Program-made: the position numbers and the translations under genes | Assembly: GCA_012728895.1 (NCBI GenBank) | Contig: JAAYEG010000023.1 | Span: 1 to 45,873 of the forward strand | Origin: Methanospirillum sp. | GTDB taxonomy: Archaea > Halobacteriota > Methanomicrobia > Methanomicrobiales > Methanospirillaceae | DNA length: 45,873 nt | Reading direction: 5' to 3' | In this document: positions 1-45,873 of the stretch, in pieces | How the letters are laid out: each line of letters begins with the position of its first letter | Position numbering within the stretch: the stretch's first letter is position 1 | Notes under the pieces: generated by a model | What the model saw: the letters and a program-made list of their open reading frames with translations, nothing else | Database searches by the model: none | Told to the model about the DNA's origin: nothing

Positions 1-206
1 GGCCGTCGGCGTCGGCGTCGGCGTCGCGGTGGCCGTCGGTGTCGGCGTCGGCGTCGCGGTGGCCGTCGGCGTCGGCGTCGGCGTCGCGGTGGCCGTCGGC
101 GTCGGCGTCGGCGTCGCGGTGGCCGTCGGCGTCGGCGTCGGCGTTGCGGTGGCCGTCGGCGTCGGCGTCGGCGTCGCGGTGGCCGTCGGCGTCGGCGTCG
201 GCGTCG
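1..206. repeat. 30-bp tandem repeat array, about 7 copies
   Basis: A 30-bp unit beginning ggccgtcggcgtcggcgtcg is repeated head to tail from base 1, with copies at 1-30, 31-60, 61-90, 91-120, 121-150, 151-180 and a partial copy to about 206. Copies differ by single bases (for example at 40 and 145). It lies inside the cohesin-like gene and encodes a 10-residue Thr-Pro-Ala unit per copy, so changes in copy number would keep the frame. The array probably continues left of the window. Confidence 0.9.
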
Positions 207-741
207 ACACTGGACCGACCGTCACGCTGCCTGCCGTCGGGGTGAGGGTGTAGGGATCGCCTTGCCGGTCCTGAACCCCCAGGTTCGTCGTCGGTGTCGC
301 GGTGATGCTCGAGACACCGTTCGCCTTGCCCTTGATCGTCACGGTTGCCAGGACCGTGTTCGTCGCTCCCAGCGCCACCTGCGACGAGAGGTCAGAGCCC
401 TTCAGTTTCACCGTGCCCGCGGGCGTGGCGAGGGTGTAGGTAAACCCGGATACGACGTTCCCGTCGACCGAGCTCAGGAACGAGAACGATGGAAAGGTGA
501 CCGATACGATCTCGGCGACAGACGGGTCGGCGAGCGTCACGTCGATCTCGAACCCGGAGAGCCCGTTGGACGCGGTATCGAGGACGACATCGACCGTCGC
601 GGTCTCTCCGACACTCGGTATAGTGCAGCTTCCCGTGGTGATCGCGGCAGCCGTCGCCCCGCCCACGAGGGCGCAGAGGGCCGCGAGGACCAGGGCGGAG
701 AGGAGGGCCCGCCCCGGCCGGGTATGCGTACAGACGTTCAT
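1..741 (-). CDS. Secreted cohesin-like domain protein with Thr-Pro repeat tail (partial, C-terminus off window)
   Basis: The frame opens with ATG at 741 and stays open to base 1, giving 247 residues with the C-terminus missing. Residues 1-32 form a signal peptide (basic start, hydrophobic stretch around 12-30, Ala-rich end). Residues about 33-176 have the layout of a cohesin: an early beta strand after SVGETATVDVVL, the GFEIDVTLADPSV segment, and a closing LATVTIKGKA plus SSITATPT pair. From about residue 177 the protein becomes a Thr/Pro/Ala linker of repeated TPTPTPTATA units. Cohesins bind dockerins through calcium-dependent contacts; four dockerin proteins lie in this window, so a scaffold role outside the cell is the natural inference. 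The missing C-terminus could hold more cohesins or a membrane anchor. A TATA-like element lies about 29 nt upstream of the ATG. A generic Ig-like adhesin domain is the alternative. Confidence 0.75.
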   Translation of the reverse strand, partial: MNVCTHTRPGRALLSALVLAALCALVGGATAAAITTGSCTIPSVGETATVDVVLDTASNGLSGFEIDVTLADPSVAEIVSVTFPSFSFLSSVDGNVVSGFTYTLATPAGTVKLKGSDLSSQVALGATNTVLATVTIKGKANGVSSITATPTTNLGVQDRQGDPYTLTPTAGSVTVGPVSTPTPTPTATATPTPTPTATATPTPTPTATATPTPTPTATATPTPTPTATATPTPTPTATATPTPTPTA

Positions 742-763
742 GATCACCGATGGGCACTTCATT

Positions 764-776
764 CCTGATATACGTT
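764..776 (-). promoter_or_regulatory. TATA-like element of the cohesin-like gene
   Basis: On the minus strand the sequence acgtatatca is centred about 29 nt upstream of the ATG at 741. This is the spacing expected for an archaeal box A with a nearly leaderless transcript. Confidence 0.4.
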
Positions 777-835
777 CCCTTTTTTCTTCCCGGATGCGAC
801 GGGGCCTCACGTCGCATCGACTCCTGAATTCTTCG

Positions 836-841
836 AAAAAA
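836..841 (-). terminator. Oligo-T stretch downstream of the beta-propeller dockerin gene
   Basis: Six T residues on the minus strand lie about 55 nt after the stop codon at 897, just past a short inverted repeat (cccggtaattcccgg at 842-856). It is consistent with an archaeal oligo-T terminator. Confidence 0.35.
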
Positions 842-896
842 CCCGGTAATTCCCGGATCTCCGGCGGAGCGGTCGACGGTCCCGGAGAGGGCAGTC

Positions 897-2168
897 TCAG
901 AGGCCGTTGAAGAGCGCCACCACGTCGGCGAAGTCGATCCGACCGTTGCCGTTGAAGTCGAACAGGAAGACCGGCTCGTTCGCGGTGATCCAGCCCATCT
1001 GGTTGAAATAGAGGACGATGTCGGCGAAGTCCCTCCGCCCGTTGCCGTTCACGTCCGGGCACCTGCCCTCCCCGTCGGGATCGGTGGGCACTCCCGTCCC
1101 GCCGGGCACCTCGACCACCCCGGGCAGCGGCACCCCGTCGTCGACCGGCACCAGGTAGATCTCGGGGTTCCCCCAACGGGTATCGGTGAAGGCGACGAGC
1201 CCGCCGTCGAGCGCCGGCTGGTACTGGAGCCCGTAGGCGACCACGAGCGGCGCCGTCTCACCCGTCCGGAAGTCGTAGCGGTAGAGGTCCCCGCCCCCGC
1301 CCCCGGCGGCCGGCCGCTCGTCGCGCCAGACCACCAGGTCGCCGTCGATCGATGGGTCCGACTGGAACGAATCGAACGGGGAGAGCCAGCGTAAGACCCG
1401 GGGTGTCATGGTCGGGTCGAGCTCGCAGAGCCGGATGTTGAACTCCATGCTGTCCTGGGAGAACTGGGACCAGACGATCCGGTTGCCCGAGGAGCGGATC
1501 CCGGTGATCGTCTCGTTCGACATCCGCTCCAGGACTATGGTCGGGTCCTCGCGCAGGTAGCGGAAGTAGATCCCGCCGAGGTCCTGGTCGGTCCACGCCA
1601 CCTGCTCCCCCGAGACCCAGGGGGAGGTCTGGGTGTTCGAGTCCTGGTAGACCTGCCTCGGCCCGCTCACCCCGTCGATGTAGCGGAAGAAGACGCGCCC
1701 GCACTCCGAGAGCCCGTTCGCCGAGTCGTACCAGACCACCACCGGTTTGCCCGAGTCTGTCGAGATCGCCGGCCGGCGTTCGTACCCGCCCCAGAGGGAG
1801 TCGGGCGAGTTCACCATCATCTCGGCGCCCGTGATCAGGTCGTACAGGTAGATGTCGGGGTTCTCCATCTGCACCTCGCTGTTCCGCAGGTCCTCCCAGA
1901 CCACGAGCCGTCCGGCGATCTGCGGGTACCGCTGGTCGTACGTGTCGTCGGTCAGCCTCCGCGTCTCGCCGGTCATCCCGTCCCAGAGGTAGATGTCCCA
2001 GTTCCCGTTCCGGTCGTCCTCCCAGACCACGGTCGACCCCGAGATCGCGGGATTCTGCTGGGCGGCTCCGCTGTCCGTGAGCCGGATCTCCCACGCCCCT
2101 CCGGGGGCGGGCAGCAGGAGCGCCAGGCACAGGAGAAGGGTGATCGGGGGCAGGAAGCGGATCGACAT
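897..2168 (-). CDS. Secreted TolB-like beta-propeller protein with C-terminal dockerin
   Basis: A 423-residue protein. Residues 1-25 are a signal peptide (MSIRF then a Leu-rich core). Residues about 26-340 repeat a TolB/WD40-like beta-propeller motif, with blocks such as DIYLWDGMTGETRRLT (58-73), DIYLYDLITG (105-114), DLYRYDFRTG (294-303) and EIYLV (336-340), each preceded by a V-x-W-x-D strand. Residues 369-423 are a dockerin: two EF-hand-like loops, DVNGNGRRDFAD (371-382) and DFNGNGRIDFAD (404-415), joined by a helix. The ATG at 2168 was chosen because a TATA-like tacttatg lies about 45-50 nt upstream; an ATG at 2195 is possible. It is divergent from cofC. The dockerin predicts docking to a cohesin on the cell surface; the propeller's partner or substrate is unknown. 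Confidence 0.85.
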   Translation of the reverse strand: MSIRFLPPITLLLCLALLLPAPGGAWEIRLTDSGAAQQNPAISGSTVVWEDDRNGNWDIYLWDGMTGETRRLTDDTYDQRYPQIAGRLVVWEDLRNSEVQMENPDIYLYDLITGAEMMVNSPDSLWGGYERRPAISTDSGKPVVVWYDSANGLSECGRVFFRYIDGVSGPRQVYQDSNTQTSPWVSGEQVAWTDQDLGGIYFRYLREDPTIVLERMSNETITGIRSSGNRIVWSQFSQDSMEFNIRLCELDPTMTPRVLRWLSPFDSFQSDPSIDGDLVVWRDERPAAGGGGGDLYRYDFRTGETAPLVVAYGLQYQPALDGGLVAFTDTRWGNPEIYLVPVDDGVPLPGVVEVPGGTGVPTDPDGEGRCPDVNGNGRRDFADIVLYFNQMGWITANEPVFLFDFNGNGRIDFADVVALFNGL

Positions 2169-2291
2169 GGTTCTGGACGGCACCGCCTGATACATCCCGT
2201 TGGGGCTGGGCACATAAGTATCTCCGGGTCGGGGCCGCTCCCCCGGGCGCACCCTTTTCATGCCGCGCAGCGAACCCGATCCGAACGCACC

Positions 2292-2975
2292 ATGTCCGTC
2301 GCCGTCATACCGTTCCGGCCGGTCGATCCCAAGACGCGGCTCTCGAACCTCCTCTCGCGCCGGGAGCGCGAGGATTTCGCCGGGGCCATGCTCGCCGACG
2401 TCACCGCCGCCGTGCGCGGCGCCGGGCTCGAGCCCCTGATCCTCTCCACCCACCCCTTCGAATGGCCCGACACCCTGGTCCGCGTGGCGGACGGCGGGCT
2501 CTCGAACGCGATCAACGGGCTCCTGCCCGAGCTCGAGGGGCCCGTGGTGGTGATCATGGCCGACCTCCCGCTCGTGACACCCGACACGGTCCGGCGCCTT
2601 GTCGGGTCGGTGGCCGAGTGCGCCATCGCCCCGGGCCGGGGCGGCGGCACGAACGCGCTCCTCATCCGGGACCCCGCGCACTTCCGGGTCGATTACTACC
2701 AGTGCTCGTTCCAGAAGCACCTCTCCGCCGCGAAGGCGTCGGGGCTCTCCGTCGAGGTCATCGACTCGTTCCGGCTCTACCTCGACCTGGACGAGGAGGA
2801 GGACCTGGTCGACCTGCTCATACACGGAGAGGGGCGGGCCCGCGACTGCCTGTGCGGGCTCGGGTTTTCGCTCGCGGTGACGCGCGGGCGGGTGGGGATC
2901 GTCCGCCGCCGGCTCCCCGGCGCGCGCGCCGCCGCGCAGGAACCGCCGGCAAAACTGGCGGAGAGGGGGGAATGA
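2292..2975 (+). CDS. cofC: 2-phospho-L-lactate guanylyltransferase CofC
   Basis: A 227-residue protein. CofC activates 2-phospho-L-lactate (or phosphoenolpyruvate) with GTP, making the guanylyl-linked precursor that CofD transfers to Fo in F420 synthesis. The N-terminus VIPFRPVDPKTRLSNLLS (5-22) is the family's nucleotide-binding signature with the essential basic residues. MADLPLV (about 94-100) is the metal-binding Asp motif, and GRGGGTNALL (about 118-127) is the conserved glycine-rich loop. The C-terminal 25 residues (Arg/Ala-rich) look like a non-conserved tail. The gene starts about 124 bp from the divergent dockerin gene. The ABC transporter gene follows after 12 bp, so they may be co-transcribed. 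Confidence 0.92.
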   Translation: MSVAVIPFRPVDPKTRLSNLLSRREREDFAGAMLADVTAAVRGAGLEPLILSTHPFEWPDTLVRVADGGLSNAINGLLPELEGPVVVIMADLPLVTPDTVRRLVGSVAECAIAPGRGGGTNALLIRDPAHFRVDYYQCSFQKHLSAAKASGLSVEVIDSFRLYLDLDEEEDLVDLLIHGEGRARDCLCGLGFSLAVTRGRVGIVRRRLPGARAAAQEPPAKLAERGE

Positions 2976-2987
2976 GACAGGTGCCAG

Positions 2988-3980
2988 ATGTCCGGCGATG
3001 ACGATGTGATCCGGGTCGAGGGGCTCACGCACCGGTTCGGGGACCTCCTCGCGGTCGACAGCGTCTCGTTCGCCGTCCGGGCCGGCGAGGTCTTCTCGTT
3101 CCTGGGCCCGAACGGAGCGGGGAAGTCGACGGTGATCAACGTTTTGACCACCCTCCTGCCGCTCCAGGACGGCGAGGTGGTGATCGCGGGCCGCGACCTC
3201 CGGTCCAACCCCGACCGGGTCCGCGAGGCGATCGGGATCGTCTTCCAGGAGACGACCCTCGACCGCGACATGACCGTGGCCGAGACCCTGGAGTTCCACG
3301 GACGGCTCTACGGCCTCTCGCGCGAGGAGCGGCGGGCGCGGGTCGACGAGCTCGTCACCCTGGTCGAGCTCGGCGCCAAGCGCAACATCCTGATCAAGCA
3401 CCTCTCGGGCGGCATGAAGCGGCGGCTCGAGATCGCCCGCGGGCTGATGACCCGGCCGACCGTCCTGTTCCTGGACGAGCCGACGATCGGGCTCGATCCC
3501 CAGACACGGGCCCGGACCTGGGACTACCTCAAGGCCGTCAACCGGGAGGGGACCACGATCTTTCTGACGACCCACTACATGGACGAGGCCGACCAGCTCT
3601 CGGACCGGATCGCGATCATCGACCACGGCCGGATCGTCGCCGAGGGCCGGCCGGACGCGCTCAAGAACGCGCTCGGCCGGGACCTCGTCTACCTGGAGAC
3701 GGGCGAGAACGGGCGGGCCCGCGCCGTGCTCGACAGGGCCCCCGACGTGGGCTCTGTCCGCGAGAAGGGAGAGGGGCTCCTCGCGACCGTCACCGACGAC
3801 GGGACGCGCGTCCTGCCGCGGATCCTGGACGCCCTCCACGCCGAGGGTGTCCCGGTGACCGCGATCAACATGAAGAAGCCCTCGATGGACGACGTCTTCA
3901 TCCACCACACGGGCAGGGCGCTCCGCGACGAGGGGGCCGGGAAACCCGCGCCGCCGCCCGGCCGGGCGGGGAGGCGGTGA
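2988..3980 (+). CDS. ABC-2 type exporter, ATP-binding subunit (DrrA-like)
   Basis: A 330-residue ATPase subunit. Walker A is GPNGAGKST (40-48), the Q-loop Q87 lies in VFQETTLD, the signature is LSGGMKRR (139-146), Walker B plus catalytic Glu is LFLDEP (160-165), and the switch His is H196 in TTHYMDE. The C-terminal region (about 215-310) is the extra domain found in daunorubicin-type (DrrA) ATPases, ending in KKPSMDDVFIHHTGR, which is typical of that group. It is followed by its permease with overlapping stop and start codons. Known relatives export lipophilic compounds or polysaccharide and lipid precursors; the substrate here cannot be read from the sequence. Confidence 0.9.
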   Translation: MSGDDDVIRVEGLTHRFGDLLAVDSVSFAVRAGEVFSFLGPNGAGKSTVINVLTTLLPLQDGEVVIAGRDLRSNPDRVREAIGIVFQETTLDRDMTVAETLEFHGRLYGLSREERRARVDELVTLVELGAKRNILIKHLSGGMKRRLEIARGLMTRPTVLFLDEPTIGLDPQTRARTWDYLKAVNREGTTIFLTTHYMDEADQLSDRIAIIDHGRIVAEGRPDALKNALGRDLVYLETGENGRARAVLDRAPDVGSVREKGEGLLATVTDDGTRVLPRILDALHAEGVPVTAINMKKPSMDDVFIHHTGRALRDEGAGKPAPPPGRAGRR

Positions 3981-4819
3981 TGGCGGACCTGAGGTTGCTC
4001 ACCATCTACTGGCGCGACATGCTCCGGTTCGTCAGGTTCCGGGGCCTCCTCATCTCGTCGCTCGTCCAGCCGGCGCTCTGGCTCGCCTTCTTCGGGATCG
4101 CGATGTCGAGCAGCTTCGACGTGATCGGGTCCCAGATCCCGGCGGAACCCGGCGTTCCGCAGGTCGGCTACCTCACCTTCATGTGCGCCGGGGTCATCTC
4201 GATGACCACGCTCTTCACCAGCCTGTTCGGCGGGATGAGCCTGATCTTCGACAAGAACTGGGGCCTGCTCCGGGAGGTGATGGCCGCGCCGATGAGCCGC
4301 GCGAACATCGTGCTCGGCACCGGGCTCTCGGGAATCACCAAGTCCATCATCCAGGCCGCCATCATCCTGGGCTTCGGCCTCGTTCTCGGCGTCCAGTTCT
4401 TCGCCGGCTACACCCCGTCCCGGGCCGTGCTCGCGATCGCCGGGATCCTGGCCTTCGTCTCGGTCTTCGCGCTCGGCTTCGTCTTCCTCTCGGCGGCGAT
4501 CGCCATCACGATGGAATCGCCGGAGGGGATGCAGGGGATCATGACCCTGCTGACGATGCCGATCTTCTTCGCCTCGAACGCGCTCTACCCGGCCCAGGCC
4601 TTCCCGCCGGCCCTGCAGCTCGCGGCCGCGGTCAACCCGCTCACGCACATGGTGACCGGGATCCGCTTCTTCGCCATCGGCCCGGTCTTCTCGGCGATCG
4701 GCCAGACCTTCAGGTACTCGGTCGCCGATATCGCCGTCTCGTTCGGGGCGCTCTGCCTCTTCGCGACCGTCATGTTCCTGGTCGCCCTCCGGCAGGTCCG
4801 GCGGGCCAGGGTCACGTGA
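3980..4819 (+). CDS. ABC-2 type exporter, membrane subunit (DrrB-like)
   Basis: A 279-residue membrane protein with about six hydrophobic segments: near residues 22-40, 58-80, 100-125, 138-165, 172-190 and 245-270. It has the ABC2_membrane layout, with the family's ...REVMAAPMSR... loop near residue 95 and a MVTGIRFFAIGP segment near 222-233. The ATG at 3980 overlaps the ATPase stop codon (GTGATG, a GTG at 3977 being an in-frame alternative), and GGAGG at 3970-3974 gives a good ribosome site. It forms the membrane half of the exporter. Its last 8 bases overlap the convergent CARF-HEPN gene end (4812-4819). Confidence 0.88.
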   Translation: MADLRLLTIYWRDMLRFVRFRGLLISSLVQPALWLAFFGIAMSSSFDVIGSQIPAEPGVPQVGYLTFMCAGVISMTTLFTSLFGGMSLIFDKNWGLLREVMAAPMSRANIVLGTGLSGITKSIIQAAIILGFGLVLGVQFFAGYTPSRAVLAIAGILAFVSVFALGFVFLSAAIAITMESPEGMQGIMTLLTMPIFFASNALYPAQAFPPALQLAAAVNPLTHMVTGIRFFAIGPVFSAIGQTFRYSVADIAVSFGALCLFATVMFLVALRQVRRARVT

Positions 4820-5987
4820 CCCGGTCGAGCGCCTCGAGGGCCGCGACGGCCGCCGCGGCCCGGCGCTCGATCACGCGGACCGCCTTCGGCTGCTCGTTCA
4901 TGCCGCAGTGCGCGAGGTCGTTCCGGAGCTCCGCGATCGCCTGCCAGACCCCCACGACGGCATCGGCGCCCGGCAGGGCCTCGAACCGGTCCGAGAACCG
5001 GGTCGGTTCGAACGGCCGGCGCTGCCGGGCGAGCATCGCGCCGGTGGCGGTGCGGCTCACCTCGTGCCGGACGTCCCGGTCGAGCCAGTTTTCGGCCGGG
5101 CAGCCGAGCCGGAGCAGGAGCAGGCTGATCAGCCATTCCCGCCCGAGCTCGACCGCCTGGAGAACGAGCCCGTGGTCGAGCTGGTAGCGGACGAGCGCCC
5201 GCTGCCGTTCGAGCAGTCCCGCGTCGAGCACGCTCTCGTCCGCGCCGAACGGGGCGATCCCGTCGAGCCGGTCGAGGAGCGGCCGGAGCGCGGGCAGGTC
5301 GGCCGCCACCTCCTGCTCGACCGCCCCGATCCGCTCGTGGACCAGGTGGGCGGCGAGGAAGGCCTCGACCGGCCGCGAGAGCCGGACGGCGGCCGTGAAC
5401 CGGGCCAGGTTGTTCGCGAACGGCTTGAGCAGGATGGGCGGGGGCTCCCTCCCCTCGCGGTGGGCGCGGTCCTGGACCCCGGCGAAGAGGGCGGCGAGCG
5501 CGCCGGCGTCGAGGTGGGCCAGGAACCCCTCGACCGCGCCGACCCAGTCGAGCACCGCCACGAACCCGGTCAGGTCGTGGACCGGCAGCTCGGTCGCCTC
5601 CCGGTCTGGACGCGCGCCGTAGAAGACGCGCTCGATCGTCGCCCCCTTCAGAGCGCGGAGGTAGAGGAGAGCGAGGAAGACCACGAACGGGAGCGGGCCC
5701 GGCGCGTGCGTCAGGTCCACGACCAGCCGGTCGCCCTCGTCGACAACCCCGCAGAAAGCCTCGAAACAGTCCCAGAGGCCGGACTCCGAGTCCCAGTCGG
5801 GGAGCGGGACGATGTCCCCGTCCCCGGGCCCGGTCTCGCCGGGGGCGAAAAAGACCATCTCGTCCGGCTCGAGCAGGACGACCAGGGCGCCGGCGACGGT
5901 CAGGGACCGGCAGGCCCGTTCGTCGCAGACCCAGACCCGGGGGTCGGCCGCGCCCTCGAACGGGACGAAGGAGAGGAGCTTCGTCAT
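4812..5987 (-). CDS. CARF-HEPN domain protein, Csx1/DxTHG-family ribonuclease-like (orphan)
   Basis: A 391-residue protein not obviously part of a CRISPR locus. Residues 88-100, LVVDLTHAPGPLP, match the DxTHG signature of CRISPR-associated CARF proteins (Csx1/TM1812 type), with Ala in place of the final Gly. The region around 1-135 alternates strands and helices as a Rossmann-like CARF fold would. GLVLQAVELGREWL (273-286) matches the start of the linked helical domain of that family, and R355-N-D-L-A-H360 is the HEPN R-x4-H active-site motif. Known relatives sense cyclic oligoadenylate through CARF and cut RNA through HEPN. No cas gene or CRISPR array is visible in this window. The start ATG overlaps the FmdE-family gene's stop by 4 bases (5984-5987), so the two are probably co-translated. 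Family membership is inferred from motifs alone. Confidence 0.75.
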   Translation of the reverse strand: MTKLLSFVPFEGAADPRVWVCDERACRSLTVAGALVVLLEPDEMVFFAPGETGPGDGDIVPLPDWDSESGLWDCFEAFCGVVDEGDRLVVDLTHAPGPLPFVVFLALLYLRALKGATIERVFYGARPDREATELPVHDLTGFVAVLDWVGAVEGFLAHLDAGALAALFAGVQDRAHREGREPPPILLKPFANNLARFTAAVRLSRPVEAFLAAHLVHERIGAVEQEVAADLPALRPLLDRLDGIAPFGADESVLDAGLLERQRALVRYQLDHGLVLQAVELGREWLISLLLLRLGCPAENWLDRDVRHEVSRTATGAMLARQRRPFEPTRFSDRFEALPGADAVVGVWQAIAELRNDLAHCGMNEQPKAVRVIERRAAAAVAALEALDRVT

Positions 5988-6580
5988 CGTCTCGCGCAGG
6001 GGATGCAGAGCCTGAGGCCGGCGCGCTCGACGGCGCGGTGCTCGGAGACCGGTTCCCCGCAGCCGTCGCAGACGATCGAGCGGTAGATCCTCGCCGGCCC
6101 GGGGAGGGGGGCGGCGGCAGGGGTCACGACGAAGAGGTCGCCGGCAGGGGCCGCGAGGATCGCGTCGCAGACGGCCCGGAGCCGGCGGTCGAACTCGTCG
6201 CGCTCCTCCGGGGGTGCCGTGCCGCCGCGGACCCGCTCGCGGAGAAGGTCCAGCCCGGGATCGAACCGCGCGGTCGAGAAGTCCGGGCGGGTGGCGACCC
6301 GGACTCCCCGGCCGGTGGCCCGGTTGTAGAAGGTGTAGACGTGCTTGCCGTGGTCGAGGAAGCGGAGGTTGCCCTTGCCGAAGGTGCAGCCGGCCCGCAC
6401 CTGGATCCCGTCCACGCCGCAGGCGTCGTTCTCGACCACCGCGACGACCTCCTCGTCGCCCGGGGGGGCGGTGCCGAGCGCCTCGAGGCCGACGGCGGCG
6501 GCACGGTACCCGAGCGCGAGCCCGGGGCAGCGGTGACCATGAAACTCGACGGCGTCGTCGAAGGAGTGGGTGCCTGTCAT
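5984..6580 (-). CDS. FmdE-family protein with C-terminal zinc-finger
   Basis: A 198-residue protein. The N-terminal half has the FmdE signature FHGHRCPGLALGYRA (13-27), with His and Cys residues that bind metal in the family, followed by VENDACGVDGIQ and GCTFGKGNL, both hallmarks of FmdE. The last 35 residues hold CDGC...CIPC, a treble-clef or rubredoxin-like zinc site. FmdE proteins occur beside molybdenum formylmethanofuran dehydrogenase in methanogens, but their biochemical role is not well defined and there is no fmd operon here. The ATG at 6580 is the first Met preceding the conserved domain. It is the upstream partner of the CARF-HEPN gene with an ATGA overlap. Confidence 0.85.
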   Translation of the reverse strand: MTGTHSFDDAVEFHGHRCPGLALGYRAAAVGLEALGTAPPGDEEVVAVVENDACGVDGIQVRAGCTFGKGNLRFLDHGKHVYTFYNRATGRGVRVATRPDFSTARFDPGLDLLRERVRGGTAPPEERDEFDRRLRAVCDAILAAPAGDLFVVTPAAAPLPGPARIYRSIVCDGCGEPVSEHRAVERAGLRLCIPCARR

Positions 6581-6604
6581 GAACTCTCTAGGTACCGGAG
6601 AAGG

Positions 6605-6610
6605 AAAAAA
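6605..6610 (-). terminator. Oligo-T stretch after the HdeD-like gene
   Basis: Six T residues on the minus strand lie 8 nt downstream of the stop codon at 6619 and just before the FmdE-family start. They could end the HdeD-like transcript. Confidence 0.3.
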
Positions 6611-6618
6611 GGTGAGGC

Positions 6619-7170
6619 TCAGAGCGCCGCGGCCCCGGCGGACGGGCCCGGGGAGAACGCCACGACGATCCGTTCGATCCCGAAGATGATCGCGTAGATC
6701 CCGAGCACCCAGACGAGAGCGACGGCACCGGCGACGGGGTTCGTCATGATGTACAGCCCGGCGATCACGCCGATGATCCCCGCGATGAGCGTGAGCCACC
6801 AGTACGGTGCGCTCCTGTCCGCGATCCCGGCGAAGATCTGGAACAGCCCCAGGACGAAGGCCCAGATCCCGACCAGGATGGTGACGGTCAGGACGAACCC
6901 CACCGGGTTCCAGAGCGCGAGGACGCCCAGGATGAGGGTGACCACGGCGGCCCCGACCAGGAGCCACCGCAGGTTGCCGGACCCGCCGCCGGCCGCGATA
7001 CCGCCGAATAGCAGCAGGATGCCCTCGATGATCGCGAAGATCGCGAAGACGAAGAGGAGGGAGGCGAGCGTGACTCCGGGCATCGCGAGGGCGTAGATAC
7101 CGAAGAGGATCGCGATGATCCCGGCGATGACCGACAGCCAGCGGTTGGGTGACGAGGATGAATCTACCAT
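6619..7170 (-). CDS. HdeD/DUF308-family membrane protein
   Basis: A 183-residue integral membrane protein with six hydrophobic helices arranged as three pairs (about 12-28, 34-57, 68-86, 91-115, 122-142, 147-172). Each pair has the pattern G-I-I-x(2-4)-G-(I/L)-x-(A/L), followed by a short NP or MP turn (MPGV, WNPVG, TNPVAG). That internal repeat and length fit the DUF308/HdeD family, known in E. coli from acid resistance; its function in archaea is unknown. A Shine-Dalgarno GGAGTGA lies 6 nt upstream of the ATG, and an AT-rich aaatattt element lies about 50 nt upstream. Confidence 0.85.
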   Translation of the reverse strand: MVDSSSSPNRWLSVIAGIIAILFGIYALAMPGVTLASLLFVFAIFAIIEGILLLFGGIAAGGGSGNLRWLLVGAAVVTLILGVLALWNPVGFVLTVTILVGIWAFVLGLFQIFAGIADRSAPYWWLTLIAGIIGVIAGLYIMTNPVAGAVALVWVLGIYAIIFGIERIVVAFSPGPSAGAAAL

Positions 7171-7428
7171 GGTTTCTCACTCCATACTGGATCGAGCGGA
7201 GAATGCACGAACAAGGGGAAAAATATTTCTATATCAATCTGGAGCTGAGGTTCCCCCCAGCCGCGGGACGAGCGGGCGGGAGAGGGACGGTCCGGCCCGG
7301 GATCGTCCCGGGTAAAGATGCGATGCGGCTCCCCGGGACAGGGCGAGGTGACGGCCGGAGCGCCCGTCGGGGCGGCGCTCGCCCACCTCCGCGGCACGGA
7401 GCCCGGAGCCGGGGCCGGGGGTCCGGGC

Positions 7429-8223
7429 TCAGCCCTCGATGGTCGAACGGGCCGAGTCGACCATCTGCCGGGCAGCCCGGGCCCGGGCCCGGGCCGTCAC
7501 GAGGTCGTTGTCCCCGATCGCCGCGTCGGCCTCGTCGTAGAGCTTCTGGGCCCGCTCGACCCGCGCCCGGGCCTTGCCGACCGACTGCCCCTCGTCCGCG
7601 AGCAGTTCGAGCTCGGCCCCGAGGGCCAGGATGTCGCCGTAGACCTCCTCGAGCTCGTCCCGGAGCTCGGCGACTTTCCCCTCCTCTTCTTCCCGCTTCT
7701 CGCGGGCCCGGTCCCTGAGCGCCTCTTTCGCGGACTCCTGGCCCTGCTGGATGTACTGGAGGTCGTCCTCGACGGTCTTCGCGGCCTCGGCGAGGACCTC
7801 GGCGAACCGGGTGCGCTCCTGCTTCGACTCCTCCCAGCCGGCTTTCGCCTCCCAGGCGCCGCCGGCCAGCGCGCCGCCGATGGCCCCCCCGATCGTGTCG
7901 GTCAGCGACCTCTCTTTCGAGATCAGCCCGCCGAGAGAACCGATGACCGAGCCGATCGCGCCCCCCGCGATCGCCCCCGCGGCCCCGCGCTCGAGCTCCC
8001 CCAGGTGGCGCCTCACCTGGTAGGTCGCCTTCACGTCGCGCCCAGACACCGCGAGCTCGAGCGAGCCCTCCTCGTCGATGTGCTTGACGTCCATCGTGCC
8101 CCGGTCCTCGCCGAGGTCCTCGTGCGTGATCTCCGTGCCACGCAGCGCGAGCTGGCTCATCAGTCGCTCGACGAACTCCCGGTAGAACGTCCCGACTCCC
8201 TGCGCGTAGTAAACGAACACCAT
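7429..8223 (-). CDS. Glycine-zipper and coiled-coil protein of unknown function
   Basis: A 264-residue protein that I do not recognise as a named family. Residues 1-75 look like a small alpha/beta domain (MVFVYYAQGVGTFYREFVERLM at the start). Residues about 80-125 are a glycine zipper (GAAGAIAGGAIGSVIGSLGG, then IGGAIGGALAGG), the kind of repeat that forms membrane-embedded helix pairs. Residues about 130-255 are strongly charged heptad-like helix (EKREEEEGKVAELRDELEE), a probable coiled coil ending in a four-helix-like segment. There is no signal peptide. The ATG at 8223 was preferred over a TTG six bases earlier; GGATG lies about 8 nt upstream. A stress or membrane-binding role is only a guess. 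Confidence 0.7.
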   Translation of the reverse strand: MVFVYYAQGVGTFYREFVERLMSQLALRGTEITHEDLGEDRGTMDVKHIDEEGSLELAVSGRDVKATYQVRRHLGELERGAAGAIAGGAIGSVIGSLGGLISKERSLTDTIGGAIGGALAGGAWEAKAGWEESKQERTRFAEVLAEAAKTVEDDLQYIQQGQESAKEALRDRAREKREEEEGKVAELRDELEEVYGDILALGAELELLADEGQSVGKARARVERAQKLYDEADAAIGDNDLVTARARARAARQMVDSARSTIEG

Positions 8224-8541
8224 ATGCAACCATCCGTGCGAGCGCGGGGCTCAAAAAGGAACCCGTCGCCGTGCCCCGGGGGGCCGGGCCGACGGGAACG
8301 GCCGGCGGGATGCCCACCGGGTACTTCCCGGTCGGCCGTGGTGGACGGGAGACTCGCTGCCGTTCGGCGACTGCGCGCGGCGGGCGGCGCGGCGGCGGAA
8401 ACGAGCCGGGGGCACCCCTGCCGCGCGCCGGCGCCCACGCGGGATGACCGGGAACCCGGGTGGGACGCGCCCCTCGTTCGCGCGCCTCTCCGGGGACCGG
8501 GGGGCCTCCCGCGAGACGGCCGGCCCGGGCGAGCGGCGGCC
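8224..8541. other. Intergenic stretch, no gene recognised
   Basis: This very GC-rich 318-bp spacer separates two minus-strand genes. It has several short inverted repeats (for example ccgggtacttcccgg near 8318) and five T on the minus strand at 8252-8256 that could terminate transcription from the aminotransferase operon. I see no convincing open frame, tRNA or recognisable structured RNA. Confidence 0.4.
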
Positions 8542-9672
8542 TCACCCGAGCGCCGCGATCCGGTCCATCGCCTCGGCGAGTCGGGGGAGCGCGGCCGCGT
8601 AGCTCAGCCGGAGCCAGCCCGGCGCGTGGAACGCCGTCCCCGGGGTCACCGCGACGCGGGCCTCGTCAAGCCAGCGGGACGCGGTCGCGATGTCGTCTCC
8701 GCCGACCTCGACGAACGCGTAGAACGCCCCGTCGGCCGGCGCGCACCGGAAGCCCATGGCCCCGAGCCGGCCGAGCACGTACCGCCTCCGCTCGTCGAAG
8801 GCCTGCCGCATTGTTTCGACCGGGGACTGGTCCCCTGTCAGGGCGGCGATCCCGCCGTACATCGCGAAGGTGACGGCCTGGCTGGTCGTGTGCCCCTGCA
8901 CCCGGGCCATCCGGTCGATCACGGGCTGCGGCCCTGCGGCCCACCCGAGCCGCCAGCCGGTCATCGCGTAGGCCTTCGAGAAACCGTTCACCGTGACCGT
9001 CCGTTCGGCCATCCCGTCGAGGGAGCCGGGCGAGATGTGCAGGGGGCCGTAGACGAGTTTCTCGTAGATCTCGTCCGAGAGCGCGAGGAGGTCGTGGTCC
9101 CGGCAGAGGTCGGCGACCAGGCGAAGCGAGGCCGCGTCCAGCACGGCGCCGGAGGGGTTCGAGGGCGAGTTCACCACGATCATCCGGGTCCTCGGCCCGA
9201 TGGCCTCAACGACCGCTTCGGAGATCTGGAAGGTCGCGGTGTCGACCGGGACGTTCACCGGGAGACCGTCCGCGAGCTGCACGCAGGGGCCGTAGCTGAC
9301 CCAGTCGGGGGTGAGCACGACCACCTCGTCGCCGGGGTTCAGCACGGCCTGCATCGCCAGGTGGATCGCGTCCTTCGCCCCCGCCGTCACGAGCACCTGG
9401 GCGGGCGTGCAGGGGACGCCGTTCTCGTCCCGGGTCTTCGCCGCGATGGCGTCCAGGAGCCCGGGCAGACCGTTTCCCGGCGCGTAGTGGGTCTCGCCCC
9501 GCTCCAGGGCCTCGATGCAGGCCCGGACGATGTGATGGGGCGTCTCGAAGTCCGGCTCCCCGACCGAGAGGCTGATCACGTCGACGCCGGCCCGCTGGAG
9601 CGACTTCGCGCGGTTCGCGATCGCGAGCGTCGCGGACGGGGCGATCCCCGCCACCTTCGCGGAGAGGGTCAT
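8542..9672 (-). CDS. Class I/II pyridoxal-phosphate aminotransferase (aspartate aminotransferase-like)
   Basis: A 376-residue fold-type I PLP enzyme. VGEPDF (37-42) near the N-terminus, [12 protein letters not shown] (61-72), NSPSNPSG (168-175), [10 protein letters not shown] (199-208) and the Schiff-base lysine K233 in [12 protein letters not shown] are the class I aspartate aminotransferase signatures. It moves amino groups between amino acids and 2-oxoacids; the exact pair cannot be read. The start ATG overlaps the ribH stop by 4 bases (9669-9672), showing translation coupled to ribH, although no direct role in riboflavin synthesis is known. Several methanogen aminotransferases with this layout act on aspartate or aromatic acids. 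Confidence 0.9.
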
Positions 9673-10076
9673 CCGAGCCGCTGGCAGAGCTTGACCGCGG
9701 ACTCGACCGCCCGCTTCGCGTAGTCGATCCGTTCGGTCGCCTCCATCCGGGTCATCCCCGGGCCCGAGATCCCGAGCGCGACCGGCTTGTCGAACTCGAG
9801 CGAGAGGTCGATGATCTTCCGCGCCGCGTGCTGGACCACGATCTCGTCGTGCTGGGTCGCTCCCTCGATCACGCACCCGATGGTGACCACCGCGTCGACC
9901 CCGCCCTTCTTCAGCAGGGACTTGATCGCGAGCGGCATGTCGTACGCGCCGGGAACGTAGAGGACCTCGGCGACCTCGGCCCCCAGGAACTCCGCGTGCT
10001 CCCGGGCCTCGATCTCCATCATGTAGGTGATGTCCCGGTTGAACTCCGAGACCACGAATCCGAGCCTGATCGTCAT
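9669..10076 (-). CDS. ribH: 6,7-dimethyl-8-ribityllumazine synthase
   Basis: A 135-residue protein of the length usual for archaeal lumazine synthase. It joins 5-amino-6-ribitylaminouracil and 3,4-dihydroxy-2-butanone 4-phosphate. Visible family motifs are [10 protein letters not shown] (8-17), [11 protein letters not shown] (41-51), [15 protein letters not shown] (66-80, with the catalytic His in the QHDE segment) and the C-terminal RAVESAVKL helix. An AT-rich gataatactg about 25-30 nt upstream suggests its own promoter with a near-leaderless start, separate from ribC. It overlaps the aminotransferase downstream. Confidence 0.95.
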
Positions 10077-10115
10077 GTCGTCTCTACCTCTGTATCACAG
10101 TATTATCAAGTATCA

Positions 10116-11718
<1,603 letters not shown>

Positions 11719-11764
11719 GACGATCCGTCTCAACTATATGTCGCCCGGGGCATATACTCTGCCG
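11719..11764. promoter_or_regulatory. Divergent promoter, aminotransferase/purE
   Basis: This 46-bp spacer holds two TATA-like elements: actatatgtc (11733-11742) about 28 nt from the purE ATG, and gagtatatgcc on the minus strand (about 11750-11760) about 37 nt from the aminotransferase ATG. The spacing implies a nearly leaderless purE transcript. Confidence 0.45.
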
Positions 11765-12154
11765 ATGGTCGATGTCGCCGTCCTCGCCGGATCGGCCTCG
11801 GACGACGCGGTCGCGAAGGCGGCGATCGCGGTCCTCGAGGCGCAGGGGCTCTCCCACGACTACCGGGTCCTCTCGGCCCACCGCGACCCCGGCGCGCTCG
11901 AATCCTACGTCCGGGATTCGGACGCCCGGGTCTTCATCTGCATCGCCGGCCTCTCGGCGGCCCTGCCGGGCGTGGTGGCCTCGAGGACGGACCGGCCCGT
12001 GATCGGCGTGCCCGTCTCGGGGACGCTCGGGGGGCTCGACGCGCTCCTCTCGATCGCGCAGATGCCGAAGGGCGTGCCCGTCGCCTGCGTCGGGATCGAC
12101 AACGGCGAGAACGCGGGCCGGCTCGCGGCCCGGATCCTGTCGCCGCCGCGCTGA
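11765..12154 (+). CDS. purE: N5-carboxyaminoimidazole ribonucleotide mutase / AIR carboxylase-like protein PurE
   Basis: A short 129-residue Pur[18 protein letters not shown] (4-20) is the family phosphate-binding loop, and [14 protein letters not shown] (40-53) carries the conserved Ser-His-Arg motif. [25 protein letters not shown] (about 62-86) and [16 protein letters not shown] also match. PurE acts in purine synthesis at the carboxylation of aminoimidazole ribonucleotide; whether it is class I or II is not settled from sequence alone. No purK is in this window, but purM and purF are. It is divergent from the class V aminotransferase and convergent with the beta-helix dockerin gene. Confidence 0.9.
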
Positions 12155-12155
12155 G

Positions 12156-12160
12156 AAAAA
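12156..12160 (-). terminator. Short oligo-T after the beta-helix dockerin gene
   Basis: Five T residues on the minus strand lie 54 nt downstream of the stop at 12214. It is a weak candidate for an archaeal terminator between convergent genes. Confidence 0.25.
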
Positions 12161-12213
12161 GGAGAGAGGGGCCGGTGCCCGCCGGTGCAGCAGCGGGGTG
12201 GCCGGCGCGGCGT

Positions 12214-14592
12214 TCAGAGGCGGTTGAAGAGCCAGACGACGTCGGCGAAGTCTATCCGGCCGTTCCCGTTGCAGTCGAACGCCATGAGAGGCTCGTGCGC
12301 CGCGATCCAGTCCATCCGGTTGAAGAACAGGACGACGTCCGCGAAGTCGGCCCGCCCGTTGCCGTTCACGTCGTCGTAGAGCCCGTCGCCGTCGGTGTCG
12401 AGGGGCGGGTCGCCGGCGCCGCCGATCGGTGGAAGCGACTCGGGCGGGTAGCCCGGCGTTCCCTCGAGGATCTCGCCGAGCGAGAGGCCGTCGAAGGTGA
12501 TCCCGCCCGTGACCGAGGGGTCGTCGACGACCGCGAAGTGCGGGTCGGTGTGGTCCACGCGGTGCATGGCGCGCTCCCAGACCTTGATCGCGTCGAGGAC
12601 GAGCGGGTCGGCGGGATAGCGGGTGAGCCGCCAGCCGTCACCGTCGGGGACGGCCGGGTAGAGGGTGTACTGCGGCTGCTCTGCACCGCCCTCAGTCGCG
12701 TTCGCGACGACGTACCGGTCCGGCGAGGTATCGTTGCCCAGGACGTCACCGGTATCGTAGCGCCGAATCGCAGGGTCGGGCCGGTCCTCCCAGTTCTCGG
12801 CCCAGTAGCCGCCGATGGTCTTGAGCTCGGCGAGCGTCCGGCCATAGTAGCCGATGTCGCCGCCGGTCAGCGTCGTGTCGTTGACCACGACGAAGTGCGG
12901 GTCCGCGTGGGCCGTCCGGCGGAAGCCGTTCTCCCAGAGCCAGGTCTCGAACAGGTTGTCTTCGCCGTGCCAGTACTTCTCGATGTACCACCGCTCGCCC
13001 TGGTGCGTGACCCCGTAGGTCGTGTAGTACGGGTCGTCGCCGGGCTGCAGCACGCCGGCGATCAGGGTTCCGTTGGAGATATCGCCCGTGAGCCATAAGG
13101 GCGAGTTCCCCGAATCCTCGACCCAGTAGACAGCGCCGTGCAGCACCTCCCAGAGCGAGAGGCCGGCGTAGACCTGGTCGCCGCCGGTGATCGTCGTGTC
13201 CGTGATCACCACGTTGACGGGGTCGACGTGGCCGATCCGGAACGCGTGGAGGTTCTCGACCAGGTTCTGCTCGTCGACCTTCTGGTCCTGGTGCCAGTAG
13301 CGCGGGATCTCCCATCGTTCCCCGTTCTCTTCGGCGTCGTAGAGCGTGTAATACGGCGTCGGCAGGCTCGTGGTGTCGACGCTCGCGACGATGGCCGGGC
13401 GAGTCTGGTTCCCGGTGCCAATCGCGAGGAGGTCGCCGACGACGTAGCGCGGGGGAAGCGACGCGGGCGGGTCGCCCGGCGTCTCGATTGTGAGCGCGAG
13501 CGGAAGGAAGTCGGTCACGTCCTCGTTGATGACATAGGGCTCGTCGCAGAACCCGTCGCCGTCGCCATCGGCGTGGGTCTGCGAGAATCCGGTCCCGTCC
13601 GGCTTCGCCCAGGCGTTGCCGCCGATGAACGGACCCCCGACGATGTTCGGGCCGGCCGTCTTCGTGACGTTCAGCATCCCGGCCTCGGCCGCGCCGAAGA
13701 AGCCGTTGTCGGTGTTGTTCAGGTAGTTGTTCACGAGCAGTGACGACCAGTCGCCGCCGAGCGAGACACCCTGGCCGTTCCCGGTGATCCGGTTGGACGT
13801 GATGTTCGATCCGCCGCGATCGGTCGAGTCGACGCCGATCCCGGCGTTGTCCTCGATCCGGTTGCCCTCGATCGTCGCCCCGGCGTGCTCGAGCTGGATG
13901 CCGTTCCCGCCGTTGCCCCGGATCGTGCAGCCGCGGACGGTGAGCCCGCTCTCTCGGAGCGAGACGCCGTACTGATCGTTCTCCGAGACCTCGGAGTCCA
14001 GGAGAGAGTTCGGCGCGAGCCGGCCCGACAGGTCGGCCTCGAGGCCCGGGGCGTTCCCGGTCACGGTGCAGCGCTCGATCGTGATCCCGTCGCTCGGGTA
14101 CTGGAGGCTGATACCGGCCCCGGTGCTGTCGCGGATGACCGAGTCCCGGATCAAAACCCACCCTGCGCCGCCCATCCCGGCGTAGCCGCACCCGAGCCCC
14201 ACGCCGTTCCGTTCGAGCACGGCGTCCTCGATGACCGAGCCGTTCACGTGACCGATGTAGATCCCCCCGCTGCTGTCGCGGGCGGTCAGGTTCCGGACCG
14301 TCACGTTCGTGATCGGGCCGTCCGACGGGCCGGTGGCGAAGACGGCCCACCCGGTTCCGGCCGAGATCGCGTGGCCCATCCCGTCGAGGACGACGTCGGA
14401 GGTGTTGATCATCACTCCACCGGCGAGGTCATGGTCCAGGGAGTAGCTCCCGGGCCTGTCGATCAGCATCCCGGTGTCAGCGGCGGCGCCTGCCGGCGAC
14501 GCGGCGAGCAGGAAGAGCGCGGTCGCGAGCAGCACGACGAGCGCTCCCTCGGGCGCGGCATGGCGCCTCGATGCGTTGGTTCCATGGTTCAT
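12214..14592 (-). CDS. Secreted NosD-like beta-helix protein with three unclassified repeats and C-terminal dockerin
   Basis: A 792-residue extracellular protein. Residues 1-37 are a signal peptide. Residues about 45-365 are a right-handed beta-helix of the NosD/parallel-helix type, with periodic GNxIxxN and NGIxLE motifs and the NosD-like close GGNAWAKPDGTGFSQTH (324-340) and DGDGDGFCDEPYVI (342-355). Residues about 382-712 contain three related modules of about 100 residues (382-490, 498-598, 609-712) that share YYTLYDAEENGERWEIPRYW-like and DPxFxVVxDxTxTGG-like blocks. I do not recognise this module. Residues 734-792 are a dockerin with loops DVNGNGRADFAD (741-752) and DCNGNGRIDFAD (773-784). 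It probably docks to a cohesin on the cell surface. It lies convergent to purE and downstream of the other large dockerin gene's terminator side. Confidence 0.88.
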   Translation of the reverse strand: MNHGTNASRRHAAPEGALVVLLATALFLLAASPAGAAADTGMLIDRPGSYSLDHDLAGGVMINTSDVVLDGMGHAISAGTGWAVFATGPSDGPITNVTVRNLTARDSSGGIYIGHVNGSVIEDAVLERNGVGLGCGYAGMGGAGWVLIRDSVIRDSTGAGISLQYPSDGITIERCTVTGNAPGLEADLSGRLAPNSLLDSEVSENDQYGVSLRESGLTVRGCTIRGNGGNGIQLEHAGATIEGNRIEDNAGIGVDSTDRGGSNITSNRITGNGQGVSLGGDWSSLLVNNYLNNTDNGFFGAAEAGMLNVTKTAGPNIVGGPFIGGNAWAKPDGTGFSQTHADGDGDGFCDEPYVINEDVTDFLPLALTIETPGDPPASLPPRYVVGDLLAIGTGNQTRPAIVASVDTTSLPTPYYTLYDAEENGERWEIPRYWHQDQKVDEQNLVENLHAFRIGHVDPVNVVITDTTITGGDQVYAGLSLWEVLHGAVYWVEDSGNSPLWLTGDISNGTLIAGVLQPGDDPYYTTYGVTHQGERWYIEKYWHGEDNLFETWLWENGFRRTAHADPHFVVVNDTTLTGGDIGYYGRTLAELKTIGGYWAENWEDRPDPAIRRYDTGDVLGNDTSPDRYVVANATEGGAEQPQYTLYPAVPDGDGWRLTRYPADPLVLDAIKVWERAMHRVDHTDPHFAVVDDPSVTGGITFDGLSLGEILEGTPGYPPESLPPIGGAGDPPLDTDGDGLYDDVNGNGRADFADVVLFFNRMDWIAAHEPLMAFDCNGNGRIDFADVVWLFNRL

Positions 14593-14883
14593 GTTCAGTC
14601 CTCCGGCCGCTCTGCTCCGGGAGCGGCGATGGTGCGCTGGTGAGATTCATCCCGCGCGGAGGATTGGTACGGCACCCGGCTCACGGCCACGAAAGAGGGT
14701 CTGTCACTCCACGCGCGATTAGGGTAGATTCTCATGTGGCATCATAAACATTTCGATACGATGTTTCGTAGCATGGAGAACGAAGAGAGACGACCGTCGT
14801 CGTTCTCGCGTCGGAGCTCGCGGTGTCGGCCCGCCGGGGACGCGGGAGGGGACCCGGGCTCTCGCGGTTAAAAAAAAGGGGGG
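14593..14883. promoter_or_regulatory. Spacer with candidate long leader of the beta-helix dockerin gene
   Basis: This 291-bp spacer is upstream of the 12214-14592 gene. A TATA-like atgtttatgatg on the minus strand (about 14740-14752) lies some 150 nt before the start, implying a long leader, unlike most genes here. No open frame of its own is visible. Confidence 0.3.
14870..14877. terminator. Oligo-A/T stretch next to the NHL dockerin gene
   Basis: Eight A on the plus strand (eight T on the minus) lie 6 nt past the stop codon at 14884. On the minus strand it gives the oligo-T terminator expected for the NHL-repeat dockerin gene. Confidence 0.55.
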
Positions 14884-16446
14884 CTACAGGTTGTTGAAGA
14901 GCGAGGCGATGTCGGCGAAGTCGATCCGTCCGTTCCCGTTGAAGTCGAATGCCGGCAGTGGCTCGTGCGCCGCGATCCAGTCCATCCGGTTGAAGAACAT
15001 GACCACGTCCGCGAACTCGATCTGGCCGTTGCCGTTCACGTCCTCGTGGAGCCCGTCCCCGTCCAGGTCGCGCGGGGGGGACCCGCCGATGGGTTCGACC
15101 GTGACAGTCGTGGTCGGGGCCGGCGTGGACCCGGTGGTCGGGGAGGGGGAGATCGACGCCGCCACGGTCGGGGAGGACGTCGGTGTCGTGGTCACCGGCG
15201 AGACGGTGAAGTCGGGCGTCGGCGGGACGGGTGTCGGCGTCGGGGTCGGGGTCGGGGTCGGCACCGGCGTCAGGGCCGGCGCCGTCCCCTCGATCGCGAA
15301 CTTCTGGATCCGGTGGTTGTCACAGTCGACGACGTAGACGCTGCCCGCGCCGTCGACCGCGATCCCCCCGGGACTCTCGAACTGCCCCGGCCCGGTCCCC
15401 CGTGTCCCCCAGCCCGCTCGGAACATCCCGTCCGGCGTGAACTTCTGGACCCGGTGACTGCCGACCTCGGTCACGTAGATGTTCCCGGCGCCGTCGACCG
15501 CGATGTCCCAGGGTTCGACGAACTGGCCCCTGGTATCGGTGCCCCACTCCGCGAGCAGGGTGCCGTTCGTCGTGAACGTCAGGGTCCGGTTCATGACAGA
15601 GTCGACCGCATAGATGCGGCCCGCCCGGTCGGCCGCGATCCCGCGGAGATCGCTGTAGAGCTCCCCGTCTCCGTGCGTCTCCCACCTGGTGACGAACGCC
15701 CCTCCCGGCGTGAACTTCGTGATCCGGGCCGTGCCCCCGATCATATCCGTGATGTAAACGAATCCCGACCCGTCCACCGCGATGTCGAACGGAGAGTGAA
15801 ACTGCCCGTCCTCGTGGCCCTCGGTCCCCCACTCCGCGAGCAGGGTGCCGTCCGGCGCGAACTCCAGGACGCGGAACGCCCCCGGATCCACGACGAGGAC
15901 GTCTCCCGCGGGGTCCACCGTGATGCCCGACAGATCGGCGAATCCCCCGAGGTCGGCTCCTTCGCCGGCCCACGTCTCGAGGAACGTGCCGTTCCGGTCG
16001 AACTTCTGGACCCGCCTGTTGCCGCTGTCGGTCACGTAGACGTTCCCCGCGCCGTCGACCGCGATGTCCCCGGGGTAGTAAAACTGACCCTCACCGGAGC
16101 CGTTGGACCCCCACGTTGCGGTGACGACGTAGGTGTCCGCCGTCGGGACGGATGTCGGTCTCACGGTCACCGGCGAACCGGTGAACGGGAGGGCTGTCGG
16201 TGGAGGAGTCCCCGCCGGCGCCGGTGTCGGCAACCGACCCTCCTCCACGGACCCCTGGACCCGCGGGGTGTCCCAGCCGACGGAAAAGACGCTTCCCGCG
16301 CCCTCGACCGGGATCCCGCCGGGATGGTCGGGCGGGCCGTCACCGGTTTCCCACCCGGCGGTGATCGCGTATGTCTCCACGGCCGTGACGGCCAGCACGC
16401 TGCCGCAGGCGAGCAGCAGGATACAGATGATCGGGATGCGCCGCAC
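14884..16446 (-). CDS. Secreted NHL-repeat beta-propeller protein with Thr-Pro linkers and C-terminal dockerin
   Basis: A 520-residue protein. Residues 1-23 are a signal peptide. Residues 27-65 contain a partly decayed copy of an NHL-type repeat (GGIPVEGAGSVFSVGW), then a Pro/Thr linker (70-103). Residues about 106-385 carry six NHL-type repeats with the pattern G-x-F-x-x-P-x-x-I-A-V-D-x-A-G-x-V-Y-V-x-D-x-x-x-x-R-I/V-x-K-F, forming a beta-propeller. Residues about 392-457 are a second Thr/Pro-rich linker. Residues 462-520 are a dockerin with loops DVNGNGQIEFAD (469-480) and DFNGNGRIDFAD (501-512); the Glu at loop position 9 in the first copy replaces the usual Asp. The dockerin is very close in DNA to the neighbouring beta-helix protein's dockerin. 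NHL propellers often bind proteins or glycans. Confidence 0.9.
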   Translation of the reverse strand: MRRIPIICILLLACGSVLAVTAVETYAITAGWETGDGPPDHPGGIPVEGAGSVFSVGWDTPRVQGSVEEGRLPTPAPAGTPPPTALPFTGSPVTVRPTSVPTADTYVVTATWGSNGSGEGQFYYPGDIAVDGAGNVYVTDSGNRRVQKFDRNGTFLETWAGEGADLGGFADLSGITVDPAGDVLVVDPGAFRVLEFAPDGTLLAEWGTEGHEDGQFHSPFDIAVDGSGFVYITDMIGGTARITKFTPGGAFVTRWETHGDGELYSDLRGIAADRAGRIYAVDSVMNRTLTFTTNGTLLAEWGTDTRGQFVEPWDIAVDGAGNIYVTEVGSHRVQKFTPDGMFRAGWGTRGTGPGQFESPGGIAVDGAGSVYVVDCDNHRIQKFAIEGTAPALTPVPTPTPTPTPTPVPPTPDFTVSPVTTTPTSSPTVAASISPSPTTGSTPAPTTTVTVEPIGGSPPRDLDGDGLHEDVNGNGQIEFADVVMFFNRMDWIAAHEPLPAFDFNGNGRIDFADIASLFNNL

Positions 16447-16601
16447 GAGGACTCCTCCGTCCCGCTGCGAAGCTCTCTACGGCAAGGAGATAAGGCCTTC
16501 CCTGCCGGTTATCGTCGCCGGCGCGGATGCATCCGCTCCCGGCCTGCAGGGGCCGCGGGCGCCCGGGGCCAGGACACCGCCCCGACCCCCTGCCGGCGGG
16601 A

Positions 16602-17450
16602 TCAGCCCGCCCGGACCACGACCACCCGCCATGCCGCCCCGTGGAGGCCCGCCGTCGCCCAGGCCACCTCCTGCTTCACGGCCGCGCCCCCGGGCGGGGC
16701 GATGGTGTACGACCCGCTCCCGGCCGGCTCGGCCCCGATCCTCTCTGCCGTCGCGACGAACTCGGGGTAGCCCTCGTACGCCGGGTCCGTGACGACGTTC
16801 CGGCCGATCCGGCCGGGGTCCGCGTCGTAGAGCACCAGGCCGTCCGGGGTCATCGCCCAGGCCGCGAGCGTGGTTCCCGAGACGGCGCGGTCGACCCGGT
16901 CGGCGAAAAGCAGCTCCGGCTCCACGAGCACGGAGACGAGCCCGAGAATCGCCCCGTCGGGCCCCCGGACGGGGTGGGAGAGCGAGACCGCGTCGAACCC
17001 CTCGACGGCCCGGAAGACCCCCGACATCACCGGCCCGCCCCCCTCGATCCCCGCCCGGACGAGGGCCTGGTCCCCGGCCGGACTCCCGACGATGCCGGCG
17101 AACTCCTCGGGCCTCGCGGCGGCGATCCGGCCGTCGGGCTTGATCGTGACCGCGTCGGCGAGGTGCGGCGACGAGGCCGCGAGCCGGGCCAGGACTGTGT
17201 CCGCCCCTGCCCCCGAGAGGCCCGTTGAGCCGAGCTCCGTCGCGGCCGAGGCCACGTTCCGGTCCAGCTCCTCGAGCGTCCGGTTCACGTCCGCCACGAG
17301 GACGGCCAGGACGGCCGGCTGGTCCCCGGCCACGGTCGGCGCGCCGGTGGTCGGGACGTACGGTACCCCGTCGGGCGACGGGGGGGAGGCGCAGCCGGCG
17401 GCCAGGACGGCCGCGACCGCGACGACGAGGATGGCACGGAGGCGCTGCAT
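16602..17450 (-). CDS. Putative Cache-domain lipoprotein
   Basis: A 282-residue protein. MQRLRAILVVAVAAVLAAGC has the lipobox L-A-A-G-C with the acylated Cys at position 20. The remaining 260 residues resemble a dCache-type sensory domain: a long helix around 45-75, then SLSHPVRGPDGAILGLVSVLV and TPDGLVLYDADPGRIGRNVVTDP, the second being a common ligand-domain motif of Cache sensors. There is no histidine kinase or transmembrane signalling region, so it could be a stand-alone ligand-binding lipoprotein. The ATG at 17450 was preferred because it directly starts the signal peptide. It is downstream of thiC on the same strand, with 29 bp between them. Confidence 0.7.
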   Translation of the reverse strand: MQRLRAILVVAVAAVLAAGCASPPSPDGVPYVPTTGAPTVAGDQPAVLAVLVADVNRTLEELDRNVASAATELGSTGLSGAGADTVLARLAASSPHLADAVTIKPDGRIAAARPEEFAGIVGSPAGDQALVRAGIEGGGPVMSGVFRAVEGFDAVSLSHPVRGPDGAILGLVSVLVEPELLFADRVDRAVSGTTLAAWAMTPDGLVLYDADPGRIGRNVVTDPAYEGYPEFVATAERIGAEPAGSGSYTIAPPGGAAVKQEVAWATAGLHGAAWRVVVVRAG

Positions 17451-17479
17451 GCTCTGATCTGGATGGGCCGGGCAATAAG

Positions 17480-18775
17480 TCAGGCGGCGTCGTCCTCTCC
17501 CGGGGGCTTCGGGCAGGCCGGGAGCAGGTCGCCCGCGAGGCGGAGGGCGCAGAGGTCGCCGCACATTGAGCAGGTCTCGAGGTCGCCGTCGCGCACGTGG
17601 ATCCGACGCGCGTGCCCGGGAAAGAGGGCGAGACGGAACTGCTCGTCCCAGTCGAGCCCGCGCCGGGCCCGGCCCATCGCCTCCTCGTGCCGAACGGCGG
17701 CGCCGTCGGGCCGGCGCGAGAGGGTCCCGACGTGGGCCGCGATCCGGGCCACGCGCGTCCCCTCGACGATGTCCTGCCGGTCCGGGAGGGCCAGGTGCTC
17801 CGCCGGAGAGACCATGCAGAGGAAGTCCGCCCCGTGCTGGCAGGCGACCGCCCCCCCGATCGCGGCGACCACGTGGTCGTACCCGGGCGCGAGGTCGGTC
17901 ACGAGCGGGCCGAGGAGGTAGAGCGGGGCGTGCCCGGTGAGCTCCTTGAGCATCCCGACGTTGTACCCGACCTGCTCGAGAGGCATGTGGCCCGGCCCCT
18001 CGATCATGCGCTCGACCCCCGCCGAAAGCGCGCGCTTCGCGAGCCGCCCGAGGGCCAGGTACTCGGTCGACTTCGCGAGCCGCTCCGCGTCGGATCGGCA
18101 GCCCGGCCGCATCCCGTCCCCGAGCGACGCGACCACGCCGTGCTCGGCCAGGATCTCGCAGAGGTAGTCGAACTCCGCGTAGAGCGGGTTCTCCTCCCCC
18201 CGTTCGGCCATCATCACGGTATGGAACGCGCCGCCCCGGGAGACGACGCCCATCACTCGCGGGTCGTCGACGAGCGCGGCGTAGGCCTCCTGGTTCACGC
18301 CGCAGTGGAGCGTCAGGAAGTCCACGCCGTCCCGGCAGTGCTCCCGGATCACGCGGAAGAGCAGGTCGGCGTCGACGTCGACCGCGCTCCCCGCCCGCCG
18401 GACTGCCTCGTACACCGGGACCGTCCCGACCGAAACGTCGAGCGCCAGGATCGAGCGCCTGATGGCGGGCAGGTCGCCGCCCGTCGAGAGGTCCATCAGG
18501 GCGTCCGCCCCCTCGTCCAGGGCGGCCCGCGCCTTCTCGAGCTCGCCGGCCGGGTCGCACCGGGTCCCCGAGGTGCCGACGTTCACGTTCACTTTCACGG
18601 AGCAGCCCTCCCCGATCGCGCAGAGCCGGTGCTCGCGCCGCGGGTTGGCGGGGACGACGATCCTCCCCCGGGCGATCGCCCGGGCCACGCGGCGGGGGAC
18701 CAGGCCCTCGGCGCGCGCGATCGCGTGGACGACCTCCGGCACGGACCGGAGGCACTCCTCGATCAGGCCGTGCAT
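17480..18775 (-). CDS. thiC: Phosphomethylpyrimidine synthase ThiC
   Basis: A 431-residue radical S-adenosylmethionine enzyme. It converts aminoimidazole ribotide into the hydroxymethylpyrimidine phosphate of thiamine. Family blocks seen include VNVNVGTSGT (60s), ADALMDLSTGGDLP, SVGTVPVYEA, DFLTLHCGVN, SRGGAF, DGMRPGC, MIEGPGHMPLEQVGYNV and the iron-sulfur motif CSMCGDLC (C402, C405, C409). The C-x2-C-x3-C spacing is one residue shorter than the C-x2-C-x4-C of bacterial ThiC; archaeal proteins vary here. It is divergent from the MBL hydrolase. A TATA-like ttatatgg element lies 28 nt upstream, so a leaderless start at 18775 is likely. No TPP riboswitch was seen. Confidence 0.94.
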   Translation of the reverse strand: MHGLIEECLRSVPEVVHAIARAEGLVPRRVARAIARGRIVVPANPRREHRLCAIGEGCSVKVNVNVGTSGTRCDPAGELEKARAALDEGADALMDLSTGGDLPAIRRSILALDVSVGTVPVYEAVRRAGSAVDVDADLLFRVIREHCRDGVDFLTLHCGVNQEAYAALVDDPRVMGVVSRGGAFHTVMMAERGEENPLYAEFDYLCEILAEHGVVASLGDGMRPGCRSDAERLAKSTEYLALGRLAKRALSAGVERMIEGPGHMPLEQVGYNVGMLKELTGHAPLYLLGPLVTDLAPGYDHVVAAIGGAVACQHGADFLCMVSPAEHLALPDRQDIVEGTRVARIAAHVGTLSRRPDGAAVRHEEAMGRARRGLDWDEQFRLALFPGHARRIHVRDGDLETCSMCGDLCALRLAGDLLPACPKPPGEDDAA

Positions 18776-18811
18776 AAACAGGATATGCCCGGCGGTCGTT
18801 ATATGGTTTGT
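18776..18811. promoter_or_regulatory. Divergent promoter, thiC/MBL hydrolase
   Basis: A ttatatgg element at 18798-18807 lies 28 nt from the thiC ATG on the minus strand. The acaggatatgcc at 18778-18788 lies about 29 nt from the MBL hydrolase ATG on the plus strand. Both suggest leaderless transcripts with overlapping promoters. Confidence 0.45.
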
Positions 18812-19408
18812 ATGCCGATCCGATGGATCCCGGGCCGGGGCGTGTTCGCGAACGCCTACGTCGCCGGCAGCGTGCTCGTGGACGCGGGGGTGACGCCCAT
18901 GGCGGTCGAGCCCTACCGGGACGAGATCGAGGTGATCGTCCTCACCCACGGCCACTACGACCACACGGCCCACGTCCGCGAGTGCGCGGTTCTCTGCGAC
19001 GCAGAGGTCGCGATCCACGCGGAGGACGCCGGGACCCTCGCCGACGATCACCGGTCGCTCTCGCTCCACTTCGGCGCCCGTTCGCCCGGGATCGTCCCCG
19101 ATCTCCTGCTCGGCGACGGCGACGAGATCGGGGGGCTCCGGGTGCTCCACACCCCCGGGCACACCCCGGGCTCGTGCTGCCTGCTCGACGAAGGGACGGC
19201 CGATCTGCTCGCGGGCGACACGGTCTTCTCGGACGGGTGCTTCGGCCGGTACGACTTCGCCGGCGGGTCGCGCGAGGCCCTCACCCGGTCCCTCGACCGC
19301 CTCGCCGCCCTCGAGGTGCGGGGACTCTACCCGGGCCACGGCTTCCCCGCGGAGGAGGGCGGGTCGCGCCACGTCCGCGCCGCCGCCGCGCTGATCCGCC
19401 GGCTCTGA
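18812..19408 (+). CDS. MBL-fold metallo-hydrolase
   Basis: A 198-residue cytoplasmic metallo-beta-lactamase fold protein. The metal-binding motif is THGHYDHTAH (H46, H48, D50, H51). Downstream motifs are VLHTPGHTPGSCCLL (third His), LLAGDTVFSDGCFGRYDF (bridging Asp) and LYPGHG (last His), as in glyoxalase II-like hydrolases. The substrate cannot be read; related archaeal proteins are often thioesterase- or lactonase-like. The ATG at 18812 was preferred over the ATG at 18803 because of the promoter spacing. The DUF123 gene follows after one base, so the two probably share a transcript. Confidence 0.85.
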   Translation: MPIRWIPGRGVFANAYVAGSVLVDAGVTPMAVEPYRDEIEVIVLTHGHYDHTAHVRECAVLCDAEVAIHAEDAGTLADDHRSLSLHFGARSPGIVPDLLLGDGDEIGGLRVLHTPGHTPGSCCLLDEGTADLLAGDTVFSDGCFGRYDFAGGSREALTRSLDRLAALEVRGLYPGHGFPAEEGGSRHVRAAAALIRRL

Positions 19409-19409
19409 G

Positions 19410-19883
19410 ATGGAGACGGGGATCTACTGCCTGGTCTTCGCGAACCCGCCCGCCGTCCTCGTCGTCGGCCGGCTCGGCCCCGTCGCGTTCCGGCCGGGGT
19501 ACCACCTCTACGTCGGGTCCGCCCTCGGCCCCGGGGGGCTCTCCCGGGTCCGGCGGCACCTCCGGCTCTCCAGCGAGCGGGACCGGGCGCCGCGCTGGCA
19601 CGTGGACCGCCTCCTGCTCGACCCCCGGTTCCGGCTCGAGGCGGTGGTGGCGGCGGTCACGTCCGAACGGCTCGAGTGCGCTCTGGCCGGGGCGATCGCG
19701 GGAGACCGGGTCCCCTGCTTCGGTGCGAGCGACTGCCGGTGCGGCTCCCACCTGCTGTACCGTCCGCGGGACCCGACGGCGGAGGTCGCAGCGGCCTTCG
19801 GGACGATAGGCCTGGCCCCAACCGTTATTCTCGCCGGCGACCCCGTCGAGCGAGCCCTGGCCCCCGGCGTGAAGGACCGGTAG
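19410..19883 (+). CDS. DUF123/GIY-YIG-like family protein
   Basis: A 157-residue protein that begins one base after the MBL hydrolase stop. METGIYCLVF (1-10) and FRPGYHLYVGSALGPGGLSRVRRHLR (27-52) match the GIY-YIG-like core of the DUF123 family (Ile-Tyr pair, then Y-V-G-S-A-x-G-x-G-G-L), and WHVDRLL (63-69) is also typical. The Cys-rich CFGASDCRCGSHLLY (103-117) carries the family's conserved CxC...H segment. In some archaea DUF123 domains sit next to endonuclease III-like genes, but the biochemical role is uncertain. The last 30 residues are variable. Confidence 0.85.
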   Translation: METGIYCLVFANPPAVLVVGRLGPVAFRPGYHLYVGSALGPGGLSRVRRHLRLSSERDRAPRWHVDRLLLDPRFRLEAVVAAVTSERLECALAGAIAGDRVPCFGASDCRCGSHLLYRPRDPTAEVAAAFGTIGLAPTVILAGDPVERALAPGVKDR

Positions 19884-20058
19884 GGCGAGACTGTTCCCCC
19901 GGGGTCCCGGGTTCCGCCCCCTTCCGGGGGCTCGCCGGGAGGTACGTCGGACGGAGAGAGGGGGCGGACCGGGGTTTTTTTCCGCGCACGGCCCGGCGCG
20001 GACCCGGGCCTGCCCGGAGCGGCACCCTTTATCTGCCTGCACCGCCATCCCACAAAAC

Positions 20059-20604
20059 ATGCAGGTACTGGGGATCTCCGGGTCCATGCGCGAGGACGGG
20101 AACACGGCCTTCATGGTCCGGGCGCTGCTCGACGAGGTGGCGAAGGCGGGGATCGAGACGGAGTACGTCTCGCTCGCCGGGAAGGAGATCGGGCCGTGCA
20201 CCGGGTGCGAGCTCTGCAGGAAAGAAGACTTCTGCACGATCCAGGACGACTGGGACGGGATCGCCGAGCGGATGCTCGAGGCCGAGGTCGTCGTCCTGGG
20301 TTCGCCGACCTACTACTACGACGTGAACGGACAGACCAAGAACTTCATCGACCGGACCTACTCGCTCTACCACCGCCGCCGGCTCGCCGGGCGGGGCGGG
20401 GTCGCCATCGCGGTCCAGGCGAACACGGGCGGCACCCGGACGGTCGAGACGATCGAGGGGTTCCTCTCCACCCACGAGTTCATCTCCCTGGGGTCGGTGG
20501 TCGGGAACGGCTTCGCCGCCGGGGCGGTCAAGAACGACGGGGCCGCCCTCGAGGCCGTGCACGGGATCGCCAACCGGATCGCCGCCCACCTGGGGCGCAC
20601 CTAG
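20059..20604 (+). CDS. Iron-sulfur flavoprotein (NADPH-dependent FMN reductase family)
   Basis: A 181-residue flavodoxin-fold protein. LGISGSMREDGNTA (4-17) is the FMN phosphate loop. C47-x2-C50-x2-C53-x5-C59 (CTGCELCRKEDFC) is the compact cysteine motif that binds a [4Fe-4S] cluster in iron-sulfur flavoproteins of methanogens. VVLGSPTYYYDVNGQTKNFIDRT (about 78-100) is the second flavin-contact segment. Family members move electrons from ferredoxin or reduce oxygen species; the partner here is unknown. The C-terminal region AVHGIANRIAAHL is the standard last helix. It stands alone between the DUF123 gene and the convergent cofH-type gene. Confidence 0.9.
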   Translation: MQVLGISGSMREDGNTAFMVRALLDEVAKAGIETEYVSLAGKEIGPCTGCELCRKEDFCTIQDDWDGIAERMLEAEVVVLGSPTYYYDVNGQTKNFIDRTYSLYHRRRLAGRGGVAIAVQANTGGTRTVETIEGFLSTHEFISLGSVVGNGFAAGAVKNDGAALEAVHGIANRIAAHLGRT

Positions 20605-20643
20605 GCGGCGGCACGGCGGCGCGAACGGGCGCGGGACCGGGGC

Positions 20644-21753
20644 TCAGCCGACCCGCCCGTAGAGCGTGGTCCGCTCGACGAGAGGGCGCCCGAGATCGGC
20701 CGCGATCCTCTCCATCTCGGCCGGATCCAGGTAGCTCCCCCCCGTCCCCCCGGCCGCGCTGGTGATGTGCTCCTCGTAGAGAGTTCCGCCCAGGTCGTCG
20801 GCGCCGGCGAGGAGGAGGAGGGACGAGAGCTTCGTCCCGACCTTGACCCACGAGGCCTGGACGTGCTCGAAGTTGTCGAGAAATAGCCGCGCGACCGCGG
20901 TCAGGAGCAGGTCCTCCCGACCGGTGGCGCCCGCCGGGGCCTTCCCCGCCCGGTAGAGCGGCGTGTTCTGGTGGATGAACGAGAGCGGGACGAACTCGGT
21001 GAAGCCGCCGGTCTCGTCCTGGATTTCGCGGAGGACCGAGAGGTGCTCGACCCGGTCGTCGACCGACTCCCCGACCCCGTACAGGATGGTCGCGGTCGAC
21101 CGGACCCCCATCCCGTGCGCCTCCCGGATGATCCGGACCCACTCGGCCGTCGGGACCTTGCCGGGGCAGATCCGCCGGCGCACCGGGTCCACCAGGATCT
21201 CGGCCGCGGTGCCGCAGAGCGAGCCGAGCCCGGCCTCGCGGAGCCGTTCGAGCTGCTCCGCCGTGGTCCACCCGCTCCGGGCCGCCCCGTAGGCGATCTC
21301 CTGCGGGTTCCCGGCGTGGAGGTGGACGCCCGGTGCCCCGGCCCGGCAGGCCTCCAGGATCGCCGCGTAGGTCTCGCCGGTGAAGTCGGGCGCGAGCCCG
21401 GAGACCGTGCAGATCTCGGTCACCCCCCTGGACCGGGCGAGCTCTGCCGCCTCCCTGACATCGTCGAGCGAGAGGCGGAACGCATCGGGGTCGCCCTTCC
21501 GCCGCGAGAAACCGCAGAAGCCGCACCGGTTCACGCAGAGGTTCGTGACGTTCAGGTTCTGGTTTCGGACGAACGTAATCGCCTCGCCCGTCCGCGCCGC
21601 GCGGGCGCGGTCGGCGGCCGCGGCGATCGCGTGGACCGCCGGCCCGGTAGTGGCCGCGAGGAGCCCGGCCGCCTCATTCCTGGAGAGCCGGTGGCCGTCC
21701 TCGACGTCGTCCAGGAGGCGGACGACCCCGGCGAGATCGTGCTCAAGAGACAT
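20644..21753 (-). CDS. cofH: CofH-type radical SAM protein (FO synthase subunit 2), paralogue 1
   Basis: A 369-residue radical S-adenosylmethionine enzyme. The cluster motif is C73-x3-C77-x2-C80 in NLNVTNLCVNRCGFCGFSR-type context. GTAAEILVDPVRRRICPGK (about 192-210) and MGVRSTATILYGVGE are blocks shared by CofH and the related menaquinone protein MqnC. CofH condenses 5-amino-6-ribitylaminouracil with a tyrosine-derived radical in Fo synthesis, working with CofG. No cofG is in this window. Another CofH-type gene lies 55 bp upstream in tandem on the same strand. Which of the two is the true CofH cannot be settled from sequence. The first ATG at 21753 sits well before the conserved N-terminus. 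Confidence 0.85.
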   Translation of the reverse strand: MSLEHDLAGVVRLLDDVEDGHRLSRNEAAGLLAATTGPAVHAIAAAADRARAARTGEAITFVRNQNLNVTNLCVNRCGFCGFSRRKGDPDAFRLSLDDVREAAELARSRGVTEICTVSGLAPDFTGETYAAILEACRAGAPGVHLHAGNPQEIAYGAARSGWTTAEQLERLREAGLGSLCGTAAEILVDPVRRRICPGKVPTAEWVRIIREAHGMGVRSTATILYGVGESVDDRVEHLSVLREIQDETGGFTEFVPLSFIHQNTPLYRAGKAPAGATGREDLLLTAVARLFLDNFEHVQASWVKVGTKLSSLLLLAGADDLGGTLYEEHITSAAGGTGGSYLDPAEMERIAADLGRPLVERTTLYGRVG

Positions 21754-21808
21754 GTGCTATGCCAGAGCATGGCGCGGTCCCCCCTGATAAGACCCGCGGT
21801 CCGCCGGG

Positions 21809-22915
21809 TCAGGCCGGATCCGCGGGGGGGTCGTCGAGGAGGGAATAGGAGGTGGTCCGGCGGACGAGCCGGCGGCCCAGGTCCGAGACGATCCGGGCCA
21901 TCGCGGCCGGGTCCATGAACGCGGCGTCCTCGGCGCCGGCGTCGACCGAGACCTCGTCCTCGAACATGGTCCCGCCCAGGTCGTCGGCCCCCGCGAGCAG
22001 CAGCAGGGAGACCATCTTCGGCCCCACCTTGCCCCACGAGACCTGGACGTGGTCGAAGTTGTCGAGGAAGAGCCGGGCGACCGCGATCAGCAGCAGGTCC
22101 TCCCGCCCCGTGGCGCCCGCCGGGGCCTTCCCCGCGCGGTAGAGCGGCGTGTTCCGGTGGACGTAGGTGAGGGGCACGAGCTCGGTGAACCCGCCGGTCT
22201 CGTCCTGGACGCCGCGGAGCAGGTCGAGATGGGTGACCCGGTCGGCTGCCGACTCCCCCGCCCCGTACATGATGGTCGCGGTCGACCGGATCCCCATCCC
22301 GTGCGCCTCGCGGATCACCCGGAGCCAGGTCGCGGTGTCGCACTTTCTCGGGCAGATCACCTGCCGGACCTCGTCGACCAGGATCTCGGCCGCGGTCCCC
22401 TGGAGGGTCCCGAGGCCCGCCGCGCGCAGCCGTTCGAGCACCTCCCGGGTCGAAACACCCGCTTTCTCTGCGACGAACGAGACCTCCTCGGGGGAGCAGA
22501 AGTGGACATCGACGCCGGGGGCGGCCTCGCGGATCCACGAGACCAGGTCCGTGTACGACTCGACCGAAAAGCCGGGGTGGACGCCGGAGAGCGGACAGAT
22601 CTCGGTCACGCCGCGCTCGGCCCCGAGCCGGGCCCGGCGCTGGATCTCCTCTTTCCCGTGGAGGTACGTGCCGGGGGCGCCGGGCGGCCGGCCGAAGCCG
22701 CAGAAGCCGCAGAGGTTCTTGCAGATGTTCGTGACGTGCAGGTTCTGGTTCCTGACGTAGGTGACGCGGTCGCCGACCCGCTCCTCGCGGACCTCGTCGG
22801 CGGCCGCCGCGATCGCGAGCGCCTCGCGGCCGGTGACCTCCATCAGGCGCCGGGCCTCCCCGGGCGTCAGCCGGTGGCCGGCGACGGTGTCCGAGAGCAG
22901 GGTCCTCAGGTCCAT
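21809..22915 (-). CDS. cofH: CofH-type radical SAM protein (FO synthase subunit 2), paralogue 2
   Basis: A 368-residue paralogue of the downstream gene. The cluster motif is C65-x3-C69-x2-C72 (NICKNLCGFCGFGR). It shares GTAAEILVDEVRQVICPRK, IREAHGMGIRSTATIMYGAGE, QDETGGFTELVPLTYVHRNTPLYRAGKAPAGATGRED-type blocks, and the C-terminal LLAGADDLGGTMFED with paralogue 1. The starting ATG at 22915 begins just 2 bases after the signal peptidase stop at 22918, so it is probably expressed with that gene. It also lies next to signal peptidase, not other F420 genes. Substrate difference between the two paralogues is possible but unproven. Confidence 0.85.
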   Translation of the reverse strand: MDLRTLLSDTVAGHRLTPGEARRLMEVTGREALAIAAAADEVREERVGDRVTYVRNQNLHVTNICKNLCGFCGFGRPPGAPGTYLHGKEEIQRRARLGAERGVTEICPLSGVHPGFSVESYTDLVSWIREAAPGVDVHFCSPEEVSFVAEKAGVSTREVLERLRAAGLGTLQGTAAEILVDEVRQVICPRKCDTATWLRVIREAHGMGIRSTATIMYGAGESAADRVTHLDLLRGVQDETGGFTELVPLTYVHRNTPLYRAGKAPAGATGREDLLLIAVARLFLDNFDHVQVSWGKVGPKMVSLLLLAGADDLGGTMFEDEVSVDAGAEDAAFMDPAAMARIVSDLGRRLVRRTTSYSLLDDPPADPA

Positions 22916-22917
22916 CC

Positions 22918-23637
22918 TCAGCGCCTCCTGGCCGGCTTCTTCTTCGACCCCCTCTCCCGGGGGGGCTCCGGCGCCCGCTCGCGATCGCGCCGCCGCTGCC
23001 AGAGCTCCCACAGGAGCATCGCCCCGATCACGATCGCCGCCACCTCGAAGAGGTGGAGCGGCAGGTACCCGACGATCGGGACGGCGAAGAGGGCCTTGCC
23101 GACGATCCACTCGGGCTTCACGGGCTGGAGCCGCCCGAGCCCGGCGTAGCCGCCGTCCTGGTCCCGGATCGGGTTGTTGTCCCCCTTCGTGATGTACCCC
23201 CCGTGGTCGGCGCCGAACTGCTCGGCGGCCTCGGACTCGTTGACGCGCCCGATCGCCCGGTGGATGATCGGGTGGACGTCCGTCGCCCCGTTCGGCCGGT
23301 AGACGATCACGTCCCCCCAGACCGGCTCGCCGGCCCGGTCGGGCAGGTCGTTGAACCTCCCGTACCTGGAGAGGCTGCCCTCGTTCGAGGTCACGAGGGC
23401 TCCGTAGCGGTCGGCGGCGACCACGAGCACCAGGTCGCCGACGTTCATGTTCGGGACCATGCTCTCGGACTCGATCGTGACCACTGCGGGCCACGTGCCG
23501 GAGACGAGAAAGAGGACGAGCGCGATCAAACCGACCACGCCGACGACCCAGGCCAGGTCGCGCGCGAGCGAGCCCCAGCGGTCCCCGGGGTCGCGCAGCC
23601 GCTCGGTAACGGACGGATCTGGCCGGGAAGCCCCCAT
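22918..23637 (-). CDS. Signal peptidase I, archaeal type
   Basis: A 239-residue membrane protease. Residues 28-48 form a transmembrane segment. S59 in IESESMVPNM is the catalytic Ser. H126 in HPIIHR replaces the bacterial Lys as in archaeal/ER-type enzymes, and D153 in KGDNN is the conserved Asp. Hydrophobic residues about 180-212 form a second membrane segment, with a basic C-terminal tail (GSKKKPARRR). It cleaves signal peptides of exported proteins, fitting the many secreted dockerin proteins in this window. A 7-bp inverted repeat lies just upstream of the start, and polD small subunit diverges from the same spacer. Confidence 0.92.
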   Translation of the reverse strand: MGASRPDPSVTERLRDPGDRWGSLARDLAWVVGVVGLIALVLFLVSGTWPAVVTIESESMVPNMNVGDLVLVVAADRYGALVTSNEGSLSRYGRFNDLPDRAGEPVWGDVIVYRPNGATDVHPIIHRAIGRVNESEAAEQFGADHGGYITKGDNNPIRDQDGGYAGLGRLQPVKPEWIVGKALFAVPIVGYLPLHLFEVAAIVIGAMLLWELWQRRRDRERAPEPPRERGSKKKPARRR

Positions 23638-23714
23638 GTGCCTGAAAGGTTGTTTTCAGGCCGTTCTTATAGGTAGCGGATAACCTATGAAGCCCCACGG
23701 CCAACAGGAATGGG
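23638..23714. promoter_or_regulatory. Divergent promoter with inverted repeats, signal peptidase/polD small subunit
   Basis: cctgaaa(ggttgt)tttcagg at 23641-23660 is a 7-bp inverted repeat starting 4 bp before the signal peptidase ATG. ataggt(agcggata)acctat at 23669-23688 is a 6-bp inverted repeat overlapping TATA-like sequence facing both ways. The second fits promoter elements about 32 nt from each start; the first could be an operator or a leader hairpin. Confidence 0.4.
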
Positions 23715-25115
23715 ATGCTCGAGGCTGCGGAGATCGTCCAGCGGTTCCTCCTGGGCGGGCGGCAGGTCCACCCCGACGTGGTCGCCTGGATCCGCGAGCA
23801 GAACGACCCCGGGCTCGTCGACCGGATCCTCCGCGAGACCCCCGAGGACGTGGTGGTGGTCTCGCGGGACGCGATCCCGTCGATCCGGCCCGAGCGGGAC
23901 GGCGTCCGGTTCCTGGGCGACCCCGGGCTCGAGGTGATCGAGGGGGCCGCAGGTTCCTGCCCCCCGATCACATCGGTGCAGGACTACGCCCACTACTTCC
24001 GCGACCGCTACACCCGCCTGGGGGGGGTCGTCCGCTCGCGGGTCCACGCGATGCCGATCGAGGCCCTGTCCCGGTCGGGACGCTACCGCCAGCAGGAGTG
24101 CACCCTGATCGGCATGGTCGTCGAGGCCCGGTCGACCGCGAAGGGCAACCGGCTCGTTCAGCTCGAGGACCCGACCGGCGTGATCCCGGTCCTCTTCAAC
24201 AGCAACCGCCCCGACTTCGACCAGGCCGAGCGGCTCGTCCCGGACGAGGTGGTCGGGGTCCGGGGCAAGCTCGCGGAGACCGGGTCGGTCTTCTACGGCG
24301 AGCAGATCCTCCGCCCGGACGTCCCGATCAACCACGCCCCGTTCCTCTCCCGGGAGCCGGGGAGGGTCGTCATGATCTCGGACGTCCACGTCGGCTCGAA
24401 CACCTTCCTCCCCGAGGCCTGGGACTCCTTCACCGACTGGCTCCGCGAGAGCGACGACGTGAACTACCTTCTGATCGCCGGCGATCTGGTGGACGGGATC
24501 GGGGTCTACCCGGGCCAGGAGAACGAGCTGGTGATCCCCAACATCGACGACCAGTACGCCGAGTTCGGCCGGATGCTCCGCGCCCTCCCCTCCCGGGTCC
24601 GGATCGTCGCCGCGCCGGGCAACCACGACGTGGTCCGGGGGGCCGAGCCCCAGCCCGCGCTCCCCGAAAGGTTCGCCTCCCACCTTCCCGCGAATTGTAC
24701 GACCGTGGAGAACCCGGCCCTGGTCTCGATCCAGGGCGTCCGGGTCCTGATGTACCACGGCCGCTCGATGGACGACCTGATCTCGCTCATCCCGGGGGCC
24801 ACGTACGACCGGGCAGGGGAGATGATGGAGGAGATGCTCCGGCGCCGCCACCTCGCCCCGAGCTACGGGAGGCGGACCCCGATCGCGGCCGCGAAGGCCG
24901 ACCGGCTCGTGATCGACTGCATCCCCGAGGTGCTGCTCACCGGCCACGTCCACGTGATGGGGCTCTGCCGGTACCGGGGGGTGCTGGGCGTCAACCCGGG
25001 GACCTGGCAGGCCCAGACCGCGTTCCAGAAACAGATGAACGTCAACCCCACCCCGGCCCGGGCGGTCGTGCTCGATCTCCAGACCCTGGAGCCCAGGGTG
25101 CTCGACTTCAGCTAG
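23715..25115 (+). CDS. polB: DNA polymerase D small subunit (DP1), exonuclease subunit
   Basis: A 466-residue protein, shorter than many DP1 proteins (500-700). Residues about 126-205 form an OB-fold, and residues about 215-450 form the Mre11-like phosphodiesterase. Metal-binding motifs are present: SDVHVGSN (D223, H225), GDLVDG (D257), PGNHD (N303, H304) and GHVHVMG (H411, H413). This suggests an active 3'-5' proofreading nuclease. DP1 pairs with the large catalytic DP2 subunit, which is not in this window. The ATG at 23715 has AGGAATGGG just upstream. It is divergent from the signal peptidase. Confidence 0.94.
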   Translation: MLEAAEIVQRFLLGGRQVHPDVVAWIREQNDPGLVDRILRETPEDVVVVSRDAIPSIRPERDGVRFLGDPGLEVIEGAAGSCPPITSVQDYAHYFRDRYTRLGGVVRSRVHAMPIEALSRSGRYRQQECTLIGMVVEARSTAKGNRLVQLEDPTGVIPVLFNSNRPDFDQAERLVPDEVVGVRGKLAETGSVFYGEQILRPDVPINHAPFLSREPGRVVMISDVHVGSNTFLPEAWDSFTDWLRESDDVNYLLIAGDLVDGIGVYPGQENELVIPNIDDQYAEFGRMLRALPSRVRIVAAPGNHDVVRGAEPQPALPERFASHLPANCTTVENPALVSIQGVRVLMYHGRSMDDLISLIPGATYDRAGEMMEEMLRRRHLAPSYGRRTPIAAAKADRLVIDCIPEVLLTGHVHVMGLCRYRGVLGVNPGTWQAQTAFQKQMNVNPTPARAVVLDLQTLEPRVLDFS

Positions 25116-25140
25116 CGGCGACAGGCGTCGCCCGGGTACT

Positions 25141-25152
25141 CCCTATATATGC
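25141..25152 (+). promoter_or_regulatory. TATA-like element of the thioredoxin reductase-like gene
   Basis: ccctatatatgc at 25141-25152 lies about 29 nt upstream of the ATG at 25175, the spacing for a near-leaderless archaeal start. Confidence 0.5.
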
Positions 25153-25174
25153 CCGACCGCTGAATTTGCAGGTG

Positions 25175-26329
25175 ATGACGAACGTCGTCGTCTACTACAC
25201 GGACAGCTGTCCCTACTGCAAGATGGTCAAGGCCTTCCTGGACCGGAGGAAGGTCGAGTACCGGTCGATAAATGTCGGGCGGGACCGCCAGGCCGCGAGC
25301 GAGATGGTGGCGCTCTCGAACCAGTACGGCGTCCCGGTCACGACGGTGGACGACCGGGTGATCGTCGGGTACGACGTCCAGCAGCTCGGCGAGCTCTTCG
25401 GAGAAGAGAAGACCGAGGGGACGTACGATGTCCTGGTTATCGGGGCCGGGCCGGCGGGACTGACCGCCGGGGTCTACTGCGCGCGAAAGGGGCTCAGGAC
25501 GATGCTGCTCGCGACCACGATCGGGGGCCAGGCCCTCGAGTCGTGGGCGATCGAGAACTACATGGGCTACCGCCTGATCCGGGGCGACGAGCTGATGCAG
25601 AAGTTCGAGGAGCAGATCCGGACGCAGGACGTCCGGCTGGAGCTCGACCAGGTGACCTCGGTCGCGCAGGAGGGAGAGCGGTTCAGGGTCGAGACCGGGA
25701 CCGGCCGGATCTTCGACGCAACGGCCCTGGTCGTCGCGTCCGGCAGGCACCCGCGCCGCCTCGGGGTCCCGGGCGAGGAGAAGTACCTCGGGCGGGGGCT
25801 CTCGCTCTGCGCGACCTGCGACGGCCCGCTCTTCAGGGACAAGCGGGTCGCGGTGATCGGCGGGGGGAACACGGGGGTCGAGACCGCGCGGGAGATGGCC
25901 GGGATCGCGGCGCACGTCGTCCTGGTCGTCCGCTCGGAACTCAAGGCCGACCGGGCGAACGTGGTCCGGCTGGAAGCGATGAAGAACGTCAGCATCATGA
26001 CCGGGCACGAGGTCGCGGCCCTCCGGGGCGACGGGTTCCTGGACGGGATCACGCTGCGCGAGCGCGCGAGCGGCAGGGAGACGACGCTCGACGTTGACGG
26101 CGTCTTCACCGAGATCGGCTGGGAGCCGAACACCGATTTCCTGGGAGGACTCCTCGAGCTGAACGGGCGGGGCGAGATCGTCGTCGACGAGAACTGCCAC
26201 ACCTCCGTCCCGGGGGTGTACGCGGCCGGCGACGTGACGAGCATCCACTCGGACCAGATCATCATCGCCGCGGGAGAGGGGGCGAAGGCCGCGCTCGAGG
26301 CCTTCGGCTGGGTCTTCGCCCCCCGGTAA
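25175..26329 (+). CDS. Glutaredoxin-like domain fused to a thioredoxin reductase-like flavoprotein
   Basis: A 384-residue fusion. Residues 1-75 are a glutaredoxin-like domain with C12-P-Y-C15 and the cis-Pro segment VPVTTVDD. Residues 83-384 are a thioredoxin reductase-like FAD protein: GAGPAG (90-95), the redox pair C212-A-T-C215, a second nucleotide site GGGNTG (229-234) and the FAD end motif AAGDV. The NADPH-specific HRRxxxR motif is absent. In its place is RSELKAD (253-259), closer to the NADH-using AhpF type, so NADH or another donor is likely. The N-terminal domain may be an internal electron acceptor. It is convergent with the dockerin esterase gene, with the GC-rich hairpin sequence ggggagctcctcccc (26338-26352) between them. 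Confidence 0.88.
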   Translation: MTNVVVYYTDSCPYCKMVKAFLDRRKVEYRSINVGRDRQAASEMVALSNQYGVPVTTVDDRVIVGYDVQQLGELFGEEKTEGTYDVLVIGAGPAGLTAGVYCARKGLRTMLLATTIGGQALESWAIENYMGYRLIRGDELMQKFEEQIRTQDVRLELDQVTSVAQEGERFRVETGTGRIFDATALVVASGRHPRRLGVPGEEKYLGRGLSLCATCDGPLFRDKRVAVIGGGNTGVETAREMAGIAAHVVLVVRSELKADRANVVRLEAMKNVSIMTGHEVAALRGDGFLDGITLRERASGRETTLDVDGVFTEIGWEPNTDFLGGLLELNGRGEIVVDENCHTSVPGVYAAGDVTSIHSDQIIIAAGEGAKAALEAFGWVFAPR

Positions 26330-26353
26330 ACCGGGAAGGGGAGCTCCTCCCCC

Positions 26354-29206
<2,853 letters not shown>

Positions 29207-29240
29207 CGTGAGAACCTCACCAGGTACTCGTCCCCCTCGC

Positions 29241-29249
29241 AATTATACC
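29241..29249. promoter_or_regulatory. Shared AT-rich promoter element, esterase/DUF169 gene
   Basis: aattatacc lies 39 nt from the esterase ATG (minus strand) and 57 nt from the DUF169-family ATG (plus strand). It is the only TATA-like sequence in the spacer. Confidence 0.35.
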
Positions 29250-29301
29250 TGTGGTGGACGAGTGCCGGCAGGCTCAAGAGGCTGGACGGCGAGACTCGGC
29301 C

Positions 29302-30099
29302 ATGCAGAGTCGTGTCCGGGAGGCGCTCGGCCTCCGGTTCGAGCCCGTCGCAATCCTCTTCTCCGACGAGCGGCCGGGAGACGCCCTCTCGTTCGCCGAG
29401 GGCCGGCGGGGGTGCGTGATGTGGCTATTCGCGCAGGCCGCGCTCGGGAGAACGGCCGCGATCTCGCGCGAGACGGTTGGATGCCCGGGCGGGGCCGTCG
29501 GGCTCGGGTTCGAGGACGGCTTCCCGGACGAGGAACGGCACGCGTACTTTCTGAGCTGCGGCGTCGAGGGGACGGGAGCCCCCGAACGCCTCGTGGAGGA
29601 GGCGCGGGCCATGCCCGGATCGCCGGCGAGAGAGCATCTCCTCCACGGCGAGCGTTACTGGAAAGATCCGGAGGCGGCCGCGGCCTTTTTCGAGATGCTC
29701 CCGGCCGTACCCGCCCCGGCAGCCTGGGTGGTCCTGGTGCCGCTCTCGGCCCTGCCGGAGGGCGAGGAGCCGGTAGCCGTGGTCTTCGTCGCGAACGCGC
29801 TCCAGACGACGGCGCTCGTCCAGCTCGCGCACTACCGCCGCCCGACGGCCGACGGGGTGATCGTCCCGCCGGGCGCGGGCTGCATGCAGTTCCACCTCTG
29901 GGCGGTGGCGGAGACCAAGAGAGAGTTTCCGCGCGTGGTGGTCGGGCTGGTCGACCCCTCGGCGCGGCTCGAGGTCAAGAAGACACTCGGTCCCGACGTC
30001 CTGACCGTGAGCGTCCCGTGGCGGCGCTTCCTCGAGTTCGAGGAGGACGTGGCCGGCTCGTTCCTCGAGACCGCCCAGTGGGAGGAGCTCGCGGCGTAG
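29302..30099 (+). CDS. DUF169-family protein
   Basis: A 265-residue cytoplasmic protein. LGLRFEPVAILFSDERPG (9-26), GCVMWLFAQAALGRTAAISRETVGCPGGAVGLGF (38-71), a segment around YFLSCGVEG, VPLSAL (about 147-152) and GCMQFHLW (about 198-205) match the DUF169 family, which has conserved Cys and a glycine-rich GCPGGAVGLGF motif. Members are common in methanogens and anaerobes; their function is unknown, and the conserved Cys pair suggests a metal or cofactor site. There is no signal peptide. It lies divergent from the dockerin esterase gene. Confidence 0.85.
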   Translation: MQSRVREALGLRFEPVAILFSDERPGDALSFAEGRRGCVMWLFAQAALGRTAAISRETVGCPGGAVGLGFEDGFPDEERHAYFLSCGVEGTGAPERLVEEARAMPGSPAREHLLHGERYWKDPEAAAAFFEMLPAVPAPAAWVVLVPLSALPEGEEPVAVVFVANALQTTALVQLAHYRRPTADGVIVPPGAGCMQFHLWAVAETKREFPRVVVGLVDPSARLEVKKTLGPDVLTVSVPWRRFLEFEEDVAGSFLETAQWEELAA

Positions 30100-30291
30100 A
30101 TCGCCGCGAGGGGACCACTGGCTGTTGCCTGAAGACCAGCAGCTGGGCGATATCCGCGAGCTGAGCCCCTTTCCCGCCACGAGGGTCCGCGAAGGGTATC
30201 CGTCCGTTCGCCTCCGGGGCCGCTTCGGGAACCCCTTCGGAGATTTTATTGTCGTGCTCATCACAGTCAAGGTATCTCTGGGTGGACTGGA

Positions 30292-31641
30292 ATGGACGTG
30301 CAACGGCTACGGCTGGCGGTGATCCCGCTCGCGCTGATCTTGATGACAACCCTGTCGGGCGCCTGCCTCGCAGCCGATCATACGGCGACGGCGAACATCA
30401 CGGAGACGACCGATCCGGAAAACGGAGTGGTCGCGGACTCCACGAACTCCGCCGCCCGGAACGGCACGGCGGGCTGCGTCGTGACCGGATCCGCAGCGGA
30501 CGGTTGCCGGACGCGCCTCGTCCTTCTGGGCACCACGGGCGGTGTGGGCTGGTGGCCGGAGACGGACCGCGCGAGCTCCTCGGCGGCCATCGTCGTCAAT
30601 GACACGATCTATGTCGTGGACATGGGGCAGGGCTCCGCCCCCCGCCTCTCCCAGGCGTTCAACACGGGCACCTTCATCGAGACGAGCGGCGGCAGGATCC
30701 AGGACGGCTCCTCCACGTTCCTCCAGAACATGACAGCGCTCTTCTTCACGCACCTCCACATGGACCATACTGCAGACTACCCCGCCCTCCTCCTCACCGG
30801 CCCGGGGGCCGGCCTCGGCATGCGCACCGACGCCGCCACGAACAGGACGACATTCGTACCGCTGAAGGTATTCGGACCATGCACCAGGGGACAGCTCGAG
30901 GAGGACAGGGTTGGCTTCACGAACAGGGGCGGCCGGATCGTCTCGACGGACAGCGCCGACCCCGAGCAGATCACGACCTCGCCCGGCACCCGTCAGATGA
31001 CCGAGGTAATCTGGCAGGCATACGCCCAGGCCATCAACGACCTCACCCTCGATGACGGGTACCCCGACTTCCGGAGCCTGGTCAACGTCACCGAGATCGG
31101 GGGCAACGCCTCGTGGGATATCCCGATGCCCGTCACCGTCACGGACCCCAACAACGGCACCTGCCCCGCCATGGACCCGTTCGAGGTCTACCGCGACAGC
31201 AACGTCCGGGTCACCGCCGTCCTGGTCGATCACCACCAGATCTATCCGGCCTTCGCTTTCCGGTTCGACACCCAGGATGGGTCGGTCGTCTTCTCGGGCG
31301 ACACCGGCCCCGACACGGGCGGCAACCTGCAGCGGCTCGCGACCGGCGCCGACATCCTGGTTCACGAGGTCATCGACCGGGCCTGGATCGACCAGAAGTT
31401 CGGGGCACCCGCTCCGGGGAGCCCGATGGACGCGCTGAAGACCCACATGCTCGAGTCTCACACCGCGAACGACGTCGTCGGGTCCGTGGCCGAGTCGTGC
31501 GGGGTCGGTACGCTCGTGCTGAACCATATCGTGCCCGGCAACACTCCGCCGATCCATCTCCTCGAGGCGGCGCGCACCTTTACCGGGCAGGTGATCGTCG
31601 GCGAGGACCTGATGCAGATCGGTATCGGGGCGACCGGTTGA
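30292..31641 (+). CDS. Secreted MBL-fold metal-dependent hydrolase
   Basis: A 449-residue secreted protein. Residues 1-28 are a signal peptide. The metallo-beta-lactamase motif is THLHMDHTADY (H154, H156, D158, H159). Later motifs are VLVDHHQIYPAFAFRF, VVFSGDTGPDTG, LVHEVI and TLVLNHIVPG, as in the RNase Z/arylsulfatase-like MBL subgroup. The N-terminal 45 residues after the signal peptide are variable. The TATA-like gattttattg lies about 45 nt upstream and the ATG at 30292 is the first after it. Its substrate cannot be read; extracellular location is inferred from the signal peptide. Confidence 0.82.
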   Translation: MDVQRLRLAVIPLALILMTTLSGACLAADHTATANITETTDPENGVVADSTNSAARNGTAGCVVTGSAADGCRTRLVLLGTTGGVGWWPETDRASSSAAIVVNDTIYVVDMGQGSAPRLSQAFNTGTFIETSGGRIQDGSSTFLQNMTALFFTHLHMDHTADYPALLLTGPGAGLGMRTDAATNRTTFVPLKVFGPCTRGQLEEDRVGFTNRGGRIVSTDSADPEQITTSPGTRQMTEVIWQAYAQAINDLTLDDGYPDFRSLVNVTEIGGNASWDIPMPVTVTDPNNGTCPAMDPFEVYRDSNVRVTAVLVDHHQIYPAFAFRFDTQDGSVVFSGDTGPDTGGNLQRLATGADILVHEVIDRAWIDQKFGAPAPGSPMDALKTHMLESHTANDVVGSVAESCGVGTLVLNHIVPGNTPPIHLLEAARTFTGQVIVGEDLMQIGIGATG

Positions 31642-31961
31642 CCGGGGCTCGATCACCCCGCTGTCCCCTGCACAGGACACTTCGCGGCAGGAGATACGCC
31701 GGGCCGTGAGGGACCGATCGCTGCGCTGCGCCGCCTGTCATGCGATCAGCGCCGGGTCGTGACCGGCTGGTCGCGTACCCGGCGAGTCGTGGTTACAGCA
31801 ACCTCGTTCTCGTGCGGAGGGCGGGAGAACGGGGACCGGAACCGCATAACCATGGCGACGGGGGAAGACAGGGGCCGGCACGGAGAGACCGGACTATCCA
31901 GGCTGGGGCGAGAAACACCCCGGCGCCACGGACAGAAGCACGCCGCCGAAGACCGGCGGGG
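31642..31961. other. Intergenic stretch between convergent genes, no gene recognised
   Basis: This 320-bp region lies between the convergent MBL gene and tfrB. I see no frame with a believable start and composition, and no tRNA or structured RNA. Confidence 0.35.
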
Positions 31962-33428
31962 CTATTGCACCTTCCGTTCGCCGGGACGCGCGTCCCCTTC
32001 CCTCGCCCGGTAGCCGTCGAGCAGCAACGAGGCGACGTTCCTGACGGGGAGGTCCGTGTGTCCCTGGATGTGGAACTCGCAGAACGGGCAGGAAGAGATC
32101 ACCTGATCGGCCCCGGTCTCCTCGATCGCCTTCCGCCGGAGCTCGCCGAGCGCCGCCGCCTCCTCGGGCTTCCCGGACTTGACCCCGCCGCCCGAGCCGC
32201 AGCAGTAGGCCGGCATCTCGACGAGGTCGGCGACCCCGCGGATGAACGCCCGGGGCTCCTCCGAGATCCCCTGGCCCCGGAGCAGGTGGCAGGGGTCGTG
32301 GTAGGTGACCTTCAGGGGCAGGCGGGCCGGCGGCTCGATCCCGAACTCGGTCAGCACCTCGTTGATGTCCATCACCCGGAAGGGGAGATCCCCGTAGTTC
32401 TTCTTGAGGGTCATCCCGCACCCGGCGCAGGTGGTCATCACGACGGGGTACGGCCGGAAGGCCCCGATGTTGATCCTCTTGAGCCGTTCGAGATCCTCCG
32501 TCTGCCCTGTCCGGAGCAGGGGCGAGCCGCAGCAGACCTGCTCCATCGGGATCACCACCCGGATCCCGTTCCGGCGGAGGACCTCGATCGCGTCGAGCGC
32601 GGTCTCCGGGAGGCGCATGGAGTACATGCACCCGACGAAGAACGCGACCTCGCCGCGCACCGGCCCGTACGGCTCGATCACCGGCTCGACCCGTTCGAAG
32701 AGGGGGGTCGTGATCCGGGCGACCGAGCGGCCCGTGGTCCGGACCAGGTCCGCGATCTCCGCGTGGCGCGGGAACGTGTAGCCCCGGCGGTGCGCCTCGG
32801 CCCGGAGCCGCTCGATCGCCTTGCCCATGATCTCGATATCCTTCGGGCAGGCCTCGTAGCAGGCGTGGCACGAGGTGCAGGTGAAGAGGCCCTCCGCGTC
32901 TGCCTGGGAGACCCGGTCCCCGGCGTCGCGCGGGTCGAGGACGAGCCGCTCGAGCTGCCTCATCGCGGTCGGGCCGGCGAAGTCCGTGACCGCGACGGCG
33001 GGGCAGACCGAGACGCAGGACCCGCACTCGACGCAGTCGCAGAGCGGCTTGAGCGCCTCGACCGTGGCCGCGTCGGGGAGCTCGCCGCCGCCCTTCGGCA
33101 GGAGGGCGGCGATCCGCGCGATCCGCGGGACCAGGTCGACCACCAGGTCGCGGACCACCGGGAGGTCGAGCGGCTCGATCACGTCGCCGTCTCCGACCGG
33201 GGTCATGCAGGCGAGGGCGGGCTTCCCGTTCACCTTCACCGCGCAGGAGCCGCACTGGCCGGAGCCGCAGCAGTAGCGGTAGGCGAGCGACGGGTCCTGC
33301 TCGCGGGCCGCGTGGAGCGCGTGGAGGACGCGCGCGCCCTCGTGGACCTCGACCGTGTACGGGACGAGCCGGGCCGGCTGGCCGGAGGCCGGGTCGAACC
33401 GCGAGACCCGGATCGTGACCGGGGTCAT
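31962..33428 (-). CDS. tfrB: CoM/CoB thiol:fumarate reductase subunit B
   Basis: A 488-residue iron-sulfur protein. The N-terminal ferredoxin-like domain has YCCGSGQCGSCAVKVNG with a further Cys downstream for a [2Fe-2S] cluster. CDCVECGSCVSVCP and CTSCHACYEACP bind two [4Fe-4S] clusters. The C-terminal part has two CCG-type domains (GCMYS...EQVCCGSPLLRTGQ..CAGCGMTLKKNYG, and YHDPCHLLRGQG...YCCGSGGG..SCPFCEFHI), as in HdrB. TfrAB oxidises coenzymes M and B to the heterodisulfide while reducing fumarate to succinate, giving oxaloacetate-derived biosynthetic carbon in methanogens. It overlaps tfrA by 4 bases (33425-33428), so both are co-translated. Confidence 0.93.
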   Translation of the reverse strand: MTPVTIRVSRFDPASGQPARLVPYTVEVHEGARVLHALHAAREQDPSLAYRYCCGSGQCGSCAVKVNGKPALACMTPVGDGDVIEPLDLPVVRDLVVDLVPRIARIAALLPKGGGELPDAATVEALKPLCDCVECGSCVSVCPAVAVTDFAGPTAMRQLERLVLDPRDAGDRVSQADAEGLFTCTSCHACYEACPKDIEIMGKAIERLRAEAHRRGYTFPRHAEIADLVRTTGRSVARITTPLFERVEPVIEPYGPVRGEVAFFVGCMYSMRLPETALDAIEVLRRNGIRVVIPMEQVCCGSPLLRTGQTEDLERLKRINIGAFRPYPVVMTTCAGCGMTLKKNYGDLPFRVMDINEVLTEFGIEPPARLPLKVTYHDPCHLLRGQGISEEPRAFIRGVADLVEMPAYCCGSGGGVKSGKPEEAAALGELRRKAIEETGADQVISSCPFCEFHIQGHTDLPVRNVASLLLDGYRAREGDARPGERKVQ

Positions 33429-35056
33429 CGTGCGACCTCCTCGATCCCCTCGCCCGCGGTGGAGAGATACGTGTGGGCGTACGGCGACCGGTCCGGCGGG
33501 AGCTCGCAGGACGGGTCCAGGCGGGTGTGGGCCCCGCGGCACTCGGGCCGGAGGAGCGCCGCCCGGCAGATCAGCTCGGCGGTCAGGAGCATGTTCGCCG
33601 CCGTGCAGCAGTCGAGCAGGTTCCGGTCGGTCCGGGCGAGGAGCCGCTCGTGCTTCAGGACCTCGATCCCGGCCAGCGCCCCGGCGAGCTGCCCGCGGTC
33701 CCGGTAGATCCCGGCGCCGCACCACATCGTCTCTTTGAGCCGCCGCACGACCGACGCGGGCGGCACCTCGCCGTCCCGGAAGCCATCGAAGCGGCGCCGG
33801 AGCGCCCCGAGCTGCCTGTCGATCCCGGGCGTGACGCCCTTCTCGCGGACGGGGCTTCTCCCGGCTGAGAGCCCCGCGCGCCGGCCGAAGACCTGGGTCT
33901 CCGCCAGGGCGTTCCCGCCGAGCCGGTTCGCGCCGTGGACCCCGCCCGAGCACTCGCCGCAGGCGAAGAGGCCGGGCAGGGTCGTCGCGCAGTCGGGGGT
34001 GATCCGGAGACCCCCCATGATGTGGTGGGCGGTCGGCGCCACCTCCATCGGCTCGGTCCGGATATCGACCCCGAACGCCAGGAACTGCTCGAGCATGATC
34101 GGGAGGCGCTCCTCGACCTGGCGGGCCGACAGGTGGGTGACGTCGAGCCAGACCCCGCCCCGCTCCGTGCCGCGCCCCTCCAGGACCTCGGTCGCGATCG
34201 CGCGGGCGACCACGTCGCGGGTCGAGAGCTCCATCCGCTCCGGGTCGTACCGGGCCATGAACCGCTCTCCGAGCCGGTTGAGCAGCCGGCCCCCCTCGCC
34301 GCGGACGGCCTCGGTGACGAGCCGGCCCCGGGCGTCGTACGGGTGGATCGCGCCGGTCGGGTGGAACTGGACCATCTCCATGTCGATCAGCTCGGCCCCG
34401 GCCCGGTACCCGAGCGCGTAGCCGTCCCCCGTGCCGGACGAGGAGTTGGTCGAGATGTCGTAGACCTGCGTCCCGCCTCCCGTGGCCATGACGACCGCGT
34501 CGGCCAGGTAGACCCCGGCGGCGCCGTCCCCGTCGAGGGCCACCGCTCCGGCGCACCGCCCGTCATCCAGCAGGAGCTCGACGGCCGCAGACTCGTGCAC
34601 GACCGTGACGCCGGTCGCGGCGAGCCGGTCCATCAGGGTCACCATCATCTCGTGGCCCGTCCGGTCCCCGGCGTAGCAGGTCCGGGGGAACTGCTGCCCG
34701 CCGAACGGCCGCTGGGCCACGCCGCCCTCCGGGCCGACGTCGAAGACCGCCCCCCAGGAGACCAGCTCCCGCACCCGGTCGGGGGCCTCGCGGACCAGCG
34801 CGTCGACCAGCGCCGGGTCGTTGAGGTACGCCCCGCCCCGGAGGGTGTCCGCGACGTGGAGCTCGGGGCTGTCGCCCTCCCTGAGCACGGCGTTGTACCC
34901 GCCCTCAGCCATCGGCGTGCAGCCGCCCTTGCCGGCGATCGTCTTGGAGAGCAGCACGACCGGGCCGTGCTCCGCGGCCTCGATCGCGGCCCGCACGCCC
35001 GCACCGCCGCTCCCGATCACGAGCACGTGCGTGGTCGAAACCCCGTTATCCACCAT
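33425..35056 (-). CDS. tfrA: CoM/CoB thiol:fumarate reductase subunit A
   Basis: A 543-residue flavoprotein of the fumarate reductase/succinate dehydrogenase A family. The FAD site is VLVIGSGGAGVRAAIEAAE near residue 11. The His/flavin region is GGCTPMAEGGYNAVL. The catalytic segment is DMEMVQFHPTG, and THHIMGGL-type plus EVRGEGGRLLN-type blocks carry active-site His and Arg residues. The C-terminal part includes ACGECSGGVHGANRLGGNAL. It pairs with TfrB to couple coenzyme M/B oxidation to fumarate reduction. The ATG at 35056 lies 29 nt from an AT-rich element shared with lysC, consistent with a leaderless start. Confidence 0.93.
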   Translation of the reverse strand: MVDNGVSTTHVLVIGSGGAGVRAAIEAAEHGPVVLLSKTIAGKGGCTPMAEGGYNAVLREGDSPELHVADTLRGGAYLNDPALVDALVREAPDRVRELVSWGAVFDVGPEGGVAQRPFGGQQFPRTCYAGDRTGHEMMVTLMDRLAATGVTVVHESAAVELLLDDGRCAGAVALDGDGAAGVYLADAVVMATGGGTQVYDISTNSSSGTGDGYALGYRAGAELIDMEMVQFHPTGAIHPYDARGRLVTEAVRGEGGRLLNRLGERFMARYDPERMELSTRDVVARAIATEVLEGRGTERGGVWLDVTHLSARQVEERLPIMLEQFLAFGVDIRTEPMEVAPTAHHIMGGLRITPDCATTLPGLFACGECSGGVHGANRLGGNALAETQVFGRRAGLSAGRSPVREKGVTPGIDRQLGALRRRFDGFRDGEVPPASVVRRLKETMWCGAGIYRDRGQLAGALAGIEVLKHERLLARTDRNLLDCCTAANMLLTAELICRAALLRPECRGAHTRLDPSCELPPDRSPYAHTYLSTAGEGIEEVAR

Positions 35057-35116
35057 CTTGAAAAAGGTTGGGGTCAGAGTAAGATAAAGAATGGCGAGGG
35101 CAACGGTGAGAGAACC
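35057..35116. promoter_or_regulatory. Divergent promoter, tfrA/lysC
   Basis: A single AT-rich element gtaagataaaga (35079-35090) lies 29 nt from the tfrA ATG and 32 nt from the lysC ATG. Archaeal box A elements can work in both directions, so one element may serve both genes. Confidence 0.4.
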
Positions 35117-36517
35117 ATGCGGTACCTGATGAAGTTCGGTGGGACCTCTGTCGCCGACGCGCGGTCGATCGGCAGGGTTGCCGGGATCGTCGGGGGCGCC
35201 AGGCGCGAGGGGCACGAGGTCGCGGTCGTGGTCTCGGCGATGCGGGGGATCACGGACGGGCTGATCGCCTGCGCCGGGGAGATGGTGACCACGGCCGACG
35301 CCGAGCCGGGGCCATTCCTCGCTGCCGTGCGGGAGCGCCAGGCGGCGGCCCTGGCGGAGGTGGCGCCGGACTACGCGGAGGCGGCCCTCCTTGAGATCGA
35401 GACCCGGCTCGCCTCGCTCGGGAACGTCCTCCGGGCGGTTCACGCGCTCCGCGAGCTGACCCCCCGGTCGCGCGACTACATCATCTCGTTCGGCGAGCGG
35501 TTCAGCGCGATCGTGGTCGCGGCAGCCCTCCGGCAGCTCGGGTTCCGGTCCGAGCCGCTCGACGGCTGCGCGGCCGGCATCCTCACGGACGGCAACCACG
35601 GGGAGGCGGTGGCCCTGCCCGGGTCCGGGGAGCGCATCCGCGAGCGGGTCGTGCCCCTGCTCGCCGGCTCCATCCCGGTGATCATGGGGTTCATGGGATG
35701 CACGGAGGAGGGGTCCGTCACGACGCTCGGCCGGTCGGGGTCGGACTACTCGGCCGCCGTCCTGGCGGCAGGGATCGACGCCGACGAGTGCTGGATCTGG
35801 ACCGACGTCGACGGCGTGATGACCTGCGACCCGCGCCTGATCCCGGGGGCCCGCGTCATCCCGGCGGTCTCGTACCTCGAGGCGATGGAGCTCTCGTACT
35901 TCGGGGCGAAGGTGCTCCACCCGCGGTCGATCGAGCCGGCCATGGCCCGCGAGATCACGATCCGGGTCAAGAACACCTTCAACCCCGACCACCCCGGGAC
36001 GGTCCTGGTCGCCGACGGGGTGCCGTCCCGCCGGATCGTGAAGGCGCTCACCTTCATCGACCGCGTGGCGCTCGTCAACTGCACGGGGGTCCAGATGATC
36101 GGCCGGCCCGGAGTCGCGAAGGCGATCTTCGCGGCGCTCGCCGACCGGGCGGTCAACGTGATGATGATCTCCCAGGGCTCGTCCGAGGCGAACATCTCCC
36201 TGATCGTCGACGAGGGGCACCTGGAGGCCGCCGTCGGGGCCCTCGAGCCGCTCGTCGCGTCCGGGCTCTTCCGCCAGCTCTCGTCGGACAGCGACGTGGC
36301 GGTGGTCGCGGTCGTCGGCTCGGGCATGGCCGGCGCGCCCGGGACGGGAGGCCGGATCTTCTCGGCGCTCGGCCGGGAGGGGATCAACGTGATGATGATC
36401 TCCCAGGGCTCGTCCGAGGCGAACATCTCGTTCGTGGTCCGGGCCGGAGACGGCCCGGCGGCGGTGCGGGCACTGCACGACGAGTTCCGGCTCTCGGAGT
36501 TCTGCGATGACGAATGA
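35117..36517 (+). CDS. lysC: Aspartate kinase with two ACT domains
   Basis: A 466-residue enzyme phosphorylating aspartate at the start of lysine, threonine, methionine and isoleucine synthesis. The kinase motif is MKFGGTSVAD (5-14). TTLGRSGSDYSAA (about 198-210) and WTDVDGVMTCDPR (about 226-238) are the nucleotide-site blocks. Two C-terminal ACT domains begin near residues 320 and 395, each containing NVMMISQGSSEANIS, typical of amino acid-regulated kinases. Its stop overlaps the purM start by 11 bp, so the two genes are probably co-transcribed. A 46-bp exact repeat encodes the matching ACT segments. Confidence 0.95.
   Translation: MRYLMKFGGTSVADARSIGRVAGIVGGARREGHEVAVVVSAMRGITDGLIACAGEMVTTADAEPGPFLAAVRERQAAALAEVAPDYAEAALLEIETRLASLGNVLRAVHALRELTPRSRDYIISFGERFSAIVVAAALRQLGFRSEPLDGCAAGILTDGNHGEAVALPGSGERIRERVVPLLAGSIPVIMGFMGCTEEGSVTTLGRSGSDYSAAVLAAGIDADECWIWTDVDGVMTCDPRLIPGARVIPAVSYLEAMELSYFGAKVLHPRSIEPAMAREITIRVKNTFNPDHPGTVLVADGVPSRRIVKALTFIDRVALVNCTGVQMIGRPGVAKAIFAALADRAVNVMMISQGSSEANISLIVDEGHLEAAVGALEPLVASGLFRQLSSDSDVAVVAVVGSGMAGAPGTGGRIFSALGREGINVMMISQGSSEANISFVVRAGDGPAAVRALHDEFRLSEFCDDE
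36153..36429. repeat. 46-bp exact direct repeat within lysC
   Basis: Bases 36153-36198 and 36384-36429 are identical over 46 bp. They encode the matching VNVMMISQGSSEANIS-type segments of the two ACT domains. The 231-bp spacing is a multiple of three. Confidence 0.85.
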
Positions 36518-37499
36518 ACGCGCCTACCGGGACGCGGGGGTCGACATCCGGCTCGAGGCCGACGGTGTCGCGGCGCTCGTCCGGGAGCTGACCTACCGCC
36601 GGCAGGGGCCGCACGCGCCGATCGGCGGCACCGGCCACTTTGCCGGCCTGATCGAGTTCGGCCCGATGGTCCTCGCCCTCGCGACCGACGGGGTCGGGAC
36701 GAAGATGCTGGTGGCGGACGCGGTCGGCGACTGGTCCACGGTCGGGATCGACTGCATCGCGATGAACGCGAACGACCTCTACGTGATGAACATCGAGCCG
36801 ATCGCATTCGTCGACTACATCGCGTGCGACCGGGTCGACCCGGCGAAGATGGCCGAGATCGGACGAGGGCTCAACGAGGGCGCCCGGCTCGCGAACCTCT
36901 CGATCGTCGGCGGCGAGACCGCGACGCTCGCCGGGCTCGTGAACGGGCTCGACCTGGCCGGCACCGTCCTCGGGGTCCAGCGGCGGGAGCGGGTGATCAC
37001 GGGCGAGAAGTGCCGGCCCGGCGACCTGGTGGTCGGCCTTCCTTCCTCCGGGGTGCACTCGAACGGGCTCTCGCTCGCCCGGCGGATCGCCGGGGGCCAC
37101 GGCGGGTACGACCAGCCGTTCGGCGGGCACACCCTGGGTCGGGAGCTGCTGACCCCGACCCGGATCTACGGCGAGGTGCCCGCCATCACCGCGCGGCACG
37201 AGGTCCACGGGATGTGCCATGTCACCGGCGGCGGGCTCCTGAACCTGGTGCGCCTGACCCGGTTCGGGTTCTCGATCGACGCCCCCATCGCACCGCCTCC
37301 CATCTTCGACTGGCTCCAGGAGCGGGGCGACGTCTCGAGGGAGGAGATGTACCGGACGTTCAACATGGGCATGGGCTTCGCGCTCGTCGTGCCAGAAGAC
37401 GGGGCCGATGGGCTCGTCCGCGAGGTCCCGGGGTCGAAGGTGGTCGGCGCCGTCACGGAGGAACCGGGGGTCCGGCTCTCCGGCCGCCCTCTCGAGTGA
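36507..37499 (+). CDS. purM: Phosphoribosylformylglycinamidine cyclo-ligase (AIR synthase)
   Basis: A 330-residue ATP-grasp-unrelated PurM-fold enzyme that makes aminoimidazole ribonucleotide. AYRDAGVDI (6-14) and GGTGHFAGL (about 40-48) are the N-terminal motifs. LALATDGVGTKMLVAD (57-72), GIDCIAMNANDLYVMN (80s), IVGGETATLAG (130s), GLPSSGVHSNGLSLAR and CHVTGGGLLNL (240s) match the family, as does the C-terminal FNMGMGFALVV block. The ATG at 36507 overlaps lysC by 11 bp. It is the only gene of the lysC operon visibly in purine synthesis; purE and purF lie elsewhere in this window. Confidence 0.95.
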   Translation: MTNERAYRDAGVDIRLEADGVAALVRELTYRRQGPHAPIGGTGHFAGLIEFGPMVLALATDGVGTKMLVADAVGDWSTVGIDCIAMNANDLYVMNIEPIAFVDYIACDRVDPAKMAEIGRGLNEGARLANLSIVGGETATLAGLVNGLDLAGTVLGVQRRERVITGEKCRPGDLVVGLPSSGVHSNGLSLARRIAGGHGGYDQPFGGHTLGRELLTPTRIYGEVPAITARHEVHGMCHVTGGGLLNLVRLTRFGFSIDAPIAPPPIFDWLQERGDVSREEMYRTFNMGMGFALVVPEDGADGLVREVPGSKVVGAVTEEPGVRLSGRPLE

Positions 37500-37511
37500 G
37501 AGTGAGGGGCC

Positions 37512-38069
37512 TCACTCCTCGGGACGGGCGTCGGCGGAGGCGTAGGGCTCCCGGGCCGCGCGGTCCGAGACGATCGCCGAGTTGCCGGTCGGATCCTCGA
37601 GGACCAGCGTGATCGGGAACTCGCCAGCCTTCGCCCCCTCGATCTCGGTTCTCAGGAGCTCGGCCCGGCTCCGTTCGCCGCCCTCGGCCCAGACCAGGAC
37701 ACCCTCGACCACCGAGAGGACGCGGTCCAGCACCCCCTCGACGTTCGTCACGAAGCCCTCGCAGGCCGGGCCCGGGTCGATCTCGACTCCGAGCTCGGGG
37801 ATCCGGAGGCGCCCGGTCATCGAGCGGACAACCCGGACCACCAGGTCGTCGGGGGACTCGACCCGGAACGTGAACCGCAGCGGCTCCCCCTCGGCGAGCA
37901 TCTGCGTGTTGGCGTAGCGGTAGCCGCACGCGGGACAGAAGGCCGAGATGATCAGGATATCGGAAAAGAAGGGGATCGTCTCGGTCTGGTAGACGTATTC
38001 GCACTCCTCGCCGCAGGCGGCGCAGGGCCCGTTCACCACGACCCGCTGGCCCGCGGCCGCCTCCCCCAC
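37512..38069 (-). CDS. ZPR1 zinc-finger family protein
   Basis: A 185-residue protein with one ZPR1 zinc finger, C16-x2-C19 and C45-x2-C48 (CAAC...CPAC), followed by the ZPR1 beta-domain: GYRYANTQMLAEGEPLRFTFRV and the near-invariant EDPTGNSAI (about 157-165). Eukaryotic ZPR1 has two such units; the archaeal protein has one. Its job in archaea is not known, but translation-factor handling is proposed for eukaryotic relatives. It starts with GTG at 38069, and the preceding sepF stop TAG overlaps that base (TAGTG), so the pair is tightly coupled. Confidence 0.9.
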   Translation of the reverse strand: MGEAAAGQRVVVNGPCAACGEECEYVYQTETIPFFSDILIISAFCPACGYRYANTQMLAEGEPLRFTFRVESPDDLVVRVVRSMTGRLRIPELGVEIDPGPACEGFVTNVEGVLDRVLSVVEGVLVWAEGGERSRAELLRTEIEGAKAGEFPITLVLEDPTGNSAIVSDRAAREPYASADARPEE

Positions 38070-38449
38070 TAGATGCCCCCGACGATCTTCTCGCGCGATA
38101 TCTTGATCGAGGTCGGGGTGATCACGACGTAGCGCTGGTCCCCGAGCCCGACGATGTCGCCGTTCACGTCCCGTGCGACCTCCTTGAGATCCTTGAGCAC
38201 CCGCTCGTAGGTGATCTTGTCGAGCTTGAGCTGCGAGATGTCGGCGATCACGATGTTCCCGTTGTAGATCTCGTCCTTGATCTTCGGGGTGTCCTTGAGG
38301 CTGGAGACGCCCGCGATCTTGACGTAACTCGACGCGGGCTCGTCCTCGGAGCCCTGGGGCTCGAACGAGGCGAGGTCGAGTTCCATGTAATCGTCCTCTT
38401 TCGGGACCGTGCCCTTGCCGAGGAGTGAGTCGAGGATCTTGGAAGCCAT
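38069..38449 (-). CDS. sepF: SepF-like cell division protein
   Basis: A 126-residue protein of the archaeal SepF family. Residues 1-45 are a variable, partly amphipathic N-terminus (MASKILDSLLG), which in relatives binds the membrane. Residues about 45-126 form the compact SepF domain, with IYNGNIVIADISQLKLDKITYERVLKDL and the closing GDQRYVVITPTSIKISREKIVGG. SepF links FtsZ to the membrane during cell division. An AT-rich aatacttaaata element lies 30 nt upstream, so a leaderless start is likely. Its stop codon overlaps the ZPR1 GTG. Confidence 0.9.
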   Translation of the reverse strand: MASKILDSLLGKGTVPKEDDYMELDLASFEPQGSEDEPASSYVKIAGVSSLKDTPKIKDEIYNGNIVIADISQLKLDKITYERVLKDLKEVARDVNGDIVGLGDQRYVVITPTSIKISREKIVGGI

Positions 38450-38472
38450 ACAGAAAATCTGGCTTCCATCCG

Positions 38473-38484
38473 TATTTAAGTATT
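38473..38484 (-). promoter_or_regulatory. TATA-like element of sepF
   Basis: On the minus strand the sequence aatacttaaata is centred 30 nt from the sepF ATG. It is the clearest archaeal box A in the window. Confidence 0.55.
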
Positions 38485-38495
38485 CCTTTCCCGTT

Positions 38496-38993
38496 TCAGA
38501 CCTCGAGGTTCCAGATCTCGTCGCCGACGTGGTGGATGTTCCGGCAGACCTTGCCGGCCGTCTCCGAGCGCAGCTCGACGGCGTCGAGGCGGGCGATGCA
38601 AACGGCGAGCGGGGTCCCGTGCCGCTCCTCGACCACGAGCGCCGGGCGATCGGCACGAAGGTCGTCGGTCACCCGGACGATCCCGGGCCGCATGATGTCG
38701 GCCCCGTTCACGACGAAGGGGACCGCCCCCATGTCGACCGTGACCCGGCGGGCAGAGAACGGGCGGTCGATCGCCCCCCGGAGCGTCGGAAAAAGGAAAC
38801 CCTCCCTCTCGAAGAGCAGGGGCTTCCGGTCGACCAGGTAGAGCCGGACCGGCCCCCCGGTCTCGGCCACCTCGATCCGGTCGCTCGAAAAGAGCCCCGC
38901 CTCGGGGCCGAGCTCCTCCTCGAGGCGGCTCGCGATCACGGCCGCCTCCCCCTTCCGGACCGTGTGCCGCTTCCGGATCGTGATGCGGGCCAT
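38496..38993 (-). CDS. PUA-domain RNA-binding protein (MCTS1/Tma20-like)
   Basis: A 165-residue archaeal PUA protein. Residues about 1-78 form the conserved N-terminal domain (MARITIRKRHTVRKGEA). Residues about 82-160 are the PUA domain: VTVDMGAVPFVVNGADIMRPGIVRVTDDLRADRPALVVEERHGTPLAVCIA, with the PUA glycine-rich GADIMRPG and a closing G-x-x-x-x-x-x-H-x-x-x-D. Family members bind structured RNA and relate to eukaryotic MCTS1/Tma20 ribosome factors. A TATA-like ccataaaaacc (39018-39028) lies about 30 nt upstream on the minus strand, so it is probably leaderless. It is divergent from lsm. Confidence 0.85.
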   Translation of the reverse strand: MARITIRKRHTVRKGEAAVIASRLEEELGPEAGLFSSDRIEVAETGGPVRLYLVDRKPLLFEREGFLFPTLRGAIDRPFSARRVTVDMGAVPFVVNGADIMRPGIVRVTDDLRADRPALVVEERHGTPLAVCIARLDAVELRSETAGKVCRNIHHVGDEIWNLEV

Positions 38994-39051
38994 CGGTCAG
39001 CTATGGCGCGATTCTGCCATAAAAACCGTGGTGATGGCCTCTGAGTTATGG

Positions 39052-39059
39052 TTAAATAC
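39052..39059 (+). promoter_or_regulatory. TATA-like element of the lsm-rpl37e operon
   Basis: ttaaatac at 39052-39059, preceded by gg, is a good box A. The lsm ATG lies 48 nt further, giving a leader of about 20 nt that holds the GGGAGAG ribosome site. Confidence 0.5.
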
Positions 39060-39104
39060 CGTCCTCGCGCATGAGTAGTACTCCACGTGGACCGGGGGAG
39101 AGAG

Positions 39105-39335
39105 ATGTCGAAGAGGCCGCTGGAAATTCTGGATCAGGTGCTGAACCGCGAGCCGGTGATCGTCTCGTTGAAGGGCGATCGCGAGCTCCGCGGGGTGCTG
39201 CAGGGATACGACGTGCACATGAACCTCGTCCTCGACCAGGCCGAGGAGGTCACCGACGGCACGCCCCACCGGATCGGCATGCTGATCGTCCGCGGCGACA
39301 ACGTGATCTACATCTCGCCATCGCTCAACCAGTGA
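39105..39335 (+). CDS. Lsm/Sm-like archaeal RNA-binding protein
   Basis: A 76-residue Sm-fold protein. Sm1 is [23 protein letters not shown] (about 27-49) and Sm2 is [12 protein letters not shown] (about 59-70). The family forms rings that bind U-rich RNA and takes part in RNA processing. The ATG at 39105 has GGGAGAG 7 nt upstream and was preferred over the ATG at 39087. rpl37e follows after 10 bp, as in many archaea, so the two form an operon. Confidence 0.94.
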
Positions 39336-39345
39336 GGAGATAGGC

Positions 39346-39528
39346 ATGTCAAAAGGCACACCATCGATGGGCAAGCGGAACAAGCAGACCCACATCGCCT
39401 GCCGGCGCTGCGGGTCGATCTCGTTCCACCTCCGGCACAAAGTCTGTTCGCACTGCGGGTTCGGCCGTTCACGCCGGATGCGCAGCTACGACTGGACCTC
39501 GAAGCGGCCAAAAGTACCGACACACTGA
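39346..39528 (+). CDS. rpl37e: Large ribosomal subunit protein eL37
   Basis: A 60-residue zinc-binding ribosomal protein. The zinc site is C19-x2-C22 and C34-x2-C37 ([20 protein letters not shown]), typical of L37e, with a basic N-terminus (MGKRNKQTH). It is encoded directly after lsm and 6 bp before purF, so all three are likely co-transcribed. Confidence 0.96.
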
Positions 39529-39534
39529 CCTCTA

Positions 39535-40962
39535 ATGTGCGGAATCGTTGGCATCGTGGATGCTGGCGGTGTCTCGCTCCCGCTCTACTACGCCCTGTAC
39601 GCGCTCCAGCACAGGGGACAGGAGAGTGCGGGGATCTCTGTTTTCAACGGCACGCACCTGCGGAAGTACAAGGCCCCGGGGCTCGTCGCCGAGGTCTTCG
39701 ATACCGAGATCCTGAGGGGGCTCCAGGGCTCCGTCGGCATCGGGCACGTCCGGTACCCGACGACCGGCGCGAACCTGCCCGAGAACATCCAGCCGTTCAA
39801 CTTCCAGTTCATGGGGAGATCCTTCGCGATCGCCCACAACGGCAACCTGGTGAATACGGCGGGGATCCGGGCGGAGTTCGAGCGGGCCGGCCAGATCTTC
39901 TGCACCAGCACGGACACGGAGGTGATCGCGACCATGATCGCGGCCGAGCTCCGCCAGTCGGGCTCGATCGAGGACGCGATCCGCTCCCTCATGCTCCACC
40001 TCCGGGGGTCCTACTCGGTCGTGATGGTCTACGAGGACGTCCTGTACGCCTTCCGCGACCCGCTCGGGCTCAAGCCCCTCTGCATCGGGACGACGTCGGG
40101 CGGCTACATCGTCGCCTCCGAGTCCGTCGCGATCGACGCTCTCTCGGGGGAGCTCCTCCGCGACGTCGTGCCGGGGGAGCTGGTCCGGATCGACGGGGAC
40201 GGGATCACCTCGACCCGGATCGCGACCGCCGACCGGGTCGCGCACTGTTTCTTCGAGTACATATATTTCGCCCGCGCCGACTCGATCATCGACGGCGTGC
40301 TGGTCTACGACGTCCGCCGGCGGATCGGGCAGAAGCTCTACGAGGAGGCCCCCGTGGACGTGGACTCGGTCTGCCCGATCCCCGACTCCGGGACGGCGTA
40401 CGGGATCGGGTACTCCGAGGCATCGGGCATACCGCTGCTCGAGGGGCTGATGAAGAACCGGTACATGGGCCGGACCTTCATCATGCCGACGCAGGCCGCC
40501 CGGGAGCGGGCCGTCCGGATGAAGCTGAACCCGATCCGCCACCACCTCGAGAACAAGTCCGTCGTCCTGATCGACGACTCGATCGTCCGGGGCACCACGT
40601 CGCGCCGGATAGTCCAGCTCGTCCGCGACGCCGGCGCGCGGGAGGTCCACCTCCGGATCGGCTCCCCGCCGATCAGGGCCCCGTGCTACCTGGGCGTGGA
40701 CATGCCGACCCGCGAGGAGCTGATCGCCTCCGGCAGGAGCGAGGACGAGGTCTGCGAGTCCGTGACCGCGACCTCGCTCCACTACATCTCGCTCGAGGAG
40801 CTCGTGAAGGCGATCGGGCGCGACAGCACCGACCTCTGCACGGGTTGCCTGACCGGGTGCTACCCGGTCCCTATCGACGGGGAGATCGAGCACCGGCGCG
40901 TCGTGGAGTTCGCCGACGAGACCGTCCAGCTCGACCTCGAGTCGTTCGGCGAGAGCGTGTAG
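39535..40962 (+). CDS. purF: Amidophosphoribosyltransferase
   Basis: A 475-residue glutamine-dependent enzyme that makes phosphoribosylamine, the first step of purine synthesis. MCGIVGI places the catalytic Cys at position 2 with no propeptide. The glutaminase domain has STDTEVIATMI and RGSYSVV; the PRTase domain has VCPIPDSGTAYGIGY, VLIDDSIVRGTTSRRI (PRPP site) and CLTGCYPVP near the C-terminus. It starts 6 bp after rpl37e and probably belongs to the same operon. purM lies upstream and purE far upstream. Confidence 0.95.
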   Translation: MCGIVGIVDAGGVSLPLYYALYALQHRGQESAGISVFNGTHLRKYKAPGLVAEVFDTEILRGLQGSVGIGHVRYPTTGANLPENIQPFNFQFMGRSFAIAHNGNLVNTAGIRAEFERAGQIFCTSTDTEVIATMIAAELRQSGSIEDAIRSLMLHLRGSYSVVMVYEDVLYAFRDPLGLKPLCIGTTSGGYIVASESVAIDALSGELLRDVVPGELVRIDGDGITSTRIATADRVAHCFFEYIYFARADSIIDGVLVYDVRRRIGQKLYEEAPVDVDSVCPIPDSGTAYGIGYSEASGIPLLEGLMKNRYMGRTFIMPTQAARERAVRMKLNPIRHHLENKSVVLIDDSIVRGTTSRRIVQLVRDAGAREVHLRIGSPPIRAPCYLGVDMPTREELIASGRSEDEVCESVTATSLHYISLEELVKAIGRDSTDLCTGCLTGCYPVPIDGEIEHRRVVEFADETVQLDLESFGESV

Positions 40963-40992
40963 GGGTCCGGCCCGCCCGGACCCCCGGCGGGG

Positions 40993-41568
40993 TCAGGCCC
41001 GGCGGGTCCTCGACGCCGCGACGACTGCCGCGGCCGTGCAGATCGCGGCCACTGCACCCAGCGGGGAGAGGGGCAGCAGGCCTCCCCCGCCGACTGAGAC
41101 CGTCCCGTTCACGACCGAGACCGGGACGTACTCGCCGTCGATGGTCACGGCACGCGCCGCGGACAGGTCGAGCCCGGACCGTGCGCCGGCCGGCCCGACC
41201 GCGGCGAAGGTGAGGGTGACGAGCGGGCCGTTGCCGCTGAGGGTCCGGGGGCTCGCGACCGCGAGGTGGACCCTGCCCGGCTCGCTCTGTGTCACCGAGA
41301 CCCGGGCGCGGTCGGCCAGGCTCCCGGTGGCGGCCGACTCGAATCGGAGGACGGACGGGTCGTACCCGACCACGAGGTCGATCCCGCCGAGGTCCTGGGC
41401 CCCCGCGACCTGGACCGTGACGACCGCGGTCCCGTCCGGGGCGACGGACCTGTCCTGGACCGTGAGCGTGATCCCCGATGCCGTCACCGTGACGGCGGCC
41501 ATGACGGCGAGGACCGCGAGCAGCGCCGGGCGGCACGGCAGCACCCCGCGGGGCCGGGCCGGGCTCAT
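40993..41568 (-). CDS. Membrane-anchored cohesin-domain protein
   Basis: A 191-residue protein. Residues 1-30 are a signal peptide. Residues about 32-160 are a clear cohesin-type domain: ITLTVQDRSVAPDGTAVVTVQVAGAQDLGGIDLVVGYDPSVLRFESA (33-79) and HLAVASPRTLSGNGPLVTLTFAAVG (101-125), ending in a VSVVNGTVSVGGGG strand. Residues about 166-185 form a membrane segment followed by SRTRRA, a typical C-terminal surface anchor. Four secreted dockerin proteins are encoded within 42 kb, and a cohesin of this kind is their natural receptor at the cell surface. A GGAGTGAGG ribosome site lies 4 nt upstream. The M28 peptidase is upstream on the same strand, 276 bp away. Confidence 0.85.
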   Translation of the reverse strand: MSPARPRGVLPCRPALLAVLAVMAAVTVTASGITLTVQDRSVAPDGTAVVTVQVAGAQDLGGIDLVVGYDPSVLRFESAATGSLADRARVSVTQSEPGRVHLAVASPRTLSGNGPLVTLTFAAVGPAGARSGLDLSAARAVTIDGEYVPVSVVNGTVSVGGGGLLPLSPLGAVAAICTAAAVVAASRTRRA

Positions 41569-41844
41569 CCCGCCTCACTCCGGGTCGTGTTCATGCTCCT
41601 TCATTGGCCGGAGGGTGGAGAAGAAGCTTGCTCTTCTCGCGGTGACGCTGACGGCCATCCCGCTATCCGGGCAGACGGATCGTGTTCCGGGTGACCGCGG
41701 CCCGTCCGCCCACCAGGAGCCCGCCCTGGGCCGGGGGTGCCTCCGCGTGAGAAGACGAAGGATCGTCCCGCAGGCCGGGTTCCGGACGCGATGCCGGGAT
41801 CGGGGGGGGAGACAGGCCGGCGCAGGGGGGACGGGGTCAACCGT
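41569..41844. other. Spacer between M28 peptidase and cohesin gene
   Basis: A 276-bp spacer on the minus-strand side between two genes for surface proteins. It holds the cohesin gene's GGAGTGAGG ribosome site near 41572-41580. No separate gene is recognised. Confidence 0.3.
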
Positions 41845-42789
41845 TCAACGCTGCATGCCGGCCGCCCGGGCGATGACGAGCAGCCCGAGCTGGGCGTTCC
41901 TCCTGGCATACTCCGTCGAGACCAGGTCGGCCGTGTCGCCCGGGGAGTGGACCGTGGGCGCGTGGGTCTCCGCGTGGGTCGTCACGGCCGGGTACCCGGC
42001 CTCCCAGAAGGGCCGGTGGTCGCTCCCGCACCCGTGGACGTTGCGGGTCAGGTTGAAGCCGATCCCGTACAGGGAGTTGTCGTCCTCCATCTGGTCGGCG
42101 AACTCCCTGGACTCGTTGTTGTAGACGAGGTCCAGGACGAACCGGCCCTCGGGGTCGTAGCACGCGGAGTCGTAGTTGAAGTACAGGGCGATCTCCGGGG
42201 ACCCCGCCGATGCCTCTTCGACGTACGCCCTGCTCCCCTGCTGCCCCGTCTCCTCGGCGTTCCAGAACGCGAACGCGACGGAGTGGTTGAACCGGTGAGC
42301 GTTCATCACCCGGGCGAGCTCCATCACGATCGCAACGCCGCCGGCGTTATCGGTGGCGCCCGGCGCCCGGGCAGGGTCGGACGACGCGCTGTCGTAGTGG
42401 GCTCCGACGACCACGACCTGCCCGGAGTCCGGGTCCTGGCCCGGAAGCACCCCGACCACGTTCCTGAGCTCTCCCCCCTGGTACCCGACCTCAAGCCCGG
42501 GGATCGCGTCGAGACGGGCGTGCAGGTATTCGGCCGCCGCCTCGTTTCCCGCGGAGGGGTGGACCCGGGTCGTGAAGTCCTGGAGGTCCCGGGCCGTCCG
42601 GTAGAGCTCGGATTCGTCGATGCGGGAGATCATTCCCGCCAGCTCCGGGTCGTACCCCGACCAGTCGGGGAGCGAGCGAGCGGCACCCTGGTGGTGCTGG
42701 AGGAGCGCGAGAGAGGCCGCCGATCCCGCCAGGATCAGGAGCACGACGACCAGGGGCAGGAGCCTTCCCTGCAACCGTGAGGAGTCCAT
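41845..42789 (-). CDS. Secreted or membrane-anchored M28-family metallopeptidase
   Basis: A 314-residue zinc aminopeptidase. Residues about 10-31 form an uncleaved signal anchor or signal peptide. Metal and catalytic residues fit the M28 family: H131 in VGAHYDS, D147 in GATDNAGG, E179/E180 in WNAEETG, D207 in YFNYDSAC and H281 in PTVHSPGD. It is an extracellular peptidase, probably acting on peptides taken from the medium. The ATG at 42789 begins just before the hydrophobic segment. It carries no dockerin. Confidence 0.9.
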   Translation of the reverse strand: MDSSRLQGRLLPLVVVLLILAGSAASLALLQHHQGAARSLPDWSGYDPELAGMISRIDESELYRTARDLQDFTTRVHPSAGNEAAAEYLHARLDAIPGLEVGYQGGELRNVVGVLPGQDPDSGQVVVVGAHYDSASSDPARAPGATDNAGGVAIVMELARVMNAHRFNHSVAFAFWNAEETGQQGSRAYVEEASAGSPEIALYFNYDSACYDPEGRFVLDLVYNNESREFADQMEDDNSLYGIGFNLTRNVHGCGSDHRPFWEAGYPAVTTHAETHAPTVHSPGDTADLVSTEYARRNAQLGLLVIARAAGMQR

Positions 42790-43208
42790 CGAATCACCGG
42801 TGGGCCGGGTTTTGCCCGTCGACCGCGGCGCCGCGCGCGGACCCTGAACCATCCGATCATCCTCTCCGCCGCTGCAGGAAAAAAAACCTGCCATTCTGAC
42901 AGCGGGAGGGTGCGACCACCCTGTCGTGCGCAGCGATACCGCGGGCGTACCCGCGCACCGTGCCGGCGTTCCCCGGGGAAGAGCGCCGGCAGACGGGCGA
43001 CGGGCGGGCCCGGGAGGAATACCGCTGCGGGTTCGTGGCGACGGCGGACCAGGGTTTCACCCGCGACCTGGTGACGGGCGCCGTCTTCGACGGGGGGATG
43101 CCGCTCTGCCAGGTGGCCGGTGCGGGCGGGCGGGGTTCGACCGGCTGCCGCCCCGGCCGCAGAGTGCGGGGAGAGGGAGAGACGCACTCCCATCCCCTCC
43201 CCTCGGCT
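42790..43208. other. Spacer upstream of the M28 gene
   Basis: This roughly 420-bp stretch holds the hairpin-flanked oligo-A/T and a doubtful small frame. No tRNA or known RNA was seen. Confidence 0.3.
42879..42886. terminator. Hairpin-flanked oligo-A/T stretch
   Basis: gcagg-aaaaaaaa-cctgc at 42874-42891 is an inverted repeat around eight A (T on the minus strand). It lies just upstream of the M28 gene and could end minus-strand transcription coming from the Ig-like remnant. Confidence 0.4.
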
Positions 43209-43217
43209 CTACGATGA
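42960..43217 (+). CDS. Possible small hypothetical protein
   Basis: An open frame from GTG at 42960 encodes about 85 residues, with a stretch EEYRCGFVATADQGFT and VFDGGMPLCQV whose codons end mostly in G or C, as in real genes here. I recognise no domain, and GC-rich DNA often gives such frames by chance, so this is tentative. It is the best candidate in the 42895-43208 spacer. Confidence 0.2.
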   Translation: MPAFPGEERRQTGDGRAREEYRCGFVATADQGFTRDLVTGAVFDGGMPLCQVAGAGGRGSTGCRPGRRVRGEGETHSHPLPSALR

Positions 43218-43600
43218 TTGCGCCTGGCAGGGAGAGGCACGATCCCGTTCCCGGGCGACACGGCAGGAACTGTTCGGAAAAAAGAGGGACCCTGGCCCGT
43301 CGCTCACCCCGAAGGTCAGGGTCGTCGGGCTGGACATGTCGCGTGTATCCGAATCGCTGTACAGGACCGGTTCTCTGAACGTGACGCTGATCGTCGTGTC
43401 CACGCTCACGCCCGTGGCACCGGCCCCTGGAACAACGGAGGCGACCGCCGGCAGGATCGTATCGACGACGGTGAACGACCAGAAACACGGCGCGGCCAGG
43501 AAGGTACCGGAGTTGTCCTCGACGCCGGCGATGGTCACGGTGTAGGGAGTGCTCGGCACCAACCGGGGATTCGCGGCCGGACCAACGGCAAACCAATGAA
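43209..43600 (-). pseudogene. Remnant of an Ig-like (Big_5-type) secreted protein
   Basis: The minus frame reads LVPSTPYTVTIAGVEDNSGTFL then WSFTVVDTILPAVASVVPGAGATGVSVDTTISVTFREPV, the end of one Ig-like domain and the start of another of the Big_5 kind found in large archaeal surface proteins. There is no start codon and the second domain stops after about 50 residues in a non-conserved tail. Its 5' side runs into the 3' end of the TPR gene. I read it as a truncated fragment. Confidence 0.6.
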
Positions 43601-43666
43601 TCGGAAAGAGGAGAGTGCGGGAGAGCCGGGCAGAGGGTTGAGCGGCAGGGTGACTCCGGCTCTCCG

Positions 43667-45873
43667 TTACGCCCATCGGAACACGTATTGTATTCCGGTT
43701 TTCTCTTTTCCAGACTCTTTCTTCTTCTCGTATGCCTTCGAGAGCGAGCCATCGAATGCGCCCTCGAGGGTCTTCACGTGATTCTCGATGACACCCCTCA
43801 ACAGGATCACCTGCTCCTCCAGACTGAAGCGGGGGGCCATATCGAGGGCGTGAACGCAATAGGCCAGCGCCATGCGCAGGCAGATCTCCCGCTTTCCCGT
43901 CTCGCGTGCGAGAGCTGCATAGACAATGGCCAGATGATAGTAGTACACGGGATCCGGCTGAAGGGCGACCGCAAGATGAAGGCTCGTTCTGGCGAGTTTC
44001 AGGTTTCCGGGTTCCTTGTACTGCTTGAAGACGATCCAGCCCCGCTTGTCGTGAATATCGGCCTGAAGAACACAAGCGCGGGAGGTAATAAATTCGTGCA
44101 GCCGTTCGATCTCGCTCTGTTCCCCTTGCCCGTGAGGGGACGTGCCATTTTCCCGGTTCTGCAAACCCTCGAGCCCCTTCTTCAGGTCCTTCTCCATCAG
44201 TCTGAGAATTCTTTCGGCTCGATCGACGAGTTTGAACGCAACTTCGAGTCTCGTGTCACGTTCCGCGTAGGAGTATGCCTGTCCGATGAGCGCCCGGATG
44301 TATATTTCACCGGCATATGCGCAATCGATTGAGTCGTGAAAGCAACTCATCCTTCTGATAAGGAAATCCTTGAGCGCCTCGAAGAACTCGTCGGTTACCT
44401 GGTGCTCACATTCGGCCAGGGGTGGCTGGCCGAACCTCGAGAATATGTCTGCAAGATAGAGTTCGCACTGGAAGTGGTCCCGTTTGTGGAGGAGCGCTTC
44501 GGCGCACTTGAGCGCACAATAGCATTCAAACGGGACGGTGTCCGTCAGGCTCTTCGCAAGGACCATCGCGATCTCGTAGTGGGAGAGCGCCTTTCCATAC
44601 TCCGAGATCCCGGTGTAACAATCCCCGAGGTAGAGCGACACCTCGAAGTGTTCCTGGTCGTAGCGTGCAGACAGGGGATCAACCTCCGCCCGGTCGCGGA
44701 CCGGTAACGACGAAGCCGATTGATGCTTGAGTTTCTCGACCGAGATTGCCTTCGCTGCGTCGTCGAAATAGTGTATCGCCTGCTTCCAGAAGTTCGTCTT
44801 TTCTTCCCTGTTCTGGCAGTAATACCCGAGTTTCCAGTAGCAGTATCCGATATATCGGAGCGTCTGGATATCGAACGGTTCGAGCAGGAGTGCCGATTCG
44901 AGGTGATGGAGCGCCTGTTTGTAATCCCGGGTCGCGAAGAAGCACCTGCCCCATAAGAAGTTCTCTTCGAACCCGAGCGGGTTGCGGTACTGAGCCCTCG
45001 AGGCGATCTCGAAGGCTGCGTCGAATTTGCGTCGTTCCCCCCGTCGTTCGAGCAGCAAGGATTCTATCAGGTGTATATCGATCTTCCGTTCCTTGATCTC
45101 GAGGGGATGGACCTCACTCAGGCGGTCAAAGGATTCTCGGTAGTAATCGCTCCTGGAGGTGCTACGCGCGAGTTCGTTGTAGATGACGCCCTGTGCCCAT
45201 CGGCGCGCCACCTCTCTTTTCCATTGAAAATTGCTGTCGTGTTTCGGCTGGCTGAGAGCCTCGAGAGCGAGTTTATAGTGTTCCCTCGCCTCGATGATCT
45301 CGTTGGGATTCCCGCATCTCTCTGCCACGGCCTTATCGGCAGCCCGGTACGAGCGGCGAGCCCTCTCCCAGCAAGCATCCTCGTCGAACCTGACTGCATC
45401 GGATGAATCGCGGGGATTGGTCTCATCCCCGGCTGGGTTGACTCGGCCGGCATCGTCGTGAGGACATGGTGAGGCCTCGAACCCCTCGAAGGTTCCCTGG
45501 AAGTACAGAATATCGAAGAGATCCCTGCTCCTTTGCGATGCCGCGTTCTGCAGAACACAGAAAAGTCGCTTCTGCCACCGTCTGGAGAGGTTCTTGTGAA
45601 CCCACGAGGGATGCTCGAGGATTTTTTTGATTGCGAGCTCCCGTTCGTTCTTCCACCCCGCGCGATCGGAGGAGGTGGCAGACTGGACCCAGTACTTGGG
45701 GTACGTGGGATCGATCTGCGACGCAAGCCGAAACGCGTTGGTGGCTTTTTTGAATTGTTTTCTCTCACAATAGACCGCCCCGAGGTTGGCATAAACGATC
45801 GCATTCGTCCTGTCGATGAATAGGGCCTGTTGTAGAAGCCACGTGATGGGTGCATACGAAAAATGCACCGCAA
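43667..45873 (-). CDS. Large TPR-repeat protein (partial, N-terminus off window)
   Basis: An open frame of about 735 codons runs to the right edge, with its start beyond it. Short tetratricopeptide repeats are visible: AIVYANLGAVYCERKQFKKATNAFRLASQIDP (early), LYLGDCYTGISEYGKALSHYEIAM (middle), and YYYHLAIVYAALARETG and ARTSLHLAVALQPDP (late). The region between them is long, helical and charged. The protein is cytoplasmic or unknown; its partner cannot be told. GC content is visibly lower than in the rest of the window, and codon choice is less biased to G or C, suggesting transfer or a different origin. It ends 66 bp before the Ig-like remnant region. Confidence 0.8.
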   Translation of the reverse strand, partial: AVHFSYAPITWLLQQALFIDRTNAIVYANLGAVYCERKQFKKATNAFRLASQIDPTYPKYWVQSATSSDRAGWKNERELAIKKILEHPSWVHKNLSRRWQKRLFCVLQNAASQRSRDLFDILYFQGTFEGFEASPCPHDDAGRVNPAGDETNPRDSSDAVRFDEDACWERARRSYRAADKAVAERCGNPNEIIEAREHYKLALEALSQPKHDSNFQWKREVARRWAQGVIYNELARSTSRSDYYRESFDRLSEVHPLEIKERKIDIHLIESLLLERRGERRKFDAAFEIASRAQYRNPLGFEENFLWGRCFFATRDYKQALHHLESALLLEPFDIQTLRYIGYCYWKLGYYCQNREEKTNFWKQAIHYFDDAAKAISVEKLKHQSASSLPVRDRAEVDPLSARYDQEHFEVSLYLGDCYTGISEYGKALSHYEIAMVLAKSLTDTVPFECYCALKCAEALLHKRDHFQCELYLADIFSRFGQPPLAECEHQVTDEFFEALKDFLIRRMSCFHDSIDCAYAGEIYIRALIGQAYSYAERDTRLEVAFKLVDRAERILRLMEKDLKKGLEGLQNRENGTSPHGQGEQSEIERLHEFITSRACVLQADIHDKRGWIVFKQYKEPGNLKLARTSLHLAVALQPDPVYYYHLAIVYAALARETGKREICLRMALAYCVHALDMAPRFSLEEQVILLRGVIENHVKTLEGAFDGSLSKAYEKKKESGKEKTGIQYVFRWA

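Follow-up and report, generated by a model that had tools for sequence, protein, structure and literature searches.

Gene content of the locus

The window, that is, the whole 45.9-kb stretch of DNA that was analysed, was found to contain a gene for a CARF-HEPN protein (Csx1-like, 391 amino acids) at positions 4812-5987 of the minus strand, with an ATG start and with matches in PADLOC, PDB profile and Foldseek searches. Directly upstream lay a gene for an FmdE-family protein (PF02663) of 198 amino acids with a C-terminal zf-dskA_traR zinc finger (5984-6580, minus strand), preceded by the gene of a DUF308 membrane protein (6619-7170, minus strand) that was syntenic in most of the genus. The ATG of the CARF gene and the TGA of the FmdE gene were found to overlap as ATGA, as the initial annotation had it, and this overlap was conserved across the genus; in G009, a genome of another genus, the two genes abut. 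The region downstream of the CARF gene was occupied by the convergent genes of a DrrA-DrrB type ABC transporter, namely the syntenic DrrA-type ATPase (2988-3980, plus strand) and the DrrB-type ABC-2 permease (3977-4819, plus strand), followed by a CofC-like gene (2292-2975, plus strand; named from sequence and not by family search) that was syntenic in the genus and in G009. The 3′ ends of the permease gene and the CARF gene overlap by 8 bases. The 45.9-kb window was searched for CRISPR-like arrays and none was found, in line with the initial annotation. Elsewhere in the window, four paired repeats (924-1055, 12241-12372, 14911-15042 and 26381-26512) were found to code for the dockerin-like ends (DFNGNGRIDFADVV, NGNGRRDFADI) of proteins that are putatively secreted.

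Domain assignment of the CARF-HEPN protein

The CARF domain was found to occupy residues ~1-165, followed by the presence of a C-terminal HEPN domain with R355, N356 and H360. Residues 60-385 were matched by the PADLOC profile CARF2--CARF_HEPN at 7.6e-64, far beyond chance, and by the PADLOC Csx1/Csm6 profile at 1.9e-55. The CARF part was matched by NCBIfam TIGR02221 (cas_TM1812) at 5.7e-17, yet its 62.4 bits were below the curated cut-off of 76.25, and no match was found in a Pfam search of the protein. The PDB search with the single sequence gave chance matches only; with a profile of 30 relatives it returned Csx1-Crn2 (8y75) at 1e-15 and also the DxTHG-family protein 6qzq. The AlphaFold model, built from six sequences, was weak (mean pLDDT 62, pTM 0.40); its N-terminal half was alpha/beta and its C-terminal half helical, and the best Foldseek matches of this low-confidence model were all Csx1/Csm6 proteins. 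Its secondary structure and its best Foldseek matches were used, and the pocket residues were placed by alignment only.

The order of a CARF domain followed by a HEPN domain, a feature of Csx1/Csm6, was thus present in the PADLOC and PDB profile matches, and the HEPN R-x4-6-H active site was represented by R355, N356 and H360. The CARF-HEPN identity proposed in the initial annotation was borne out by the PADLOC profiles, the PDB profile matches 8y75 and 6qzq and the Foldseek matches, and its R-x4-H motif was recovered as RNDLAH (codons for residues 355-360 at 4908-4925, minus strand). The block DLTHAPGPLP, which had been likened to the DxTHG signature, is present at residues 91-100 (codons at 5688-5717, minus strand) but departs from that signature as DLTHA-P-G, and its His is replaced by Tyr in four of the seven genus members.

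Distribution of the gene

The CARF-HEPN gene was found in all seven genomes of the genus at the same chromosomal place, and its frame was intact in the seven species at 71-77% identity. The locus of G006 was divided between two contigs, each holding a part of the surroundings of the CARF gene. The whole arrangement was also found in G009, with identities of 57% for FmdE and 37% for CARF-HEPN. The relatives from named records were Methanoregulaceae and Methanomicrobiales MAGs. Among the 232 genomes of the order, 31 contained a CARF-HEPN match and 21 contained Cas10; both were present in 10 genomes, and 21 of the 31 CARF-HEPN genomes were without detectable Cas10. No relative was found in the viral contigs searched.

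Search for CRISPR and cyclase genes

The Cas10 palm domain (PF22335), the type III RAMP proteins (PF03787) and the SMODS cyclase were found in none of the seven genus genomes, and each of these searches gave a signal in control genomes. mCpol (PF18182) was likewise found in none of the seven; this was a weaker test, in which the sole control genome to give a signal lay below the cut-off. Three of the seven genomes are more than 90% complete and none is closed; a Cas10 gene may be missed in any one of them, and its being missed across all seven is unlikely. The search for Cas10 elsewhere in the genome, proposed in the initial annotation, gave none in the genome or the genus, and the Cas10 and type III genes that Csx1/Csm6 proteins have in their locus or genome were absent.

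Cas1 was found in all seven genus genomes. The window's own genome was found to contain a type I-E locus with Cas1, Cas3, Cse1 and a protein of the CRISPR_assoc family (PF08798), together with an array whose repeat is 29 nt long; the array search covered the window and the surroundings of Cas1. The other Cas1 of this genome is a lone gene beside RNA polymerase genes. This stand-alone Cas1 (304 amino acids; contig 63, L157:9546-10460) also has NusA-like KH genes beside it, and the adjoining protein of 1194 amino acids gave no Pfam or PADLOC match; a Cas1 of like score was present in several other genus genomes. The CARF-HEPN gene of the window is a true orphan.

Conservation of the ligand pocket and the nuclease site

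The motifs were compared in 36 CARF-HEPN proteins, among them 13 relatives with a CRISPR link, all from the same order (five encoded no more than 20 kb from Cas10, the other eight in CRISPR contexts), and the seven genus members. The CRISPR-linked relatives were found to contain a conserved motif I, SF-G-x-G, after the first strand in 12 of 13 cases, with GG replacing G-x-G in one, followed by a conserved motif II, D[IL]TH[GA][FY]R, in all 13, with G95A in three. Motif I was lost in all seven genus members, in which a proline-rich stretch stands at the position of G-x-G. Motif II of the genus reads DLT[HY]A[PST]G, with G95 replaced by Ala and the basic residue R97 replaced by Gly in 7/7. In the cyclic oligoadenylate (cOA) pocket of TtCsm6, cA4 is held by residues of the same two motifs, G58-T59-S60 and T133, G135 and K137, and the K137A substitution abolished cA4 binding and RNase activity (PMC10897365). 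Judged by motif pattern, R97 would be the equivalent of TtCsm6 K137. The two motifs of a cOA pocket, a G-x-G following strand 1 and a T-x-G-x-K/R following strand 4, were both missing in the genus; T93 and Y123/G124 were retained. In G009 the D-x-T of motif II reads E-I-Q. The nucleotide sensing put forward in the initial annotation is doubtful in its CRISPR form, given the changes in both cOA-pocket motifs.

These data bear on the possibility that the protein is still a cOA-activated Csx1 effector, with cOA supplied by a missed Cas10 or other synthase or brought by mobile elements. The full-length CARF-HEPN homology, the retained T93 and Y123/G124 and the lack of a closed genus genome are consistent with such activation, but it is distinctly unlikely given the loss of motif I, the Gly in place of the basic residue of motif II in 7/7, and the absence of the Cas10 palm domain, RAMPs, mCpol and SMODS in 7/7.

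The HEPN residues R355, N356 and H360 were invariant in all 36 proteins, and the HEPN block L354-P367 was identical in the seven genus members. The dN/dS values within the genus were 0.11-0.40 (Nei-Gojobori), and the CARF-HEPN gene is under purifying selection in the genus. The loss of the pocket motifs and of Cas10 would also be expected if the gene were a degenerate, functionless leftover of a type III system that has been lost, "cast adrift" as in the published case of VC1899 (PMC7969007); such simple decay is disfavoured because selection acts on the gene, and the intact frame in seven species at the identities given above, the identical HEPN block and the synteny conserved over two genera make this explanation very unlikely.

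The FmdE partner

The upstream FmdE protein matched PF02663 at 6e-42 (143 bits against a gathering threshold of 22.9) and was found to contain both FHGHRC, the H-x-H-x-C metal site, and the C-terminal CxxC...CxxC zinc finger. Absence of the gene pair from close relatives had been named in the initial annotation as evidence against its proposal; the pair was found to be adjacent in all seven genus genomes and in G009, and most of its FmdE members keep both metal sites. In G006 the FmdE reading frame, although open, is shortened and has YGRRR in place of HGHRC, and the CARF-HEPN gene is intact (the genome is a MAG and an assembly error is possible). FmdE relatives were present in 76 of the 108 genomes of the family, and in 20 of their neighbourhoods neither a CARF gene nor the locus of the window was present. 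FmdE was absent from the remaining CARF-HEPN loci in the order and from 12 loci of the phylum search. A second FmdE-family gene in the window's own genome (contig 15:7007-7576, L136) adjoins an ABC transporter ATPase gene.

The structure of the FmdE family suggests that its members act in regulation, bind RNA or sense metals (PMC2954224). The two genes may form a toxin-antitoxin or sensor-effector pair, in which FmdE, with its zinc and treble-clef finger, would restrain or trigger the RNase in response to the metal or redox state. The ATGA overlap in the genus, the abutting genes in G009, the synteny of the whole locus in two genera and the metal sites of most FmdE members argue for such a pair; it is nevertheless unlikely in view of the shortened G006 FmdE without HGHRC beside an intact CARF-HEPN gene (subject to the same possible assembly error), the lack of FmdE at all other CARF-HEPN loci examined, and the many FmdE relatives in the family without an adjoining CARF gene. 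The pair noted in the initial annotation is conserved but narrow, and the proposed functional link to FmdE or metal handling was not upheld, as the pair is absent from the other loci, the g12 clade described below has no FmdE and the G006 FmdE is degenerate. FmdE is at most a lineage-specific partner, because the 20 neighbourhoods were free of CARF genes and FmdE was degenerate in G006 with CARF-HEPN intact.

Other CARF-HEPN clades

Ten proteins of genus g12 were found to form one clade (support 100/99), fixed between a glycosyltransferase and the ketol-acid reductoisomerase (KARI), with DUF1805, USP and AIM24 genes near. No FmdE neighbour was found in the g12 orphan loci. Some genomes of this clade also have, at other places, Cas10 and further CARF-HEPN genes that are linked to CRISPR. 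Motif II of the ten proteins reads D[IV]T[ADS]G, and YA stands where the CRISPR-linked proteins have YG. The proteins of the window's genus (g1) and G009 form a further clade (support 100/98). A shared origin of the two orphan clades is possible but not supported, as the branch uniting them had support of 49/13. Pocket change together with HEPN retention, as read from the aligned proteins, appears in two well-supported clades.

A third orphan group, g38 (L071, L073, L077 and L078), was found in Cas10-free genomes with the canonical DITHG[FY]R retained. The orphan state is thus not always accompanied by pocket change, since g38 keeps the canonical motif without Cas10. The CARF-HEPN neighbours were conserved at the g38 loci L071, L073 and L077, a RecQ helicase among them. 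Two tail-to-tail CARF-HEPN genes, one with DITHAYR and one with DITHGFR, were found in CRISPR contexts at L070 (G028), L086 (G215) and L069 (G217).

Proposed function

The protein is somewhat likely to be a former type III CRISPR effector of the Csx1 kind that has been kept as a cOA-independent HEPN RNase switch. This reading is based on homology, genomic fixation, the absence of Cas10, RAMPs, mCpol and SMODS, the motif changes and selection. A Csx1-kind effector would have stayed after the loss of its CRISPR system, or moved away from it, and become a vertically inherited chromosomal gene. The HEPN domain is predicted to be a ribonuclease still, given its invariant R-N-x3-H. The CARF pocket would have been remodelled so that cyclic tetra-adenylate is no longer taken by the known mode, a mode that was probably lost because both pocket motifs are gone and the synthases searched for are absent.

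In Csx1/Csm6 proteins the CARF dimer gates the HEPN dimer. The CARF dimer interface of the window protein may bind a ligand other than Cas10-made cOA, and by analogy with the divergent CARF of RtcR the candidates would be RNA ends or short oligonucleotides, or else a metabolite. Ligand binding would most likely render the HEPN pair active, as a dimeric RNase switch with presumed dimer gating, and the active HEPN would cut cellular RNA and slow growth under stress or infection. FmdE, co-translated in this lineage, may tune the CARF-HEPN protein and would not be essential. A non-cOA ligand is the simplest explanation of a rebuilt gate with a kept nuclease. It is also possible, albeit doubtful, that the protein of these methanogens responds to a signal of the cell other than cOA, be it RNA ends, a nucleotide or a redox or metal state relayed by FmdE. 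It would then serve as a housekeeping growth switch that arose from a CRISPR effector, and parallel cases would exist in two genera.

The locus offers a case in which the conversion of a CRISPR effector into a stand-alone switch can be tested, and a route to new CARF ligands. A CARF-HEPN annotation is no evidence of type III CRISPR, as the majority of such genomes in the order, without detectable Cas10, indicates.

Comparison with known systems

CARF-HEPN proteins are effectors activated by the product of Cas10. The window protein resembles Csx1/Csm6 in its domain order, the HEPN R-N-x3-H, the CARF D-x-T strand and the full-length profile match, but neither its genome nor its genus has Cas10 or type III genes, the G-x-G of motif I is lost, and motif II reads T-[HY]-A-x-G in place of T-H-G-F-R. 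It was not placed among the cOA-activated effectors because two of their defining features were sought and found to be absent.

The orphan CARF protein VC1899 (Can2/DUF1887 family) is likewise a CARF nuclease without type III CRISPR and with a pocket unsuited to cA4, left without its ligand (PMC7969007); it has another nuclease domain, whereas the window protein has an invariant HEPN site and a gene fixed throughout the genus. RtcR also contains a divergent CARF outside CRISPR, which reads tRNA ends with a 2′,3′-cyclic phosphate (PMC7790460), but RtcR drives transcription through an AAA+ domain and the output here is a predicted HEPN RNase. The two-gene module of mCpol and CARF-HEPN shares the presence of CARF-HEPN outside CRISPR (PMC8730458), but no mCpol was found in the seven genus genomes. 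The upstream protein resembles the FmdE family (PF02663, with a treble-clef finger) in its Pfam match and metal-site residues (PMC2954224), but it is paired with CARF-HEPN and does not lie by formylmethanofuran dehydrogenase genes. In 2014 every CARF family was noted to include genes without a link to CRISPR (PMC4012209).

The literature search returned no paper uniting CARF, HEPN and FmdE. We know of no CARF-HEPN protein that is fixed genus-wide without detectable Cas10 and that combines an altered pocket with a retained nuclease. As far as the literature searched shows, the genus-wide fixation without Cas10, the combination of a changed pocket with a kept nuclease, the FmdE partner and the g12 clade are new.
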